A stretch of 64,000 nucleotides of DNA from Paenibacillus phyllosphaerae (GTDB lineage: Bacteria; Bacillota; Bacilli; Paenibacillales; Paenibacillaceae): positions 1-64,000 of the forward strand of contig NZ_JACHXK010000028.1 of assembly GCF_014192105.1 (NCBI RefSeq). Reading direction: 5' to 3'. The first letter of the stretch is position 1; every line of letters begins with the position of its first letter. Positions 1 through 64,000 of the stretch are shown one piece after another. The position numbers and the translations under genes are program-made. Under the pieces are notes generated by a model, which did not search any database, had not been told where the DNA came from, and saw only the letters and a list, made by a program, of their open reading frames with translations.

Positions 1-78
1 AATAACTCCGCTCGACTTGCATGTATTAGGCACGCCGCCAGCGTTCGTCCTGAGCCAGGATCAAACTCTCCATAAAAG
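1..78 (-). rRNA. rrs: 16S ribosomal RNA, 5' end only
   Basis: The reverse complement carries the universal bacterial 16S start, including GAGAGTTTGATCCTGGCTCA and the following CGCTGGCGGCGTGCC. The gene runs off the left edge, so only about the first 78 nucleotides are present. The mature 5' end is set by analogy with Bacillus 16S and may be off by a few bases. The upstream leader contains the CTTTGAAAACTGAAC stretch usual before Bacillus rRNA genes. Confidence 0.96.
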
Positions 79-178
79 AAGTGCTTGTGACTCATATAAA
101 AACAAAACGTTGTCGATTCATTGAATCATATGTTCAGTTTTCAAAGAACTTGCGTCACGTTTCGTCGTGACTTGACAT

Positions 179-207
179 ATCTTATCAGCTTCTCACTCGC
201 TTGTCAA
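179..207 (-). promoter_or_regulatory. Strong sigma-A promoter of the rRNA operon
   Basis: On the minus strand TTGACA (207-202) is followed after exactly 17 nt by TAAGAT (184-179), about 100 nt before the 16S 5' end. A consensus -35, ideal spacing and this position suit an rRNA promoter. A weaker upstream pair, TTGCAA-17-TAAATT near 275-305, could be a second tandem promoter. Confidence 0.85.
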
Positions 208-309
208 CAACTTGTTTCACTATTAATTTGGCGAATCTCGTTGTCGATCAAACTTCAAAAGCGACAAGAAGTAATTTACCATACTGAAACCACTCTTGCA
301 ACTTGTAAA

Positions 310-345
310 ATATAACAAGCCCGCAACGCTGTCGTTGCGGGCTTG
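310..345 (-). terminator. Intrinsic terminator after ligA
   Basis: A 13-bp perfect stem (CAAGCCCGCAACG against its complement, 316-345) with a 4-nt loop is followed on the minus strand by TTATATTTT. It lies just after the ligA stop codon and insulates the rRNA promoter from ligA transcription. Confidence 0.9.
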
Positions 346-357
346 CGCACCTCTTCG

Positions 358-2433
<2,076 letters not shown>

Positions 2434-2470
2434 CTAAAGCTGCAGCGTCTCTCCTCCGTTGGATAAGCAA

Positions 2471-4822
2471 TTATTCGACTTTCGTAATCGGGGCAAAACT
2501 GGCCAGCAGCTTCTTAATGCCGACCGGTGCCGGGAACGCAATCTGCAGCTCGGTATCGTTGCCCGTGCCTTTGACAGCCACGACCGTACCGATCCCCCAT
2601 TTGCCATGTGACACTTTGTCGCTGACTTTGAAATCCTTCGATCCGCCTGCCGCACCTCCGGCAACCGCTCCGGCCGCCGGTACTGGCGATGTGACCCGAA
2701 CGCCGCTGGATACCGGGCTAGGGCTAGTTTGCGTAGAGTTTGCAGCAGATGGACGGCTGCCCGTGCTGCCTCCGCGGAAACCGAGACCGCCGCCTGCCGG
2801 CGAAGACGTGCGGCTTCCGCTGAAGCTGCCGCCTCCGAATGAACGGCCGCCAATGCGCCCTGCCGCAGAGGCATCCTTCTTGAGCTCATCCGGCACTTCA
2901 TCCAGGAATCGGGATGGTTTATTCGCATTGGTCCGTCCGAAGAGGGTCCGCATCCGGGCACAAGTCAGGAACAGCTGCTTCTCCGCACGCGTAATGCCTA
3001 CATAAGCAAGACGGCGTTCTTCCTCCAGCTCCTCATTGTCCATAAATGCGCGGCTATGCGGGAAGACCCCTTCCTCCATGCCGATAATAAAGACGACCGG
3101 GAACTCAAGACCCTTCGCACTGTGCATCGTCATCAGGATGATCGCGTCTTTCACGCCGCCCTCCGGCTCATCCTTATCGACCGTGTCGATATCGGCGATC
3201 AACGCTAGATCCGTCAGGAAGGAAACGAGCGACTTGTCGTCGTTGCGCTTCTCGAAATCTTGCGTAACCGACAGGAACTCGTCGATGTTCTCGAGCCGCG
3301 CGGTGGATTCGAGCGTCTTCTCCCGCTGCAATTCGAGACGATACTCGCTCATCTCCAGAATCTTCTCCGTCAATTCCGTGACGGAGAGGTACTCGACCAT
3401 CTGCGTGAGATTCGCAATCATATCGCGGAATTCCTTGAGTGCCGTACGCGCGCGGCCCGTGACGTCCAGCCAGTCCAGCTCATCGAGCAGGGCATATATC
3501 GAGATACCCCGTTCGCCTGCGATCTCCGCGAGCTTGGAAACGGTCGTATCCCCGATCCCCCGCTTCGGCACGTTCACGATCCGCGCAAAGCTGATGTCGT
3601 CGTCCGGATTCGAGATGAGGCGCAGATAGGCAAGAAGGTCCTTGATCTCTTTGCGGTCATAGAACTTGACGCCGCCGACGATCTGGTACGGAATATCGGA
3701 TTTGATCAGCGTTTCCTCTATGACACGGGACTGCGCATTGGTCCGGTACAAAATCGCATGATCGGCATAGCGCTTGCCTTGCTTAATATTCTTCTGAATT
3801 TCGCCGGTGACGAAGTAGCCCTCGTCATGTTCCGAATCTGCCTGGTAGACGGTAATCAAATCGCCTTCGCCGCTGTCGGTCCACAGCTTCTTGGCCTTAC
3901 GCCCGGTATTCAGATTGATCACTGCATTCGCGGCATCGAGGATGTTCGCAGTCGAACGATAATTCTGCTCGAGCAGAATCGTCGTCGCTTCCGGGTAGTC
4001 TTCTTCGAAATTGAGAATGTTCGTAATATCGGCGCCGCGCCAACGATAGATCGACTGGTCGCTATCGCCGACGACGCATATATTATGATGCTTGTCGGCT
4101 AACATGTTGCACAGCATATATTGCGCCCGGTTCGTATCCTGATATTCATCGACGTGGATGTAACGAAATTTGTTCTGATAGAACTCTAGCACTTCCGGCA
4201 CTTCCTTGAACAGTTCGATCGTCGTCATGATCAAGTCGTCGAAATCGAGCGAGTTGTTGGCCTTCAGACGCTTCTGGTAGGCGGTATAGACTTTGGCCAC
4301 GATCCCGTCGAAGTAGTCGCCGATCTGGTTCTCGAGACGCTCCGGCGTCAACAGTTCGTTCTTCGCGGCGCTCATCTTCGCCTGAACCGCCTTCGGCTCG
4401 AACTTCTTCGTATCGATATTCATCTCTTTCATAATATTGCGGATAACGGATAACTGGTCAGCCGAGTCGAGAATCGAGAAACTTTGGGAGAATCCGATGC
4501 GAGAGATATCCCTCCGCAAAATTCGAACGCACATCGAGTGGAAGGTCGATACCCAAATATCTTGTCCGGATGGGCCTACAAGCGAAGAGACGCGCTCCTG
4601 CATCTCCCTTGCCGCCTTATTCGTAAATGTAATCGCCAGAATGCTCCAAGGCGCAACTCGGCGTTTCTCAATCAAGTACGCAATCCGGTGAGTCAGCACG
4701 CGCGTCTTGCCGCTGCCCGCTCCAGCCATAATCAGCAGCGGACCCTCGGTAGCCAATACTGCTTCCCGCTGCTGCGGATTCAGCCTCTGCACCGCTTGTT
4801 CGATACTAAATTCGTTTAACAT
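2471..4822 (-). CDS. pcrA: ATP-dependent DNA helicase PcrA (UvrD/Rep family)
   Basis: PcrA is the essential 3'-5' SF1 helicase of Gram-positives. It acts in repair, in plasmid rolling-circle replication and in clearing stalled RNA polymerase. The protein (783 aa) starts with the Q-motif region LNPQQREAV, Walker [11 protein letters not shown], the DExx box VDEYQDTN, motif [16 protein letters not shown] and the later motif [14 protein letters not shown]. After about residue 640 there is a Gly/Ser-rich linker, then a C-terminal fold beginning [13 protein letters not shown], known in PcrA as the RNA-polymerase-binding Tudor-like domain. AAGGAG lies 13 nt before the ATG. It sits between pcrB and ligA on the same strand. 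Confidence 0.98.
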
Positions 4823-5093
4823 ATGAGGAATAAAGCTCCTTTTGTTCGCATTTGTTCGCCTCTCCTAAGTCTAGACAACAGGGCTTGCGGTGTCAATTTG
4901 AAAGTGCGCCTTTACGGCATTTTCCATGTGTTATTGTTGAGCGGAATTCGAAAACCGTCATTCGCATTATCAGGCTTAACTGCCGGATGCTCGCCCCGTG
5001 TCCAGATCAAAAAAGAGAAGGCCCCCTATGCGACATTACGCTGGCAAGAGCTGCAATTGAATCGCTTGGGAGCCTATTCGAGTGAAGTGCTTA

Positions 5094-5831
5094 TTAGGAT
5101 GAAGATGCTGCCGTTCTTAGCGGCGTCTGATGAACGGCCTGGACTGTCGATAAAGCCGCTTCCAAATCGTCGTAGATGACGTTGCCGACAACGACGGTCT
5201 GCGCAACCTCGGCTGCCGCGCGCGCCTTCGCCGCATCGTCGATGCCTCCGCCGTAAAACAGCTGAGCCTGTGTCAGCAGCTTGGAAGCATGGCTGACTAA
5301 TGCCATGTCGCCGAATGTCCCGCTGTATTCCAGATAGACGACCGGCAGGCGCATGAGCCGGTCCGCCATATACATATGAGCCGCCACGGCATCCGGGCCA
5401 AGAGAGGCATCCGCGCCCGTCAACCTGGCCGCCTCCGCTTCCGGATTAAGAATGATGTATCCTTCCGCGGACGTGCATTCCCACGGAATGAAGGGCCCCA
5501 TTTTGCGCATGGCTTCGATCTGATTGCCGGCGATCCATTCCCCTCTCGGAGTGTTCAACACAAGCGGTACGAAATACCAATCAAAGCCTGGAACGGCCGC
5601 TTCAAGGCTCGATACTTCGAGGGCGCACGGCACCTCAAAGCGACGGATCCGCGACATCAGGTCGACCGTATTATCATAGGTTACGCCGCTGGAGCCGCCG
5701 ACTAGAACCGCATCCGTGCCGGACATACAGATGGCGTCAAGCGCCTCGTCGGTTAGCTCCCGCTCCGGATCGAGCTTAAAGACATGCCGCCAGGACGAAA
5801 ATAGATTTGTGTGCATGATGGTAGTAAGCAT
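5094..5831 (-). CDS. pcrB: Heptaprenylglyceryl phosphate synthase PcrB
   Basis: PcrB is a TIM-barrel prenyltransferase that joins heptaprenyl diphosphate to sn-glycerol-1-phosphate, giving an archaeal-like ether lipid precursor. The 245-residue protein begins with the family pattern W.H.FKLDPER.L, followed by GTDAVLVGGSSGVT, and has the YLEYSGTFGD and LFYGGGIDDAAKA phosphate-binding segments. It directly precedes pcrA as in Bacillus and Paenibacillus, which supports the call. It starts 24 nt after the STAS gene, so it probably shares that transcript. AGGAAGGGA lies just before the ATG; a second ATG five codons later is less well spaced. Confidence 0.93.
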   Translation of the reverse strand: MLTTIMHTNLFSSWRHVFKLDPERELTDEALDAICMSGTDAVLVGGSSGVTYDNTVDLMSRIRRFEVPCALEVSSLEAAVPGFDWYFVPLVLNTPRGEWIAGNQIEAMRKMGPFIPWECTSAEGYIILNPEAEAARLTGADASLGPDAVAAHMYMADRLMRLPVVYLEYSGTFGDMALVSHASKLLTQAQLFYGGGIDDAAKARAAAEVAQTVVVGNVIYDDLEAALSTVQAVHQTPLRTAASSS

Positions 5832-5855
5832 TCCCTTCCTAAAGCATAAACCGAC

Positions 5856-6215
5856 TTACTGCTGTCCTAATGCTTCGATTCGTTGCATCACGGCAAATTC
5901 ATTCGGATAGAGCATGACCCATTCGGTCAGGCCGACCATCCGGAACAGCTTCTCATAATGCGCCGTAATGCCCCACACGAACGTATGAGTACCGGATTTT
6001 TTGGCCGTACGCGCCAATCGGATCAAGACCGCCATCCCACCGCTGTTTATATAAGCAACCTCCGTAAGATCGAGCGCCAAAAATCGAATCTGCTCATTCT
6101 CCACCGTAAAGCGGCCTAGAAGATCCTGCTCCGACGCCCGGGTAAGCTCGCCTTTGAGCTGAACCACATAGCCTCCGGGGAATTCACGCTTGTCGATGAC
6201 TAATGGCTGTTCCAC
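5856..6215 (-). CDS. STAS-domain anti-sigma factor antagonist (RsbV/SpoIIAA type)
   Basis: A small single-domain STAS protein of about 120 residues. Such proteins bind and neutralise a kinase/anti-sigma partner when their conserved serine is dephosphorylated. The core reads LALDLTEVAYINSGGMAVL; the serine of INSGG aligns with the phosphorylated serine of RsbV/SpoIIAA. The start is best read as the GTG at 6215, because AAAGGAGG sits 8 nt upstream; the ATG two codons earlier (6221) is only 2 nt from it. It follows the phosphatase gene by 28 nt. The natural partner is that gene's ATPase domain or an anti-sigma factor elsewhere; no sigma factor gene lies nearby. Confidence 0.85.
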   Translation of the reverse strand: MEQPLVIDKREFPGGYVVQLKGELTRASEQDLLGRFTVENEQIRFLALDLTEVAYINSGGMAVLIRLARTAKKSGTHTFVWGITAHYEKLFRMVGLTEWVMLYPNEFAVMQRIEALGQQ

Positions 6216-6243
6216 CGCCATCGCCTCCTTTGCTGTGTGCGGG

Positions 6244-8382
6244 TTACCCGCGTGATTTGCGCATAAAATAAAGTTCCATATAAAAGCCCCGCTCATCCCG
6301 GCCGGTCGACCAGTAATCGGACAGGGAGTCGATCAGCACCAGTCCCCAGCCGCGCGGATCCTCAAGTTCCCGCTTCTTGGCCATCTCGTTCTCGCTTCGC
6401 GCCACATGGGGGAAGAAGCCACCGCCGCAGTCATAGATGCGAATAACCGTCAGCCTGCTGCCCACCTGCGCTTGAACCGTCACAACCAACTCCGGGTTAT
6501 GCCGATTGCCATGTTCGATGGCATTCATAATCCCTTCCGATACGGCGCTCTGGACATCTTCGCGAAGGTCAACTTCCGGCCAGAACGTAGCAACGAGAAG
6601 ACCGACCTGCTCGGAAACCGACCGTTCCATCCCCTCGATACTATTCAGCATCCAATCATGCGCATAAAATCGGCTTGGTGTCAATTCGGAGAGCGCTTCG
6701 GCATGCGTGACCGCCGACGCTTCCCGCTGCGCCGTCTGCAGCCAGTAGGCTTGTACGAGCTCCAGCACAACTACGGTACGGTCATCGTTATCTTTGACAT
6801 AGCTCGCATCCATACGCGCAAGCCAGTCGTCCAACACCGCAGCCACATCATCTCCAGCCTGCCATGCGGCCAATTCCCGCTCCAGTCCGTCGAAACTGTA
6901 CATGCGGCCGCTCTCATCCATCGACTCGATCAGCCCGTCCGTATAGAGAATGAAGCGATCGCCTGGCTGAAGCTTCAGCACCGTCTCTTCATACTTCATG
7001 TCTTCGTCAATGCCGATCGGAAGCGAACTGCAGGATATAGCTTCGATCGTCCCTTCCTTATGGACGATGTACGGCGATAGATGCCCCGCGCTCGCATACT
7101 GAATCGTATCATGTACCGCATCGATGACACCAACGCCCAGCGTTACGGTGCTATCTTCGCCCATCGCCTCGCACAGCTCCCGGTTCATCCGCGCCAACAC
7201 CTCGGCCGGACTGCCGTTGCGGCGTATCTCCGAACGGAACAGCAGCAGCAGTGCCGACATCAGCAAAGCTGCCGGCAATCCCTTGCCCGACACATCGCCG
7301 ATCATGACGGCAAACCGGTTCGGACCGAGGCTTAACACGTCGAACAGATCGCCGCCCACTTCCTGGAATGGACGATTGCGCGCAGCAATCCGATAGGAGC
7401 CAATCGTTAAGTCTCCCGGAGGCAGCATTTTTTGCTGTACTTTGTTCGCAAGTTTCAGCTCCCGTCCCAGCGATTCGAATTTCTGCTCAATACGCAGCTG
7501 AAGCTCACGGAAGACCAACGCCAGCTCCCCCGCCTCATCGGCTGGCGAAGCCGCGGGCTTCTTGCTCAAGCGCATGTCGCTGCCTTCCACCACCAGTTCG
7601 CGGATGCTTCGCACAAGGCCGGCCAGCTCCCTGCGGAATCGCAGCGTGACGAACCCGGCTAACAGCAGCGCGAATACGACATCGAAAAGCGCCGCCATTC
7701 CGACAAAATAAGGCGCGTTCTTGTCATGCTCCTGACTTTCGACAATCGTAAGCTGGAATAAATTCAAAATTGCCGCCAACAGCGTGCAAGCATATGTAAT
7801 GAGCATCGGCCACACAATCGGTATGCCAATGCTGTAGCCGTCCAAGGCATACTGCAATTCCACAATGACCGGCCGGAGGACGCGCCGTACCATCGTGAAC
7901 ATCAGAATGGCTATCGTTAGGGAGATGCCCATGCCGCCGATTAAGGGGCTAATCAGATTAGCCCCCTCCAGACGCCCTTCACGTCCCACCCATTCCGAGA
8001 CGAAGACCGCCCCCAGACCAAGCAGTACCATCCCGACAAGCAGTTCGTACGGATACTTCTGCAGCCGCTTCACGGCTTCACGGCTCGAGTTGTTCGACGT
8101 TAGCGCTTGATAAACCGGATATAAGCGTATCCCCATATGAATCACCAGCAAGGCAATGATGCCCGCTACCGAGAGAAAGGGGTAGACGTTATGGTCGGAA
8201 TGCACATGCGTGATCAGGCGATGCTGCACCAGATCATTCTTGATCCAGAAGGCAGTAAGACCGACCGCGAGTGAAAACACCAAAACGGCAATCAGCTTGC
8301 TCGTTACCGCCGGAATCGAGATGGGGAACATGCCTGGCTGACGCCGGATGCCCCTCTCGCCTAAAGTCGTTCTTACTTCCAT
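6244..8382 (-). CDS. Membrane PP2C phosphatase (RsbU/SpoIIE type) with C-terminal HATPase domain
   Basis: A 712-residue signalling protein. The N-terminal ~250 residues hold about six hydrophobic segments. A HAMP-like linker and short coiled coil (about 250-320) follow, then a SpoIIE-type PP2C domain (GGDLFDVL, MIGDVSGKGLPAALLMS, ILYTDGLIE, DNDDRTVVV). The C-terminal ~130 residues are an RsbW-like ATPase, with the N-box SEGIMNAIEHGN, DCGGGF and RGWGLVLIDSL. PP2C members of this class dephosphorylate STAS antagonists and the ATPase domains phosphorylate or bind them, so one polypeptide may carry both activities on the STAS protein encoded next. The start ATG overlaps the end of the upstream regulator gene by 10 nt (ATGGAAGTAA), suggesting coupled translation. 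Confidence 0.88.
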   Translation of the reverse strand: MEVRTTLGERGIRRQPGMFPISIPAVTSKLIAVLVFSLAVGLTAFWIKNDLVQHRLITHVHSDHNVYPFLSVAGIIALLVIHMGIRLYPVYQALTSNNSSREAVKRLQKYPYELLVGMVLLGLGAVFVSEWVGREGRLEGANLISPLIGGMGISLTIAILMFTMVRRVLRPVIVELQYALDGYSIGIPIVWPMLITYACTLLAAILNLFQLTIVESQEHDKNAPYFVGMAALFDVVFALLLAGFVTLRFRRELAGLVRSIRELVVEGSDMRLSKKPAASPADEAGELALVFRELQLRIEQKFESLGRELKLANKVQQKMLPPGDLTIGSYRIAARNRPFQEVGGDLFDVLSLGPNRFAVMIGDVSGKGLPAALLMSALLLLFRSEIRRNGSPAEVLARMNRELCEAMGEDSTVTLGVGVIDAVHDTIQYASAGHLSPYIVHKEGTIEAISCSSLPIGIDEDMKYEETVLKLQPGDRFILYTDGLIESMDESGRMYSFDGLERELAAWQAGDDVAAVLDDWLARMDASYVKDNDDRTVVVLELVQAYWLQTAQREASAVTHAEALSELTPSRFYAHDWMLNSIEGMERSVSEQVGLLVATFWPEVDLREDVQSAVSEGIMNAIEHGNRHNPELVVTVQAQVGSRLTVIRIYDCGGGFFPHVARSENEMAKKRELEDPRGWGLVLIDSLSDYWSTGRDERGFYMELYFMRKSRG

Positions 8383-10190
8383 AACAATCGCTTCGTTTCC
8401 TCGAGCGGCTCCGTACCGAATTCCTCTTCATAGATCCGTTCAAGGCGCTTGTACCAGCCAATTGCCTCTGCACGACGTCCTTTGGCTAAACAATGGCGAA
8501 TCATCGACTCATAAGCTTCCTCCTGATTGGGCCTGAGGGCGATCCATTCGCTTATACGCTGTTCGGCGCGGACGTCATCTTGAAGTTCCGTATAATACAT
8601 GGCAAGCCGCTTGAGCATATTCGTCTGACGGTCCAGCATCTGCTCCCGGATCCTCTCCAACCATTCCACGTAAGGCAGCTCCGTCGCAAGCTGTCCGTAA
8701 AGCGGCAGTGCTTCATCATAGAGGCGGCAGGCCGCTTCGCGATCGTCATTCCATAGTTGATCGCCGACCCGCGACAGCGTCATATACGTTTCGGCGTCCA
8801 CCTGCTCGATAATTTGTTCGTCCAAGCCGATTACGCCGCGTTTGACGTAGACCGGATCGGTCATCCCCATCTCGCGAAGCGTGTGGCGCAAATCATGCAA
8901 GGTCACATAGAGCTGGTTCGATTGCTTCGTATGCTCGCCTTCGCCGAACACGCGCTCGAGCACCTGCTCCCGATTCGCCTTATAGGCAGGCTGCAGCAGC
9001 AGATAGACAAGGAGCTCGCCCGCTTTGCGGCGCTTCCAGACGGGTTCAGCCACAAATCCGTCGTAAGTGCTGAATCGCAGGCCATCCATTAACTGTACGC
9101 GCCAACGTTTGTCCGCAGCGCCTCCGGTCGAGTCCGCCTCTTCCGATAATGCAGCTTCTCCCGCGTCTTGTGCCGCAAAAGGAGTCGTCTCCGTTGCAAG
9201 CGTTGGCCCCTCTTCATGCTGTCCCACCTCGTTAGGGGCAGATGACATCATCTGACGGATACGTTCCATCCGGCGATTCATCTCCGGCGTAACGACAAGC
9301 TTCAAGTAACCTTCGAGCGCAGCCTGAATGTTCGCTGCCTGTGCCGTTTCACCTCTCTGAAGCTGGCGCTTAAGCTCCGCCTCAGCCGCATAGAACTGCA
9401 CCTCGATGTCGTCGCTGAGCGACTTGAGCGGTTTGCGGTTAGCCCGGTTAAAGTAGACCGCGTTGATCAAAAAATCGAACCGAGCCGGCAGCGCCTCCAT
9501 GGCTTCATCCTTCGGCCTGCCTCCCGCGCTTACGGCTTCCGCCAAAGAACGGCTCAGCGGCGTTTCGTCCAAATTCCGGTTCAGCCACTGCATGTGCAAC
9601 TGCCACTCCGATTGCTGCAGCGCCGGATCAGCCGGATCATAGATCAACCGATCCAGCAGCACCAATGCCGCCCATATCGGCTTTCCTTCGGAACGGAAGC
9701 GCGTGGCCGCTCCTAGGAACATGGCGTTCGGGGTATCGTTGGCAGCGCCCTGCTCTATCGCCTCTGCCGATTCATTCGCAAAAGCCCGAGCCAGCGCCCA
9801 TGCTACGAAACCGCTGCATGCTTCAGGCGTTCGCTTCCACTCGGAGCTTAAGAACTCGGTGATGGGCAACGACTCATGCCTGTCCCCCACCTGCTGGTAT
9901 AACAAGCCCAGCATCCCCATTAACGTCAGCATCGCTTGCTCATTCGCTTGCGCGGCGAATGCGCGCAAGGCAGACTCAATCAAGCGCTTCGTCTCTACCA
10001 GCCGGCCTGTCAGCAACCCATCTTCGCACTCGGCCTGCAACAGCAGCGGCGACCGGCTTCGAATCGCAACCGGAATCACGGAAAGCATGTCCGCAGTAAC
10101 ACGTCTTCCGTCTAATATAGCCCGCTCCAGCGACAATACGCTGTCCGTCCAGGCATCTGTATGTTGAGACAATCCATTGTTATGTTCCAT
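8373..10190 (-). CDS. BTAD/SARP-type transcriptional regulator
   Basis: A 605-residue protein. The N-terminal ~350 residues are helical and repeat-like. Then comes an OmpR-like winged-helix region starting near RWRVQLMDGLRFSTYDG and running through KRRKAGELLVYLLLQ and LYVTLHDLRHTLREMG. It ends in a bacterial transcriptional activation domain of TPR type (EAACRLYDEALPLYG ... EEEFGTEPLEETKRLL). This winged-helix plus BTAD order defines SARP-like activators; AfsR-like relatives also carry long TPR sections. GTGAGGA lies 7 nt before the ATG at 10190; nine further in-frame codons exist upstream. It is co-transcribed with and overlaps the phosphatase gene. Its targets cannot be told from sequence. 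Confidence 0.82.
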   Translation of the reverse strand: MEHNNGLSQHTDAWTDSVLSLERAILDGRRVTADMLSVIPVAIRSRSPLLLQAECEDGLLTGRLVETKRLIESALRAFAAQANEQAMLTLMGMLGLLYQQVGDRHESLPITEFLSSEWKRTPEACSGFVAWALARAFANESAEAIEQGAANDTPNAMFLGAATRFRSEGKPIWAALVLLDRLIYDPADPALQQSEWQLHMQWLNRNLDETPLSRSLAEAVSAGGRPKDEAMEALPARFDFLINAVYFNRANRKPLKSLSDDIEVQFYAAEAELKRQLQRGETAQAANIQAALEGYLKLVVTPEMNRRMERIRQMMSSAPNEVGQHEEGPTLATETTPFAAQDAGEAALSEEADSTGGAADKRWRVQLMDGLRFSTYDGFVAEPVWKRRKAGELLVYLLLQPAYKANREQVLERVFGEGEHTKQSNQLYVTLHDLRHTLREMGMTDPVYVKRGVIGLDEQIIEQVDAETYMTLSRVGDQLWNDDREAACRLYDEALPLYGQLATELPYVEWLERIREQMLDRQTNMLKRLAMYYTELQDDVRAEQRISEWIALRPNQEEAYESMIRHCLAKGRRAEAIGWYKRLERIYEEEFGTEPLEETKRLLWK

Positions 10191-10317
10191 CGTAAATTCC
10201 TCACGTTCGATTGTCATTAATGATCCTCTATGTTCATTCGCCTTGATTCGCTAAAATACCTGCCTTATTCTCCAAAAGTCTGGAAATGATTGTGACAATT
10301 CGTCCTTGCACGGCCAA

Positions 10318-10351
10318 CAAAAAGAGCGGTATCCCGACGAAGGGCCCGCTC
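10318..10351 (-). terminator. Intrinsic terminator after the U32 gene
   Basis: On the minus strand GAGCGG and its complement CCGCTC (10351-10324) enclose a GC-rich inner stem and are followed by TTTTTG. It lies just after the stop of the U32-family gene and separates it from the BTAD regulator gene. Confidence 0.75.
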
Positions 10352-10360
10352 CTTTCTTAC

Positions 10361-12883
10361 CTATTTGACTAGCTGACCGCGCGTGACGCCCAGCTGATTG
10401 ATTGCCTTCAGGCTGCGCCATACCTGCGTACCGCTAATGCGGCCGCTCAGCGCATCGCTGTACAGCCCGATTACTTCGTCGACCTTCTCCGCCGACTCCT
10501 CCAGAAACTCGATCCGGAACGATTTGACGCCCATATCGGCGAATTGACGCAAGTATTCCGCACCCGACTGCTCGATCGCATTATATACCGTGTTCCGGCA
10601 ACCTTCATCGACGCGAACCGGGTGGCTCATGCCGATCCGGTCCTGCAGGGAAGCGCGGGACTCCTCGCAAGGGCGGCCGCAGTTCGTGAAGTCGGTCCCT
10701 TCGCTCATGAACGTGCAATAGACGCAATGCTCGGTATGGAACATCGGCAGATGCTGGTGAATGACGACTTCCATCTTCGATGTATCCGAATGGCTCAGCA
10801 AATCGAACATTTGCTGCACGTTCAGATCGTACGATGGCGTTACAAGCTCGCAGCCTGCTTCCGTAAACAGATCGGCCGCTTTATGGTTCGCGATGTTCAG
10901 CGAGAAATCGCCGATAATTCTCGGGAAGTCTTCACCGCCGCGCTCGGCGCGCGCACGCATGTAATAGTAGAGCGCTCCCGTATTGCGCACAAGGACCGCA
11001 TCCGGCTTAAGCTTCAAGATATTCGCATGGTAGCCGTTCTCGTTCGGCATATGGATGCGCGGCGTCGCCAGCGCGATCGGCTTGCCGGCTTTGCGCGCGA
11101 TCTCAATTGCTGCAGGGAACTGCTTGATGAATTCGAAATCCGCATAGATCATGCTGACATCGGTGCGAACGGCCGCTTCCACTTGAGGAAGGGTACGGCA
11201 CAGGACCGTCATTCGCGATGCGGCTGAACCCGTTACCTGCGGCTCGGCCTTCTGCTTCGGCTGATGCGAATCGGCATAGACCTCAACTTCGCGCTTGATG
11301 TACACCGGCGGTTTCGGCCGTTCGCCAGCCAATTGTTCCACCGCAACGCGGCGCATCCGGTTGAGTTCCCGCATCGGCAGGATCAGATCGCCGTGCAAGT
11401 CGGCATGCAGCGATTCCAGCTGATACAGCGTACCGCCCAGACGTCCGAGCTGCTCCTCGAGCAGGGCGTAATCCATCGGCCGCTTCTGCGCAGCCTCCAG
11501 ATCAATCTCCGAGAATACCTCCACCGTCGTACCCTTCTGCACATCTGTCCACCAGGTCTTCAGGGGTTGGCCCAATGTACCCAGTACTTTCACGTGCAGC
11601 GGGAACACCCGGTAGGGCTTGTCCGTCTCGAAGGTTGCGCGAAGCCGCTTGTCAAGCGCAGGATCGCTCGTTTTCCAAATCCGGTCGCCGACATGGACTT
11701 TACGCAGATCGACGTCATTGCGTCCCGGCACAATCTCCAAGATCGTGCCGTTCTGCGCTTCGCCCTCGATCTTCACGCCTTGACGACGCAAATCATAGAT
11801 CCGGCCGCCCTCTTCCTTCTTCGTCGGATCGCCGGCATCGAATACGATCCCGTCGCCCCGCTTAAGCGCCGTCTCGATCCGGCAGACGACCGCGTCACGA
11901 AGCACGCGCTCCACTCGGCCGAGATAAACGCCGCGGCTCTTCGGGAATGTCCCTTCGACAAGCTGCTTGTTATTCGTCCCTTTCAGGAAGCCATGCGTAA
12001 ACCCGCGCGAGAAGCTCTGTTGCAGCTCCTGAATCTCTTCCTTCGATGGTGCGGAACGGTCCCCGTCAAAGTAACGGTCGATCGCCGCGCGATATTTGCT
12101 GACGACGTTCGCTACGTACTCTGGGCTCTTCAGACGGCCTTCGATCTTAAAGGAAGTAACGCCTGCTTCGATCAACTCCGGCATAATATCGATCGCCGCC
12201 AAGTCCTTCGGCGAAAGCAGGTAGGCAATATCACCCATCGGCTGATGCACGCCATCGACCATGAGGTCATACGGGAGACGGCAGGCTTGCGCGCACTCGC
12301 CGCGATTGGCCGAACGTCCGCCCCACATCTCGGAGGTCAGGCATTGACCGGAATACGATACGCACAACGCGCCATGGACGAAAACTTCCATCGGCAGCTT
12401 CGCTTGTTCGCCGATCGTCTTGATCTGCTTCAGGTTGTTCTCGCGGCCGAGCACGACCCGTTCGATATCGAACGGCTTGGTGAACTCCACCGCCTCCGGC
12501 GACGTAATCGTCATCTGGGTGGAGCCGTGAATCGGGAAGTCCGGCGAAATCTCGCGAATGAGCTTCACGAGCCCTAAGTCTTGTACGATTACCGCATCTA
12601 CGCCTGCATCCACGCAAGCATCGATCAGCTGCTTCGCATCCCGAAGCTCGTCTTCGAATACCAGAATATTAAAGGTCAGGAACCCCTTCACGCCATAGCT
12701 GTGCAGGAACGCCATAATCTCCGGCAGCTCGCTCATCTGAAAATTGTTGGCACGCGCACGTGCATTGAACTTCTCCACGCCAAAAAATATCGCATCTGCG
12801 CCGTTAGCAACGGCAGCCCGCATGCATTCCCAATCCCCAGCGGGCGCCAGCAACTCTACATCTGAGCGCACTAATGTCGTCAT
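10361..12883 (-). CDS. Peptidase U32 family protein (RlhA/TrhP-like, long form)
   Basis: A long U32-family protein of 840 residues. It opens with the family start VELLAPAGDWECMRAAVANGADAIFFG and contains the U32 signature around YSGQCLTSEMWGGRSANRGECAQACRLPY, whose cysteines are conserved. A middle DUF3656-like region follows, and a second cysteine cluster occurs near HCVYCTFM...NCGRPCE. Although named as collagenase-like peptidases, U32 proteins such as RlhA and TrhP are prephenate-dependent RNA hydroxylation enzymes (23S rRNA C2501, tRNA U34), which is the more likely role. The ATG at 12883 is preferred over an upstream in-frame TTG; AAGGATGG lies 9-12 nt before it. It appears monocistronic. 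Confidence 0.85.
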   Translation of the reverse strand: MTTLVRSDVELLAPAGDWECMRAAVANGADAIFFGVEKFNARARANNFQMSELPEIMAFLHSYGVKGFLTFNILVFEDELRDAKQLIDACVDAGVDAVIVQDLGLVKLIREISPDFPIHGSTQMTITSPEAVEFTKPFDIERVVLGRENNLKQIKTIGEQAKLPMEVFVHGALCVSYSGQCLTSEMWGGRSANRGECAQACRLPYDLMVDGVHQPMGDIAYLLSPKDLAAIDIMPELIEAGVTSFKIEGRLKSPEYVANVVSKYRAAIDRYFDGDRSAPSKEEIQELQQSFSRGFTHGFLKGTNNKQLVEGTFPKSRGVYLGRVERVLRDAVVCRIETALKRGDGIVFDAGDPTKKEEGGRIYDLRRQGVKIEGEAQNGTILEIVPGRNDVDLRKVHVGDRIWKTSDPALDKRLRATFETDKPYRVFPLHVKVLGTLGQPLKTWWTDVQKGTTVEVFSEIDLEAAQKRPMDYALLEEQLGRLGGTLYQLESLHADLHGDLILPMRELNRMRRVAVEQLAGERPKPPVYIKREVEVYADSHQPKQKAEPQVTGSAASRMTVLCRTLPQVEAAVRTDVSMIYADFEFIKQFPAAIEIARKAGKPIALATPRIHMPNENGYHANILKLKPDAVLVRNTGALYYYMRARAERGGEDFPRIIGDFSLNIANHKAADLFTEAGCELVTPSYDLNVQQMFDLLSHSDTSKMEVVIHQHLPMFHTEHCVYCTFMSEGTDFTNCGRPCEESRASLQDRIGMSHPVRVDEGCRNTVYNAIEQSGAEYLRQFADMGVKSFRIEFLEESAEKVDEVIGLYSDALSGRISGTQVWRSLKAINQLGVTRGQLVK

Positions 12884-13052
12884 GTATGTCAACCATCCTT
12901 CTTTGTACGATTGCTAATCTATCAAGTGTATCAGACGGAAGGCTAGGATTCCACCGTCAGCCATTACCATCCTGTCCAACTATGGGCCGGAACATAAGAA
13001 AAAGCCGCCGCTTCCAGAAAGGATTCTTCCCGAAAACAGCGACTCTACTATA

Positions 13053-14966
13053 TTAAGAGGTAAACATGAAGGACTGAACGGCTTTGTCTGCAATGTCGCG
13101 GTTGAATTGCGTATTGTTCGCGATATTAAACAGGTAGTTCACGATAACCGTGTTGCCATTCTTCTCGAACGCATAGAAAGTTTGCACGAATGGCCAAGAA
13201 TCTTCGCCTGGCTCTTTGAACTCGACTACGATTTTGTATGCTTGCACGCCGTTAATCGTAACGGAAGTTTGTTCTTTCACGCTCGCTTTGGCTGCCGCGT
13301 AATCGGCATCCTGCGAAACCATGCTCGAGATTGCCTGCGTGAATTCGGAAGCGGACAACTCGTTGCCTACTGCATTGATCGTGAAGATGCCAATGCTGCC
13401 GATACCGTAAACAACCGTATCTTCCTCGAAATCTTTCCTAACGCCATACCACGATTGCGGCAGTTCGATCGAATAACCGTACTCTTTGCTTGTCTTGCGA
13501 ACTACCAAGCCTGTCAAATCATCTTCCTCGATCTCGCTAAAGTTCTCTTCAACATATTCCGTCGCGATGCTCAGCGTAGAAATGATTTGTTGGATGATAG
13601 CATCGCCCTTCGCTCCATCTTCAGCCGGGAACATCAGGCTTGCCCAGTACTTGTGGTTCCCTTCGACATAGTACACATCGTAGGACTTGAACCATTCCTT
13701 CTGATCGAAAGTATATTCTGTCGTGAAGACGGACGCTTGACCATTATCGATCGCAACCGTAGACTCTGTCGAGTTGCGGCGGTATTCTGCTACGAAGTTA
13801 TTCTCATAGGCCAGACGCTCTTTCTTCATCCAATCCGATGCTGTCTCGCCGCTCTCGGACGAGTGGACATAGAAGTCCAGGAAGTAGCCGTCTTCGTTGC
13901 CGAACGAAGGAATGTAAGAATCTTCGTCGCGATCCCAACCGACAGGAAGCTGTACCGTCAGGCCGTAATCCAGGTCAGAAGCTACAACATAACCGTCCTT
14001 GACCTTCGTAATGTCTTTGATCGATGCATCGGAGCTGCTAAACGTCAGCGTGAAGCTGTCGAGCACCGTGCTAAAGCTGTTCAGCGCGTCGCGCGTCGCG
14101 GCTTTCACACCGGCAATGATCGTATAGATCTTCGTGTCCTTCTGGATCGCGCGGTACTCCAGGAAGAGGCCATCACGCGTTTTTACTACAAGCTTCTCGA
14201 AATCTTGACCGTTCGTGTTGATCGTCTTCTTCTCGATAACGAACGCATCCGAGCTTGTACGCTCAATCATAAAGGTACGAAGCTCTTCCTTCGTATAAGT
14301 CTCGCCGACATCCTGAACGCCAACCGATAGAATCGCATTCTCGTTAATATCCGACCAAACGACATAGTCGCCGTTGTCGCTTTGCTCAGCCAACGTCAGA
14401 TTGCTCGGGTAGCTCATCGACCAGCCGAAGTAGCTGTCGCCTACTTTGGTCTTGCCGGAGTCGATATTGATTCCGCCTGTCGCAGTGCCTCCGCCCGTAG
14501 TTGTCTCTGCAGCGCCGGCCTTCATGCCAACGATAACGATCTGCTTGCCCGTCGAGCTGATGGCTGCGCCGAACGCTGTCGTGATGACGCGAAGCGGAAC
14601 CATCGTCGTGTTGTTCACTACAGTAGGAGCAACGGCAACAGTCGCCGCCTTGCCGTCTACAACTACGGTCTTGCTGCCGATCGTCAGCACAACCTTCTTG
14701 TTGTTATATGTGAGGGTAATTACTTTCTTATTCAGTGTCAGTCCTGCTCCGAAAGCTTTCGTAATCACGCTAAGCGGAACGAGTGTCGTGCCATTCACGA
14801 CGTAAGGCTTCTGGATCGTGGACGTCGCGCCGTTAATCGTAACGGTAGGACTTCCTACCGTCAGCTGCACGACGACGGTATTATTGGTGGCAGCTCCAGC
14901 CACAGCAGGAATCAGCCCGAGAATCATGCTAACCATAGTCAGCACCACAAGAACGCGTTTCAACAT
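13053..14966 (-). CDS. Secreted copper-amine-oxidase N-domain protein with PsbP-like repeats
   Basis: Mature function unknown. The ATG at 14966, with GGGAGAGG 11 nt upstream, gives a clear signal peptide (LKRVLVVLTMVSMILGLIPAVAGAA). Next come two copies of the copper amine oxidase N-terminal/stalk fold (TVTINGATSTIQKPYVVNGTTLVPL and VVDGKAATVAV...NNTTMVPLRVI), the surface module widespread in Paenibacillus. The rest is about 480 residues of three diverged units, each starting like YGYSIELPQSW, YGLTVQLPVGW or FGWSMSYPSN and resembling PsbP/DUF1795-type folds. No catalytic motif or anchor is visible. It lies 91 nt downstream of the HtrA-like protease gene and may be in its transcript. Confidence 0.75.
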   Translation of the reverse strand: MLKRVLVVLTMVSMILGLIPAVAGAATNNTVVVQLTVGSPTVTINGATSTIQKPYVVNGTTLVPLSVITKAFGAGLTLNKKVITLTYNNKKVVLTIGSKTVVVDGKAATVAVAPTVVNNTTMVPLRVITTAFGAAISSTGKQIVIVGMKAGAAETTTGGGTATGGINIDSGKTKVGDSYFGWSMSYPSNLTLAEQSDNGDYVVWSDINENAILSVGVQDVGETYTKEELRTFMIERTSSDAFVIEKKTINTNGQDFEKLVVKTRDGLFLEYRAIQKDTKIYTIIAGVKAATRDALNSFSTVLDSFTLTFSSSDASIKDITKVKDGYVVASDLDYGLTVQLPVGWDRDEDSYIPSFGNEDGYFLDFYVHSSESGETASDWMKKERLAYENNFVAEYRRNSTESTVAIDNGQASVFTTEYTFDQKEWFKSYDVYYVEGNHKYWASLMFPAEDGAKGDAIIQQIISTLSIATEYVEENFSEIEEDDLTGLVVRKTSKEYGYSIELPQSWYGVRKDFEEDTVVYGIGSIGIFTINAVGNELSASEFTQAISSMVSQDADYAAAKASVKEQTSVTINGVQAYKIVVEFKEPGEDSWPFVQTFYAFEKNGNTVIVNYLFNIANNTQFNRDIADKAVQSFMFTS

Positions 14967-15057
14967 TGTAACAACAACCTCTCCCAAGTCTGCTTATATT
15001 CTCTTCGTCTTGCTTCTGTTTCTATCTCTTGCTGTGCGTTGATTCGTCGCCGTTACG

Positions 15058-16170
15058 TTAACCGGCAACAAGCGTCAGCTTGCGGGTAACGAGCTTCCCG
15101 CCAGATTGCACGAGCACTTCTACCTGCTGACCCGGTAAATAAGCCTTCAAAATCTCATTCACTTCCACCTGCGAGGACACTTGCTGTCCAGCGATGGAAT
15201 ACAGCAGATCGCCTGCCTTGAGGCCGGACTTGACCGCAGCATCGCTAGTGACCGTCTTCACCGTAAGCGGGTCGGACGACGGCAAGCCGACGATCGCAGA
15301 CCAACTCTCTTCCAGCGTAACGCCAAGCGAGGAGCGGTTGACCTTGCCATACTTGAAGAAGTGATTGACGACGTAACGGACCGTATCCGTCGGAATGGCG
15401 AAGCCGAGGCTCTCGATTCCTTCGCTGACGAACTTCAGCGAGTTGATGCCGATAATCTCGCCCTTGAGGTTCACGAGCGGACCGCCGCTGTTGCCCGGAT
15501 TGATCGCTGCGTCCGTCTGAAGCAGCTTATAGTCGGATGCGATGGACCGGTTCATGCCGCTTAAGATGCCGCTGGTGGCCGTATTGCGCAGGCCAAAATC
15601 AGCCGGCGTGCCGATGGCAACTACACCTTCGCCGACTTCCAACTTGAGTGGCACAGCCGCAAAGGTCGCTGCCTTCAATCCGGTAGCTGCGATCTTCACC
15701 ATGGCCAGGTCGCTCTTCTCATCGATGTACACCCGCTTGCCGTCATACTCCTTGCCATCAGCCGTTACCACAATAAAGGAAGTCAGATCCTTCACTACAT
15801 GGGCATTGGTAACGATCCAACCGTCCGATTTCCAAATGACGCCTGTTCCATGGGCCAAAGCGTAACGGTCCTCGTAGCCCGCAGGCTTGCCGATAATGCC
15901 GACTACCGAAGGCGATACTTTGCTAATAACGGCCGGGATGGGATTATAGGCGGTATACGCATAAGTATTGGTCTTTGCGTTATATGTACCGCTCCCTCCC
16001 AATGTCTTGGTGAGCGAGCTGGCTTTAACGTAAACCTCTCCGTTCACCATCTTCGCTTCGAGCGACTGGGCAGGCGCGCTTGCACTGCCTATTCCGACGC
16101 CCATGGTGCCTGCCAGAATCAGTGCTGCCGCAGCTGTTCCCGCCACCGGCCGAAGCCATCTTGTTCTCAC
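15058..16170 (-). CDS. HtrA/DegP-like serine protease with PDZ domain
   Basis: A trypsin-like S1C protease of 370 residues, membrane-bound or exported for protein quality control. It has one N-terminal hydrophobic segment (AGTAAAALILAGTMGVGIG). The catalytic triad is visible as His in TNAHVVKDL, Asp in KSDLAMVKI and Ser in NPGNSGGPLV. A C-terminal PDZ domain follows (LGVTLEESW ... AAVKSGLKAGDLLYSI). The stretch before the protease domain (MVNGEVYVKASSLTKTLGG) resembles the stalk repeats of the neighbouring secreted protein. The GTG at 16170 is chosen because AGGGA lies 7 nt upstream; 17 more in-frame codons exist before it but without a good ribosome site. Confidence 0.9.
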   Translation of the reverse strand: MRTRWLRPVAGTAAAALILAGTMGVGIGSASAPAQSLEAKMVNGEVYVKASSLTKTLGGSGTYNAKTNTYAYTAYNPIPAVISKVSPSVVGIIGKPAGYEDRYALAHGTGVIWKSDGWIVTNAHVVKDLTSFIVVTADGKEYDGKRVYIDEKSDLAMVKIAATGLKAATFAAVPLKLEVGEGVVAIGTPADFGLRNTATSGILSGMNRSIASDYKLLQTDAAINPGNSGGPLVNLKGEIIGINSLKFVSEGIESLGFAIPTDTVRYVVNHFFKYGKVNRSSLGVTLEESWSAIVGLPSSDPLTVKTVTSDAAVKSGLKAGDLLYSIAGQQVSSQVEVNEILKAYLPGQQVEVLVQSGGKLVTRKLTLVAG

Positions 16171-16233
16171 TTCGCGATCCCTCGTTTCTACTTCTAAACT
16201 ACTATTTGTTACTAGAACCAAAGTCGTAGAATT

Positions 16234-16262
16234 AGTGTACTATATTTCTTAAAGTGTAACAA
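16234..16262 (-). promoter_or_regulatory. Candidate promoter of the HtrA-like gene
   Basis: On the minus strand TTGTTA (16262-16257) and TACACT (16239-16234) are separated by 17 nt, about 65 nt before the GTG start. Each box matches consensus in four of six positions. Confidence 0.5.
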
Positions 16263-16478
16263 TTTAATTTAATTTCCAATAATTTAAAATTTTAATGAAG
16301 AAATAGACAGTTCTTCTTAAATTCATGCTATTTTGACACGAAGCGCCAAAGTACGACATACGTTTCAACTCTGTTAGTTATTGAAAAGGACTGCTATGAT
16401 GGCGCTTTTATCTTTTTGCTCATTTATTGTGTGATTTTGCCATTCAGTAGGATGTGCGCTTATCGTCCCTCTATGGTC

Positions 16479-16488
16479 ATGCTATAAT
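16479..16488 (+). promoter_or_regulatory. Extended -10 promoter of the isomerase gene
   Basis: The sequence ATGCTATAAT carries a perfect -10 hexamer (16483-16488) with the upstream TG of an extended -10. The -35 region (TTATCG, 17 nt further up) is weak, as is usual for extended -10 promoters. The start codon is 50 nt downstream. Confidence 0.6.
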
Positions 16489-16538
16489 TTAGAAGCAAGT
16501 TGTAATCACCCTACATATCCAGGAGGTTTTCCTAAACC

Positions 16539-17507
16539 ATGAAACTTGGCGTATTCTCCGTCCTCTTCGCACAGAAATCGTTAGAAGAAACGCTCGACTA
16601 TATTGCCTCGAAAGGTCTGGAAGCGATCGAGATCGGCACAGGCGGCTACCCTGGCAACGCGCATTGCGATCCCGACACGCTGCTGAATGACGAGTCCAAG
16701 CTGCAAGCGTTCAAGGCGGCAGTAGAATCCCGCGGCATCACGATCAGCGCACTGAGCTGTCATGCCAACCCGCTTCATCCGCAAAAAGCGATCTCCAGCG
16801 AGCATGACGCGATCATCCGCAAAACGATCGTGCTTGCAGGCAAGCTCGGCGTACCTGTCGTCAACACATTCTCCGGCTGCCCTGGCGACCATGAGGATGC
16901 CAAATATCCGAACTGGCCGGTAGCGCCATGGCCGAATGACTTCCAAGACATTCTCAAGTGGCAGTGGGAAGAGAAAGTCATCCCGTACTGGAGCGAGATC
17001 GCCAAGCTGGCAACCGAGAACAATGTTAAAATCGGCCTTGAACTGCACGGCGGCTTCTCCGTTCATAGCCCGGCAACATTGCTGCGCCTTCGCGAAGCGG
17101 CAGGCGATGCAATCGGCGCCAACCTCGATCCGAGCCATATGTGGTGGCAAGGCATTGACCCGGTACAAGCGATTCATATCCTCGGCCGTGCCGGCGCGAT
17201 CCACCACTTCCATGCGAAGGACACGACCATTGACCCAGTCAACGTGAACCGTCATGGCGTAACGGATATGCAATCGTATTCGCTGATGCTCGACCGTGCA
17301 TGGCAGTTCCGTACGGTTGGCTACGGCCACGATATGAAAGTATGGTCGGATATCATCAGCGCGCTTCGCCTCGTAGGCTACGACTATGTCGTGAGCATCG
17401 AGCATGAAGACGGCCTGATGTCCGTTGACGAAGGCTTCACGAAAGCCGTTCAGAACCTGCAGCAAGTTCTCATCCGCGAGCCGCTCGGCGAGATGTGGTG
17501 GGTATAA
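16539..17507 (+). CDS. Sugar phosphate isomerase/epimerase (AP endonuclease 2 TIM-barrel family)
   Basis: A 322-residue TIM-barrel protein of the xylose isomerase-like/IolE-IolH superfamily. Metal ligands are visible in LELHGGFSVHSP, NLDPSHMWWQG, HHFHAKDT and SIEHEDG. It starts KLGVFSVLFAQKSLEETLDYIASKG, typical of sugar phosphate isomerases encoded near Gfo/Idh/MocA dehydrogenases, but no such dehydrogenase is adjacent here. The substrate cannot be predicted. AGGAGG lies 12 nt before the ATG. It is a single-gene unit with its own promoter and terminator. Confidence 0.88.
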   Translation: MKLGVFSVLFAQKSLEETLDYIASKGLEAIEIGTGGYPGNAHCDPDTLLNDESKLQAFKAAVESRGITISALSCHANPLHPQKAISSEHDAIIRKTIVLAGKLGVPVVNTFSGCPGDHEDAKYPNWPVAPWPNDFQDILKWQWEEKVIPYWSEIAKLATENNVKIGLELHGGFSVHSPATLLRLREAAGDAIGANLDPSHMWWQGIDPVQAIHILGRAGAIHHFHAKDTTIDPVNVNRHGVTDMQSYSLMLDRAWQFRTVGYGHDMKVWSDIISALRLVGYDYVVSIEHEDGLMSVDEGFTKAVQNLQQVLIREPLGEMWWV

Positions 17508-17533
17508 TCGCCTTGTAAAAGGCAGAACAAAGA

Positions 17534-17577
17534 AACGCCAAGTCCGTAGCGCTTATGCGCTCTGACTTGGCGTTTTT
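17534..17577 (+). terminator. Intrinsic terminator of the isomerase gene
   Basis: AACGCCAAGTC (17534-17544) pairs with GACTTGGCGTT (17564-17574), with an inner GCGC/GCGC stem, and a run of T follows. It lies 27 nt after the stop codon. Confidence 0.92.
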
Positions 17578-17623
17578 GCTTGGGTACAAAGGGAGTGAAC
17601 CTGCACGAGTGGGCAAGAACGCA

Positions 17624-17650
17624 AGAATGCCGCCCGGTCGGCGGCATTCT
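17624..17650. repeat. Perfect 11-bp inverted repeat
   Basis: AGAATGCCGCC and its exact complement flank the 5-nt loop CGGTC. There is no T-run on either side, so it is not a standard terminator. It lies between two convergent terminators and may be an operator-like or structural element, or a relic. Confidence 0.7.
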
Positions 17651-17665
17651 ACGTCTCAGCTATGG

Positions 17666-17710
17666 AAAACCGCCGATGCCATCTGGATCTGATCCAGGGC
17701 ACCGGCGGCT
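17666..17710 (-). terminator. Intrinsic terminator of the small membrane gene
   Basis: On the minus strand a long stem, CCGCCG/CGGCGG with an inner CTGGAT/ATCCAG, is followed by TTTTCC. It lies 25 nt after the stop of the 74-residue gene. Confidence 0.8.
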
Positions 17711-17735
17711 TATGTAAGGTCAATATGTCGGCGGA

Positions 17736-17960
17736 TTAACCCAGCCATCCCTCGAAGACCATTACGTAATCGGAAAATAAGAAAACCGCGGCCGCAACAA
17801 GTGCAAAACCAATTGCAAAGTAGTTCTTGTTACGCGCTTTCAATACACGAACCAAGCCAATCAACACGATGATCGTGAACAGTACCATGACGATATCGAA
17901 CGGATCAAACGTACTGGTCGATGCTGCTGCTTGAGCTGCTTCCTCTGCAAGAAAAAACAT
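17736..17960 (-). CDS. Small two-helix membrane protein (DUF2759-like)
   Basis: A 74-residue protein with two hydrophobic helices (FDIVMVLFTIIVLIGLVRVL and FAIGFALVAAAVFLFSDYVM) joined by the basic turn KARNKN. An AAGGAGG 7 nt before the ATG and a strong terminator downstream show it is a real gene. It recalls the short membrane proteins annotated DUF2759 in Bacilli, but that assignment is from memory and weak. No function is known. Confidence 0.75.
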   Translation of the reverse strand: MFFLAEEAAQAAASTSTFDPFDIVMVLFTIIVLIGLVRVLKARNKNYFAIGFALVAAAVFLFSDYVMVFEGWLG

Positions 17961-18054
17961 AGGGAACCTCCTTATTTTCGCACGTAGCCTATATTAGTTT
18001 ATGTTAGCTTCATAATACCATTGCTGCAAGTCCGAACATAATTTCGCCATAATT

Positions 18055-18078
18055 TTGTCACAATTTACCGTATGACAA
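18055..18078. promoter_or_regulatory. Possible operator: TTGTCA-N12-TGACAA
   Basis: A 6-bp perfect inverted repeat with a 12-nt spacer lies about 150 nt before the nitrite/sulfite reductase gene, just upstream of a TATAAT at 18107-18112. It could bind a nitrogen or sulfur regulator, but it matches no site I can name. Confidence 0.3.
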
Positions 18079-18225
18079 TTTCATTATAACGATTGCCAAT
18101 GCTTCGTATAATAAAGTCTTATTAGTTTCACTAGGTAAAATATGATACGCTTTTTCTAGCATATTCATACCAAATGCGTCGGATTTGCCGCGCGGTATGA
18201 GTCCAGCGATGAAGGGGGCACACAT

Positions 18226-19836
18226 ATGGCGTACGAACCGATTTGGATGAATGACTCGTCCAAACTGAATAAATTTGAGTTTATCAAAATGGAAAAGGAC
18301 GGCCTCGATGTCATCCGCACCATTATTGACGAGTATTCACAAAAAGGGTACGACTCCATTCCTGAAGATGACATGAACCGCTTCAAATGGGCTGGCGTGT
18401 ACGAGCAAAAGCCTAGAGAAGGTTATTTCATGATGCGGATCCGGATTAACACCGGGATTATGACCGCAGCACAGGCTCGTGCGCTCGCTTCAATCGGCCG
18501 CGACTACGGTCGCAACCTGATCGATGTTACGACTCGCCAAGCGATTCAATACCACTGGTTGAAGGTCGAGGACCTCCCTGATATTTTCAATCGGTTGGAA
18601 GAAGTAGGCCTTTATTCTTATGAAGCATGCGGCGACTGTCCGCGCACGATTGTCGGCAACCCGCTTGCCGGCATCGATAAAGATGAACTGATCGATACAC
18701 GGGCGATCGTGGAAGAAGTCAACGCGTTCTACTTGATGAACCGGGATTTCTCCAACTTGCCCCGCAAATATAAAATGTCCATTACTGGCAACGTTTATAA
18801 CAACGCCAATGCCGAGATCAATGATCTTGCCTTCATTCCAGCGGTGAAAGCGATCGATGGTGAAGAGGTCATCGGCTTCCATATGTTCGTCGGCGGCGGA
18901 CTGTCCGCTAAACCGCATCTGGCCAAAGAACTTGACGTATTCGTCCGTCCCGAGGACGTCCTGCGCGTGTCCATCGGCGTCACGACGATCTTCCGGGACT
19001 ATGGCTACCGTGAGAAGCGCCACCAGGCACGCCTGAAGTTCCTCGTCGCCGATTGGGGACCGGAGAAGTTCAGAGATAAGCTCGTGGAGCTCGTCGGCGA
19101 TCTGCCGACAAAAGGCGAAAGCAAAACGGTCGGTTGGAATGGCATCTACTATGACGGCGTGTATGAACAAAAACAAGAAGGCCTTCACTTCATCGGCCTT
19201 AACGTCCCTGTCGGCCGTACGAATTCGGAGGAGTTCGAACAGCTGGCTGACCTGGCTGAACGATATGGCGACGGTACGATTCGCACGACGATGTCGCAGA
19301 ACATCATTCTCGCCGGTATCCCGACCGAGAAGCTGGACGAAGTACTGCAAGCGCCTGTGCTCGAGCGACTATCTCCGAAAGCTAAGCCGTTCATGAGCCG
19401 CACGGTCTCCTGTACGGGCAATGAATTCTGCAACCTCGCGGTTGTTGAAACGAAAGAGCGCGCACGCCGGGTTGCGGAGTACCTGGATGAGCATATTCAG
19501 CTGGACGAGAAAATTCGAATCCACTTCATTGGCTGCCCGAATGCGTGCGGCCAGAAACATATCGCGGACATCGGCCTGCAGGGCGCACTGGTGAAGACGC
19601 CGGAAGGGATGGTCGACGCGTTCGATATTGCGGTAGGCGGCGTACTTGGCCCGGATGCGCAGTTCAATACGGCGTTGAAAGGCCGCGTAAAAGGCGACGA
19701 TGTCGCAGGCGTGCTTGCCCAGCTTATCAATTTCTATAAAGAGAACCGGGAAAACGGCGAGACGTTCCATCACTATGTGAAACGCGTCGGAGTCCCCGCC
19801 TTCCAAGAAAAGCTGACGTCGATTCTTGCTTCCTAA
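18226..19836 (+). CDS. Siroheme-[4Fe-4S] nitrite/sulfite reductase (assimilatory)
   Basis: A 536-residue ferredoxin-type nitrite/sulfite reductase that makes a six-electron reduction of nitrite to ammonia or sulfite to sulfide in the cytoplasm. It has two homologous half-domains. The cluster/siroheme cysteines appear as SCTGNEFCNLA and GCPNACGQKHIADIG, the family's C-x5-C and C-x3-C motifs. The N-terminal half-domain carries RQAIQYHWL and GDCPRTIVGNPLAG. An AAGGGGG 7 nt upstream supports the ATG. No flavoprotein subunit, siroheme gene or nitrate reductase is adjacent, so substrate choice is open; similarity to NirA-type enzymes is my best guess. Confidence 0.9.
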   Translation: MAYEPIWMNDSSKLNKFEFIKMEKDGLDVIRTIIDEYSQKGYDSIPEDDMNRFKWAGVYEQKPREGYFMMRIRINTGIMTAAQARALASIGRDYGRNLIDVTTRQAIQYHWLKVEDLPDIFNRLEEVGLYSYEACGDCPRTIVGNPLAGIDKDELIDTRAIVEEVNAFYLMNRDFSNLPRKYKMSITGNVYNNANAEINDLAFIPAVKAIDGEEVIGFHMFVGGGLSAKPHLAKELDVFVRPEDVLRVSIGVTTIFRDYGYREKRHQARLKFLVADWGPEKFRDKLVELVGDLPTKGESKTVGWNGIYYDGVYEQKQEGLHFIGLNVPVGRTNSEEFEQLADLAERYGDGTIRTTMSQNIILAGIPTEKLDEVLQAPVLERLSPKAKPFMSRTVSCTGNEFCNLAVVETKERARRVAEYLDEHIQLDEKIRIHFIGCPNACGQKHIADIGLQGALVKTPEGMVDAFDIAVGGVLGPDAQFNTALKGRVKGDDVAGVLAQLINFYKENRENGETFHHYVKRVGVPAFQEKLTSILAS

Positions 19837-19861
19837 TCACATAAATGAGATCAACGAGGAT

Positions 19862-19894
19862 GAACCTCCGGCCTGTATGGGTTAGAGGTTCTTT
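19862..19894 (+). terminator. Probable terminator of the reductase gene
   Basis: GAACCTC (19862-19868) pairs with GAGGTTC (19885-19891), and TTTG follows. The stem is short and the T-run weak. Confidence 0.55.
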
Positions 19895-20048
19895 GTCATG
19901 CCCGCGTACGAGCCCCAAGAAAAGCAATCCCAACTGAACCTTCTTCTAATGTGCACCATGTTCCTATTGTGTTACGTCCCTACTGTGTTACGTTGCAAAC
20001 TGTCCTACATCTAGCCGAAGTGAGAGACGTCCATCCTTTCGATTGTGC

Positions 20049-20090
20049 AAAAAAGAGCACGGCTGCAGCCAAATGACCGTAACCGTGCTC
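20049..20090 (-). terminator. Intrinsic terminator of uvrA
   Basis: On the minus strand GAGCACGG and CCGTGCTC (20090-20055) form an 8-bp stem followed by TTTTTT. It starts 15 nt after the uvrA stop codon. Confidence 0.92.
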
Positions 20091-20104
20091 AATCCTCTCG
20101 CTTG

Positions 20105-22990
20105 TTACTCCGCGTGAGCCTCCGCTACCGCTTCAGCCGCTCGGTGCGCTTCTTCCGTCCGTACGCGGTCCCGCTCCAGAACCGGCTTCAGATAGCGGCC
20201 CGTATAGGAGCCCTCCACCTTCACCACTTGTTCCGGCGAACCTGTCGCCACGATCGAACCGCCGCCGCTGCCGCCTTCAGGTCCGAGATCGATCAAGTAA
20301 TCGGCTGTCTTAATGACATCCAGATTGTGCTCGATAACCAGCACCGACTCGCCGGACTCTACCAGGCGATGCAGCACCACGAGCAGCCGGTCGATATCGT
20401 CGACATGCAGCCCTGTCGTAGGCTCATCGAGGATATAAATCGTCTTGCCGGTGCTGCGGCGGTACAGCTCTGCCGCGAGCTTCACGCGCTGCGCCTCGCC
20501 GCCGGACAATGTCGTGGCCGGCTGGCCAAGATCCATATAGCCTAAACCGACATCCATCAGCGTCTGCAGCTTGCGGTGAATCTTCGGTACATTGGCGAAA
20601 AACTCGGTGGCATTCTCGATCGTCATCTGGAGCACTTCGGCAATGCTTTTGCCTTTGTATTTCACTTCCAACGTCTCGCGGTTGTAGCGTTTGCCTTTGC
20701 AAACCTCGCATGGTACATATACGTCCGGAAGGAAGTGCATCTCGATCTTGATAATCCCGTCGCCGCGGCAGGATTCGCATCGGCCGCCTTTGATATTGAA
20801 GCTGAAGCGCCCCTTCTTATAGCCGCGCACCTTGGCTTCGTTCGTCGTTGCATACAGATCCCGGATATCATCGAATACGCCGGTGTACGTAGCTGGGTTG
20901 GAACGCGGCGTCCGGCCGATCGGGGATTGGTCGATATCGATGACCTTATCGATATGCTCCAGACCGCGAATCTCCTTATGCTCACCGGGGCGGACCTTTG
21001 CCTTATTCAAGTCACGGGCAAGCGTCTTGTACAGAATCTCGTTCACGAGCGTGGACTTGCCGGAACCGGATACGCCGGTCACGGCCGAGAAGACACCGAG
21101 CGGAATCTTCACGTTCACGTTGCGCAAGTTGTTCTCCTTCGCCCCGCGCACCTCCAACCACTTATCGCTGGTCGAACGGCGCTTCAGCGGCACCGGGATG
21201 AACTTGCGGCCGCTCAGATAGGCGCCGGTCAGCGAGTTCTCATCCGCCATGACCTCCTGCGGCGAGCCTTGGGCAATAATGCGGCCACCGTGCACGCCTG
21301 CTCCCGGGCCGACGTCGATAATATAATCGGCCGCCATCATCGTGTCCTCGTCATGCTCGACGACGATGAGCGTATTGCCCAGATCGCGCATATGCTCGAG
21401 CGTCTGGATCAGCTTGTCGTTGTCGCGCTGGTGAAGCCCGATGCTTGGCTCGTCCAGAATATAGAGTACGCCCATAAGGCTCGAACCGATCTGCGTAGCC
21501 AGACGGATCCGCTGCGCCTCGCCGCCCGACAGCGTTCCCGCCGCACGATTCAGCGTCAAATACTGCAGGCCTACATTCACAAGGAAGCCGAGACGGCTGT
21601 TGATCTCCTTCAGGATAAGCTGCGCGATCGTGCGATCCTTCTCGTTCAGATCCAGACCGTCGAAAAATTGCTGCGCGCTGCCGATGGAGAGGGCGGTCAC
21701 ATGCGCGATATTCTCCCGGCCGACGGTAACCGCCAGACTTTCCTTCCGCAGACGGTTTCCTTTGCACCCTCCGCACGGCTTCGCGCTCATATACTGTTCA
21801 ATGTACTCGCGAATGCCTTCCGACGCCGTCTCCCGGTAGCGGCGCTCCAGGTTGTGCACGATCCCTTCGAACGGAACGTACGCTTCCTTCGCATGGCCGA
21901 AATCGTTCTCGTACCGGAATCGGACGCGTTCGCCGCCCGTTCCATACATCAGCTTCTTCATCTGTTCGCTTGTCAGCTCGCTGACAGGGACATCACGGGA
22001 AATGCCGTAATGAACGCAGACCGCCTCAAGGAATTGCGGATAGTAGTTCGAGGTGCTGCCAGCCCACGCCTCGAAGGCGCCTTCCTCGATCGAACGGCTC
22101 GTATCCGGAACGAGCAGATCCGGGTCCACGATCATCTTCACGCCAAGACCGTCACAGTCGGGACATGCGCCGAACGGGCTGTTGAAGGAGAACATGCGCG
22201 GCGCCAGTTCGTCGATGCTGAATCCGCATTCCGGGCAAGCCAGATTCGAGCTGAACATCAACTCTTCCTTCTCCATCACGTCGATGAGCACCTTGCCATC
22301 CGACAGTTTAAGCGCAGTCTCGATGGAATCGGCCAGACGGGTCTGAATATCGCTCTTCACGACGATCCGGTCGACGACGACCTCGATGTTGTGCTTCTTG
22401 TTCTTCTCGAGCTCGATCTTCTCGCTAAGTTCGCGTAGCTCCCCATTCACGCGGACGCGCACGAAACCTTGCTTCTGTACTTCAGCCAGCAGCTTGGTAT
22501 GTTCGCCTTTGCGTCCGGACACGATCGGCGCCAGAATCTGCAGCTTCGTCCGCTCCGGGTATTCCATAATCCGATCGACCATCTGTTCGACCGTCTGCGA
22601 GGAAATCTCGATGCCATGCTCCGGACAATGCGGCTTGCCGATGCGCGCGAACAGCAGACGCAAGTAATCATAAATCTCGGTAACCGTGCCGACGGTGGAA
22701 CGCGGGTTACGGCTGGTCGTCTTCTGATCGATGGAAATGGCCGGGGACAGGCCGTCGATCGAATCTACGTCCGGCTTCTCCATCTGACCGAGAAACTGCC
22801 GGGCATACGCCGACAGCGACTCCACGTAGCGGCGTTGTCCTTCCGCATAGATCGTATCGAATGCGAGCGAGGATTTCCCCGAGCCCGATAGTCCGGTCAA
22901 TACGACAAACTTGTCACGCGGAATGGTGACATCAATATTCTTCAGATTGTGGGCTCTCGCCCCTTTAATAACGATCGATTCGCTTGCCAC
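20105..22990 (-). CDS. uvrA: Excinuclease ABC subunit A
   Basis: UvrA is the damage-recognition ATPase of nucleotide excision repair and loads UvrB on lesions. The 961-residue protein shows two ABC ATPase halves: Walker [14 protein letters not shown] and [13 protein letters not shown], and two LSGGEAQR signatures. Zinc-binding cysteines are seen in [11 protein letters not shown]...CPDCDGLG and [11 protein letters not shown]...[10 protein letters not shown]. Length and domain order are normal. The start is a GTG at 22990, with AGGAGGAG 9-11 nt upstream. It follows uvrB by 185 nt on the same strand and is probably induced with it by DNA damage. Confidence 0.98.
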
Positions 22991-23124
22991 TTGGTTTCTC
23001 TCCTCCTGTACGCTTACCTTCGCGTTAGCGCATCCGCGCCCGCACCGGCCTCCCGTATCTCATTGAGATTATTGCAATTGCAGCCATGCATCTGCCGAAC
23101 ATTCAACTGCGCATGATATACAAA

Positions 23125-23156
23125 GCGGCGAAGCCAATAGAGTGGACGTTCGCCGC
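23125..23156 (-). terminator. Hairpin between uvrB and uvrA
   Basis: GCGGCGAA and its complement TTCGCCGC form an 8-bp stem with a 16-nt loop, followed on the minus strand by TTTG only. It may be a weak terminator or processing site that sets the uvrA to uvrB ratio. Confidence 0.45.
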
Positions 23157-23175
23157 AAGATGTTCGTGATGTGTC

Positions 23176-25176
23176 CTAGCCCGCCTCGGCCTTCAGCTCG
23201 AGCAGAGCGTCGCGCAGCTCGGCCGCGCGTTCGAATTGCAGATTCTTCGCCGCATCCTTCATCTCCGCCTCTAGGCGCTGAATGAGGGACTGACGTTCTT
23301 TCTTCGACATCTTCTCCACGCCGACGCCGGCCAAGTATTCGCTCTTCTGCTCGGCCACCTTGGTCGCTTCGATAATATCGTGGACCCGCTTGCGGATCGT
23401 CTGCGGCGTTATGCCGTGCTTCTCGTTGTACGCGACCTGAATGGAGCGTCTGCGCTCCGTCTCCTTGATCGCCATATTCATCGAGTCGGTCATCTTGTCG
23501 GCATACATGATGACGCGGCCTTCCGAGTTGCGCGCCGCCCGGCCGATCGTCTGGATGAGCGAACGTTCGGAGCGAAGGAAGCCCTCCTTATCGGCATCGA
23601 GAATCGCCACCAAGGACACTTCCGGAAGGTCGAGCCCTTCCCGCAGCAGGTTGATGCCGACCAGCACGTGGAAGGTACCCAGCCGTAGATCACGCAAGAT
23701 GGCCATCCGCTCCAGTGTCTTAATATCGGAGTGCAAATAGCGGACCTTGATGCCGACCTCCTTCAGATAGTCGGTCAAGTCCTCGGCCATCTTCTTCGTC
23801 AGCGTCGTCAGCAGCACGCGCTCGTCCTTGGCGATCCGGTCACGCACTTCCTCGAGCAGATCGTCGATCTGTCCCTTCGTCGGACGCACCTCGATAATCG
23901 GGTCGAGAAGACCGGTCGGACGAATGATCTGCTGCGTCATCGTCGGGCACAACTCCAGCTCGTATGGCCCCGGCGTAGCGGAGACATAGATCATCTGCGT
24001 AATCTTCTCCTCGAATTCCTCGAAGCGAAGCGGCCGGTTGTCCATCGCGGACGGCAGCCGGAAGCCGTGATTGACGAGCACTTCCTTCCGGGCACGGTCG
24101 CCGTTATACATCGCCCGGATCTGCGGAAGCGTCACATGAGACTCGTCGATGACGAACAGCATGTCGTCCGGAAAATAGTCCAGCAGCGTATACGGCGTGG
24201 CTCCGCGTTCGCGGAAGGTCAGCGGTCCGGAATAGTTCTCGATCCCGGAGCAGAAGCCCATCTCCTGCATCATCTCGATATCGTAGCGCGTCCGCTGCTC
24301 CAAGCGCTGCGCCTCTAGCAGCTTGCCCTGCTCCCGCAGCTCGGCAAGTCTCGCTTCAAGCTCGGCTTCAATGTTCTTGAGCGCAACGCGCATCGTCTCT
24401 TCGTGCGTAACGAAGTGAGACGCGGGGAAGATCGCCACGTGATCGCGTTCGCCGACGATCTCGCCGGTCAGCACGTCGATCTCCGTGATCCGTTCAATCT
24501 CGTCGCCGAACAGTTCTACCCGCATGGCACGCTCGTTGTTCGCTACCGGGAAGATCTCGACGATGTCTCCGCGCACGCGGAACGTACCGCGCACGAAGTT
24601 AATATCGTTGCGCTGATACTGGATATCGACCAGCTTATGCAGGATCTCGTCCCGCGACCGCTCCATGCCGACCCGCAGCGACAGCACGAGATTGCCGTAT
24701 TCCTTCGGCGAACCGAGGCCGTAGATACAGGACACGCTGGCGACGATAATGACGTCGCGCCGCTCGAACAAGGAGCTCGTCGCGGAGTGGCGCAGCTTAT
24801 CGATCTCGTCGTTGATGCTCGAATCCTTCTCGATGTACGTATCCGTCGACGGGATGTACGCTTCCGGCTGGAAGTAGTCGTAGTAGCTGACGAAATACGA
24901 TACCGCATTGTCCGGGAAAAACTCCTTGAACTCGCTGCACAGCTGAGCGGCCAACGTCTTGTTGTGCGCGATTACGAGCGTCGGACGGTTAAGCTGCGCA
25001 ATCGTGTTCGCTATGGTATAGGTCTTGCCCGTTCCCGTCGCTCCCAGCAAGGTCTGATGCTTCTGGCCTGCTCTTACGCCCTCGACTAGCTCGCGGATCG
25101 CTCCCGGCTGGTCACCTTGCGGTGTATAAGGCGATTTCAGCTCAAACAGCCGCCCTTGCTCCTTCATCTCACCCAT
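23176..25176 (-). CDS. uvrB: Excinuclease ABC subunit B
   Basis: UvrB verifies lesions and recruits UvrC in nucleotide excision repair. It shows the opening [11 protein letters not shown], Walker [13 protein letters not shown], the beta-hairpin region [12 protein letters not shown], helicase motifs DESHVTLPQ and QTIGRAARN, and a C-terminal UVR domain ([18 protein letters not shown]) that binds UvrC. Length is normal. The frame is open to a GTG at 25188, but the ATG at 25176 has GGGGTG 9 nt upstream; the ATG three codons later is another option. It is the first gene of the uvrBA unit behind a LexA-box promoter. Confidence 0.97.
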
Positions 25177-25310
25177 GCTCACTAACACCCCGTTCCATCG
25201 CTCTATGAATCAAGCTCTATTAATAGGTATACCCCAAAACACCATTCCGCTAGACGGTTCTATATGAATGAAGCTCTTATGCACGCACTGTAAAAAGAAG
25301 GACAACATAA

Positions 25311-25361
25311 GAATATGTGTTCCCATTCCACCATTATACCCCTTATAGGGAACACTTGCAA
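25311..25361 (-). promoter_or_regulatory. uvrB promoter with LexA (SOS) box
   Basis: On the minus strand TTGCAA (25361-25356) and TATAAT (25338-25333) are 17 nt apart. GAATATGTGTTCC (25311-25323) lies just downstream, over the likely transcription start. It fits the Gram-positive LexA/DinR consensus CGAACRNRYGTTYC at 12 of 14 positions. uvrBA is a known SOS operon, so LexA repression is expected. Confidence 0.75.
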
Positions 25362-25385
25362 TCCGGTGCTCATGGCCTAAGGAAC

Positions 25386-25424
25386 AAAAAAAGCAACCGA
25401 AAGGCATACCTGCCCCTCGACTGC
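25386..25424 (-). terminator. Intrinsic terminator of the YhgE/Pip gene
   Basis: An imperfect stem with an inner GGCA/TGCC pair is followed on the minus strand by TTTTTTT. It lies 24 nt after the stop codon. Confidence 0.75.
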
Positions 25425-25447
25425 TTCCATCTCAATTCCGTATCGAA

Positions 25448-27463
25448 TTAAGCCTCCTGTAGCGCGGCTGCCGGACCGCCCGCCGGCTTCGCATTGCTTT
25501 TAACCAACACAAGAAGGGCGATCGCGACGAAAGCCGCAATATAGGCTGCGAGTATACCGGTATTGCTCCAATACTGTCCCCAGTCTCCGGTTGAGACGGC
25601 AGCCCGGAACGCGTTCACTGCATAAGTCATCGGCAAGTAGCCGCTGACCGCTTGCATCGGCGCAATCGCAAGCTCCATCGGGAACGTGCCCCCTGATGTA
25701 GCCAGCTGGGTGACGAGCAGGAATACCGCAACGAGGCGACCCAGCGGCCCGATTACGGAGACCAGCATCAGAATGCAGGTAAAGTAGGCAAACGATGCGA
25801 TAAAGCTGAGCAGCATGAATTTCGGCACGCTCTGCACCTCAATGCCGAGGCCGAGCAGTAGAACCCCATCCACAATAAGCGTCTGCAGGACGGCAATGGA
25901 CAAGAACAATCCGTACTTGTTCACGAAATGATGCCAGCCGGACACGCCGTACTTGGATTTGCGCTCATAAGGCAATATGTTGGAGGCTATCAGTCCGCCC
26001 ACGAACAAACCGAGCGTCAGAAAATACGGAACCATCGCCGTGCCGTAATTCGGCACATCGTTCACTTTCGTCTCTTCCAGCTGCACCGGACGGGCGAACA
26101 TCGTCACCGTCTTCGCGTCAGAACGGACGCTCGACGCTTGCGCAGCCGCGTCATTAAGCGCAGCAGCGAGCTCGCTGCTGCCATCCACCAGCTTCACCAT
26201 GCCGGCTGCAAGCGGCGCAGCGCCGTCTTTTAATGCCGAGACCCCTGCAGCAAGTGTATCCACTCCATCCGTATACGTCGTGAATCCCTGATCCCACGTC
26301 TTCATGCCGGTTGACAACGCCGCCATGCCTTCGGCCAAAGTCTTACCGCTGTCGCTAGCGCCGGCCAGCTTACGGCCGAACTGGGCCATGCCGTTCATCA
26401 GCTGCGCCTGGCCATACTCCGCACGCTTCAATCCTTCAGCCAAGTCGGCTTCGCTTGCACTTACAGTGCCCACTTCGGTTTGCAGCTCTTCGCTTGCCTT
26501 GTCGAGCGCGATGATCGAAGCGTCCTGCGCGAGCTCCGGATGCTCCGCCTTCAGCTTGGCAAGCTGCTGCTGAAGCACGTCCGCTTGCGCCTTCAGCTCA
26601 CCTGCGGAATCTGCCGCCGATTGAACAGCTGCCGCGAGCGCCGACATGCCGCCCGATACGGCTTCACTGCTCTGCTCCAACTTCTGGTGCGAGGAATCGA
26701 GTGCGGACAACCCCTCCGACAGCGACTTGGCGCCATTACGAATGACGTTCATGTTCGATTGAAGCTTCGTCTCCCCCTCAGAGAGCTTACTGCTGGCTCC
26801 CTCCAGCTTGCCGGCTCCGGCGGCCAGTTCGCTTGCGCCATCCTGCAGCTTGACTACTCCGGCCTGAGCGACCGCAATCCCCCGATTCAGCTCATCGGCA
26901 CCGCCGCCTGCCTGCCCCAATCCATCAAATAATTTCTTAAGACTGCCGAACACCGTTTCCGTATACGACCTCGTGATTTCATCCCCCACCTGATCCTTGA
27001 GCTTCTCGACTGCGGAAGAACCGATCTGGCCGGCCACGAAGTTGTGGCCAGGGTTGATGTAATATTCCAGCTGCGCAGCTTGGGGGTCGCCGCTCGTTAA
27101 CGTCGTAACATGGTCCGAGAACGAATCCGGGATGATGACGGACATATAGTACCGTCCTTCTTCAAGCCCCGACCGTGCCTCTTCCTTACTCACGAATCGG
27201 AAATCGAGCGTACCGCTTTCTTTCAGCTTCGCGACAAGGTCATCTCCGATATGGAGCGTCTTGCCATCCATCTGCGCGCCTTGATCGTCATTGACGACCG
27301 CGACGGGCAATTCGTCCAGATGGCCGTATGGATCCCAATACCCGCCAAGGAAGATGCCTGCATATATAAGCGGGATTAACAGCAAGATCGCAATCCCGAT
27401 ACGCGCCTGCGTTTTACTAAGAATATGCTGCCATTCTTTGCCCAACAACCGCAACCCTTTCAT
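25448..27463 (-). CDS. YhgE/Pip family membrane protein (ABC-2 / phage-infection-protein type)
   Basis: A 671-residue membrane protein. One transmembrane helix lies near the N terminus (IGIAILLLIPLIYAGIFLGGY). It is followed by a large extracellular part with long helical repeats (DGASELAAGAGKLEGASSKL, TLAEGMAALSTGMK), and then five to six helices at the C terminus. This is the YhgE/Pip architecture; members serve as phage receptors, in type VII-like export, or as exporters, and many are controlled by MarR or TetR regulators. Here a MarR-type gene lies directly upstream, and a double palindromic operator overlaps this gene's promoter. That points to inducible expression, perhaps efflux or envelope stress. 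Function is inferred. Confidence 0.82.
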   Translation of the reverse strand: MKGLRLLGKEWQHILSKTQARIGIAILLLIPLIYAGIFLGGYWDPYGHLDELPVAVVNDDQGAQMDGKTLHIGDDLVAKLKESGTLDFRFVSKEEARSGLEEGRYYMSVIIPDSFSDHVTTLTSGDPQAAQLEYYINPGHNFVAGQIGSSAVEKLKDQVGDEITRSYTETVFGSLKKLFDGLGQAGGGADELNRGIAVAQAGVVKLQDGASELAAGAGKLEGASSKLSEGETKLQSNMNVIRNGAKSLSEGLSALDSSHQKLEQSSEAVSGGMSALAAAVQSAADSAGELKAQADVLQQQLAKLKAEHPELAQDASIIALDKASEELQTEVGTVSASEADLAEGLKRAEYGQAQLMNGMAQFGRKLAGASDSGKTLAEGMAALSTGMKTWDQGFTTYTDGVDTLAAGVSALKDGAAPLAAGMVKLVDGSSELAAALNDAAAQASSVRSDAKTVTMFARPVQLEETKVNDVPNYGTAMVPYFLTLGLFVGGLIASNILPYERKSKYGVSGWHHFVNKYGLFLSIAVLQTLIVDGVLLLGLGIEVQSVPKFMLLSFIASFAYFTCILMLVSVIGPLGRLVAVFLLVTQLATSGGTFPMELAIAPMQAVSGYLPMTYAVNAFRAAVSTGDWGQYWSNTGILAAYIAAFVAIALLVLVKSNAKPAGGPAAALQEA

Positions 27464-27484
27464 CGTGTTACGCCTCCATTTTAT

Positions 27485-27535
27485 ATAGTTGTATGATACA
27501 ACATTGTATTATACAACTATTAACCGCAAATACAA
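27485..27535 (-). promoter_or_regulatory. YhgE promoter with double MarR-type operator
   Basis: On the minus strand TTGTAT (27535-27530), 16 nt, TATAAT (27513-27508) form the promoter. Two palindromes overlap the -10 box and the start: GTTGTATGATACAAC (27488-27502) and TTGTATTATACAA (27504-27516). Together 27485-27520 make one larger, nearly perfect palindrome. Paired TTGTAT-n-ATACAA sites are what a dimeric MarR-family repressor would bind. Confidence 0.8.
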
Positions 27536-27650
27536 CCCTCTTTACTACTCAACCCGCAATTGCGACTTTCTGAACGATGAATGCAGAAGCATACCCGAGA
27601 ATGCGAGACTTATCGCGGTGTACAACAGATCCTCGTTTGACCTTCCAGGT

Positions 27651-27695
27651 GAAACGGCTGTCGCCTTGCTCCTGAAGGAGCCAGAGAGCCGTTTC
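27651..27695. other. Long hairpin after the MarR gene
   Basis: GAAACGGCT and AGCCGTTTC form a perfect 9-bp stem with an inner GCTCC/GGAGC stem. It starts 6 nt after the MarR stop codon. Neither strand has a good T-run, so it could limit rather than end transcription into the YhgE gene. Confidence 0.55.
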
Positions 27696-27700
27696 ATCCT

Positions 27701-28144
27701 TTACTTTGATCCCAAATACTGTTCGGTCGTCCGATTGAACTTGGCCAGCATCTCGCCGAATATTTTGCGTTCTTCCTCCGACCAGTCGCCGAGCAGCCGG
27801 CCGAACAATTCCTGCCTGGCTTCCCGCACTTCGTACAGCTGGCTGCGCCCGTAAGCCGTGATATGCAGCAAGTTGATCCGCGCGTCCTTGGCATCCGATT
27901 TGCGCTCGACATAACCTTTGGCCTCCAGCGAAGCCGTCTGTCTGCTTAAGGTCGATAGATCCAGCTGAAACACATCGGCCAGCGCCTTAATGCCGAGCGG
28001 CCCCTTCTCATCCAGCTTCTGCAGCAGCAGGTAGGTGGATCGGTCGAAATCTTTGTATTTGAGAAATGCGATTCGGGCAGCCTCAGCCCGCCGGACGAAT
28101 ACGGCGATTTCGTGTTCGATTTGATCAATGTGGGTTAAGGTCAT
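27701..28144 (-). CDS. MarR-family transcriptional regulator
   Basis: A 147-residue winged-helix repressor of the MarR family. The HTH lies in GIKALADVFQLDLSTLSRQTASLEAKGYV and the wing in RKSDAKDARINLLHITAYGR. Several ATG codons are possible; the one at 28144 is chosen because GGAGGA sits 6 nt upstream. It lies 237 nt upstream of the YhgE/Pip gene on the same strand and is the obvious candidate to bind the double palindrome there. No copy of that palindrome is seen before its own start, so autoregulation is not evident. Confidence 0.9.
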   Translation of the reverse strand: MTLTHIDQIEHEIAVFVRRAEAARIAFLKYKDFDRSTYLLLQKLDEKGPLGIKALADVFQLDLSTLSRQTASLEAKGYVERKSDAKDARINLLHITAYGRSQLYEVREARQELFGRLLGDWSEEERKIFGEMLAKFNRTTEQYLGSK

Positions 28145-28290
28145 CATCATTCCTCCATTGTTATGCAATAGTGTGGCTTCTCTTTATGCCTGTCATGCGC
28201 ACCTCCTTCGCCTCTCTCACCCGGTTCGCTACTATAGACAATCTCATGTCCGTTACCGCTGAACGTCCGCGCCATTGCCGCTCCTCATTC

Positions 28291-28330
28291 AAGAAAAGCC
28301 GTTCAGGGGAAACATCCCCCCGTTCGGCTT
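28291..28330 (-). terminator. Intrinsic terminator after minJ
   Basis: AAGCCG and CGGCTT (28330-28296) with an inner GGGG/CCCC stem are followed on the minus strand by TTCTTG. Confidence 0.7.
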
Positions 28331-28350
28331 GGATTCTCGTTAAGCAGGCT

Positions 28351-29646
28351 TCAAGCGCCGACATCCGTATTGGCTCTCGCCTCGCGCCTTGCGGCGCTGC
28401 GGCTGCGCAATAGACCGATCAGCGACGTCGGCGTCGGCTCGACATAAGCACTCGCATGCTCGTCGGGCGCGAGCACAACGCCCAGCTGATGATGCTCATT
28501 GGCAAATCGCGCACGCTGCAGGAATTTCACGTGACCAGCCAGATTAATAACCTCCAGCTTGCAAAACGCCGAGTTGATGTGCAGCGCGGCATGAAGTTCT
28601 TCCTTCGTCCGCACCAGCCGTCCGTTCACCTTATGGAGCAGCTCGCCGGCAGCAATTCCCATCGCCTCGGCCGGCGTACCTGGAATAACGGCCAGTACCC
28701 GCAGACCGTTCGGCGCATTCACATAGAACGGGCTTTTGCGTTCTTCGCGAAGCACGCTCATCAGCACGATCGCCTCATGAAGCACGAATGCAGCGATGGC
28801 AGCCGGCAACGTGAACGGCGTCCAATAGGCCGCCAAGATAGCCAATCCTCCAAGAAGCAGGCCGTAATACAGCAAGCTCCGGGAGGCTTCGCTCGCCTTC
28901 TCCTTCGGCAGCATCGTCCGCGTCAATTCGGTAAAGCCGAGCATCATCGGGAAGCTGAGCATCATCCAGCCTGCGCCTAACGAATCCCCGCTTAGCAGCG
29001 TCGACCAAGGGAGGGCAGCTTCCGTGCCTGATCCGGCAGCTGGCACGAGCAGCATAAGCGGTACCGGCCAGTAGCCCTGCAGCATATAGCCGCCGACAAG
29101 CTTGCCGCGCTTCCCTTCCAGAAACAAGGGACTGGCGAACCGGGAACCTTGCCAACCGACTAACAGCGCCTCGGCTAGATGCATAATCGCTACCAGGACG
29201 AGCAGCCCGGGAATATCAAGCGCCTGCAGCGAGGTAGAGACTGTGCCTAGCCAGTCGCCTCGATCGGATAGCGGCGTCCAACCGACAATCCACTGCAGCA
29301 CGCCGAGTACGCCGACGCTGTAGGCAAAGCACAGATAGCGCACGGAGAATACCGCCAGAATGACCGTCATCCCCCACATCCAAAGTACCGCTTCTTGCGT
29401 GATTTGAATGCCGAGGAAAAGACCGGCCACCGATACGAGCAAACCGACGAGCAAGCCCGAGGCGATCGTCCGCCCCAGCTCACGCGGCCACGCATGCAGC
29501 CGGACATGGAACATGGCCCGCTCCATCCGGGTCTGCCGCATATAGTAAAGCATCATGAGAATAATTCCGACGTAATAAAAGGGAGACAGCAGCAGCGACA
29601 ACGCCCCTGCTCCGACCTGGCCCAGCAGATCTAAAGCCGCGTCCAA
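28351..29646 (-). CDS. minJ: MinJ-like cell-division topological determinant (membrane protein with PDZ domain)
   Basis: A polytopic membrane protein of about 431 residues with roughly eight hydrophobic segments and a C-terminal PDZ domain (NGLRVLAVIPGTPAEAMGIAAGELLHKVNGR). MinJ bridges DivIVA and MinD at the poles and septum in Bacillus. The call rests on this architecture and on location: as in Bacillus it lies close to a ctp-type protease gene and ftsEX. The start is probably the TTG at 29646, with GAAGGAG 8 nt upstream; the frame stays open 32 codons further without a better site. It could be another PDZ membrane protein, but gene order makes MinJ likely. Confidence 0.78.
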   Translation of the reverse strand: MDAALDLLGQVGAGALSLLLSPFYYVGIILMMLYYMRQTRMERAMFHVRLHAWPRELGRTIASGLLVGLLVSVAGLFLGIQITQEAVLWMWGMTVILAVFSVRYLCFAYSVGVLGVLQWIVGWTPLSDRGDWLGTVSTSLQALDIPGLLVLVAIMHLAEALLVGWQGSRFASPLFLEGKRGKLVGGYMLQGYWPVPLMLLVPAAGSGTEAALPWSTLLSGDSLGAGWMMLSFPMMLGFTELTRTMLPKEKASEASRSLLYYGLLLGGLAILAAYWTPFTLPAAIAAFVLHEAIVLMSVLREERKSPFYVNAPNGLRVLAVIPGTPAEAMGIAAGELLHKVNGRLVRTKEELHAALHINSAFCKLEVINLAGHVKFLQRARFANEHHQLGVVLAPDEHASAYVEPTPTSLIGLLRSRSAARREARANTDVGA

Positions 29647-29786
29647 AGCATTCACTCCTTCGACAGTCTGGCTTGTGGCATGTAAAGTGACCGCTGATTG
29701 CCGCATTCCCCATCTCGCGACGATTCGGAACGTTAAGGCCAATCAGCTTGCATGGAAACGCCTAGCGAACCTTGCTTGCCCTCCAC

Positions 29787-29836
29787 AAAAAAAAGAAGGC
29801 CGAAAGCTGCCATACGATCGCGCAGCTTCAACCTTC
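29787..29836 (-). terminator. Intrinsic terminator after the ctp gene
   Basis: A long stem from GAAGG to CCTTC (29836-29795) with an inner AGCTGC/GCAGCT stem is followed by eight T on the minus strand, 40 nt after the stop codon. Confidence 0.88.
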
Positions 29837-29876
29837 CATACATTCGACGCCTGGGGCAAAAATTCCTGCCGGCGGC

Positions 29877-31334
29877 TTACTTCGTCTTTTCCTTCACGAC
29901 CTCGACCGCTTTGTTCAGCTGAGCATCATTCTTCTCATCACGGATCTGAGCGACTAGCGCCTCTTCAATCTTCTCCGCCGTCTGAACATCGACCTTGCCG
30001 GTAACGGTGAGCGACGCTTTCTTCTGGAACTGCTTCACGCTCTCGGCTGTCACCGCGGAGAAGTAACCGTCTTTGCGGTCGACCTTGTAGCCTAAGCCAT
30101 CCAGCATGATCTGCAGGCTGCGCACGTCCTCGCCGAGCGTATCCGGCTCAAGCGTCTTGGACTTGGACAGACGCGCGACCGTGTAGTAATCCGGCGGCAG
30201 CACTTCTACGTCCGGGGCCAGCCCCTTCTCATGCACCCAATTGCCGAGCGGCGTAAGCCATTTGGCAATCGTCATCTTCACGAGGCTACCATCACCGGTT
30301 GCTTTGTCGTAGCTGACCTGAACAGTGCCTTTGCCGAACGAATTCTCGCCGACCAACACGGCGCCGCCCGCTTCTTTCAGCGCTCCAGCGAGCACCTCCG
30401 AAGCGCTGGCGCTGCCCTTGTTCATCAGCACCGCGACCGGGTATTTCTTGCCCGTGCCTTTGGACAGCGTCTGCTCTTTCTCGCCGGTGCGATCCTCGAT
30501 CAGCACGATAGGCTTGCCTTGCGGAACAAAAGGCTGGGCAACCGATACGACGACAGGCAGCACGCCTCCCGGATTGTTGCGCACGTCAATGACGAGCCCT
30601 TTCATCCCCTGCTTCTCCAGACGATCCAGCTCCTCCAGGAAGCGTTCCCCCGTATTGAGCGAGAACTGGCGGATCTCGATCACGCCAACGCCGTCGCTGC
30701 GCAGATTCGAGTATACCGTCTCGTAGTCGATATCATCCCGAACGAGCACCAAATGGATCGGCTCGGTCACGCCTGCCCGCGCGATGATGAGCTTCACCTT
30801 CGTCCCCTTAGGACCGCGAATCTTGGCAACCGCATCATTCAGCGCAAGGCCTTCCAGCGAGTCGCCGTTGACGGAAAGCAGCACGTCCTTGGCCAGGACG
30901 CCGGCTTTGTCTGCCGGAGAATCCTTGATCGGGGAGACGACCGTTACTTTGCCATCCTGAAGCGCCACTTCCGCTCCGATGCCAGAGAAGGAACCTTCGA
31001 TCGATTCGGAGAAATGCTGTGCCGTCTCTTTCTCCATATAGACCGAATAAGGGTCATCCAGCGCCTCCATCATGCCCGTGATGGCGCCGTCCACGACTTT
31101 GGACCTGTCCACCTCTTTGTAATACTTCTGCTCGATCAGCTCCATGACGGCGTCCAGCTTGTCTTCTTCCTTGGTGGTCAAGCCATCCTGACCGGTGCTC
31201 TCCGAGGAAGCTGCGCCTGCCGTCTTCCCGCTTTCCATTGCGACCTGCCGATCGCTGACCACTAACGTGAGCATGACGGATACCGCCATGGTGAGCAGCA
31301 CGAAGGCGGCTACGGTACGTCCTTTGAATTGCAT
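29877..31334 (-). CDS. Carboxy-terminal processing protease (S41, CtpA/CtpB family)
   Basis: A 485-residue S41 protease with one N-terminal membrane anchor (TVAAFVLLTMAVSVMLTLVV). A PDZ domain (GIGAEVALQDGKVTVVSPI) is followed by the protease core with the serine in NKGSASASEVLAGAL and the lysine in GENSFGKGTVQ. A C-terminal peptidoglycan-binding domain closes the protein (EDVRSLQIMLDGLGYKVDRKDG). This layout matches Bacillus CtpA/CtpB, exported proteases that trim cell-wall or sporulation proteins. It lies between the M23 peptidase and minJ, the place CtpB occupies in Bacillus. Confidence 0.92.
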   Translation of the reverse strand: MQFKGRTVAAFVLLTMAVSVMLTLVVSDRQVAMESGKTAGAASSESTGQDGLTTKEEDKLDAVMELIEQKYYKEVDRSKVVDGAITGMMEALDDPYSVYMEKETAQHFSESIEGSFSGIGAEVALQDGKVTVVSPIKDSPADKAGVLAKDVLLSVNGDSLEGLALNDAVAKIRGPKGTKVKLIIARAGVTEPIHLVLVRDDIDYETVYSNLRSDGVGVIEIRQFSLNTGERFLEELDRLEKQGMKGLVIDVRNNPGGVLPVVVSVAQPFVPQGKPIVLIEDRTGEKEQTLSKGTGKKYPVAVLMNKGSASASEVLAGALKEAGGAVLVGENSFGKGTVQVSYDKATGDGSLVKMTIAKWLTPLGNWVHEKGLAPDVEVLPPDYYTVARLSKSKTLEPDTLGEDVRSLQIMLDGLGYKVDRKDGYFSAVTAESVKQFQKKASLTVTGKVDVQTAEKIEEALVAQIRDEKNDAQLNKAVEVVKEKTK

Positions 31335-31397
31335 CTAATCACCAGCTTCCTTTGGTCAATCCGATTATGTACCTCAACCGCAACATTCCTAGTATAT

Positions 31398-31441
31398 GAC
31401 AAGCCGCACCCATTTATTTGCGTATGTGGGTACGGCTTGTC
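31398..31441. terminator. Hairpin after the M23 peptidase gene
   Basis: GACAAGCCG and CGGCTTGTC form a perfect 9-bp stem, extended after a mismatch by ACCCA/TGGGT-like pairing. It lies 50 nt after the stop. No T-run is seen, so it may be a weak terminator or an mRNA-end stabiliser. Confidence 0.5.
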
Positions 31442-31492
31442 GTCTCATACAGCGTCTTACATCGGCGTAGTGCCGAATACGCTGCTATCCAG

Positions 31493-32680
31493 TTATTTCA
31501 AGTATTGCGACGGTTCCACCGGCGTTCCGTTCAGGCGCACCTCAAAGTGGAGATGGTTGCCGGTCGATTGGCCCGTGCTGCCAACCTCGGCGATCTTCTG
31601 GCCGCGTTTAACCGTCTCGCCCTTCTCGACCTTGATGCCGCCGTTACGGATATGTCCGTAAACGGTCCATAACCCGTTGCCATGATCAATGATGACGGCG
31701 TTGCCATACCCGCTCCACCATTGCGCAACCAGGACAGTACCGGATTCCGCCGCATAGATCGGCGTTCCTGCCGGCGCGGCCATGTCCATTCCCGCATGAA
31801 GCTTCTTCTTGCCCGTAATCGGATGAATGCGATAACCGTAGTTCGAAGATAAACGGTAGGAGTCCTGTAATGGGACGGCCAGCTTGCCGCCTTTATAGTA
31901 GGTCACTTTCTTCTTCTTCGAGGCAATGCGCTTCTGTTCTTCCAGATCGGCGACCTTCTTGGCCAGCTGCATGAGCAGCTCTTCCTGCTCTTCGCTGATC
32001 TCCTCGGATTCCTCGGCCTTCTCTTCATACGACGCGACAAGAACTTCCTTCTCCTGTTCCTTATCGACGAGGAAACCTTGATAATCCTCAAGCTTGGCAT
32101 ACATCGTGCGAACTTCGCCGAGCGTCTGCTCGACTTGGATTTTCTTCTCGGCAACAAGCGCCTTGTCTTCCTTGTGGCTCGCCAGAATCTCGCGATCCTG
32201 ACCTAAGATCGACTTCAAGCTGTCGAAGCGGTCGAGGAAATCGCCGAAGCTCGTGGAGCTGAGCAGCACATCCAAGTAAGACACGAAACCGTTCGTATAC
32301 ATCAGGCGAATCCGCGACTGGAGCAGCTTGTCCTGGGAAGCGACGCGCTGCTCGGCCTCCTGCAGTTCCTCGCCGGTCTTCAGCAGTTTCTCTTCCGTCG
32401 TATCGATCTGCGATTGTACGCCGGTCAGCTGCGTGCCAACCGTGTCGATCTGCGACAGGATGTTATCCATCGTCTGCTTGGTGGCCACGGACTGCTTCTC
32501 GTAGTAGGCTTTATACGTGTCGGCCTGTTTCCGGTTCTGAGTGGCAGCTTCCATCTGCTGCCGGACTTTCTCGAGTTCCTTGTTAATCTTATCCACTTGC
32601 GACGCAGCGTAACCGCTGTAGGGTTGAAACATAAAGGCTGCGAGTATGACAACGGCCAGGGTGGCGAGACCTTTCTTCAC
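31493..32680 (-). CDS. Coiled-coil M23 peptidoglycan endopeptidase (FtsEX-linked)
   Basis: A 395-residue exported protein with a signal peptide (LATLAVVILAAFMFQPYSGYA), about 220 residues of coiled coil, and a C-terminal LytM/M23 domain. The zinc ligands are in KLHAGMDMA and NHLHFEV. Coiled coil plus M23 is the EnvC-like plan of hydrolases or activators that FtsEX switches on across the membrane. It is the next gene after ftsX (14 nt gap), so regulation by FtsEX is very likely; in Bacillus the corresponding partner is CwlO. Both zinc motifs look intact, so it is probably an active endopeptidase. The start is a GTG with AGGAGG 10 nt upstream. Confidence 0.92.
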   Translation of the reverse strand: MKKGLATLAVVILAAFMFQPYSGYAASQVDKINKELEKVRQQMEAATQNRKQADTYKAYYEKQSVATKQTMDNILSQIDTVGTQLTGVQSQIDTTEEKLLKTGEELQEAEQRVASQDKLLQSRIRLMYTNGFVSYLDVLLSSTSFGDFLDRFDSLKSILGQDREILASHKEDKALVAEKKIQVEQTLGEVRTMYAKLEDYQGFLVDKEQEKEVLVASYEEKAEESEEISEEQEELLMQLAKKVADLEEQKRIASKKKKVTYYKGGKLAVPLQDSYRLSSNYGYRIHPITGKKKLHAGMDMAAPAGTPIYAAESGTVLVAQWWSGYGNAVIIDHGNGLWTVYGHIRNGGIKVEKGETVKRGQKIAEVGSTGQSTGNHLHFEVRLNGTPVEPSQYLK

Positions 32681-32694
32681 GTTCGACTTTCCTC

Positions 32695-33612
32695 CTACAC
32701 CTTTAAGTATTTGCGTACCGATATGGTGCTGCCCCAGATGCCGATGACCGTACCAAGTCCCATGAGCAGCAACGCGACGAGCAGCCCGACTTCCTTCAGG
32801 GTGACCAGCTTGATCATCATCAGTCCAAGATCAAATTGAGAGGCAGATACAAGCTTGTGATACCCGTAGAGCAGCAATACGGTCGTAATGAGCGAGCCGC
32901 TGATGCCGATGAGCGCGCCTTCGATAAAGAACGGCCAACGGATAAAATGGTTCGTGGCGCCGACCAGCTTCATAATCCCGATCTCGCGGCGTCTGGCGAG
33001 AATCGTCATCTTGATCGTCGTGGAGATGAGGAACATGGCCGTAATCGCAAGGCCCCCCACGATAACGAGGCCGATATTGCGCACCGCGTTCGTCACCTTG
33101 AACAGCGTCTCAACGGTGCCTTTGCCGTACTTGACGCTCATGAACGGATTCACTTGGCTCGTCTGGCCGAGCGCTTCGATCTTCTTCGCGGCGAAGGATA
33201 TCGTCTGCGGATCGAACACCTCGATCGTAAAAGAGTCCGGCAGCGGATTATTCTCCGCATCATAGCCTTCCAGCAGGTCCGCGCTCTCCGCCCCCATGCT
33301 TTCACGAAGCTGTTCCAATCCCTGTTCCTTCGATACGTATTCCACCTTGCTCACTTCCGGGATGTTCGCAATCTGCGTCTTCAGCGAATCGATCGTCGCT
33401 TGCTGCGTGTCCAGCTGAAGGAAGACGCGGATTTGAACCTGGCTCTCGATCTGGCTCGCCAGGTTATTCACATTAAGCGCCAGCAGCAGGAACACGCCCA
33501 GAATGAACAACGAGATGACGATCGAGCTGATCGATGCGAACGTCATCCAACCGTTGCGGGCGATATTCTTGAAACCTTCGCGCAAATGGCGCAGGAACGT
33601 GTTAACTTTCAT
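32695..33612 (-). CDS. ftsX: Cell division ABC transporter permease FtsX
   Basis: FtsX is the membrane half of the FtsEX complex, which transmits ATP hydrolysis into activation of cell-wall hydrolases. The 305-residue protein has a first helix after an amphipathic start (FASISSIVISLFILGVFLLLAL), an extracellular domain of about 110 residues (IRVFLQLDTQQATIDSLKTQ...), then three C-terminal helices. GAGGAG lies 9 nt before the ATG, which overlaps the end of ftsE by 11 nt, so the two are translationally coupled. Confidence 0.96.
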   Translation of the reverse strand: MKVNTFLRHLREGFKNIARNGWMTFASISSIVISLFILGVFLLLALNVNNLASQIESQVQIRVFLQLDTQQATIDSLKTQIANIPEVSKVEYVSKEQGLEQLRESMGAESADLLEGYDAENNPLPDSFTIEVFDPQTISFAAKKIEALGQTSQVNPFMSVKYGKGTVETLFKVTNAVRNIGLVIVGGLAITAMFLISTTIKMTILARRREIGIMKLVGATNHFIRWPFFIEGALIGISGSLITTVLLLYGYHKLVSASQFDLGLMMIKLVTLKEVGLLVALLLMGLGTVIGIWGSTISVRKYLKV

Positions 33613-34288
33613 AGCCGTAATCTCCTCTCACTTCATCGCGAACGATGAGGCCAGACTCGATGGCAATGACACGCTTGCGCATGGTATTGACGATCTCTTT
33701 GTTATGGGTGGCCATGACGATCGTGGTGCCGCGGAAATTAATCTCCTCCAGCAGGTTCATGATGCCCCATGACGTCTCCGGATCCAGGTTGCCGGTAGGC
33801 TCGTCCGCTACGATAACGGACGGGTTGTTCACGATCGCTCTGGCAATGGCGATCCGCTGCTGCTCGCCGCCTGACAGCTGAGCCGGCAAGGACGCGTGCT
33901 TCCCGCGAAGGCCGACAAGCTCGAGCACTTCCATCGTCCGTTTCTTGATGATGCGGCGCGGCGCTTCGATGACTTCCATCGCGAAGGCGATGTTCTCATA
34001 CGCCGTCATCTTCGGCAACAGCCGATAATCTTGGAATATGACGCCGATGTTGCGGCGGACATAAGGGATTTTGCGCGGCTTCAGCTTGCCGATATTGAAC
34101 CCGTTGACCGAAATCTGGCCTTTGGTCGGCACTTCCTCCCGGTAAATCAATTTCATGAATGTCGATTTGCCCGCGCCTGACGGACCGACTAAATAAACGA
34201 ACTCATTGCGCTCTATAAGAACGGAGACACCGCGCAAGGCATGTGTGCCGTCCGCGTACGTCTTCCAGACGTCCTGCATTTCAATCAC
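33602..34288 (-). CDS. ftsE: Cell division ATP-binding protein FtsE
   Basis: The cytoplasmic ABC ATPase partner of FtsX, 228 residues. It shows Walker [14 protein letters not shown], the signature [15 protein letters not shown] and Walker [14 protein letters not shown]. It begins with a GTG, with AGGATG 7 nt upstream. It heads the block ftsE-ftsX-M23 peptidase-ctp-minJ on the minus strand. Confidence 0.97.
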
Positions 34289-34724
34289 GATATCACATCC
34301 TGTAGATATTCAGCTTATTGGTATTCGACATAAATATGGCAATTCCTCTAGAAACGCCGCGAATTCACCATTTTTCATAATTCTAATGAGAAGCTTGGGA
34401 CTAATCGTACGACCGGATCGCTAACCGTGATTCGACAGAATCAAACATGGCGCGCGTGTTGTTCTTAGTATAGCTTTTTTCAAACGAGGATGGTGCCATC
34501 AAAATTTAACGTTTCTCCCTTATCTTTAAGTAGCCGTCAGAATTTCCGTTCCTGCTGCATATACATCTTCAACGATGTTCGCTTGAAGAACGTTCAAAAA
34601 GTCGACCGTCCAGCACCGAGAAGGTTGCGTAAAGGTGAAGAAGGAAGAAGGGACACTCCCTGATAGGCTTCGTGATCAATGGGTGACTTTTTGAACAATA
34701 CCTCTTGAAGAAAGGTGGGAAGGC
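34289..34724. other. Divergent intergenic region with inverted-repeat element
   Basis: This 436-nt spacer between ftsE (minus) and the VanW gene (plus) must hold both promoters; none is close enough to consensus for a firm call (a TATACT lies near 34460 for ftsE). Its right third is the 105-nt element bounded by a 12-bp inverted repeat, listed separately. Confidence 0.6.
34592..34696. repeat. MITE-like element with 12-bp perfect terminal inverted repeats
   Basis: GTTCAAAAAGTC (34592-34603) and its exact complement GACTTTTTGAAC (34685-34696) bound 81 nt. The inside has no convincing gene. Size and perfect ends suit a miniature inverted-repeat element or a decayed insertion-sequence remnant; no clear target duplication is seen. 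The right end lies only 28 nt before the VanW start codon. Confidence 0.5.
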
Positions 34725-36200
34725 ATGAAAATCTGGCATGGCATCGGCATCGCAATCTTCGCGTTGCTTCTGGTCTTCTCGATCGGATGGGGAATGTTAT
34801 GGATATATGGACAGCGGGACACCGTGCCTGAAAGTGTGAAAGTATCGGCCGTATCGGACGGCAGTCTGACGCTGCAAGGGGAGACCGCGATCGCAATCGG
34901 CGGTCTCCCGCTCGATGAAGCGCTGAAGCTGGTGAAACAGCACTCATTGGCCGCAAGTAAGGTGCGACTTACGATTCAAGCCAACGATACCGGCAAGGAT
35001 GAGCGATCTTGGACGCTTGATCAACTCGGGTTCAAGGCCCAAGTTCAGGGGGCTGTGCAAGCGCTGGAAGGCCTTCGTACGGGCGGAATATGGACAAGGG
35101 CCAAATACCGCTATCTGTTCGATAGGCAGCTTCACGTTACGCTTGGATGGGATGCCGGCTTGCTCGACAAGGCGGTAAGGCAACAATGGGGGCTTCTCGA
35201 GGCCAACGCTCCCGTGAATGCGACACGAACCATCAAGTCGGACGACTCCATCATCTACACGCCGCATTCGGACGCTTACCGGATCGATACCAAGACGCTT
35301 GCCGCCGCCGCGGGCAAGGCGATTGCGCAAGCGCAAACCCCGCAATGGGGAGCGCAGGGCAAGCCTGTCGTGCTCGATCTGCCGCTGATGCTCGTCCATC
35401 CGAACATGACGCTCGACAAACTGAAGGCGCAAGGCGTCGCCCGCAAAATAGCGGAGTTCACTACCGACTTCAGCACAAGCGGCTCCGGCCGCGCCTACAA
35501 CGTGACTTCGACAGCCAAGATCCTGAATAACTGGGAGCTTGCGCCGGGCGAAATATTCGATTACCGCAAGGTTATTGCCGCTACTCGCGAAGGCTATGGC
35601 TTCCGCGAGGCGCCGGTCATCCTGAACGGCGAGCTCGTCCCGGGGATCGGCGGCGGCATTTGCCAAGTGTCCAGCACGCTGTACAATACCGTATTGCTGG
35701 CTGGCCTTGATATGACGGAACGGCGCAACCATTCGCTGCCGGTCTCCTATTTGCCTATGGGACGAGATGCCACGTTCGCCGAGGGCTACATTAACTTCCG
35801 GTTCAAAAACACGACGGGCAAACATCTGATCATTCGCACGGAAGCGTCCGGCGGCAAACTGACGGTGAAGCTGTTCGGCACGATGGAGAAAGGCGTCTCC
35901 TACACGCTTGCTTCCAAAACCATCGAGGAGATTGCGCCGACGATCAAGGAAGTCCCTTCCGCTGCCGTCCAGCCCGGCGACCGGCTGCTCATGACGCCAG
36001 GCAAGCCCGGCTACGTCGTCGAGACATACCGGACGAAGCTCGTCGACGGCAAAGCCGTTGCGACCAAGCGAATCTCGCGCGACAAATACAAAGCGCAGGC
36101 GGCCGTCTACGCCGTAGCCCCGGAGAATGCCGGTCCTCACGGCAGCCAGGGCCAGCATGGCAAAGGCAAAGAGCTGCTGGAGGACGGCGTTACCGACTAA
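34725..36200 (+). CDS. VanW family protein
   Basis: A 491-residue protein with an N-terminal membrane anchor (GIGIAIFALLLVFSIGWGMLWIY). A putative peptidoglycan-binding region (about 60-240) and a VanW domain (ILNNWELAPGEIFDYRKVI...GGGICQVSSTLYN...RRNHSLPVSYLP) follow. A C-terminal G5-like region comes after that. VanW is an accessory protein of some vancomycin resistance clusters, but most VanW proteins in Firmicutes are housekeeping envelope proteins of unknown role; no van genes are nearby, so resistance should not be inferred. GGTGGGAAGG lies just before the ATG. Confidence 0.88.
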   Translation: MKIWHGIGIAIFALLLVFSIGWGMLWIYGQRDTVPESVKVSAVSDGSLTLQGETAIAIGGLPLDEALKLVKQHSLAASKVRLTIQANDTGKDERSWTLDQLGFKAQVQGAVQALEGLRTGGIWTRAKYRYLFDRQLHVTLGWDAGLLDKAVRQQWGLLEANAPVNATRTIKSDDSIIYTPHSDAYRIDTKTLAAAAGKAIAQAQTPQWGAQGKPVVLDLPLMLVHPNMTLDKLKAQGVARKIAEFTTDFSTSGSGRAYNVTSTAKILNNWELAPGEIFDYRKVIAATREGYGFREAPVILNGELVPGIGGGICQVSSTLYNTVLLAGLDMTERRNHSLPVSYLPMGRDATFAEGYINFRFKNTTGKHLIIRTEASGGKLTVKLFGTMEKGVSYTLASKTIEEIAPTIKEVPSAAVQPGDRLLMTPGKPGYVVETYRTKLVDGKAVATKRISRDKYKAQAAVYAVAPENAGPHGSQGQHGKGKELLEDGVTD

Positions 36201-36254
36201 GTGGATTACCGGCGTCCAGCATGCGTGCATATCGCAGTCACATAAAGTCCATGT

Positions 36255-36297
36255 ACCAGCCTCGAGGCCATGCTTCGCGGCTGGTCGTTGTTTTATT
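36255..36297 (+). terminator. Intrinsic terminator of the VanW gene
   Basis: ACCAGCC (36255-36261) and GGCTGGT (36279-36285) pair, and CGTTGTTTTATTT follows. Confidence 0.8.
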
Positions 36298-36387
36298 TAA
36301 CCATCATGGGCAAAGAGGATTCGGTCGAATTTTGTCGAAATACAACAGCAACAGACTGGCCGAAGGAGGGATTCAGGTATCCGCAAC

Positions 36388-37977
36388 ATGTTCGCTATAC
36401 GGCCTCTTCGCTTGCGCCTGATCCATGTCCTGATCGGCCTTGTGCTGATTTCGATTGTCGGGACGAGCACCATTCAGAACATTGCCGGCATTCTGACGCA
36501 AAAGAAGACGCTTACCGATTCGACTCTCCATACGAATTATGAGCAGGCGCTTAAGTTAAGCGAAACGATGAATACGCTGCTCGGCTCCATGCAATCCAGT
36601 CTGGAATCGGCCGCCCAAGCCTTCTCCGCCCATAAGCTCGCCAGCATTCAGGAGCCGCTTGATCTTCTGCTCAACAGCAGTCAGTTGTTCAATTCGGTCT
36701 TCCTGGTGAACGCTTCCGGCGTCATTACCGGGATCTCCCCCGCGTCGGTCGGCTTGACGGGATCCAACATGGACGGGGAGCTGTGCGAAATACCGCTAAC
36801 CCTTAAGCGACCTTATATTACGTCCCCCTATATTGGGCTTAGCGGAAGAATGGTCGTGCTATTTACGCACCCGATCTTCGATGAGCACGGCGCTTATCTC
36901 GGCTTTGTAGGCGGTTCGATCTATCTCCGCGAGGATAATGTATTCACCCGGATCTTCGGCAATCAGCCTCGATCCCAGAACGGCACCTACCATTACGTCG
37001 TCGATAGCGAAGGACATCTGATCTATCACCCGACTATCGAGCGAATCGGCGTCGATGTCAGCGCGAACGCCGTCGTCAGCCAAGTCTTGACCGGAGCTTC
37101 CGGCTATAGCAAAGTGACCAATACCCAAGACATTCCTTTTCTTGCCGGCTACGCGAGCGTAGGGCGTAACAGCTGGGGCATTATTGTTCAGACGCCGCAA
37201 ACCGTTATCGATGAATCCGGCAGCACGATGATCCGCAACCAAATCAAGTATGCGACGCCGTTCGTCCTGCTTCTGTTGCTGTTCACGCTGATCGTGGCCC
37301 GGCGACTGTCGATGCCGTTCACGGCTCTGACCGATACGGCTAGACGGATTGCCAGCGGCGAGCGCGTCGCCAAGCTTCCCTCCCCGTCGGTCTGGAACTA
37401 CGAAGCGTTCCATCTGAACCGGGCGGTTACCCTTGCGGTGCGAGGACTTCAGAAGAAAGCCGATCATTATTCGGTCGAGGCGCATACGGATGCCTTAACC
37501 GGCCTTATGAACCGTCGCACGTTCGAGAGCACGACGCAAGTATGGGTAAGCGGCAGCGTACCGTTTGCGATTATTGTGCTTGATATCGACCATTTTAAAT
37601 CGATCAACGACCGCTACGGACATCAAATCGGCGACGAGGTCTTGAAATTCGCAGCCGAATTGCTTCAGGCCGAAACCCGGCGAGACGAAATCTGCTGCCG
37701 GTATGGCGGCGAGGAATTCGTGATCTTGCTGCCGCATACGAAGGCGGAGCATGCTTATGAAGTCGCTGAACGGATCCGCAAGCATCTGGAGCGAACGCCG
37801 AGCCCGGTCGGCGCTCCCATTACCATATCGATCGGCATCTCCCGCTTCCCTAACCGGGAGCTTGGGTTCGAAGAAGCGTTCTATCTTGCGGACCAAGCGC
37901 TCTATGCAGCCAAAAACTCCGGACGCAACCGTACCGTCATTAGCGATGAAATACGCGCCGCGTCCGATTTCGATTAA
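36388..37977 (+). CDS. Membrane diguanylate cyclase with extracellular Cache sensor
   Basis: A 529-residue c-di-GMP synthase. An N-terminal helix (LIHVLIGLVLISIVGTSTI) is followed by a double-Cache type extracytoplasmic sensor (about 40-285), a second helix (PFVLLLLLFTLIVA), a HAMP domain and a GGDEF domain. The active-site loop reads RYGGEEF, an intact GG(D/E)EF variant, and DIDHFKSINDRYGH and DQALYAAKNSGRN are typical. I do not see the RxxD inhibitory site. The ATG has AGGT 9 nt upstream and a stronger GGAGGG about 18 nt upstream, so the start is moderately sure. Its ligand is unknown; targets could include motility genes. Confidence 0.9.
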   Translation: MFAIRPLRLRLIHVLIGLVLISIVGTSTIQNIAGILTQKKTLTDSTLHTNYEQALKLSETMNTLLGSMQSSLESAAQAFSAHKLASIQEPLDLLLNSSQLFNSVFLVNASGVITGISPASVGLTGSNMDGELCEIPLTLKRPYITSPYIGLSGRMVVLFTHPIFDEHGAYLGFVGGSIYLREDNVFTRIFGNQPRSQNGTYHYVVDSEGHLIYHPTIERIGVDVSANAVVSQVLTGASGYSKVTNTQDIPFLAGYASVGRNSWGIIVQTPQTVIDESGSTMIRNQIKYATPFVLLLLLFTLIVARRLSMPFTALTDTARRIASGERVAKLPSPSVWNYEAFHLNRAVTLAVRGLQKKADHYSVEAHTDALTGLMNRRTFESTTQVWVSGSVPFAIIVLDIDHFKSINDRYGHQIGDEVLKFAAELLQAETRRDEICCRYGGEEFVILLPHTKAEHAYEVAERIRKHLERTPSPVGAPITISIGISRFPNRELGFEEAFYLADQALYAAKNSGRNRTVISDEIRAASDFD

Positions 37978-37982
37978 ATCGA

Positions 37983-38025
37983 AAAAAGCTATCCCTCCCG
38001 TTCGTACGGTGAGAGATAGCTTTTT
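37983..38025. terminator. Bidirectional terminator between the cyclase gene and argH
   Basis: AAAAAGCTATC and GATAGCTTTTT form a stem with A- and T-rich ends on both sides and an inner CTC/GAG plus CGT/ACG stem. It serves the plus-strand cyclase gene (6 nt after its stop) and, from the other side, the end of the arginine operon. Confidence 0.9.
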
Positions 38026-38067
38026 GGTCCTTATCGCTAGGTGCGCTTGAGGAGCGCCGCGTGAAAC

Positions 38068-39483
38068 TTAGCGGCTCTTCTCGCTATATTCGGCGACCCA
38101 TGCAGCCGTCTGATCCAGCTCGCGCTCTGCGCGGGCGATGGCTTCCGCGACCTGCGTACGTGCCGTGCCGCCGTACACGTTGCGGGCGTTCACGACTTGC
38201 TCCGGCTGCAGCACCTCGTAGATGCGATCGTCGAACAGGTCAGAGAATTGCTTAAATTCGTCGATGGTCAGATCAAGCAAGTATTTGCCCTGCTGGATAC
38301 AGTAGAGCACCGTCTTGCCGATGACTTCGTGCGCTTGGCGGAACGGCAGCCCTTTGTTCACGAGGAAGTCGGCGATGTCCGTTGCGTTCGAGAAGTCCTG
38401 ATTGACCGCTTGGCGCATCTGTTCCTTGTTCACCTTCATCGTCGCGATCATCGGCGCGAACAATTGCAATGCCCCTTGGAGCGTCTTTACGGTATCGAAC
38501 ATGCCCTCTTTGTCTTCTTGCATGTCCTTGTTGTAAGCAAGCGGCAGCGACTTCAGCACCGTCAAGAGGCCAATGAGGTTGCCGTATACGCGACCGGTCT
38601 TGCCGCGGACAAGCTCCGGCACGTCCGGGTTCTTCTTCTGCGGCATGATGGAGCTGCCTGTACAGAACGCATCGTCGAGCTCCACGAAGCGGAACTCCGT
38701 GCTCGACCACAGAATAAGCTCCTCGCTCAGACGGGAAAGATGCATCATGATGATCGACGCTTGCGACAGGAACTCCAAGATGAAATCGCGGTCGCTTACC
38801 GCATCCAGGCTGTTCTCGTAGACGCGGTCGAAGCCAAGCTGGCTCGCGACGAAATGCCGGTCAATCGGGAACGTCGTGCCTGCCAGCGCGCCAGCTCCGA
38901 GCGGCAGCGTGTTGATCCGCTTGTAGCTGTCGGACAGACGCTCGGCGTCGCGGCCGAACATCGAGACGTACGCCATCAGATGATGGGCGAACAGAATCGG
39001 CTGCGCCCGCTGCAGATGCGTGTAACCCGGCACGATCGTGTCGAGATTCGCTTTCGCCTGCTCGATAAGCGCTGCCTGCAGCTTGTGCAGCAGGTCGACG
39101 AACTCGACGACGCGCTTACGGAGATACAGGTGCATATCCGTCGCCACTTGGTCGTTACGGCTGCGGCCGGTATGCAGCTTCCCGCCGACAGGACCGATAT
39201 CTTCAATCAGCGACTTCTCGATATTCATGTGAATGTCTTCGTCCGAGATCGAGAATTCGATCTCGCCGGCCTTGATTTTCTCCAGCACGCGGTTCAGGCC
39301 TTGCTTGATCGTCTCCACGTCATCCGCCGGCAGAATGCCCTGCTTGCCGAGCATCGTCACATGCGCAAGGCTGCCTTGGACGTCTTCTTCGGCCAGCTCC
39401 TTGTCGAACAGAATGGATGCTGTATATTCTTCAACCAGTTGGTCGGTTTTCTTGGTAAACCGGCCTCCCCATAATTTACTCAC
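38068..39483 (-). CDS. argH: Argininosuccinate lyase
   Basis: ArgH splits argininosuccinate into arginine and fumarate, the last step of arginine synthesis. The 471-residue protein begins [21 protein letters not shown] and contains the fumarase/lyase signature [16 protein letters not shown], with [13 protein letters not shown] and the histidine-containing [11 protein letters not shown]. Length is normal. The start is a GTG with AAGGAGC 8 nt upstream. It is the last gene of argCJBDFGH. Confidence 0.98.
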
Positions 39484-39580
39484 GTTCGTCCGCTCCTTTT
39501 CGTATAACCCGCTGCTCGTTTACTGATGCAGATACGGCCCCGGCCCGTAACGAACAGGTGCCAGGGCCTGTATAAGGTCC

Positions 39581-40819
39581 TTATTGGTTCTTGTTTTGCT
39601 CCACGCCCGAAGATACTTTCAGACGAAGCGCGTTCAGGCGGATAAAGCCCGTTGCATCGCCTTGGTCATAGGCTTTGGACGGATCTGCTTCCATCGTCGC
39701 AATGTCCGGGTTATACAAGCTCACCGGGCTCTTCACGCCAGCGCCGATGATGTTGCCTTTGTACAGCTTCAGACGGACGACGCCGGTCACATTCTTCTGG
39801 CTCTCTAGCACCAACGCTTGCAGGGCAAGGCGCTCAGGCGCGAACCAGAAACCGTTGTATACGAGCGTCGCATACTTGGAGATGAGCGAATCACGCAAGT
39901 GCATGACGTCGCGGTCCATCGTGAGCGACTCCATTTTGCGATGCGCGGTGAACAAGATCGAACCGCCTGGCGTCTCGTACACGCCGCGGCTCTTCATGCC
40001 GACGAAACGGTTCTCGACCATGTCGACGCGGCCGATGCCGTGCTTGCCGCCAAGCTCGTTCAGCTTCTCCATCACGGCCAGCGGACTCAAGCGCTCGCCG
40101 TTGATCGCGATACAGTCCCCGCCTTCGAACGTCAGCTCCACGTATTCGGCTTGATCCGGCGCGTCTTCAGGTGCTACGCTCAGCACGTACATGCCCTTGT
40201 TCTCTTCTGCCGATGGGTCGAACCAAGGATCTTCCAGCATGCCGCTCTCGAAGCTGATATGCAGCAGGTTACGGTCCATCGAATACGGTTTCGCCGCGGA
40301 AGCTTGTACCGGAATGTCGTGTTTCTCGGCATACGCGATCATCTCGGCACGTCCTGGGAATTGCTCACGGAACTCCTCGTTGCGCCATGGCGCGATCACT
40401 TGGATGTCCGGCGCGAGCGCAGCCGCCGTCAGCTCGAAACGAACTTGGTCGTTCCCTTTGCCTGTCGCGCCGTGCGCGATCGCCGTTGCGCCTTCTGCGC
40501 GAGCGATCTCGACCATGCGCTTAGCGATCAGCGGACGCGCGATCGACGTGCCGAGCAGGTACTGGCCTTCATACAGCGCGCCTGCTTGGAACATCGGATA
40601 GATGAAGTCCTTCGCGAATTCGTCGCGGAGGTCGTCGATGTAGATTTTCGAAGCGCCTGTTGCCAGTGCCTTCTCCTCGAGGCCGTCAAGCTCTTCCTTC
40701 TGGCCGATATCGGCCGTGAACGCGATGATCTCCGCGTCATACGTTTCTTTCAGCCATTTTAGAATAACGGACGTATCCAGACCGCCCGAATATGCGAGTA
40801 CGATTTTTTCCTTCGCCAT
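39581..40819 (-). CDS. argG: Argininosuccinate synthase
   Basis: ArgG joins citrulline and aspartate using ATP to give argininosuccinate. The 412-residue protein shows the PP-loop ATP site [17 protein letters not shown] and the signatures [10 protein letters not shown] and [13 protein letters not shown]. Length is normal. It follows argF after a 172-nt gap that holds the triple hairpin repeat. Confidence 0.98.
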
Positions 40820-40857
40820 GGTTCTCCCACTCCCGTTCGTGTAGTTACTTGTTGATT

Positions 40858-40995
40858 AGCTGAATGCTGCGATCCTCACTAAAGGATCGCAAACCAATCA
40901 GCTGCTGAATGCTGCGTTTCTGATACAGAAACGCAAACCAATCAATTCGTAATGAATGCTGCGTTTCTGATACAGAAACGCAAACCAATCATTAC
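40858..40995. repeat. Three tandem structured hairpin repeats between argF and argG
   Basis: Three units (40858-40903, 40906-40944, 40949-40995) share the constant words TGAATGCTGC and GCAAACCAATCA but differ in both stems. Unit 1: outer AGCTGA/TCAGCT, inner GCGATCC/GGATCGC, 8-nt loop. Unit 2: inner GCGTTTCTG/CAGAAACGC, loop ATA, outer stem only TGA/TCA. Unit 3: outer GTAATGA/TCATTAC with the same inner stem as unit 2. The unpaired strands ATGCT and AAACCAA between the stems are identical in all three. Stem sequences therefore change together while the internal loop is fixed, the mark of a selected structure. Unit 3 overlaps the argF stop codon. Confidence 0.92.
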
Positions 40996-41948
40996 ATTGT
41001 AGCCGCCATAATCGCTTTCTGCGCATGCAAGCGGTTCTCCGCTTGGTCGAAAATAATCGAGTGCTTGCCGTCGATGACGCCTTCGCTCACTTCTTCGCCG
41101 CGATGCGCCGGCAGGCAGTGCATGAACAGATAGTCGCTCTTGGCATACTTCGCCAGCGCTTCGTTCACTTGATAATTCGCAAAAGCAACCTCGCGGTCCT
41201 TCTGCTCCTGCTCGAAGCCCATGCTCGCCCATACGTCGGTATAGACGACATCCGCGTCCGCGATCGCTTCCTTCGGATCATGGCCCACGTGGATGTTGGC
41301 ACCAGTCTCCTTCGCATGCAGCTTCGACAGATCAACGATCTCTTGATCCGCTTCATAGCCTTCAGGCGTCGCGACCGAGATGTTCATGCCGAGCTTAGCC
41401 GCGCCCATCAGCAAGGAATGCACCATATTGTTGCCGTCGCCGATATAAGCGATCTTGAGTCCCTCGAGACGCCCTTTGTGCTCCAGAATCGTCTGGTAGT
41501 CGCACAGCGCCTGACAAGGATGGTTCGTGTCCGTCAGACCGTTAATGACCGGTACCGTTGCGCCGCGGGCCAGTTCGACTGCCGTGCGGTGGGCGAACGT
41601 GCGGATCATAATGCCATCCAGGTAACGGGACAGCACTCTGGCCGTGTCGGAAATCGGCTCGCCGCGTCCGATCTGCAGATCGTTCTTGCTCAGGAACAGC
41701 GCTTGGCCGCCCAGCTGGTACATGCCGACCTCGAAGGATACGCGCGTCCGGGTGGACGACTTTTCGAAGATCATGCCGAGCGTCTTGCCCTTCAACGGGT
41801 GGTATACCTCGCCGGACTTCTGCTTCTGCTTGAGTTCGATCGCCAGGTCGATCAGGTAGCGAACTTCTTGCGGTGTATAGTCAACAAGACCAAGGAAATC
41901 CCGGCCCTTGAGGTTAAAAGCCAATTCTTCATTCAACGTAGATTGCAT
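40992..41948 (-). CDS. argF: Ornithine carbamoyltransferase
   Basis: ArgF makes citrulline from ornithine and carbamoyl phosphate. The 318-residue protein shows the carbamoyl phosphate motif KSSTRTRVSFEVG, the ornithine-site HPCQALCDYQT and the C-terminal HCLPAHRGEEVSEGV. Length is normal. Its stop codon is inside the outer stem of the nearest hairpin repeat. It sits between argD and argG in the operon. Confidence 0.97.
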   Translation of the reverse strand: MQSTLNEELAFNLKGRDFLGLVDYTPQEVRYLIDLAIELKQKQKSGEVYHPLKGKTLGMIFEKSSTRTRVSFEVGMYQLGGQALFLSKNDLQIGRGEPISDTARVLSRYLDGIMIRTFAHRTAVELARGATVPVINGLTDTNHPCQALCDYQTILEHKGRLEGLKIAYIGDGNNMVHSLLMGAAKLGMNISVATPEGYEADQEIVDLSKLHAKETGANIHVGHDPKEAIADADVVYTDVWASMGFEQEQKDREVAFANYQVNEALAKYAKSDYLFMHCLPAHRGEEVSEGVIDGKHSIIFDQAENRLHAQKAIMAATM

Positions 41949-41975
41949 GGAGTTCGTCCTCCTTCTGAAGTGTTT

Positions 41976-43169
41976 CTATACTGCTGCCGGCAGCTCTGCC
42001 AACATGGCGCTAATAATCGCTACCGCTTGGTCGATCTCCTCGTGCGAGACGAGCAGATTCGGCAGCAGGCGAATGACGTTCGGTCCTGCCGTTACGACGA
42101 GCAGGCCGCGCTTCTGCGCTTCGATGACGAGCTGTCCGACAGGCTCCGTGCATTCGATCCCCACGATCAATCCCTTGCCGCGGATATCCGTGACGAACGG
42201 GTTCGCGCCGATCTTGTCCTGCAGCTGCGCTCTGAGGTAGTCGCCCGCCTCTGCGGCGCGATCGAACAACTTGCCGCCGGCGATCGCTTCTACGGTCGCC
42301 TTGACCACAGCCGTCGCGATCGGCGTACCGCCGAAGGTCGAGCCATGGCTGCCGGCGCTGAACGCTTCGGCCAAGTATTCTTTGGCGAGCATGGCGCCGA
42401 CCGGGAAGCCGCTGCCTAGCCCTTTGGCCAAGGTGAAAATATCCGGCTCAATGCCGTAATGCTCGTAGGCAAACAGTTTGCCCGTCCGGCCCATGCCGGT
42501 CTGAATCTCGTCTATGATGAGCAGCAGCCCATGCTGCTTGCACAAGGTTACAATATGCTGCACGAATCCCGGATCTACCGGATGAACGCCGCCTTCCGCC
42601 AGCACCAGCTCCAGCATGATCGCCGCCGTCTTATCGGTAATAGCCGCCTCAAGCGCCTGCACGTCGTGCAATTCGACATGGCGGAAACCTTCCGGAAGCG
42701 GCAGGAAGCCTTCCTTCACCTTGTCCTGCCCGGTCGCGGTCAGCGTCGCCAACGTCCGGCCATGGAAGGATTTGTTGAAGGTGATGATCTCGTATCGGCC
42801 ATTGTCCGCGATCTTCTGCTGATAGCGGCGCGCCAACTTGATCGCTGCCTCGTTCGCTTCCGCTCCCGAATTGCTGAAGAACACGCGATCGGCGCAGCTG
42901 TTCTCCGTCAGCAGCCGAGCCGCCGCTTCTTGATTCGGAATATGGTACAGGTTCGACACATGCCACAGCTCGTCGAGCTGCTTCTTCAGTGCCTCTTTGA
43001 TCACAACGGGCGCGTGGCCCAGATTCGTAACGGCAATGCCGCACATGAAGTCCAAATACTTGTTCCCTTGGTCGTCCCACAGCCAGCTGCCTTCCCCCTT
43101 GACCAGCGCGATCGGGTATCTGGCATAGGTCGGGAATAGCGGGCTTGCTTCTTGGATAGCTTCGCTCAT
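41976..43169 (-). CDS. argD: Acetylornithine aminotransferase
   Basis: ArgD is the PLP enzyme that makes N-acetylornithine from N-acetylglutamate semialdehyde. It shows the class III aminotransferase hallmarks: FSNSGAEANEAAIKLAR, the PLP site LLIIDEIQTGMGRTGK and the lysine in FTLAKGLGSGFPVGA. The ATG at 43169 is chosen because GAGAGG lies 11 nt upstream; seven more codons are open before it. It lies between argB and argF. Confidence 0.96.
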   Translation of the reverse strand: MSEAIQEASPLFPTYARYPIALVKGEGSWLWDDQGNKYLDFMCGIAVTNLGHAPVVIKEALKKQLDELWHVSNLYHIPNQEAAARLLTENSCADRVFFSNSGAEANEAAIKLARRYQQKIADNGRYEIITFNKSFHGRTLATLTATGQDKVKEGFLPLPEGFRHVELHDVQALEAAITDKTAAIMLELVLAEGGVHPVDPGFVQHIVTLCKQHGLLLIIDEIQTGMGRTGKLFAYEHYGIEPDIFTLAKGLGSGFPVGAMLAKEYLAEAFSAGSHGSTFGGTPIATAVVKATVEAIAGGKLFDRAAEAGDYLRAQLQDKIGANPFVTDIRGKGLIVGIECTEPVGQLVIEAQKRGLLVVTAGPNVIRLLPNLLVSHEEIDQAVAIISAMLAELPAAV

Positions 43170-43252
43170 CTCACGGTTCACCTCTCTCATTATGGCTGTT
43201 CCTCATATGGAACATGTATGCAGCCGCCTCAAGGCAGGCGTGCGCTTGCCTT

Positions 43253-44041
43253 TTATTCGCTCTGTACGATGCGGGTTCCGATTCCGCCCTCAAGCACCGC
43301 TTTGCTCAATACATTCGGCTCGTCTCCGTTGACGATGACGACTTCGCGCACATCGCCCTGGATGCATTGGATCGCGGCGCGAACCTTCGGAATCATGCCG
43401 CCGTAGATTTCGCCGGTTGCGATCATCTCGTTAATCTCCGCGACCGTTACCGACGGCAGCACCTTCTTCTCGCCGTCAACCGTCTTCAGAATGCCCGGCA
43501 CGTCCGTGACGACGATCATCCGCTCCACGCCCAGGTGCGAAGCAACCGCGCCCGCAGCCGTATCGGCGTTAATGTTATATCGTTGGCCTTGCGCATCGAT
43601 ACCGATCGGCGCAATGACGGGAATATAACCCATCTCCATAATACCAGCAATGATCGCGGCGTTCACGTCCGTCACGTCGCCGACGAAGCCGATCTCATCG
43701 GCATTCGCCACAGGCTGGGCAATGATGAGCTGGCCATCGACGCCGGACAGGCCGATCGACTTGGCGCCGCTCTGCTGGATTTTGCGGACGATCTCTTTGT
43801 TGATCCGGCCGGCAAGCACCATCTCCACGACGTCGAGCACCTCTTCGCTCGTCTTGCGAAGGCCGTTCACGAACTCGCTCTCGATCCCAAGCTTCGTTAA
43901 CGTCTCCGAGATCGCCGGTCCTCCGCCGTGCACGATAACAGGCTTAACGCCGCTCTCCTGGAGCGCGCGCAAATCGGCGAAAAAGGATTCCGGCAACGCC
44001 GCCAGCGTGCTGCCGCCGCATTTCATCACAAATTGCTGCAT
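43253..44041 (-). CDS. argB: Acetylglutamate kinase
   Basis: ArgB phosphorylates N-acetylglutamate and is often the feedback-controlled step. The 262-residue amino acid kinase shows MKCGGSTLA, the substrate loop VIVHGGGPAISETL and YNINADTAAGAVASHLG near the C-terminal lobe. It starts very close to the first strand, so it lacks the N-terminal helix that arginine-sensitive ArgB enzymes use for hexamer formation; this suggests it is arginine-insensitive. Confidence 0.96.
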   Translation of the reverse strand: MQQFVMKCGGSTLAALPESFFADLRALQESGVKPVIVHGGGPAISETLTKLGIESEFVNGLRKTSEEVLDVVEMVLAGRINKEIVRKIQQSGAKSIGLSGVDGQLIIAQPVANADEIGFVGDVTDVNAAIIAGIMEMGYIPVIAPIGIDAQGQRYNINADTAAGAVASHLGVERMIVVTDVPGILKTVDGEKKVLPSVTVAEINEMIATGEIYGGMIPKVRAAIQCIQGDVREVVIVNGDEPNVLSKAVLEGGIGTRIVQSE

Positions 44042-44067
44042 CGTACTTGTTCCTCCTGCTTCTCGCT

Positions 44068-45312
44068 TTAAGTCCGGTAAGCTGCGTTGATACGCACGTA
44101 ATCATAGGTCAGGTCGCAACCCCATGCCGTCGCCGCGCCATTGTCCATATTCAGGTCGACATGAATGACGACCGTATCGCCCTTCAAATACTCGAGCGCC
44201 ACTTCTTCATCGAAAACGACCGGACGCGATTGCGCCAGCGTCACGATGTCGCCTAAACGAATATCGACGGTCTCTGGATTCACCGGTTGGCCTGCACGGC
44301 CAACGGCCGCAATAATGCGTCCCCAGTTCGCGTCTGCGCCGAACACGGCGGATTTCACGAGCGACGAGCCGATGACCGTCTTCGCGATTGCCTGCGCCGC
44401 CTCATCGGATACCGCGCCGCGCACTTGCACCTCGACAAGCTTCGTCGCGCCTTCGCCGTCGCGCGCAATGGCTTTGGCCAATACTTCGCATACATAGCGC
44501 AAGCCTTCCACGAACGCCGCCCAGTCCGGATGAGCTGGCGACAATTCGTTGTTGCCGGCCAGACCGCTTGCCATAGCGACCAACATATCGTTCGTGCTGG
44601 TATCGCCATCGACCGTGATCATGTTGAACGTCAGATCCGTCACTTGGCGGAGCGCGCCTTGCAGCGCCTCGCTGCCGATTGCCGCATCGGTCGTCACGAA
44701 ACCGAGCATCGTCGCCATGTTCGGGTGAATCATGCCCGAGCCTTTGGATGCGCCGGCGATATGTACCGTCTTGCCGTCAATCGTAACGCTAACGCATGCT
44801 TCCTTTTTCACCAAATCCGTCGTCAGGATCGCTTGGCAGAAGTCGTCTGCCGCTTCATACGAAGAGCCGAGCTTAGCCGGCAGCGAAGCCGCCCCAGAAC
44901 GGATAGCCTCCATCTTCAACAGCTCGCCGATTACGCCGGTCGATGCCACTGCGACTTGATCTGCCGAGACGCCGATGGCCGTCGCGAATGCTTGACGCAT
45001 CTCGTAGGCATCTTCTTCACCCTGCTGGCCCGTGCACGCATTGGCATTGCCGCTGTTCACGATGATCGCACGCAGCTGGCCGTCTTGCCCGATGCTGTCC
45101 TTCGTCACTTTGATCGGCGCCGCTTGAAAAATATTCGTCGTATACACGCCGGCAGCCGCTGCCGGAACCTCGCACACAATCGCGCCAAGGTCATGACGGG
45201 TTGTCTTCTTCAGCCCGCAATGCAATCCTCCGGCCGTAAACCCTTGAGGCGTCGTTACCGAGCCTCCCTCAACAATCGTAAAGGATGTATCCTTCAAAGC
45301 CTCTTGTCCCAT
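44068..45312 (-). CDS. argJ: Bifunctional ornithine acetyltransferase / N-acetylglutamate synthase
   Basis: ArgJ recycles the acetyl group from acetylornithine to glutamate and in many Firmicutes also starts the pathway with acetyl-CoA. The 414-residue precursor contains the self-cleavage site in HPNMATMLGFVTTDA, where the threonine after Ala becomes the N-terminal nucleophile of the beta chain. VNSGNANACTGQQGEEDA and FNMITVDGDTSTNDM are family signatures. No separate argA is visible, consistent with a bifunctional enzyme. Confidence 0.96.
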   Translation of the reverse strand: MGQEALKDTSFTIVEGGSVTTPQGFTAGGLHCGLKKTTRHDLGAIVCEVPAAAAGVYTTNIFQAAPIKVTKDSIGQDGQLRAIIVNSGNANACTGQQGEEDAYEMRQAFATAIGVSADQVAVASTGVIGELLKMEAIRSGAASLPAKLGSSYEAADDFCQAILTTDLVKKEACVSVTIDGKTVHIAGASKGSGMIHPNMATMLGFVTTDAAIGSEALQGALRQVTDLTFNMITVDGDTSTNDMLVAMASGLAGNNELSPAHPDWAAFVEGLRYVCEVLAKAIARDGEGATKLVEVQVRGAVSDEAAQAIAKTVIGSSLVKSAVFGADANWGRIIAAVGRAGQPVNPETVDIRLGDIVTLAQSRPVVFDEEVALEYLKGDTVVIHVDLNMDNGAATAWGCDLTYDYVRINAAYRT

Positions 45313-45360
45313 GATTGGATCGCGTCTCCTTCTCTATCGGTTGACTGTGAGATCAGTTCC

Positions 45361-46410
45361 TTACGGATATGCCGGAACGAATTGCAGTCCGAGCGTCTCG
45401 TCCCAGCCCATCATCAAATTCAAATTCTGGATGGCCTGGCCGGCCGCCCCTTTAACCAAGTTATCAATGACGGACACGATCGTTACGCGTCCGGTACGTT
45501 CGTCGACGGCAAAGCCGATGTCGCAATAGTTCGATCCCCATACTTCCTTCGTCGATGGCACGGTACCCTCCGGACGAATACGGACGAACTTGCGGCCTTC
45601 GTAGTACTGACGGTACAGGCCGATGAAATCGGCAGCCGTATGCTCGCCTTGAACCGTGGCGTACATCGTACTCATGATGCCGCGCGTCATCGGTACGAGA
45701 TGGGTCGTGAACGTCGTCACTACCGGACGCCCCGCTACGTCGGAGAGCACCTGCTCGATCTCGGGAATATGCTGATGCTTGTTGATTTTGTAAGCTTTGA
45801 AATTCTCGTTCAGTTCCGAGTAGTGCGTGCCTAGATTCGCGCCACGGCCCGCTCCGGATACGCCGGATTTCGCATCGATAATGATCGTCGACGGATCGAT
45901 GAAGCCAGCCGCAACCGCCGGGACAAGCCCTAACAGCGTTGCCGTCGGGTAGCAGCCCGGATTGGAGATGAACTCGGCATTTTTCACCGAGGCTCCGTAC
46001 ACTTCTGCCAGACCGAATACGGCCTTATCGATAAATTGCTGCTCCGCCGCTTCTTTCTTGTACCATTCGGTATAGGAATCGCGCGACTTCAAGCGGAAGT
46101 CGCCCGAGAGATCAATGACCTTCAGGCCCGCATCCATCAAGGACGGGGCGAGCTTAGCCGCTACGCCGGCCGGCGTAGCCAGGAAGACAACATCCGCCTT
46201 GCTCTTGATGACTACCGGATCGACATCGTCCAACAGGTCCGTGCGAATCTCGCTCAGATGCGGGAAGCCTTCCGCGATCGGGGCTCCTGCGCTCGATGAT
46301 GAAATGACTGACGTTACCTCCGCCGTCGGATGGCTGGCCAGCAGCCGAATCAGCTCTACGCCGCCATAGCCGGTCGATCCTACGATTGCTACTTTAACTT
46401 TCTCGCTCAT
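45361..46410 (-). CDS. argC: N-acetyl-gamma-glutamyl-phosphate reductase
   Basis: ArgC reduces N-acetylglutamyl phosphate to the semialdehyde with NADPH. The protein starts VKVAIVGSTGYGGVELIRLL, a Rossmann nucleotide site. The catalytic cysteine is in ISNPGCYPTATLLGL, and GVSGAGRGANLGTHYSE and HQHIPEIEQ follow. The ATG at 46410 has AGGAGAG 8 nt upstream; seven further codons are open. It is the first gene of the operon behind the ARG-box promoter. Confidence 0.97.
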   Translation of the reverse strand: MSEKVKVAIVGSTGYGGVELIRLLASHPTAEVTSVISSSSAGAPIAEGFPHLSEIRTDLLDDVDPVVIKSKADVVFLATPAGVAAKLAPSLMDAGLKVIDLSGDFRLKSRDSYTEWYKKEAAEQQFIDKAVFGLAEVYGASVKNAEFISNPGCYPTATLLGLVPAVAAGFIDPSTIIIDAKSGVSGAGRGANLGTHYSELNENFKAYKINKHQHIPEIEQVLSDVAGRPVVTTFTTHLVPMTRGIMSTMYATVQGEHTAADFIGLYRQYYEGRKFVRIRPEGTVPSTKEVWGSNYCDIGFAVDERTGRVTIVSVIDNLVKGAAGQAIQNLNLMMGWDETLGLQFVPAYP

Positions 46411-46579
46411 CCTTGTTTCTCTCCTATCCACAGACTACAGCTGCATATTGTACGCGAAGCGCCGCCTCTTCATTCTTGCCTGCAAGCAGGCTAGCAAAGG
46501 GGCCGCCTACCACAAATTATGATATCTCCACCTTACAACAGCTTAAGCTTAAAAAGGAAGGTAGAGGAAAAAATAAAGT

Positions 46580-46617
46580 CCTGTATTATTATACAAATGT
46601 CGTTATATAAATACAAC
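46580..46617 (-). promoter_or_regulatory. Arginine operon promoter with two ARG boxes
   Basis: On the minus strand TTGTAT (46616-46611), 17 nt, TATAAT (46593-46588) form the promoter. Two 18-bp ARG boxes overlap it: 46580-46597 matches TNTGNATWWWWATNCANA at 17 of 18 positions, and 46600-46617 matches at 15 of 18. They are 2 bp apart, the usual spacing of ArgR/AhrC operators. Repression of argCJBDFGH by arginine-bound ArgR/AhrC is therefore expected; the regulator gene is not in this window. Confidence 0.85.
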
Positions 46618-46669
46618 ACAAAAATGACCCTCCCATGTCAGCATTGCCATGCCGAGCAAGGAGAGCCAT
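46618..46669 (-). terminator. Intrinsic terminator of the YitT-family gene
   Basis: ATGGCTCTCC (46669-46660) pairs with GGAGGGTCAT (46633-46624) using two G-U pairs, and TTTTTGTG follows on the minus strand. The T-run abuts the upstream ARG box. Confidence 0.75.
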
Positions 46670-46678
46670 CGCTTTTGT

Positions 46679-47833
46679 TTATGGTAAGCTGAAGCCTTGC
46701 CCCAGCACTTCCGCGGTGTCGCTGATGATCACGAACGCATCCGGATCGGCGGCCTTCACCAGCTGCTTCAGCTTGGATACTTCGCCCTGGCTGACGACGA
46801 TCATGAGCACGGTCCGTTCTTCATTCGTATATCCTCCACGCGCACCAAGCTTCGTTAAGCCCCGGTCCAGGTCATGCAGCACCACCTCAGAGATGCGGTC
46901 CGGCTCATCGGAGACGATGAAGGCGACCTTCGACATGCTGAATCCGGTCTGCACGAAGTCGATCGTCTTACTCGTGACGAACAGGCCGACCAAGGCGTAG
47001 AGGGAGTTCTCCGGCGCTATAATAATGCCCGCCGCTATTATAACAAGTCCATCGAAGCACGCAACCGCAAGCCCCAGGCGAATGCCGGTAAACCTATGCA
47101 GCAGCTGTGCGGCCAGATCGAGGCCCCCTGTCGACCCCCGCCCCCGGAATACAAGGCCTAGTCCCGCTCCGACGCCAATCCCTCCGTAGATCGAAGCCAG
47201 CATCGCATTGTCCGTCGGCGCCGACCAGTTAGAGGTGAGCAAGACGAATAGCGGCAGGACGAACGAGCCAAGCGCCGTCTTCAAGGCAAATCGGCTGCCG
47301 AGCAGCCACAATCCCAACAGGAAGAGCGGAATGTTGAGCGCCCACTGCGTGTAGGCGGGTTCGAAGCCGGCCAGCCGATTGACGAGGATCGAAATCCCCG
47401 ACACGCCGCCGGAAGCAATGCCCAGCGGCACGTAAAAGATATTGAAGCTGACGGCGACGATAAACGAACCGATCAAGAGCAGCAGGATATTCAACGTCCC
47501 CTGAAGCCTTGGATTCATCGGTCCGCGCCCGCTCCGCCGTCCGCGACGCGTTCCTGCGCCTGCCCGCTTATCCGCCCGTTCTTCCGCACCGGCTTTCATA
47601 TGCTTTCCGTCCGCATGGAGCGTCTGCGTCTGCTGAAGCGCCCTTCGAACCATGTTTTCCGCCTCTGCCTGCGGATCCGGCCGATCTATGAGCGGACCGA
47701 CTGGCGAGTCTAGCAGGAAATCGGTTTCGCGATGCCTCCGCGTTCTCGATTTCGTCCGATACGGAACCCACACAATATCTGGCGTCCGCTCCCCCTCCTG
47801 CCGCTCTTCCGACCATTCTCTTAATGATGTCAC
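46679..47833 (-). CDS. YitT/DUF2179 family membrane protein with long N-terminal extension
   Basis: The C-terminal ~280 residues are a standard YitT-family protein: five hydrophobic segments beginning at LQGTLNILLLLIGSFIVAVSF, then a cytoplasmic DUF2179 domain (RTVLMIVVSQGEVSKLKQLV). Its function is unknown. Unusually, the well-placed ribosome site AGGAGAG lies 7 nt before a GTG at 47833. This adds about 105 residues that are charged and arginine-rich (RADKRAGAGTRRGRRSGRG) and have no counterpart in typical YitT proteins. An internal ATG at 47518, where family members usually start, has no ribosome site. The extension may be a cytoplasmic tail or a young fusion. Confidence 0.82.
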   Translation of the reverse strand: MTSLREWSEERQEGERTPDIVWVPYRTKSRTRRHRETDFLLDSPVGPLIDRPDPQAEAENMVRRALQQTQTLHADGKHMKAGAEERADKRAGAGTRRGRRSGRGPMNPRLQGTLNILLLLIGSFIVAVSFNIFYVPLGIASGGVSGISILVNRLAGFEPAYTQWALNIPLFLLGLWLLGSRFALKTALGSFVLPLFVLLTSNWSAPTDNAMLASIYGGIGVGAGLGLVFRGRGSTGGLDLAAQLLHRFTGIRLGLAVACFDGLVIIAAGIIIAPENSLYALVGLFVTSKTIDFVQTGFSMSKVAFIVSDEPDRISEVVLHDLDRGLTKLGARGGYTNEERTVLMIVVSQGEVSKLKQLVKAADPDAFVIISDTAEVLGQGFSLP

Positions 47834-47935
47834 TATGCCACTCTCCTGCTTCTGTTGCCGTCTGATCCGCCTGAATGACGGATCCTCTCAAGCTGTCCAT
47901 TCTGTTCCATTAAAGCGTTAGCGCACGCTATATCG

Positions 47936-47980
47936 GCAAAAAGGAGCTCCCACACCTGATTCTAAGTGTGAGAACTCCTT
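47936..47980 (-). terminator. Intrinsic terminator of prfB
   Basis: A 15-bp stem with two G-U pairs, from AAGGAGTTCTCACAC to GTGTGGGAGCTCCTT (47980-47941), is followed by TTTTTG on the minus strand. It starts 31 nt after the prfB stop. Confidence 0.92.
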
Positions 47981-48011
47981 CTCAATCCTATTCATGCCTT
48001 TAAGCCCGGCC

Positions 48012-49131
48012 TTACGATTCCGTTCGTTCCGACCGAATCTGGCTGCGCAAGTAACCGTCGATGAACGCATCAATATCGCCGTCCATCACCGCGCCGACAT
48101 TGCCGGTCTCCACCGATGTGCGATGATCCTTGACCATGCTGTACGGATGGAACACGTAGGAGCGGATCTGGCTGCCCCAGGCGATATCGGATTGCTCGCC
48201 GCGGATCTCCGCCAGGTGCTGCTGTTGCTCTTCGATCTTCTTCTCGTAGAGCTTCGAGCGCAGCATCTTCATCGCGCGATCACGGTTGGCGATCTGGGAC
48301 CGCTCCGTCTGGACAGCGACCACGATGCCTGACGGAATATGCGTGATGCGGATCGCCGATTCTGTCTTGTTGACGTGCTGGCCGCCCGCGCCGCTCGAAC
48401 GGTACGTATCGACCTTCAAGTCATCGGGACGAATATCGATCTCGATATCGTCGTCGATCTCCGGCATAATATCACAGGAGACGAAGGAGGTATGTCGGCG
48501 TCCGGAGGCGTCGAATGGCGAAATCCGCACAAGGCGATGCACGCCCTTCTCGGCTTTCAGATAGCCGTATGCATTGTAGCCTTTGACGAGAATCGTGACA
48601 CTCTTGATGCCCGCTTCATCGCCAGGCAAATAATCGAGCACCTCAACCTTGAAGCCGCGCTTCTCCGCCCAACGGGTGTACATCCGGTACAGCATCTGCG
48701 CCCAGTCCTGTGACTCGGTGCCGCCGGCTCCCGGATGAAGCTCCAGAATGGCGTTCAGCTTGTCGTACGGCTGATTCAGCAGAAGCTGCAGCTCGAATTC
48801 GTTCGCCTTGCGTACGAGCTCTGCCGTGCCGCTCGCAATGTCCGCTTCGAGCGACTCATCGTTCTCTTCCTCGGCCAGTTCGAGCATGGTCAGCAGGTCC
48901 TCATGGTCCGTGCTCAGCTTCTGGAATTGCTCAACGACGGATTTCACCGCATTCAGCTCGGCAATCGTGCTTTGCGCCCGATCGTTGTCGTCCCAGAAAT
49001 CCGGTGCCGTCATTCGTTCCTCATAGTTCCCGATCATCTCTTGCTTAAGATCTAAGTCAAAGAGACCCCCTGAGCTCTTGGAGTCGCTTGGCCATCTCGC
49101 GCAAATCTTGCTTTACACTAATGTCGATCAT
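48012..49131 (-). CDS. prfB: Peptide chain release factor 2, made by programmed +1 frameshift
   Basis: RF2 releases peptides at UGA and UAA. The gene is in two frames. A 24-codon frame starts at the ATG at 49131 ([17 protein letters not shown]...) and ends CTT TGA at 49062-49057. The rest resumes one base later as GAC (49058-49056) and runs to TAA at 48012, giving a 372-residue protein. The main part carries the SPF-like stop-codon motif region and the peptidyl hydrolase motif [14 protein letters not shown] with GGQ. The in-frame UGA lets low RF2 levels raise frameshifting, a known autoregulatory loop. It lies just downstream of secA, as in Bacillus. Confidence 0.97.
49056..49071 (-). promoter_or_regulatory. 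prfB programmed frameshift site
   Basis: On the minus strand the order is AGGGGG (49071-49066, internal Shine-Dalgarno), TCT, then CTTTGAC (49062-49056). The 3-nt spacing and the slippery CTT followed by TGA C match the classical RF2 frameshift signal. Confidence 0.96.
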
Positions 49132-49225
49132 GACTTTGCTTCACCTCAAAATACATCTGTATAGCGAAAGGTAAGCGAACGCGCCGATTCACATCCGCGC
49201 ATTCGCCTCAAGCTTACGCCATCGT

Positions 49226-51742
49226 TTAGAATTCGCCGTGGCAGTTCTTGAACTTCTTGCCGCTGCCGCATGGACAAGGATCGTTGCGGCCGATGCGGTC
49301 TTCTTCCTTCGCCTTCACCGGACGCTTGGCACCCGTCTCGCTGCTGCCGCCCGTCTCCGTCTGGCCTTTCGCCACTTCTTGGCGCTTGAGGTTGTTCTCG
49401 ACATGCGCCTTCATGACGTATTTCGTAACTTCCTCTTGGATATGTTCAATCATCTCTTTGAACATCTCGAAGCCTTCGAACTGGTATTCGCGAAGCGGAT
49501 CGGTACCGCCGTATGCACGAAGGTGGATACCTTGACGCAGCTGATCCATCGCATCGATATGGTCCATCCACTTGCTGTCTACCGCACGGAGAACGACGAC
49601 CTTCTCGAATTCGCGCATCGTCTCTTCGCCGATCTCGGCTTCGCGCTCTTCGTACAACGCCATAACTTGGCCAAGGAGATATTCGGTGATCTCTTCTTTC
49701 TCCTTACCCCACAGATCATCCTTCGTCAGCATGCCCTCATGGAGGAACGTGCCTTGCGCATAGTCGATGATCTCTTGGTATTCCCAGTTCTCCGGTACTT
49801 CTTCGTCCGAGCAATGCGCATCAACGATGCGTTCAATGACCGGCTTGATCATATCGAGCACATGCTGGCGAATGTTCTCGGAGAACAGCACTTCGCGACG
49901 CTGCTTGTAAATGATCTCCCGCTGCTGGTTCATGACGTCGTCATACTGAAGGACGATGCGGCGAAGATCGAAGTTGTTGCCCTCAACCCGCTTCTGTGCG
50001 GACTCGACCGCGCGGGAGATCAAACGGCTCTCGATCGGCTGGTCTTCCTCGAAGCCCAGACGCTCCATCATGCCCATAATGTTATCGGAACCGAAGCGGC
50101 GCATCAGTTCGTCCTCAAGCGACAGGAAGAACTGCGAGGATCCTGGGTCGCCTTGTCGGCCTGCGCGGCCGCGCAGCTGGTTGTCGATCCGACGGCTCTC
50201 GTGCCGCTCTGTACCTATAATATGAAGGCCGCCGACATCATGCACACCTTCGCCGAGAATAATGTCCGTACCGCGGCCTGCCATGTTGGTTGCGATCGTA
50301 ACGCCGCTTGGTTGACCTGCGCGGGATACAATCTCAGCCTCTTCGGCATGGTACTTCGCGTTGAGGACTTTATGCTGAACGCCTTTCTTCTTCAGCATCT
50401 CGGATAATTTCTCCGAGTTCTCGATGGAGACCGTACCGACGAGCACCGGTTGGTTCTTCTTGTGGCGCTCCACGATCGTCTCTACGACGGCTTTGAACTT
50501 GCTGTTCTCCGTTTTGTAGACGACGTCCGCAAGGTCCTGACGGATATTCGGCTTGTTCGTCGGCACTTGCACGACTTCCAGGCCGTAGATTTTCTTGAAC
50601 TCTTCTTCCTCGGTCTTCGCCGTACCGGTCATGCCGGACAGCTTGCGATACATCCGGAAGTAGTTCTGGAACGTGATCGTCGCGAGCGTCATGCTCTCGT
50701 TCTGTACCTTGATCTGTTCCTTCGCTTCGATCGCTTGGTGCAGGCCGTCACTGTAACGGCGACCCGCCATCAGGCGGCCCGTAAATTCGTCGACGATGAC
50801 GACTTCTTCGTCCTGCACGACGTAATCGACGTCGCGCTTCATGATCGCATGCGCCTTCAGCGCCTGCTGGATATGATGGTTAAGCGTAACGTTAGCATGA
50901 TCGAACAAGTTCTCGATGCCGAAAGCCTTCTCGGCTTTCTCAACGCCTGCTTCGGTCATCGTAACGCTGCGGACTTTGACATCAATGATGTAGTCGTCCT
51001 CCGGCGTCAACTTGCCCACGAAGCGGTCAGCGGCAAAATACAGTTCGGTCGATTTTGCGGCTTGTCCGGAGATAATGAGCGGCGTACGCGCTTCGTCGAC
51101 GAGGATCGAGTCCACTTCGTCGATCGTCGCGTAGTACAGCGGACGTTGTACCATTTGCTCTTTGTACAGCACCATGTTGTCGCGCAGGTAGTCGAATCCG
51201 TATTCATTGTTCGTGCCGTACGTAATATCACAGGCATAAGCTTCTTGCTTCTGCTCGTGGGATAATCCGCTCAGGTTCACCCCAACCGTCAGGCCGAGGA
51301 AATTGTACAGCGGCGCCATCAACTGGCTATCGCGTTCCGCCAGGTAGTCGTTGACCGTAACGACGTGGACGCCTTTGCCCGCCAGCGCATTCAAATAAAC
51401 CGGCAGGGTTGCGACAAGCGTTTTACCTTCACCGGTTTTCATCTCTGCAATCTTGCCTTCATGCAGAACCATGCCACCGATGAGCTGTACATCGTAGTGG
51501 CGTTTATTTAGCACACGCTTGGAGGCTTCGCGGCAGACCGCGTAAGCTTCTGGGAGAAGATCATCCAGCGTCTCGCCTTTCTCTAGGCGCGCCTTGAATT
51601 CATCCGTCTTACCACGGAGCTCTTCCTCCGAAAGCTGGGAAATTCGCGGTTCCATCCCGTTAATTTGCTCTACAGTGCGCAGCAGACGCTTAATCTCGCG
51701 TTCGTTCGCGTCTCCGAAAATTTTCTTCACAAGTCCGAGCAT
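49226..51742 (-). CDS. secA: Preprotein translocase ATPase SecA
   Basis: SecA drives proteins through the SecYEG channel. The 838-residue protein shows Walker [15 protein letters not shown], the DEAD-like box [12 protein letters not shown], the preprotein cross-linking domain, helicase motif NMAGRGTDI and [24 protein letters not shown] (shown as separate motifs in the family). It ends with the zinc/SecB-binding tail [25 protein letters not shown] lies just before the ATG. Order hpf-secA-prfB is the Bacillus arrangement. Confidence 0.98.
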
Positions 51743-51850
51743 GGTCTTCCCCTTTCGCTGAAAAAAGCATATTTGGGTAAATTGTAACAGTTTGTGGCGC
51801 GTATCGCAATGTGAGTGCCGAGGCTTTGAGCCCCGTTTGCATAATAGGAA

Positions 51851-51882
51851 AGGGCAGCGCCTCCCGGAGGAAACGATGCCCT
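51851..51882 (-). terminator. Intrinsic terminator of hpf
   Basis: AGGGCA and TGCCCT with an inner TCCTCC/GGAGG-like stem are followed by TTCCT on the minus strand, 20 nt after the stop codon. Confidence 0.7.
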
Positions 51883-51901
51883 GGATATTCGTTAGTTTGA
51901 G

Positions 51902-52447
51902 TTAGCTTTGTTCAATTAATCCGTAGCGGCCGTCGCCCCGGCGATAAACAACATTCACTTCCTTGGTATCAGAGTTCGCGAAGACGAAGAATGAGTGACC
52001 AACCATGTTCATCTGAAGAATCGCTTCCTCCACGTCCATAGGCTTCAAGGTAAAGCTCTTCGTACGTACAAGCTCCCACTCTTCCTCGTCCTCCAGCACT
52101 CGGCCGGCTGCGACTTCATCTTTGAAGAGGGTTCGGATCCCGCTTTCCTGACGTACTTTGCGGTTCACTTTAGTCTTATACTTACGGATCTGACGCTCTA
52201 GTTTGTCCACCACAAGATCGATGGAAGCGTACATATCCTCGCTTTTCTCTTCAGCTCTGAGCACGACGCCCGGCAAAGGAATCGTCACTTCAATCCGGTG
52301 TCTGCCTTTCGTTACGGACATTGTTGCATTCAAATCGGAGGCATTCGGCGCTTCAAAATACTTTTCTAGGCGGCTAACTTTCTTCTCGACATATTCGCGC
52401 ATCGCGTCTGTCACCTGGATGTTTTGACCTCGAATGTTGTATTTCAT
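51902..52447 (-). CDS. hpf: Ribosome hibernation promoting factor, long form
   Basis: Long HPF (181 residues) dimerises 70S ribosomes into inactive 100S particles. The N-terminal domain (RGQNIQVTDAMREYVEKKVSRLEKYF ... ATMSVTKGRHRIEVTI) is the S30AE fold that blocks the decoding and tRNA sites. A linker leads to the C-terminal dimerisation domain (KSFTLKPMDVEEAILQMNMVGHSFFVFANS). AAAGGAGGAG precedes the ATG. In Bacillus the gene (yvyD) likewise sits between the fliD operon and secA. A promoter with an extended -10 lies just upstream. Confidence 0.97.
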   Translation of the reverse strand: MKYNIRGQNIQVTDAMREYVEKKVSRLEKYFEAPNASDLNATMSVTKGRHRIEVTIPLPGVVLRAEEKSEDMYASIDLVVDKLERQIRKYKTKVNRKVRQESGIRTLFKDEVAAGRVLEDEEEWELVRTKSFTLKPMDVEEAILQMNMVGHSFFVFANSDTKEVNVVYRRGDGRYGLIEQS

Positions 52448-52473
52448 GGGGCACTCCTCCTTTACATGCTCTT

Positions 52474-52503
52474 ATTATAGCATATGTGGAGGCGGTTTCT
52501 CAA
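52474..52503 (-). promoter_or_regulatory. Promoter of hpf
   Basis: On the minus strand TTGAGA (52503-52498), 18 nt, TATAAT (52479-52474), with TGC before the -10 (extended -10). The ATG is 27 nt downstream. No sigma-B or sigma-H consensus is evident. Confidence 0.65.
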
Positions 52504-52667
52504 AGTATTTTTAGTTTATTTAGAATGTTTTGATAATTTGAGTGTCGAGGATGTGACGGCTCGTCATTCACCTTTGTGATCGCGCATGCGTAGTATGTCC
52601 GGCTTACGTCAGCTTTACGTTGGAAGTCGATGGGCCTCGTTCGTGACAAGTTATTGTGGTAAAAACA

Positions 52668-52694
52668 CAAAAAAAGCCCTGGTTGCCCAGGGCT
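52668..52694 (-). terminator. Intrinsic terminator of the cold-shock gene
   Basis: AGCCCTGG, loop GCAA, CCAGGGCT, then seven T on the minus strand. It is 60 nt after the stop codon. The hag terminator uses the same GCAA tetraloop. Confidence 0.93.
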
Positions 52695-52754
52695 GCGGTT
52701 GATTGCATGTCTGTCAAGTGAACCATCTATCGTGGGCTGAAGTCAGCCGGATGA

Positions 52755-52952
52755 TTACAGCTTGATTACGTTTGCTGCTTGTGGTCCGCGAGCGCCTTCC
52801 ACGATGTCAAACTCAACTGCTTGACCTTCCTCAAGCGTCTTGAAGCCTTCGGATTGGATTGCGGAGAAGTGAACAAATACGTCGCCGCCTTGCTCAGTCT
52901 CGATGAAACCATAGCCCTTCTCAGCGTTGAACCATTTAACTTTTCCTTGCAT
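52755..52952 (-). CDS. Cold-shock protein (CspA/CspB family)
   Basis: A 65-residue single OB-fold RNA chaperone. RNP1 KGYGFIE and RNP2 VFVHFSAI are intact, and the start [13 protein letters not shown] is typical. It melts RNA structure in the cytoplasm and is often abundant at all temperatures. It lies between fliT and hpf, where Bacillus has no such gene. A near-consensus promoter and a 5' leader of about 55 nt precede it. Confidence 0.97.
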
Positions 52953-53012
52953 GTGTAAACATTCCCTTCATCTTCAAATGCTGTAAGATCACCCTAGGCG
53001 ACTTACAAATCG

Positions 53013-53042
53013 AATATACCATCGTTGTCACACAATTGTCAA
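53013..53042 (-). promoter_or_regulatory. Promoter of the cold-shock gene
   Basis: On the minus strand TTGACA (53042-53037), 18 nt, TATATT (53018-53013). The consensus -35 suggests high expression. Confidence 0.82.
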
Positions 53043-53145
53043 CGTTATTTTGGAAGCGTTTTACTTCCGAAGAAAAATTGGTTAATCGTCTGTAAAACGG
53101 AGCATTCGGCCGAGTTTAAGAGATTAAATAAACGCACTAACAGAT

Positions 53146-53187
53146 AAAAAAAGAGAGCTATCTTCTTCTGTCGAAGAAGAGGCTCTC
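53146..53187 (-). terminator. Terminator overlapping the end of the FliT-like gene
   Basis: GAGAGC with TCTTCTTC pairs with GAAGAAGA and GCTCTC (53187-53153), loop GACA, then seven T. The left arm lies in the last ten codons of the gene and the stop codon is inside the stem, so the protein tail and the terminator share bases. Confidence 0.88.
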
Positions 53188-53493
53188 GTCTTGGTAACCG
53201 CCGTAAGCGTCGGTGTCATAGGTGCTTCGCATTTGACGGCCCTTTTTAATTTTGGACAACTCTGACGCCGCTTCCGCCTTAAGCTTCTGCATAGCGCCGG
53301 TAATTTGTTTATCCATGCGCAGAATCTCGTTCACGTCATCCCGCTGAGCGGGAGACAATCCCTCCCGCTTGAGCTCTTCGAAGATCTGTTCGCGTTCTGT
53401 CATATAAGAATCAAAGCTCTCCGGCTTTGCTTCGTCTAACTGCTCGATCAATTTAGCCGACAACCGTTTGAGCCGCTCGAGTGGTGTTTCCAT
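53158..53493 (-). CDS. fliT: FliT-like flagellar chaperone
   Basis: A small, charged, mostly helical protein of 111 residues, the last gene of flaG-fliD-fliS-fliT. In Bacillus the gene at this place is FliT, the export chaperone for FliD. Sequence similarity is weak and the call rests mainly on position, size and predicted helices (PLERLKRLSAKLIEQLDEA, REQIFEELKREGLSP). The ATG at 53493 has GGGGG 9 nt upstream, and the gene overlaps the end of fliS by 41 nt in another frame. Confidence 0.72.
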   Translation of the reverse strand: METPLERLKRLSAKLIEQLDEAKPESFDSYMTEREQIFEELKREGLSPAQRDDVNEILRMDKQITGAMQKLKAEAASELSKIKKGRQMRSTYDTDAYGGYQDESLFFDRRR

Positions 53494-53878
53494 TTGCATT
53501 CGCCCCCGCTGCATTGGCTGCCCTTGCTGCCTGTATCCACATTTCTTTCATCTCCACAAAATAGCCGAGTACTTCTTCCGCTGGCTGTGCAGACTTCGTC
53601 ATGTTCGCTTGAATGAGAAGGTGCTTGTAATATTCGTACAAGGCCAGCAAGTTATTCGCAAGCGGAGAATTCTTATCCAGCGTTATGACAAACTCCGACA
53701 CAATATTTTGCACCTTGATGAGATTCTCGTTCGCTTCCACGTACCTGCCCTCATGAAGTGCCTCGATGGCTGTTCTACAGAAGCGAATTGCACCGTCATA
53801 CAGCATAATGAGTAGTTGTCCTGGTGTTGCCGTCTGAATAGTTGTCTCCAAATACTTGCTGCGTTGTAACGATTGCAT
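53453..53878 (-). CDS. fliS: Flagellar export chaperone FliS
   Basis: FliS binds the C-terminal helix of flagellin and prevents premature polymerisation. In Bacillus it also supports FliW-CsrA control by holding flagellin. The 141-residue protein shows TATPGQLLIMLYDGAIRFCRTA and SPLANNLLALYEYYKHLLIQAN, typical of FliS. The Ala/Asn-rich tail (AARAANAAGANANGN) is longer than usual and is the part overlapping fliT. The ATG at 53878 has AGAGG 9 nt upstream. Confidence 0.96.
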   Translation of the reverse strand: MQSLQRSKYLETTIQTATPGQLLIMLYDGAIRFCRTAIEALHEGRYVEANENLIKVQNIVSEFVITLDKNSPLANNLLALYEYYKHLLIQANMTKSAQPAEEVLGYFVEMKEMWIQAARAANAAGANANGNTTRAAQTVVG

Positions 53879-53892
53879 ATCCCTCATCCTCT

Positions 53893-55482
53893 CTAACTGC
53901 TAAATTGTGATGTCAGCCAGCTGCTAGTCGAATTCATTTTGCTCAAATAGGTTTCCATCGTGGTGAATTGGCTATAGTAACGGTCTTCCAAATCTGCAAG
54001 CCGGTCTTCCATGTCATCTATTCTTGTATCCAAATTGTTGATCTGCTTTCCGATCAAAAATGTCGAATTCACAGATGTTGATGTTCCGGCTTTATCGACA
54101 ATTTTGCTGAACAAATTGCTCGCCTGCGTATATAAACGTGTTGCCAAGCCGTCGCCGGACGATGTCGTACTATCCTTGTCGTCCGCGGTGAACAGCTTCA
54201 TTACTTCATCCGGATTCTCGGCGATCGCTGCCTTCAACTTCGTCTCATCAATATAGATCTTACCTTTATCGGAGTAAGTGCCCTGCACGACCCCATTGGT
54301 GACAATCGTAGTACCGATACCGATCTTCGACAAACTGTTCAGCGTACTGCTGACACCCGACATCGAATCCGCAAACGCACGGCGGAAAGAAGTAAGTCCG
54401 CTCGAAATCGTGGAATCCCGCGACAGCAAACCTGTCTTGGCGAGCGTCTCCCACTTCTCGATCTGATCGTCCGTCATTTCTTCCTTTTGCGCGTCAGTAA
54501 GCGGCGTATAGTCCCGGTCGTGCGTCTCGGTGATCTTAGTATTCATCGCGTCGATCAGCGTATTGTACTTGTCGACGAACGTTTTGATCGAGTCGTAAAT
54601 TTTGTCCGTGTTTTGGGTGACCGTGAGCGTGACGGTCGATGTCGGATCCGCTGCTTTCGCCGTTATGGTTAGACCGGCAATCGAGAATGTATTAGATTCA
54701 TACGAAGCTGTTACGTCATTGAACGTGACTTCCGCATTCTGTCCTTTAACGGAAACAGAACTTGCGCTCGCATCCTTAACAAGAGTAGTGTCCGACGAAA
54801 TGGAGTTACCCAAGTTAAAGATCTCCCCTAGATCACTTGAAGCTGTACCATTTGCATCTGTCAATGAGAAAGCCATCGTCTTCTCGCCCGTCTGCGTGCC
54901 GACGAAGAATATCCGGTTCATCGTGCTGTCATAGGTGGCTTTTACACCTGTGCTGGTCACTTTACTATTGATTTGCGTGACAAGTTCGGTCACAGTCATG
55001 TCATTCGTAATCGCTATGGAGGATTCGCCTTTAGCTCCTGTAACTTTAAGAGTAAAGTTCTCCGTAGCGCTGTTAGCGGAGCCAAGACCGAGGTCCGAAA
55101 GCTTGGTCGTCGAGGTAGCTGCCGATGAACCAACTAATAAAGGTCCAGTTGTCAGCGAAGGCGCCTTAGCCATCGATTTAATCACAACTGCATACGAACC
55201 ATCCACCGCATTGGCGTTTCCCGATGCCGATACTGCGCTATCATTCGAAGAAGTCGTCGTTTTCGCCAGATAGCTCGATTGCAGCTTCATATCGAACGCA
55301 GCATTTTTGAAATCCAAGATCAGGCTATTAATCGTCCGATAGTCGTCCCGTTTCCATGTCAGGTTCTGCTTTTCCTGATTCATCTTGTCTACCGGAACGC
55401 GCGCTGCCGTCATCATAGATTTAATGAGTGTATCTGTATCCAGACCTGATACTAAACCGCTTAATCGGTTAACTGATGTCAT
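53893..55482 (-). CDS. fliD: Flagellar hook-associated protein 2 (filament cap)
   Basis: FliD forms the pentameric cap at the filament tip and guides flagellin assembly. The 529-residue protein shows the FliD N-terminal domain (RLSGLVSGLDTDTLIKSMM, WKRDDYRTINSLILDF) and C-terminal domain (IYDSIKTFVDKYNTLIDAMN ... RIDDMEDRLADLEDRYYSQFTTMETYLSKMN). AAGGAG lies 7 nt before the ATG. It sits between flaG and fliS. Confidence 0.97.
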   Translation of the reverse strand: MTSVNRLSGLVSGLDTDTLIKSMMTAARVPVDKMNQEKQNLTWKRDDYRTINSLILDFKNAAFDMKLQSSYLAKTTTSSNDSAVSASGNANAVDGSYAVVIKSMAKAPSLTTGPLLVGSSAATSTTKLSDLGLGSANSATENFTLKVTGAKGESSIAITNDMTVTELVTQINSKVTSTGVKATYDSTMNRIFFVGTQTGEKTMAFSLTDANGTASSDLGEIFNLGNSISSDTTLVKDASASSVSVKGQNAEVTFNDVTASYESNTFSIAGLTITAKAADPTSTVTLTVTQNTDKIYDSIKTFVDKYNTLIDAMNTKITETHDRDYTPLTDAQKEEMTDDQIEKWETLAKTGLLSRDSTISSGLTSFRRAFADSMSGVSSTLNSLSKIGIGTTIVTNGVVQGTYSDKGKIYIDETKLKAAIAENPDEVMKLFTADDKDSTTSSGDGLATRLYTQASNLFSKIVDKAGTSTSVNSTFLIGKQINNLDTRIDDMEDRLADLEDRYYSQFTTMETYLSKMNSTSSWLTSQFSS

Positions 55483-55515
55483 CTCAAAACTCCTTCCCGT
55501 AACGCCTTCTATCGA

Positions 55516-55932
55516 TTATCGTTTCTCGTCTACCAGCAATCCCGCCATCTCCCAAAGCTTTGCTACAAAGTCGAGCGTTTTCTCCGGCGGTACCTCACGA
55601 ATGACCTCGCCTGTATCTTTATCGAGCACCTTTACGGCGATCAACTTCGTTTTCTCATGTACGCTGAACTCGAGCGAAGTGGATTTGCCCTGCATGGCCT
55701 TAATGGCTCTCTCTACGGCTTTGACAACTTGCTCGTCACTCAACGTTACCTTCTCACCGCGCATCTCCGCTTGCTTCAAAGCGCTTATACTTTGGATCTG
55801 AGATGCGGCTTGCGCCTGCGCAGTCGTATCCGGAACAGTGGACGATGAATTGCTACTCGGTTTAACCGGTTCGACAGGGGCGATACGCTCCGAAAAGCCG
55901 CTGCCTGAAGAGCTGGATATGTTCATACTCAT
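55516..55932 (-). CDS. flaG: FlaG family flagellar protein
   Basis: FlaG influences filament length; its exact role is unclear. The 138-residue protein has a disordered Ser/Pro-rich start and a conserved C-terminal half (LEFSVHEKTKLIAVKVLDKDTGEVIREVPPEK). It is the first gene of flaG-fliD-fliS-fliT, behind a sigma-D-like promoter, as in Bacillus (yvyC). GGAGG lies 10 nt before the ATG. Confidence 0.93.
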   Translation of the reverse strand: MSMNISSSSGSGFSERIAPVEPVKPSSNSSSTVPDTTAQAQAASQIQSISALKQAEMRGEKVTLSDEQVVKAVERAIKAMQGKSTSLEFSVHEKTKLIAVKVLDKDTGEVIREVPPEKTLDFVAKLWEMAGLLVDEKR

Positions 55933-55969
55933 TGGACCCCATCCTCCAATTATTCGTTCGATATTATGT

Positions 55970-55997
55970 ATATCGGTAACGACCGCAAGAACTATTA
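55970..55997 (-). promoter_or_regulatory. Sigma-D-like promoter of flaG-fliD-fliS-fliT
   Basis: On the minus strand TAAT (55997-55994), 16 nt, ACCGATAT (55977-55970). It differs from the sigma-D consensus TAAA-N15-GCCGATAT by one base in each box and 1 nt in spacing. Confidence 0.65.
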
Positions 55998-56052
55998 GAT
56001 GTCCTTGTCGAAAAATGAAGCTAATTTTTATGCCGCTAGAGGATGCTTCATT

Positions 56053-56090
56053 TAAAAAGGAAAAGCCCCGGTTGCCCAGGGCCTTTCCTT
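56053..56090 (-). terminator. Intrinsic terminator of hag
   Basis: A 15-bp stem with two G-U pairs and loop GCAA (56090-56057) is followed by TTTTT on the minus strand, 8 nt after the stop codon. Confidence 0.94.
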
Positions 56091-56097
56091 AAACGAA

Positions 56098-57807
56098 TTA
56101 ACGAAGCAGTTGCAGTACGCCTTGCGGTTGTTGGTTCGCTTGAGCCAGCATCGCTTGGGAAGCTTGTGCAAGGATGTTGTTCTTCGTTTGTTCCATCATT
56201 TCTTTAGCCATGTCTACGTCACGGATACGGGATTCAGCAGCCGTCAGGTTCTCGGAAGAAGTACCCAGGTTGTTGATCGTGTGCTCCAGACGGTTTTGCA
56301 CCGCACCAAGCTTGGAACGCTCGGAGGATACGGAAGTGATCGCTTTGTCGATTGCGGAGATTGCAGTTGCAGCATTTTCAGCAGTCGTGACATCGAGCGC
56401 CTTCTCGGCCAATGTGTTATCCGTACCATCGGTAACGTTAGCTGCCGAAGAGAATCCTGTTCCTGTTCCTGTCAGGCCCAGTGCGGATGCACGCATGTCA
56501 GAAACCGCCAAAGTCATCGATTGATTTTGGTTAGCGCCGATTTGGAACTTCAGGGAACGGTCTTCAGTAACAGCGGCTGTAGTTTTTCCCGCTTCAGTTA
56601 CAACTTTTTTAGTTTCTGTTTCCAACTTAAATGTGCCAGTCAGGTCAGTAGCATCGCCTGCATCCAGGTTGAACTTAATGCCGTTAGCATCGTAGTCGAA
56701 TGCCGTAGCGCCATCCCACGAGTAGGTTGTTTTCGAAACGGACGTGCCAGTCGAATCTTGAAGATCAACGATCAGATTCGTGCCATCAAATTGCACGTTC
56801 ACTTGGGAAACGTTCGCGATCAAATCAGGGTCAGCTGCATCGACTTCAAAACCAGTCATTGCAGGTTCGTTACCTGCGGTGCTGTCATTCGTTGTCCAAT
56901 CTTGTGCTACAGGCGTCGAGTTGATCGGTGCCGTAGTTACGTCACCGGTTCCGCTGTTCGCTTTGTTCAAGTCGATTGTTACGGTTTCTCCTGCTGCCCA
57001 ATCCGTTGCGTCGTCACCTTTGAAAGACAGGGAGATGCCATCGTTATTGAACGAGTATGTATCCGTAGCATCATCGTATGCTAGGTCCTGTGCAGCGATA
57101 TCCAGTGTCTGCGGAGTACCGGCAGAGTCTGTACCGCTAAACGAAAGCGTAAAGCCGTCAGCGCCACGCGTAATCGACAGTGTGTTCGTTTCATCAGTAT
57201 CCAGGGCAGCCCAGTCAAAGCCGTTAGCAGCGTTACCCGTAAAGCTAACATCGAAGTCAACCTCGGAACCGTCGCCAGACCAGCTTACTGGCTCAGCGCC
57301 CACCGTAACCGTCTGAGTCGTTGCTTTTAGAACGTCAACTGTTGTATCGGCAGTTGTAGAAGCCTTTGTTACTTCGAAATCCTCGGTCAGACTCCCGTTC
57401 AGCAATTTCTTCGTGTTGAATTCGGTCGTGTTACCGATCCGGTTGATCTCGGAAGTCAGCTGGTTCATTTCTTCTTGCAGCTGATTACGGTCTTCTGTCG
57501 TGTTCGTATCGTTGGACGATTGAACCGCCAGTTCACGCATACGCTGCAGGATGCTGTGGGTTTCGTTCAGCGCGCCCTCAGCTGTTTGAACCAGGGAGAT
57601 ACCGTCTTGAGCGTTCTTCGACGCCATGTCGAGACCGCGGATCTGTCCGCGCATTTTCTCGGAAATCGCAAGACCTGCTGCATCGTCGCCTGCGCGGTTA
57701 ATGCGAAGACCCGAAGACAGCTTCTCAATGGATTTGTTCGTGTTCGCCGAGTTCGTGCTCAGCTGACGGTACGTGTTCAGGGAAGCAATGTTGTGGTTAA
57801 TACGCAT
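56098..57807 (-). CDS. hag: Flagellin, long form
   Basis: The filament subunit. The conserved N-terminal D0/D1 ([38 protein letters not shown]) and C-terminal D1/D0 ([19 protein letters not shown]) are intact. At 569 residues it is about twice the length of Bacillus subtilis Hag; the extra ~270 residues (about 150-420) form a Thr/Asp/Ala-rich, beta-type central domain exposed on the filament. There is no HExxH motif, so it is not a flagellinolysin. Its leader carries two predicted CsrA-binding hairpins, one over the Shine-Dalgarno AAGGAGG. Its last ~70 residues are identical to those of the second flagellin at the right edge. Confidence 0.97.
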
Positions 57808-57813
57808 GATAAA

Positions 57814-57828
57814 ATTCCTCCTTGGAAT
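57814..57828 (-). promoter_or_regulatory. Predicted CsrA site over the hag Shine-Dalgarno
   Basis: On the minus strand ATTCC, loop AAGGA, GGAAT form a 5-bp hairpin that places the Shine-Dalgarno GGA in the loop, 6 nt before the start codon. It corresponds to the ribosome-site CsrA target (BS2) known in Bacillus hag. Confidence 0.7.
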
Positions 57829-57836
57829 GTGTGCTA

Positions 57837-57858
57837 CGGTGAACTTCCATTTTCACCG
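57837..57858 (-). promoter_or_regulatory. Predicted upstream CsrA site in the hag leader
   Basis: On the minus strand CGGTGAA, loop AATGGAAG, TTCACCG form a 7-bp perfect hairpin with GGA in the loop, 30 nt before the start codon. It matches in type and place the BS1 hairpin of Bacillus hag. Confidence 0.72.
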
Positions 57859-57899
57859 CTATATATAACAAGCTGCTTAAACAGCCTATTACCGAAATT

Positions 57900-57971
57900 A
57901 AAAAGGACGAGCAGTAAACCATCCGCAGCTCCGGTATCCTACCGGCTGTCAGATGCTCACTACTCGTCCTT
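57900..57971 (-). terminator. Terminator between csrA and hag
   Basis: AAGGACGAG and CTCGTCCTT (57971-57903) with an inner CCGGTA/TACCGG stem are followed by TTTTT. It lies 25 nt after the csrA stop, so hag should need its own promoter or read-through. Confidence 0.82.
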
Positions 57972-57995
57972 GAGTAAACTATGTAATTGAGATTG

Positions 57996-58166
57996 CTATT
58001 CCGCTTGGCTCAGGCTCTGTTCGTAGACCTCGCCGCGCAGAATCGAAATATGCTTCGGTGCATCGATGGCAAGGCGCAAATCGCCATCCTTGCTCTTCAC
58101 CACTTGAACTTTAATCTCGTCACCGATCATGATGTACTCGCCTGGCTTTCTGCCTACTACTAGCAC
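57996..58166 (-). CDS. csrA: Carbon storage regulator CsrA (flagellin translation repressor)
   Basis: A 56-residue RNA-binding dimer that begins with a GTG (read as Met): LVVGRKPGEYIMIGDEIK, then VVKSKDGDLRLAIDAP and KHISILRGEVY. The conserved Arg of the LRGEVY strand, needed for RNA binding, is present. CsrA binds GGA in hairpin loops and blocks translation of flagellin; FliW relieves this in Bacillus. AAGGAGG lies 8 nt upstream and is itself inside a predicted CsrA hairpin. The usual neighbour fliW is not upstream; instead there is a candidate RNA and a giant repeat-protein gene. hag follows directly. Confidence 0.96.
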   Translation of the reverse strand: MLVVGRKPGEYIMIGDEIKVQVVKSKDGDLRLAIDAPKHISILRGEVYEQSLSQAE

Positions 58167-58170
58167 TGAC

Positions 58171-58186
58171 GTTTCCTCCTTGAAAC
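58171..58186 (-). promoter_or_regulatory. Predicted CsrA autoregulatory site over the csrA Shine-Dalgarno
   Basis: On the minus strand GTTTC, loop AAGGAG, GAAAC form a perfect 5-bp hairpin with a six-base loop of the CsrA-preferred type ANGGAN. The loop is the csrA Shine-Dalgarno, so CsrA binding would block its own translation. Confidence 0.65.
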
Positions 58187-58226
58187 CCCGTATACATTTA
58201 ATTTTTTAAATTTATAGGACTTTTGT

Positions 58227-58232
58227 ATTATA
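58227..58232 (-). promoter_or_regulatory. Possible -10 element of a csrA promoter
   Basis: A perfect TATAAT 60 nt before the csrA start, just after the T-run of the upstream terminator. The -35 region is not recognisable. Confidence 0.35.
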
Positions 58233-58245
58233 CATGATAACCACG

Positions 58246-58354
58246 AAAAAAGGATGACCCAATAAAACTCTTACGACTTCGCATCCTGCAAAGTGTTCGA
58301 GTTCTATCAGGTCATCCTTGACCGTTCGTTATTCGGTTGTCTATCATGCTCTTA
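58246..58354 (-). ncRNA. Candidate sigma-D-dependent RNA with CsrA-type hairpins
   Basis: An exact sigma-D promoter should start transcription near 58354, and an intrinsic terminator ends at 58246, giving an RNA of about 108 nt with no convincing open frame. It shows GGTC-AAGGAT-GACC (58323-58310), a hexaloop of the CsrA type, and ACTTTGC-AGGAT-GCGAAGT (58294-58276), again with GGA in a loop. The terminator stem AAGGATGACC/GGTCATCCTT (58319-58250) uses the same bases as the first hairpin, so the two are alternatives. It could be a CsrA-titrating small RNA or an attenuated leader of csrA. I know of no described equivalent in Firmicutes, but could not search. Confidence 0.55.
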
Positions 58355-58360
58355 ATTTAT

Positions 58361-58387
58361 ATATCGGCGCGTTTCAATGAAAGTTTA
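58361..58387 (-). promoter_or_regulatory. Consensus sigma-D promoter
   Basis: On the minus strand TAAA (58387-58384), exactly 15 nt, GCCGATAT (58368-58361). This is a full match to the motility sigma factor consensus and drives the candidate RNA and perhaps csrA. Confidence 0.88.
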
Positions 58388-58437
58388 TAGCCTTCGCGAA
58401 ATTTTTATATAAAAAATCCAACTAGGTGCTGCATACC

Positions 58438-58471
58438 ACAAAAAGGACCTTGGAACTAGTCCAAGGTCCTT
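58438..58471 (-). terminator. Intrinsic terminator of the Ig-repeat gene
   Basis: AAGGACCTTGGA and TCCAAGGTCCTT (58471-58443), a 12-bp perfect stem with a 5-nt loop, are followed by TTTG and preceded by a stop codon 6 nt away. Confidence 0.94.
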
Positions 58472-58476
58472 GAGAA

Positions 58477-61400
58477 TTATGCTGTTACGTTAAGCCTGAT
58501 CGTGGTGCTCAGCGTGCCGTTCTTAATCGTTATGATGACTTCCCCATACGTCGCGTTGGCCGGGATCGCTATCCGTCCTTCAGCATCCACAGTAGCACGG
58601 CGGGCATTTGAACTTACATAGGTTGTCCCTTCTGTACTTGCGGTAATGGATCTGCTCGTTCCACTACCATACGTTCCGGTTACCGCGATAATCAAACTAT
58701 CTCCACGTCGAGCCGTCAGTGTCGCTGGGGTTATTGTTGCTGTTATGCTCACCAGCTTATTGCTCGTATCTTCTGCTACGGTTAAGGTTACGGTGGTGCT
58801 GACCGTCCCATTCTTAATCGTAATGATAACATCGCCATACAAGGCATCGCTCGGAATCGTTACGCGGCCTTCCGCATCCACAATCGCCTTGCGGGTACTG
58901 CCGCTTAGATAGGTTGTGCCTTCTGTACTTGCGGTAATCGTTCTGCTCGTTCCATTACCATACGTGCCTGTTACTACGATATTCAAGCTGTTTCCGCGAT
59001 GCACCGTCTGTGTCGCAGGATTAGCCGCCATACTCACCAACTTGCCGCTTATATCTTCCTCGACCGTCAAGGTAACAGTCGTGCTGACGGCCCCATTCTT
59101 AATCGTAATGATAACATCGCCGTACAAAGCATCACTTGGAACCGTCACGCCGCCTTCCGCATCTACAATAGCCCGGCGTGTGCTCCCGCTTACGTAAGTC
59201 GTCCCTTCCGTACTTGCGGTAAGCGTCTGGTTCGATCCATCACCATACGTACCCGTTACCGATAAATTCAAGCTGTCGCCGCGATGCACCGTCTGCGTTG
59301 CTGGACTTGCTGCCAGGCTCGTCAGATTGCCGCCGGTATCTTCTTCGACGGTCAGGGTAACCGTTGTGCTAACGGTCGCCCCATTCTTAATCGTGATAAC
59401 TACCTCGCCGTACAAGGCATCGCTCGGAATCGTAATATGGCCTTCCGCATCCACATTGGCCCGACGCGTACTGCTGCTTACATAAGTTGTACCTTCCGTC
59501 GATGCCGTTAGATCCTTGGTTGTGTTATCAGCATACGTGCCTGTCACAGCCAAATCCAAGCTGTCACCACGGTGCACGGTCTGAGATGCAGGACTTGCAG
59601 CCATACTCGTCAGTCTGCCGCTTATATCTTCTTCGATCGTCAGGGTAACGGTTGTGCTGACTTTGCCATTCTTAACGGTAATGATCGCCTCTCCATATAG
59701 CGCATCGACTGGAATTGTAACATGGCCATCCGCGTCCACAATGGCCCGGCGTGAACTGCTGCTTACATAAGTCGTTCCTTCCGTCGACGCTGTTACATCT
59801 TTCGTCGTGTTATCGGCAAAGGTGCCTGTCACAGCCAAATTCAAGCTGTCGCCACGGTGCACCGTTTGCGCAGTTGGATCAGCGTCTAAACGTGTCACGT
59901 CATTGGTCACCGACTCTTCGACCAAAAGCGTAATCATCGCCTGCGCTTCCCCATTCTTCACAACAACAGTTACTTCACCGTACAGCGCATCATCCGGGAT
60001 TGTCACACCGCCATTGGCGTCTACAACTGCACGTCTGGTACTGCCGCTAAGATAGCTCGTTCCTTCGCTGCCCGAAGTGACATTCTTCGTCGTGCCGTTT
60101 CCATATGTGGCAACAGCAGATAGATTCAAGGTGTCGCCGCGATGCACCGTTTGGCTATTCGGGGTAACTGCAAGTCCCACCACAGTGCGGCTTAGATCTT
60201 CCACGATGGAGAGTGTCATCTCCCCTGAGAAGTCTCGATTCTTGACCACAATCGTAACGTCACCATAAAGTGCGTCGCCCGGGATCGTAATTCCGCCTTC
60301 CGCATCCACCGTCGCCCGGCGCACGCTTGAACTCATATAGGTAGTTTCTTCTGCTGAGCTCGTTATATTCTTCGAGACACCATCACTATATTTTCCTACT
60401 ACCGATAACGAGAGTGTATCTCCCCGATGAACGGTTTGGGTGCTTGGCGTTATAATCATGTCCGTCAAACGAGGCCCATCTACCGTAACAAGTGACTTTA
60501 TTGGAATACCATTGTTCGTTGCCGTAATGATTACTAGCCCAAGCGGGGCATTGGCAGGAACGGTAACCAGCCCGTTCGCGTCGACGGACGCCATACTTGT
60601 ATTAGAGGAGACATAGGTTGTACCTTCAGAACCCAGGGTAACATCCTTGGTTGTCCCATTACTCAACGTCGCTCTTATGCTAAGCTGCATCGTTTCCCCA
60701 ACCGCTACCGTTGGTGCAGCTGGCGCTACATCAAGCCGGTTAACTACAGGCGGGGCCGTGACCGTTATCGTTGATTCCGCTGTAATCTCTCCATGGGTCA
60801 CTACAATCGTTGCAGTCCCCTTAAGAACGTTAGACCCTACCGAAACCTTCCCGTTCTGATCGATGGTAACGCCGTCGACTCCCGAAATCGAATACGTCGT
60901 ACCCGTCGATCCAGAAGTAACCTCTCTTACTGTCCCATCCTTAAAGTACGCTGTGACCTGTAAGGGACTTGATTCTCCCGGTGCCAACCGAAGTGCAATC
61001 GGATCAATCTGGAGGTATTCCTCCAACGTTCCTCCTGAAATTGTAATTTCGGTTTGCGCTGTCATACCACTGTTAGCTGCCTGGACAAAGACAACCCCAG
61101 GCTCGGCATTGTCCGCGACTGTGATAACGCCGTTCTCATTAACTTTCACAGCTGTAGGCTTCGAACTCGTGTATACTGTTTTAGCCGTACCTAATGTAAC
61201 ATCCTGGGTCTTCCCATCTGTCATATACAGCGTCGTCAGTAGGTTTTGGCTATCCCCAGGCTTCAAGCTAACCGCACTTGGCGTCACCCCGATGCTAAAG
61301 GGAACTGCTGGAGGAATGGTGATTACTCCGCGCACGGTGAAATGAAAAGAGCTGAAATCTGCCATTTCTCCATAGCCAGCCGATTGATCGTAAATGCTTC

Positions 61401-62499
61401 TATAATTGCCCTTGGCATCCCGAAGCGAGATATTCTTCAGTTTCCATGTTCCGAGCTGGTCATATCTATCGATCCTTACCGTTCCCTCGTATTTGCCGGT
61501 ATCGTAATTGCGGGAAAAGTAAACACTATAAGTAGAGCCGTTCGGCTTTTGATAATCCGCATAAATGTAGCCGACTCCTGACAAATTGTCGTTGCTTCCT
61601 AAAGTCAGCTTCACAACTGCACCGCTTGAGTTCGCCTGCTCCAGTGAGATTGCCAAATGGTCCAATGTCGGGCCGATCAAGTCCGGCGTCGTACCGATAA
61701 CCTCGAAGGAATATGAACTGAAGTCGCCGCGAGCCGCAGAATAGGAAGAGTAATTCTCGGCATAGTCTCTCAGACTAACATTGCTGAGATTCCAACTCCC
61801 CAGCTCATCATAAGCGTCGATCATCAAACTCCCTTCATACAAGCCTGATGATTGATTATAGTGTAGCGATATGTTCGTGCTGTTAATCGGCTTCTGAATG
61901 CCCACATAAACAGAAGATACACCCGACCCGACATCCGTGACATCCGCCTTTACAGTCACATATCCACCCGGACCTACTTGGCTATCCGAGATAAACTCGA
62001 CACTACTAAGCACTGGTGGAATATCATCCACTATTCCGCCTGTTACGTGAATCGAATAAGGGGAAAAATCGAATCCATTCAAGGAACTCTCGCTTGTCGA
62101 ATGGTAAATCGAGCGTCGATTATCTTTATTATCCTCAAGGGTCACACTATTAAGTGTCCAATCTCCCCCCTCGTAAGAACCAAACGTAATGCTGCCTTCA
62201 TATTTCAGCGTTGAACTATTGTAGTAAAGACTTACATAATTGCTGTTGTTATCTGGCCCCGTATAATAGGCATAAATATTAGCAATACCTGATAAATCAT
62301 CTTCTGCTTCGATGGATAGCTGCAACGGGACATTGACTGCAGTTTCATTGTCCGAGATCGCGATCGAAGTTAACGTCGGTGCTTCCGTATCCGGCGTCGG
62401 ATCCTCGATGATGACTTCTGTTGCATACACCGGTACCGCTGTGCTTAGCATCAAAATAATTGCAAGGAATAATGATAATAATCGTTTTTTACTAGCCAT
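58477..62499 (-). CDS. Giant secreted Ig-like (Big_2 type) repeat protein
   Basis: A 1340-residue exported protein of unknown function. AGGGGAG lies 7 nt before the ATG at 62499, followed by a signal peptide (LLSLFLAIILMLSTAVPVYA). Residues about 30-390 are three ~115-residue units ending in patterns like GTWKLKNISLRD, resembling the beta-sandwich repeats of Paenibacillus surface proteins. Then come ten Ig-like repeats of about 95 residues; seven carry QTVHRGDSL or close variants followed by TEGTTYVSSS.RRA.VDA.G..TIP..ALYG. The last four to six are very similar in DNA too, indicating recent expansion. There is no LPXTG, SLH or GW anchor. It lies between csrA and the second flagellin, so a filament- or adhesion-linked role is possible. 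Confidence 0.88.
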   Translation of the reverse strand: MASKKRLLSLFLAIILMLSTAVPVYATEVIIEDPTPDTEAPTLTSIAISDNETAVNVPLQLSIEAEDDLSGIANIYAYYTGPDNNSNYVSLYYNSSTLKYEGSITFGSYEGGDWTLNSVTLEDNKDNRRSIYHSTSESSLNGFDFSPYSIHVTGGIVDDIPPVLSSVEFISDSQVGPGGYVTVKADVTDVGSGVSSVYVGIQKPINSTNISLHYNQSSGLYEGSLMIDAYDELGSWNLSNVSLRDYAENYSSYSAARGDFSSYSFEVIGTTPDLIGPTLDHLAISLEQANSSGAVVKLTLGSNDNLSGVGYIYADYQKPNGSTYSVYFSRNYDTGKYEGTVRIDRYDQLGTWKLKNISLRDAKGNYRSIYDQSAGYGEMADFSSFHFTVRGVITIPPAVPFSIGVTPSAVSLKPGDSQNLLTTLYMTDGKTQDVTLGTAKTVYTSSKPTAVKVNENGVITVADNAEPGVVFVQAANSGMTAQTEITISGGTLEEYLQIDPIALRLAPGESSPLQVTAYFKDGTVREVTSGSTGTTYSISGVDGVTIDQNGKVSVGSNVLKGTATIVVTHGEITAESTITVTAPPVVNRLDVAPAAPTVAVGETMQLSIRATLSNGTTKDVTLGSEGTTYVSSNTSMASVDANGLVTVPANAPLGLVIITATNNGIPIKSLVTVDGPRLTDMIITPSTQTVHRGDTLSLSVVGKYSDGVSKNITSSAEETTYMSSSVRRATVDAEGGITIPGDALYGDVTIVVKNRDFSGEMTLSIVEDLSRTVVGLAVTPNSQTVHRGDTLNLSAVATYGNGTTKNVTSGSEGTSYLSGSTRRAVVDANGGVTIPDDALYGEVTVVVKNGEAQAMITLLVEESVTNDVTRLDADPTAQTVHRGDSLNLAVTGTFADNTTKDVTASTEGTTYVSSSSRRAIVDADGHVTIPVDALYGEAIITVKNGKVSTTVTLTIEEDISGRLTSMAASPASQTVHRGDSLDLAVTGTYADNTTKDLTASTEGTTYVSSSTRRANVDAEGHITIPSDALYGEVVITIKNGATVSTTVTLTVEEDTGGNLTSLAASPATQTVHRGDSLNLSVTGTYGDGSNQTLTASTEGTTYVSGSTRRAIVDAEGGVTVPSDALYGDVIITIKNGAVSTTVTLTVEEDISGKLVSMAANPATQTVHRGNSLNIVVTGTYGNGTSRTITASTEGTTYLSGSTRKAIVDAEGRVTIPSDALYGDVIITIKNGTVSTTVTLTVAEDTSNKLVSITATITPATLTARRGDSLIIAVTGTYGSGTSRSITASTEGTTYVSSNARRATVDAEGRIAIPANATYGEVIITIKNGTLSTTIRLNVTA

Positions 62500-62584
62500 A
62501 GGTGTACTCCCCTTGTACAAACTAGAATCGCTGCACGAATATAGCTACTTCAGAACAAATAATGTAAAAGAAATACTCCCCCTA

Positions 62585-62671
62585 GTCTGCGACAGACCGA
62601 CTGATATCGGATGCTTATGAGACCTGTAGGTCTAGTGCTTTACCACTAAGACGGTTTACCTTATGACATCC
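62585..62671 (-). other. Structured leader candidate before the Ig-repeat gene
   Basis: About 90-170 nt before the start codon the minus strand can form a closing stem GGATG/CATCC (62671-62667 with 62613-62609) around hairpins TTAGTG-GTAAAG-CACTAG and AGACC-TACA-GGTCT. Two more follow: CCGA-TATCAG-TCGG and GTCTG-TCG-CAGAC. The words GGTAAACC, GGTAAAGC and GACCTACAGGTC recall parts of c-di-GMP-I riboswitches, but key conserved parts are missing. It may be a regulatory leader of unknown class. Confidence 0.35.
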
Positions 62672-62788
62672 TTGTCCCTAGTAACCATAGCATGCTTTAA
62701 TTTCAATAATATCACTAAAGCCCCATTATGTAGTCTTCCAGTTTATCCCTATCACTTTGGTAGAATGTTTTTATGAACAGAGGCAATC

Positions 62789-62815
62789 AAAGGGGTTGAA
62801 CACAAGTTCAACCCC
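62789..62815 (-). terminator. Terminator of the acyltransferase gene
   Basis: GGGGTTGAAC, loop TTGT, GTTCAACCCC (62815-62792), a perfect 10-bp stem, followed by TTTG on the minus strand. Confidence 0.8.
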
Positions 62816-62846
62816 CCCTGTCAGGTTAAGCTGCCTGTCTTGCAAG

Positions 62847-63500
62847 CTAACTTTCTCGCTGCGCCTGGCTCTTGATTGCCTCTAGAATATGTTTATCATC
62901 ATAACCATCGAACGTGCCGCGTGTAGTCAGCACCTGCAACAGCTCCTCATCTGTTTGAGGGCGGACCCATTTCGACTCAGAGTAATCATACAACTTCAGC
63001 ACCGAAGCCGGATTGCCGGCTACCACACAGTGGGAAGGAATGTCGAAAGTAACCACTGAATTAGCGCCAACCACTGACCCATACCCGATCGTAATATTCC
63101 CGAGTACGGTAGCCGCGTGACCGATCCATGCTCCCCGCTGAATGGTTAAAATATGATCGACAGCTTCCGCCCCTTGATAAGCAGGAGGAATCAGCGAATT
63201 GCTAAATTCATGTTGGGAATCGGAAAGGTATGCCCGGGCCGCAATCATGACATCTTCTTCCACGATGATCTGATTATAAGCCTCCAAAATCACACCTGAT
63301 CCAACAAAAGAACGGTCGCCCAGCTTAAGACGTATCTCCTGATTGTTATTTCCTTCAGGATGACAAACGAGCTCCACGGAATGATTCAAATTGACATTAT
63401 GGCCAATCCAAGTCTTCCGATCATTCGTAATTCGGACGGAATCACCAAAATGAACATTATTCCCCCGGTGCAGCAATCCTTTTACCGTCTGGTTCGTCAC
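62847..63500 (-). CDS. Left-handed beta-helix (hexapeptide) acyltransferase
   Basis: A 217-residue protein of the LbetaH acyltransferase superfamily. Hexapeptide turns are seen in RSFVGSGVILEAYNQIIVEEDVMIAARAYLSD and GAWIGHAATVLGNITIGYGSVVGANSVV, followed by the usual CVVAGNPASVLKLYD. The catalytic histidine is probably in SDSQHEFSN. Such enzymes O- or N-acetylate sugars of glycans. It lies between two flagellin genes, so it may modify flagellin glycans, but surface polysaccharide is equally possible. The start is a GTG with AGAGGAG 7 nt upstream. It has its own terminator. Confidence 0.85.
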   Translation of the reverse strand: MTNQTVKGLLHRGNNVHFGDSVRITNDRKTWIGHNVNLNHSVELVCHPEGNNNQEIRLKLGDRSFVGSGVILEAYNQIIVEEDVMIAARAYLSDSQHEFSNSLIPPAYQGAEAVDHILTIQRGAWIGHAATVLGNITIGYGSVVGANSVVTFDIPSHCVVAGNPASVLKLYDYSESKWVRPQTDEELLQVLTTRGTFDGYDDKHILEAIKSQAQRES

Positions 63501-63526
63501 AACATCACTCCTCTATAATCGATGCC

Positions 63527-63564
63527 AAAAAAGAAGGCCCTAGAGATAAATTCCCAAGGCCTTC
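63527..63564 (-). terminator. Intrinsic terminator of the second flagellin gene
   Basis: GAAGGCCTTGGG and CTAGGGCCTTC (63564-63533) pair and are followed by six T on the minus strand. Confidence 0.88.
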
Positions 63565-63581
63565 CCATTTTAATACATGAA

Positions 63582-64000
63582 TTAACGGAGCAACTGCAGA
63601 ACACCTTGCGGCTGCTGGTTCGCTTGTGCAAGCATCGCTTGGGAAGCTTGTGCAAGGATGTTGTTCTTCGTTTGTTCCATCATTTCTTTTGCCATGTCAA
63701 CGTCACGGATACGGGATTCCGCTGCTGTCAGGTTCTCGGACGATGTGCCGAGGTTGTTAATTGTGTGCTCCAGACGGTTCTGGGATGCACCAAGCTTCGA
63801 ACGCTCGCTGGATACCGACTTGATTGCGTTGTCGATCGCTGTGATTGCATTAGCTGCATTCTCAGATGTCGTTACGTCAAGCGCCTTCTCTGCGTTCGTG
63901 CTGTCTGTGCCGTTCGTTACGTTGTTCGACGAGGAGAAGCCTGTGCCTGTGCCTGTCAAGCCCAGTGCGCTTGCACGCATGTCGGAGAAGCCCAGGGACA
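63582..64000 (-). CDS. Second flagellin, 3' part only
   Basis: Only the last ~139 codons are inside the window; the gene continues past the right edge. The reading frame is open to the edge ([18 protein letters not shown]...). The last ~70 residues, from SERSKLGA to [11 protein letters not shown], differ from Hag at only one position near the start, and the DNA is also very close, while the part just before diverges. This points to duplication with later gene conversion of the D0/D1 ends. Whether it also has a long central domain cannot be seen. Confidence 0.95.
   Translation of the reverse strand, partial: SLGFSDMRASALGLTGTGTGFSSSNNVTNGTDSTNAEKALDVTTSENAANAITAIDNAIKSVSSERSKLGASQNRLEHTINNLGTSSENLTAAESRIRDVDMAKEMMEQTKNNILAQASQAMLAQANQQPQGVLQLLR

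Follow-up and report, generated by a model that had tools for sequence, protein, structure and literature searches.

How a transcript that starts at a flagellar sigma-D promoter can pass an intrinsic terminator and reach the genes behind it is the question raised by this locus. The locus carries flagellar filament genes on the minus strand of a 7.9-Mb Paenibacillus-like genome (G000) and lies in the 64,000-nt stretch of DNA that was analysed, hereafter the window. Read 5' to 3', it consists of a sigma-D promoter, a terminator, a short csrA gene designated here as csrA2, a second copy of the terminator element and a flagellin gene. In Firmicutes, CsrA is a translational regulator of flagellin and is restrained by FliW. 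The original prediction offered two models for the region before csrA, either a small RNA that titrates CsrA or an attenuator in which CsrA decides whether transcription continues into its own gene. The answer we prefer, with a probability of about 0.6, is that a CsrA-responsive attenuator, present twice, governs the course of the sigma-D transcript through csrA2 into the flagellin gene.

The promoter was exact, as predicted (TAAA-N15-GCCGATAT, 12/12; 58361-58387, with TAAA at 58387-58384 and GCCGATAT at 58368-58361; minus strand, like all features of the locus). It is followed by a small hairpin, GGTC-AAGGAT-GACC (58310-58323), with a CsrA-type hexaloop, which from its sequence and from pairing counts is proposed to be the antiterminator. 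The intrinsic terminator (58246-58319) comprises a 70-nt hairpin at 58319-58250 and a U-tract of six U at 58251-58246. Its apical hairpin, ACTTTGC-AGGAT-GCGAAGT (58294-58276), presents the loop AGGAT (58283-58287), which together with its closing C-G pair reads CAGGAUG, as in the repeats of CsrB. Both the tip (AGGAT) and the 5' base (AAGGAT) of the terminator are thus CsrA-type GGA sites. The loop and 3' arm of the small hairpin coincide with the ten bases that open the terminator 5' arm, and because these ten bases are common to both, the two folds are mutually exclusive. This had been predicted, and it is borne out by the sequence and by a forced fold. The upstream element folds at -47.1 kcal/mol as compared with -23.2 +/- 3.1 for shuffles (z -7.6, 0/200). 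When the small hairpin is imposed, the fold loses 14 kcal/mol (from -45.0 to -31.0); the inner hairpin stays, while the base of the terminator comes off the U-tract. In the terminated fold one GGA is exposed and the other is paired, and the predicted terminated product is about 109 nt long. The competing hairpin is weak, with a mean of -1.3 kcal/mol over 95 elements.

Behind the terminator, the ribosome-binding site of csrA2 is placed in the hairpin GTTTC-AAGGAG-GAAAC (58171-58186), and the csrA2 gene (57996-58166) encodes, from a GTG start, a 56-aa CsrA paralog without C-terminal extension and without Asn55. The gap between csrA2 and flagellin holds the second copy of the element (57896-57978), with the small hairpin TTACTC-AAGGAC-GAGTAG, a terminator at 57971-57903 with a U-tract reaching to 57900, and the tip CCGGT-AGGAT-ACCGG. 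Our covariance model R1 matches this copy with 64.6 bits and the upstream copy (58326-58243) with 64.4 bits; R1 was built with both window copies, so both matches involve training sequences. In the flagellin leader (57814-57858), the hairpin CGGTGAA-AATGGAAG-TTCACCG stands together with a ribosome-binding site in ATTCC-AAGGA-GGAAT, and the flagellin itself, the partner gene of csrA2, is 569 aa long (56098-57807). The original prediction was right in placing a terminator before a csrA gene, except that the gene is the short paralog csrA2 and not canonical csrA; it did not include the csrA paralogy, the second element copy and the GGA hairpin at the csrA2 ribosome-binding site. In relatives, the csrA2 ribosome-binding site is held in comparable hairpins, GATTC-AAGGAG-GAATC in G009 and ACTTCT-AAGGAG-AGAAGT in G006. 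A GGA-loop hairpin was present at -56..-34 in 19 of the 31 flagellin leaders with a fixable start, against 3.4% of shuffles. Translational autoregulation of csrA2 through the GGA hairpin at its ribosome-binding site is possible.

Two other origins of the upstream element were considered and rejected. It is not the end of the upstream gene, which is closed by a separate terminator (58471-58443) before the sigma-D promoter. Nor is it derived from a repeat or mobile element, as the 221-bp leader matches once in its own genome and once in 21 other genomes of the genus.

For comparison with relatives, genome contigs were scanned with six csrA2 proteins, and the best 80 of 127 candidates were kept, giving 79 loci from Paenibacillus, Bacillus, Halobacillus, Clostridium, Tepidibacter, Desulfosporosinus, Sporomusa and others. 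The two GGA-in-loop hairpins noticed in the window were found to be part of a general excess: 174 such hairpins occur upstream of csrA2 in 77 regions, as compared with 48.7 +/- 7.7 in shuffles (maximum 73 in 60 runs), and 137 GGA sites occur between csrA2 and flagellin in 74 regions, as compared with 40.8 +/- 5.2. Terminators were surveyed in 78 regions (77 loci and the window), of which 69 had a terminator and 66 one ending within 120 nt. The nearest terminator upstream of csrA2 carried GGA in the apical loop in 60 of these 66 regions, the window included. Control terminators from elsewhere in the csrA2 loci had a GGA tip in 5 of 78 cases, under a cut-off (dG < -18 and five T) stricter than that used upstream of csrA2 (dG < -9), and two of the five were the element beside another csrA2. 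Among control hairpins longer than 50 nt, GGA tips were seen in 2/36, both of them the element beside another csrA2, and among short ones in 3/42. It is true that each hairpin taken alone is a good intrinsic terminator, but these differences, together with the two-sided covariation described below, make it very improbable that we are looking at ordinary terminators with GGA tips by chance.

GGA-tipped terminators numbered 105, of which 66 lie upstream of csrA2 and 39 in the gap before flagellin. All but two (103) carry another GGA in the 5' base, and in 69 of the 105 this basal GGA fell within the first 9 nt, as compared with 8 of 76 controls. The distance from GGA to GGA is 30.6 +/- 1.4 nt (n=103), and the spacing on the 3' side is similarly tight (29.0 +/- 1.5, n=96); this regularity may merely reflect the size of the hairpin. 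The GGA spacing falls inside the range of 10-63 nt, with an optimum above 18, that is given for bridging by CsrA in the cited part of PMC7652899. The same part lists ANGGAN hexaloops and CAGGA(U/A/C)G loops, the latter as in CsrB, among known CsrA loops, and RUACARGGAUGU on short stems as the SELEX consensus. The loops of the element match all of these and have GGA within a hairpin loop, which is the general form of a CsrA-type RNA target. Conservation is among the highest in the columns of the apical C-AGGAN-G loop, which the terminator fold leaves exposed.

Covariation was examined in an alignment (A2) of 39 sequences, two from the window and 37 hand-picked from 49 under 80% alike, and the pair counts were repeated on the unselected set of all 51 sequences. 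A further alignment (A3), being fitted to the R1 model, did not enter the pair counts. In the 39-sequence alignment, terminator positions were paired in 91.8% of cells, covariation was 0.601 against 0.244 when shuffled, and two-sided changes occurred in 15 of 20 terminator pairs. On all 51 sequences terminator pairing was 89.2%, as compared with 70.4% shuffled (0/500). The corresponding values for the competing hairpin were 81.5% against 73.7% shuffled (0/500) in the 39 sequences, where slid registers reached at most 55%, and 73.1% against 66.6% (1/500) in all 51. For the competing hairpin, two of five covariation measures did not exceed chance, and sliding the register by +1 gave more two-sided cells than the hairpin itself (19 vs 15 in the 39-sequence, 23 vs 21 in the 51-sequence set). 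The competing stem reached 4 bp or more in 68 of 103 elements (66%), and in 29 of 41 non-redundant elements, where swapped flanks gave a mean of 16.4 and a maximum of 24 (0/1000). The terminator covaries strongly, and the competing hairpin covaries moderately and above its nulls, which is the outcome of the covariation check suggested with the original prediction. The element thus has, at moderate strength, a conserved second fold incompatible with the terminator and containing a putative protein site, as expected of an attenuator.

The distribution of the element was followed with R1. There were two matches in its own 7.9-Mb genome, both adjoining csrA2 (150 of 1286 candidates scored), and 135 in the 79 csrA2 loci (905 kb), which had been selected for the presence of csrA2; these counts, like those for the family genomes, include the sequences used for building the model. 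Nearly all of the plus-strand matches in the csrA2 loci (132/133) lay near the csrA2 ORF. Where the sequence extended far enough (77 loci), the element was found ahead of csrA2 in 63, and with it an intrinsic terminator in the leader of the gene, as an attenuator would have. It was found downstream in 42/79, on at least one side in 69/79 and on both sides in 36/79. An R1 match was absent in 10 of the 79 loci. Five of these ten are Sporomusa loci (L066, L074, L075, L078 and L080), in which csrA2 and flagellin are present and another design is possible. Within the Paenibacillus family, the element occurred in 17 of 18 genomes with csrA2, the one without a match being G361, and in none of 18 hand-picked genomes without csrA2 (126 candidates scored per genome). 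Thirty of the 32 matches in family genomes were beside csrA2, one preceded a csrA2 remnant and one was weak (G329, 32 bits). The match before the remnant, in G302 (L150, G302:C66:81608-81693), a strong element with an exact sigma-D promoter, was rejected as an orphan, as it precedes what, read by eye, is an apparent decayed csrA2. In a search of seven genomes, two gave R1 matches; the csrA2 proteins of these two are outside the listed scan set, and the element flanked csrA2 on both sides in each. The proteins of G403, G709 and G727 match at 52-58% and may be csrA1. G755, which has an 82-aa csrA2, and G621, whose protein equals that of L090, gave no R1 match. A phylum-wide search of 299 genomes returned only the own genome and G482, with 15 candidates scored per genome, and has little bearing on frequency.

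This distribution bears on the first of the two predicted models, a sigma-D-dependent small RNA titrating CsrA in the manner of CsrB/RsmZ. Such an RNA would suit the exact sigma-D promoter, the predicted product of about 109 nt with its exposed CsrB-type CAGGANG loop, and a csrA2 protein that probably cannot be held by FliW. CsrB, however, carries many GGA sites, while here a single GGA is exposed per terminated RNA; the matches cluster near csrA2 with no stand-alone copy found, and for the copy after csrA2 sigma-D promoters do not rise above chance. Neither a free-standing gene nor several exposed GGA loops, the marks of a sponge RNA, were seen among the scored candidates. We therefore disfavour this model and consider it unlikely.

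Promoters were distributed unevenly along the module. In 40 of 64 loci, 10 of them with an exact match (12/12), the 160 nt ahead of the first element contained a sigma-D promoter of at least 10/12; shuffles had one in 3.4% and other windows in 2.5% of cases. Between csrA2 and flagellin such promoters were found in 2 of 66 loci, which is the chance level (null 2.3%, for the sigma-D type only). Since sigma-D promoters are common before the element and at chance level after csrA2, sigma-D transcripts must read through terminators. The distance from the hairpin to the csrA2 start codon has a median of 39.5 nt (52 loci), which leaves little room for another promoter before csrA2. In the window, csrA2 could be transcribed separately from a TATAAT at 58232-58227, beyond the terminator; the promoter scan of the window listed no minus-strand site.

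Since the sigma-D transcript meets at least one terminator before flagellin, regulated passage makes sense of the arrangement. The attenuator model is favoured for its position in cis with csrA2, its recurrence before flagellin and the lack of a sigma-D excess after csrA2. According to this model, RNA polymerase would start at the sigma-D promoter and the small hairpin would form first, with A(A/U)GGA(C/U) in its hexaloop, followed about 30 nt later by the second hairpin with the tip CAGGANG. Free CsrA, that is CsrA2 and perhaps CsrA1, would bind the first site, and its other RNA-binding face may bridge to the second. Bound CsrA would keep the base of the terminator open and allow read-through into csrA2, and passage through the second copy would let the flagellin gene be transcribed. 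Without CsrA, the long hairpin would close onto the U-tract and transcription would stop at about 109 nt. We infer the sign of the effect, read-through rather than more termination, from the basal site, which belongs to the stretch that has to pair for the terminator to form.

The opposite sign, in which CsrA promotes or stabilises termination by way of the exposed apical loop and so represses its own transcription, is the less likely of the two, though the most plausible among the alternatives. It would account for the high conservation of the apical C-AGGAN-G loop, exposed as it is in the formed terminator, and would agree with the same protein repressing the translation of flagellin. It leaves unexplained the basal GGA in 103/105 terminators and the flank that forms the competing hairpin (29/41 vs 16.4). 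In the read-through model, the GGA hairpins at the csrA2 and flagellin ribosome-binding sites suggest that CsrA could also hold back translation. A CsrA that opens transcription of flagellin and yet represses its translation needs a further step, for example a stored mRNA that is freed when CsrA is withdrawn.

The hairpins might also protect or process the operon RNA, with CsrA controlling the access of nucleases and the csrA2 and flagellin segments differing in stability. The placement of the element on both sides of csrA2 would suit this, as would the documented effect of CsrA on RNA stability (described in the cited part of PMC7652899). We regard it as improbable, as the U-tracts and the bases of the hairpins are built like those of intrinsic terminators and the competing fold takes apart the terminator base.

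Several known systems resemble the proposed attenuator in part. In Legionella pneumophila tkt/gap, as described in the cited part of PMC5338858, CsrA shifts the RNA towards an antiterminator fold in which A(N)GGA is exposed. As in our element, the motif is either hidden in a terminator stem or exposed in a loop, and there CsrA binding lets transcription continue. That system differs in being Rho-dependent, inside a coding sequence and represented by a single gammaproteobacterial locus; ours has intrinsic terminators with two GGA about 30 nt apart in leader and intergenic positions, in many Firmicute genera, and is tied to csrA2 and flagellin. In the E. coli pgaA leader CsrA remodels the RNA and exposes a Rho site (cited part of PMC7652899), which is likewise an action on elongation through remodelling of a two-site leader, though Rho-dependent and with the opposite outcome. 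BglG/SacY and TRAP attenuators, in the portion of PMC4347634 cited, share the selection by an RNA-binding protein between a terminator and an overlapping hairpin; their proteins are unrelated, whereas the element has CsrA-type sites. CsrB/CsrC and RsmY/RsmZ have the same CAGGA(U/A/C)G loops, terminator-ended RNA and regulated promoter, but are free RNAs with many sites, while the element has one or two sites in cis to csrA2. Finally, Bacillus subtilis Hag-FliW-CsrA also has CsrA beside flagellin and GGA hairpins in the flagellin leader, but csrA2 lacks the FliW contact residue and the C-terminal extension, and in the window genome fliW-csrA1 is separate. At gathering score, no listed match in Rfam 15 overlaps the element in the window and 12 of the 79 loci, and a permissive scan gave only matches far below cut-off. 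A literature search returned no comparable element among open-licence PMC papers, where absence is weak evidence. To judge from sequence, the element appears to represent a new RNA family with a known kind of logic.

The protein side of the module was examined as well. The window genome has two csrA genes, the other being in a canonical fliW-csrA pair (csrA1) on contig C5. Csr-type identity of csrA2 is indicated by its match in the PDB to CsrA 1y00 (E 1.3e-9), and the csrA1/csrA2 split has a tree support of 0.996 (13 csrA1, 111 csrA2). Most members of the csrA2 group start with MLVxGRKPGE. Arg44, critical for RNA binding by CsrA according to the cited part of PMC7829508, is retained in 79 of 80 csrA2. 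Asn55, which according to the same part CsrA of B. subtilis and C. jejuni requires to bind FliW, is present in 1 of 80 csrA2 and in 33 of 33 csrA1; csrA2 thus lacks both marks of a FliW-controlled CsrA, Asn55 and the C-terminal extension. The antagonism by FliW, mentioned in the original prediction, fits canonical CsrA but probably not the csrA2 paralog. In 73 of the 79 loci, csrA2 is followed within 2 kb by the start of a flagellin ORF (median 594 aa). Flagellins after csrA2 measure 135-1476 aa and those after csrA1 in the same loci 375-690 aa (11 cases); because these ranges overlap, flagellin length separates the partners only loosely.

We give somewhat better than even odds to the wider view that the two-site CsrA-gated intrinsic terminator is a dedicated and widespread Firmicute RNA family that has a FliW-blind CsrA subfamily of its own, with autogenous antitermination gating flagellin transcription in parallel to Hag-FliW-CsrA. 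A second CsrA subfamily, expected to be FliW-blind, would then be tied to flagellin genes via terminators with putative CsrA sites. If so, the module would offer a compact, testable case of CsrA control over intrinsic termination, a hint of how cells time the making of a second flagellin, and a new RNA family for annotation.

Some further observations were made in the same loci. In the window, a 1347-aa protein with tandem repeats of Ig-like appearance is encoded at 58477-62520 (minus strand), between csrA2 and a partial second flagellin (63582-63980) near the contig end. The csrA2 gene is frequently duplicated in tandem before a single flagellin, as in L044, L046, L071, L083 and others. The csrA2-flagellin gaps of L035 (6449-6640) and L036 (8921-9103), from G006 and G011, had no visible terminator and contain a hairpin, CCACT-TAAGGACG-AGTGG, like the basal CsrA site. 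In Tepidibacter formicigenes (L101), where two csrA2 ORFs stand in tandem, a c-di-GMP-II riboswitch (RF01786, 72 bits) at 5435-5517 on the plus strand ends some 20 nt short of the first of them (5539-5718), so the csrA2 module can also be wired to c-di-GMP. Two matches to the Bacillaceae-1 RNA (RF01690) were located in L106, at 1491-1557 and 2343-2409, near flagellin genes.
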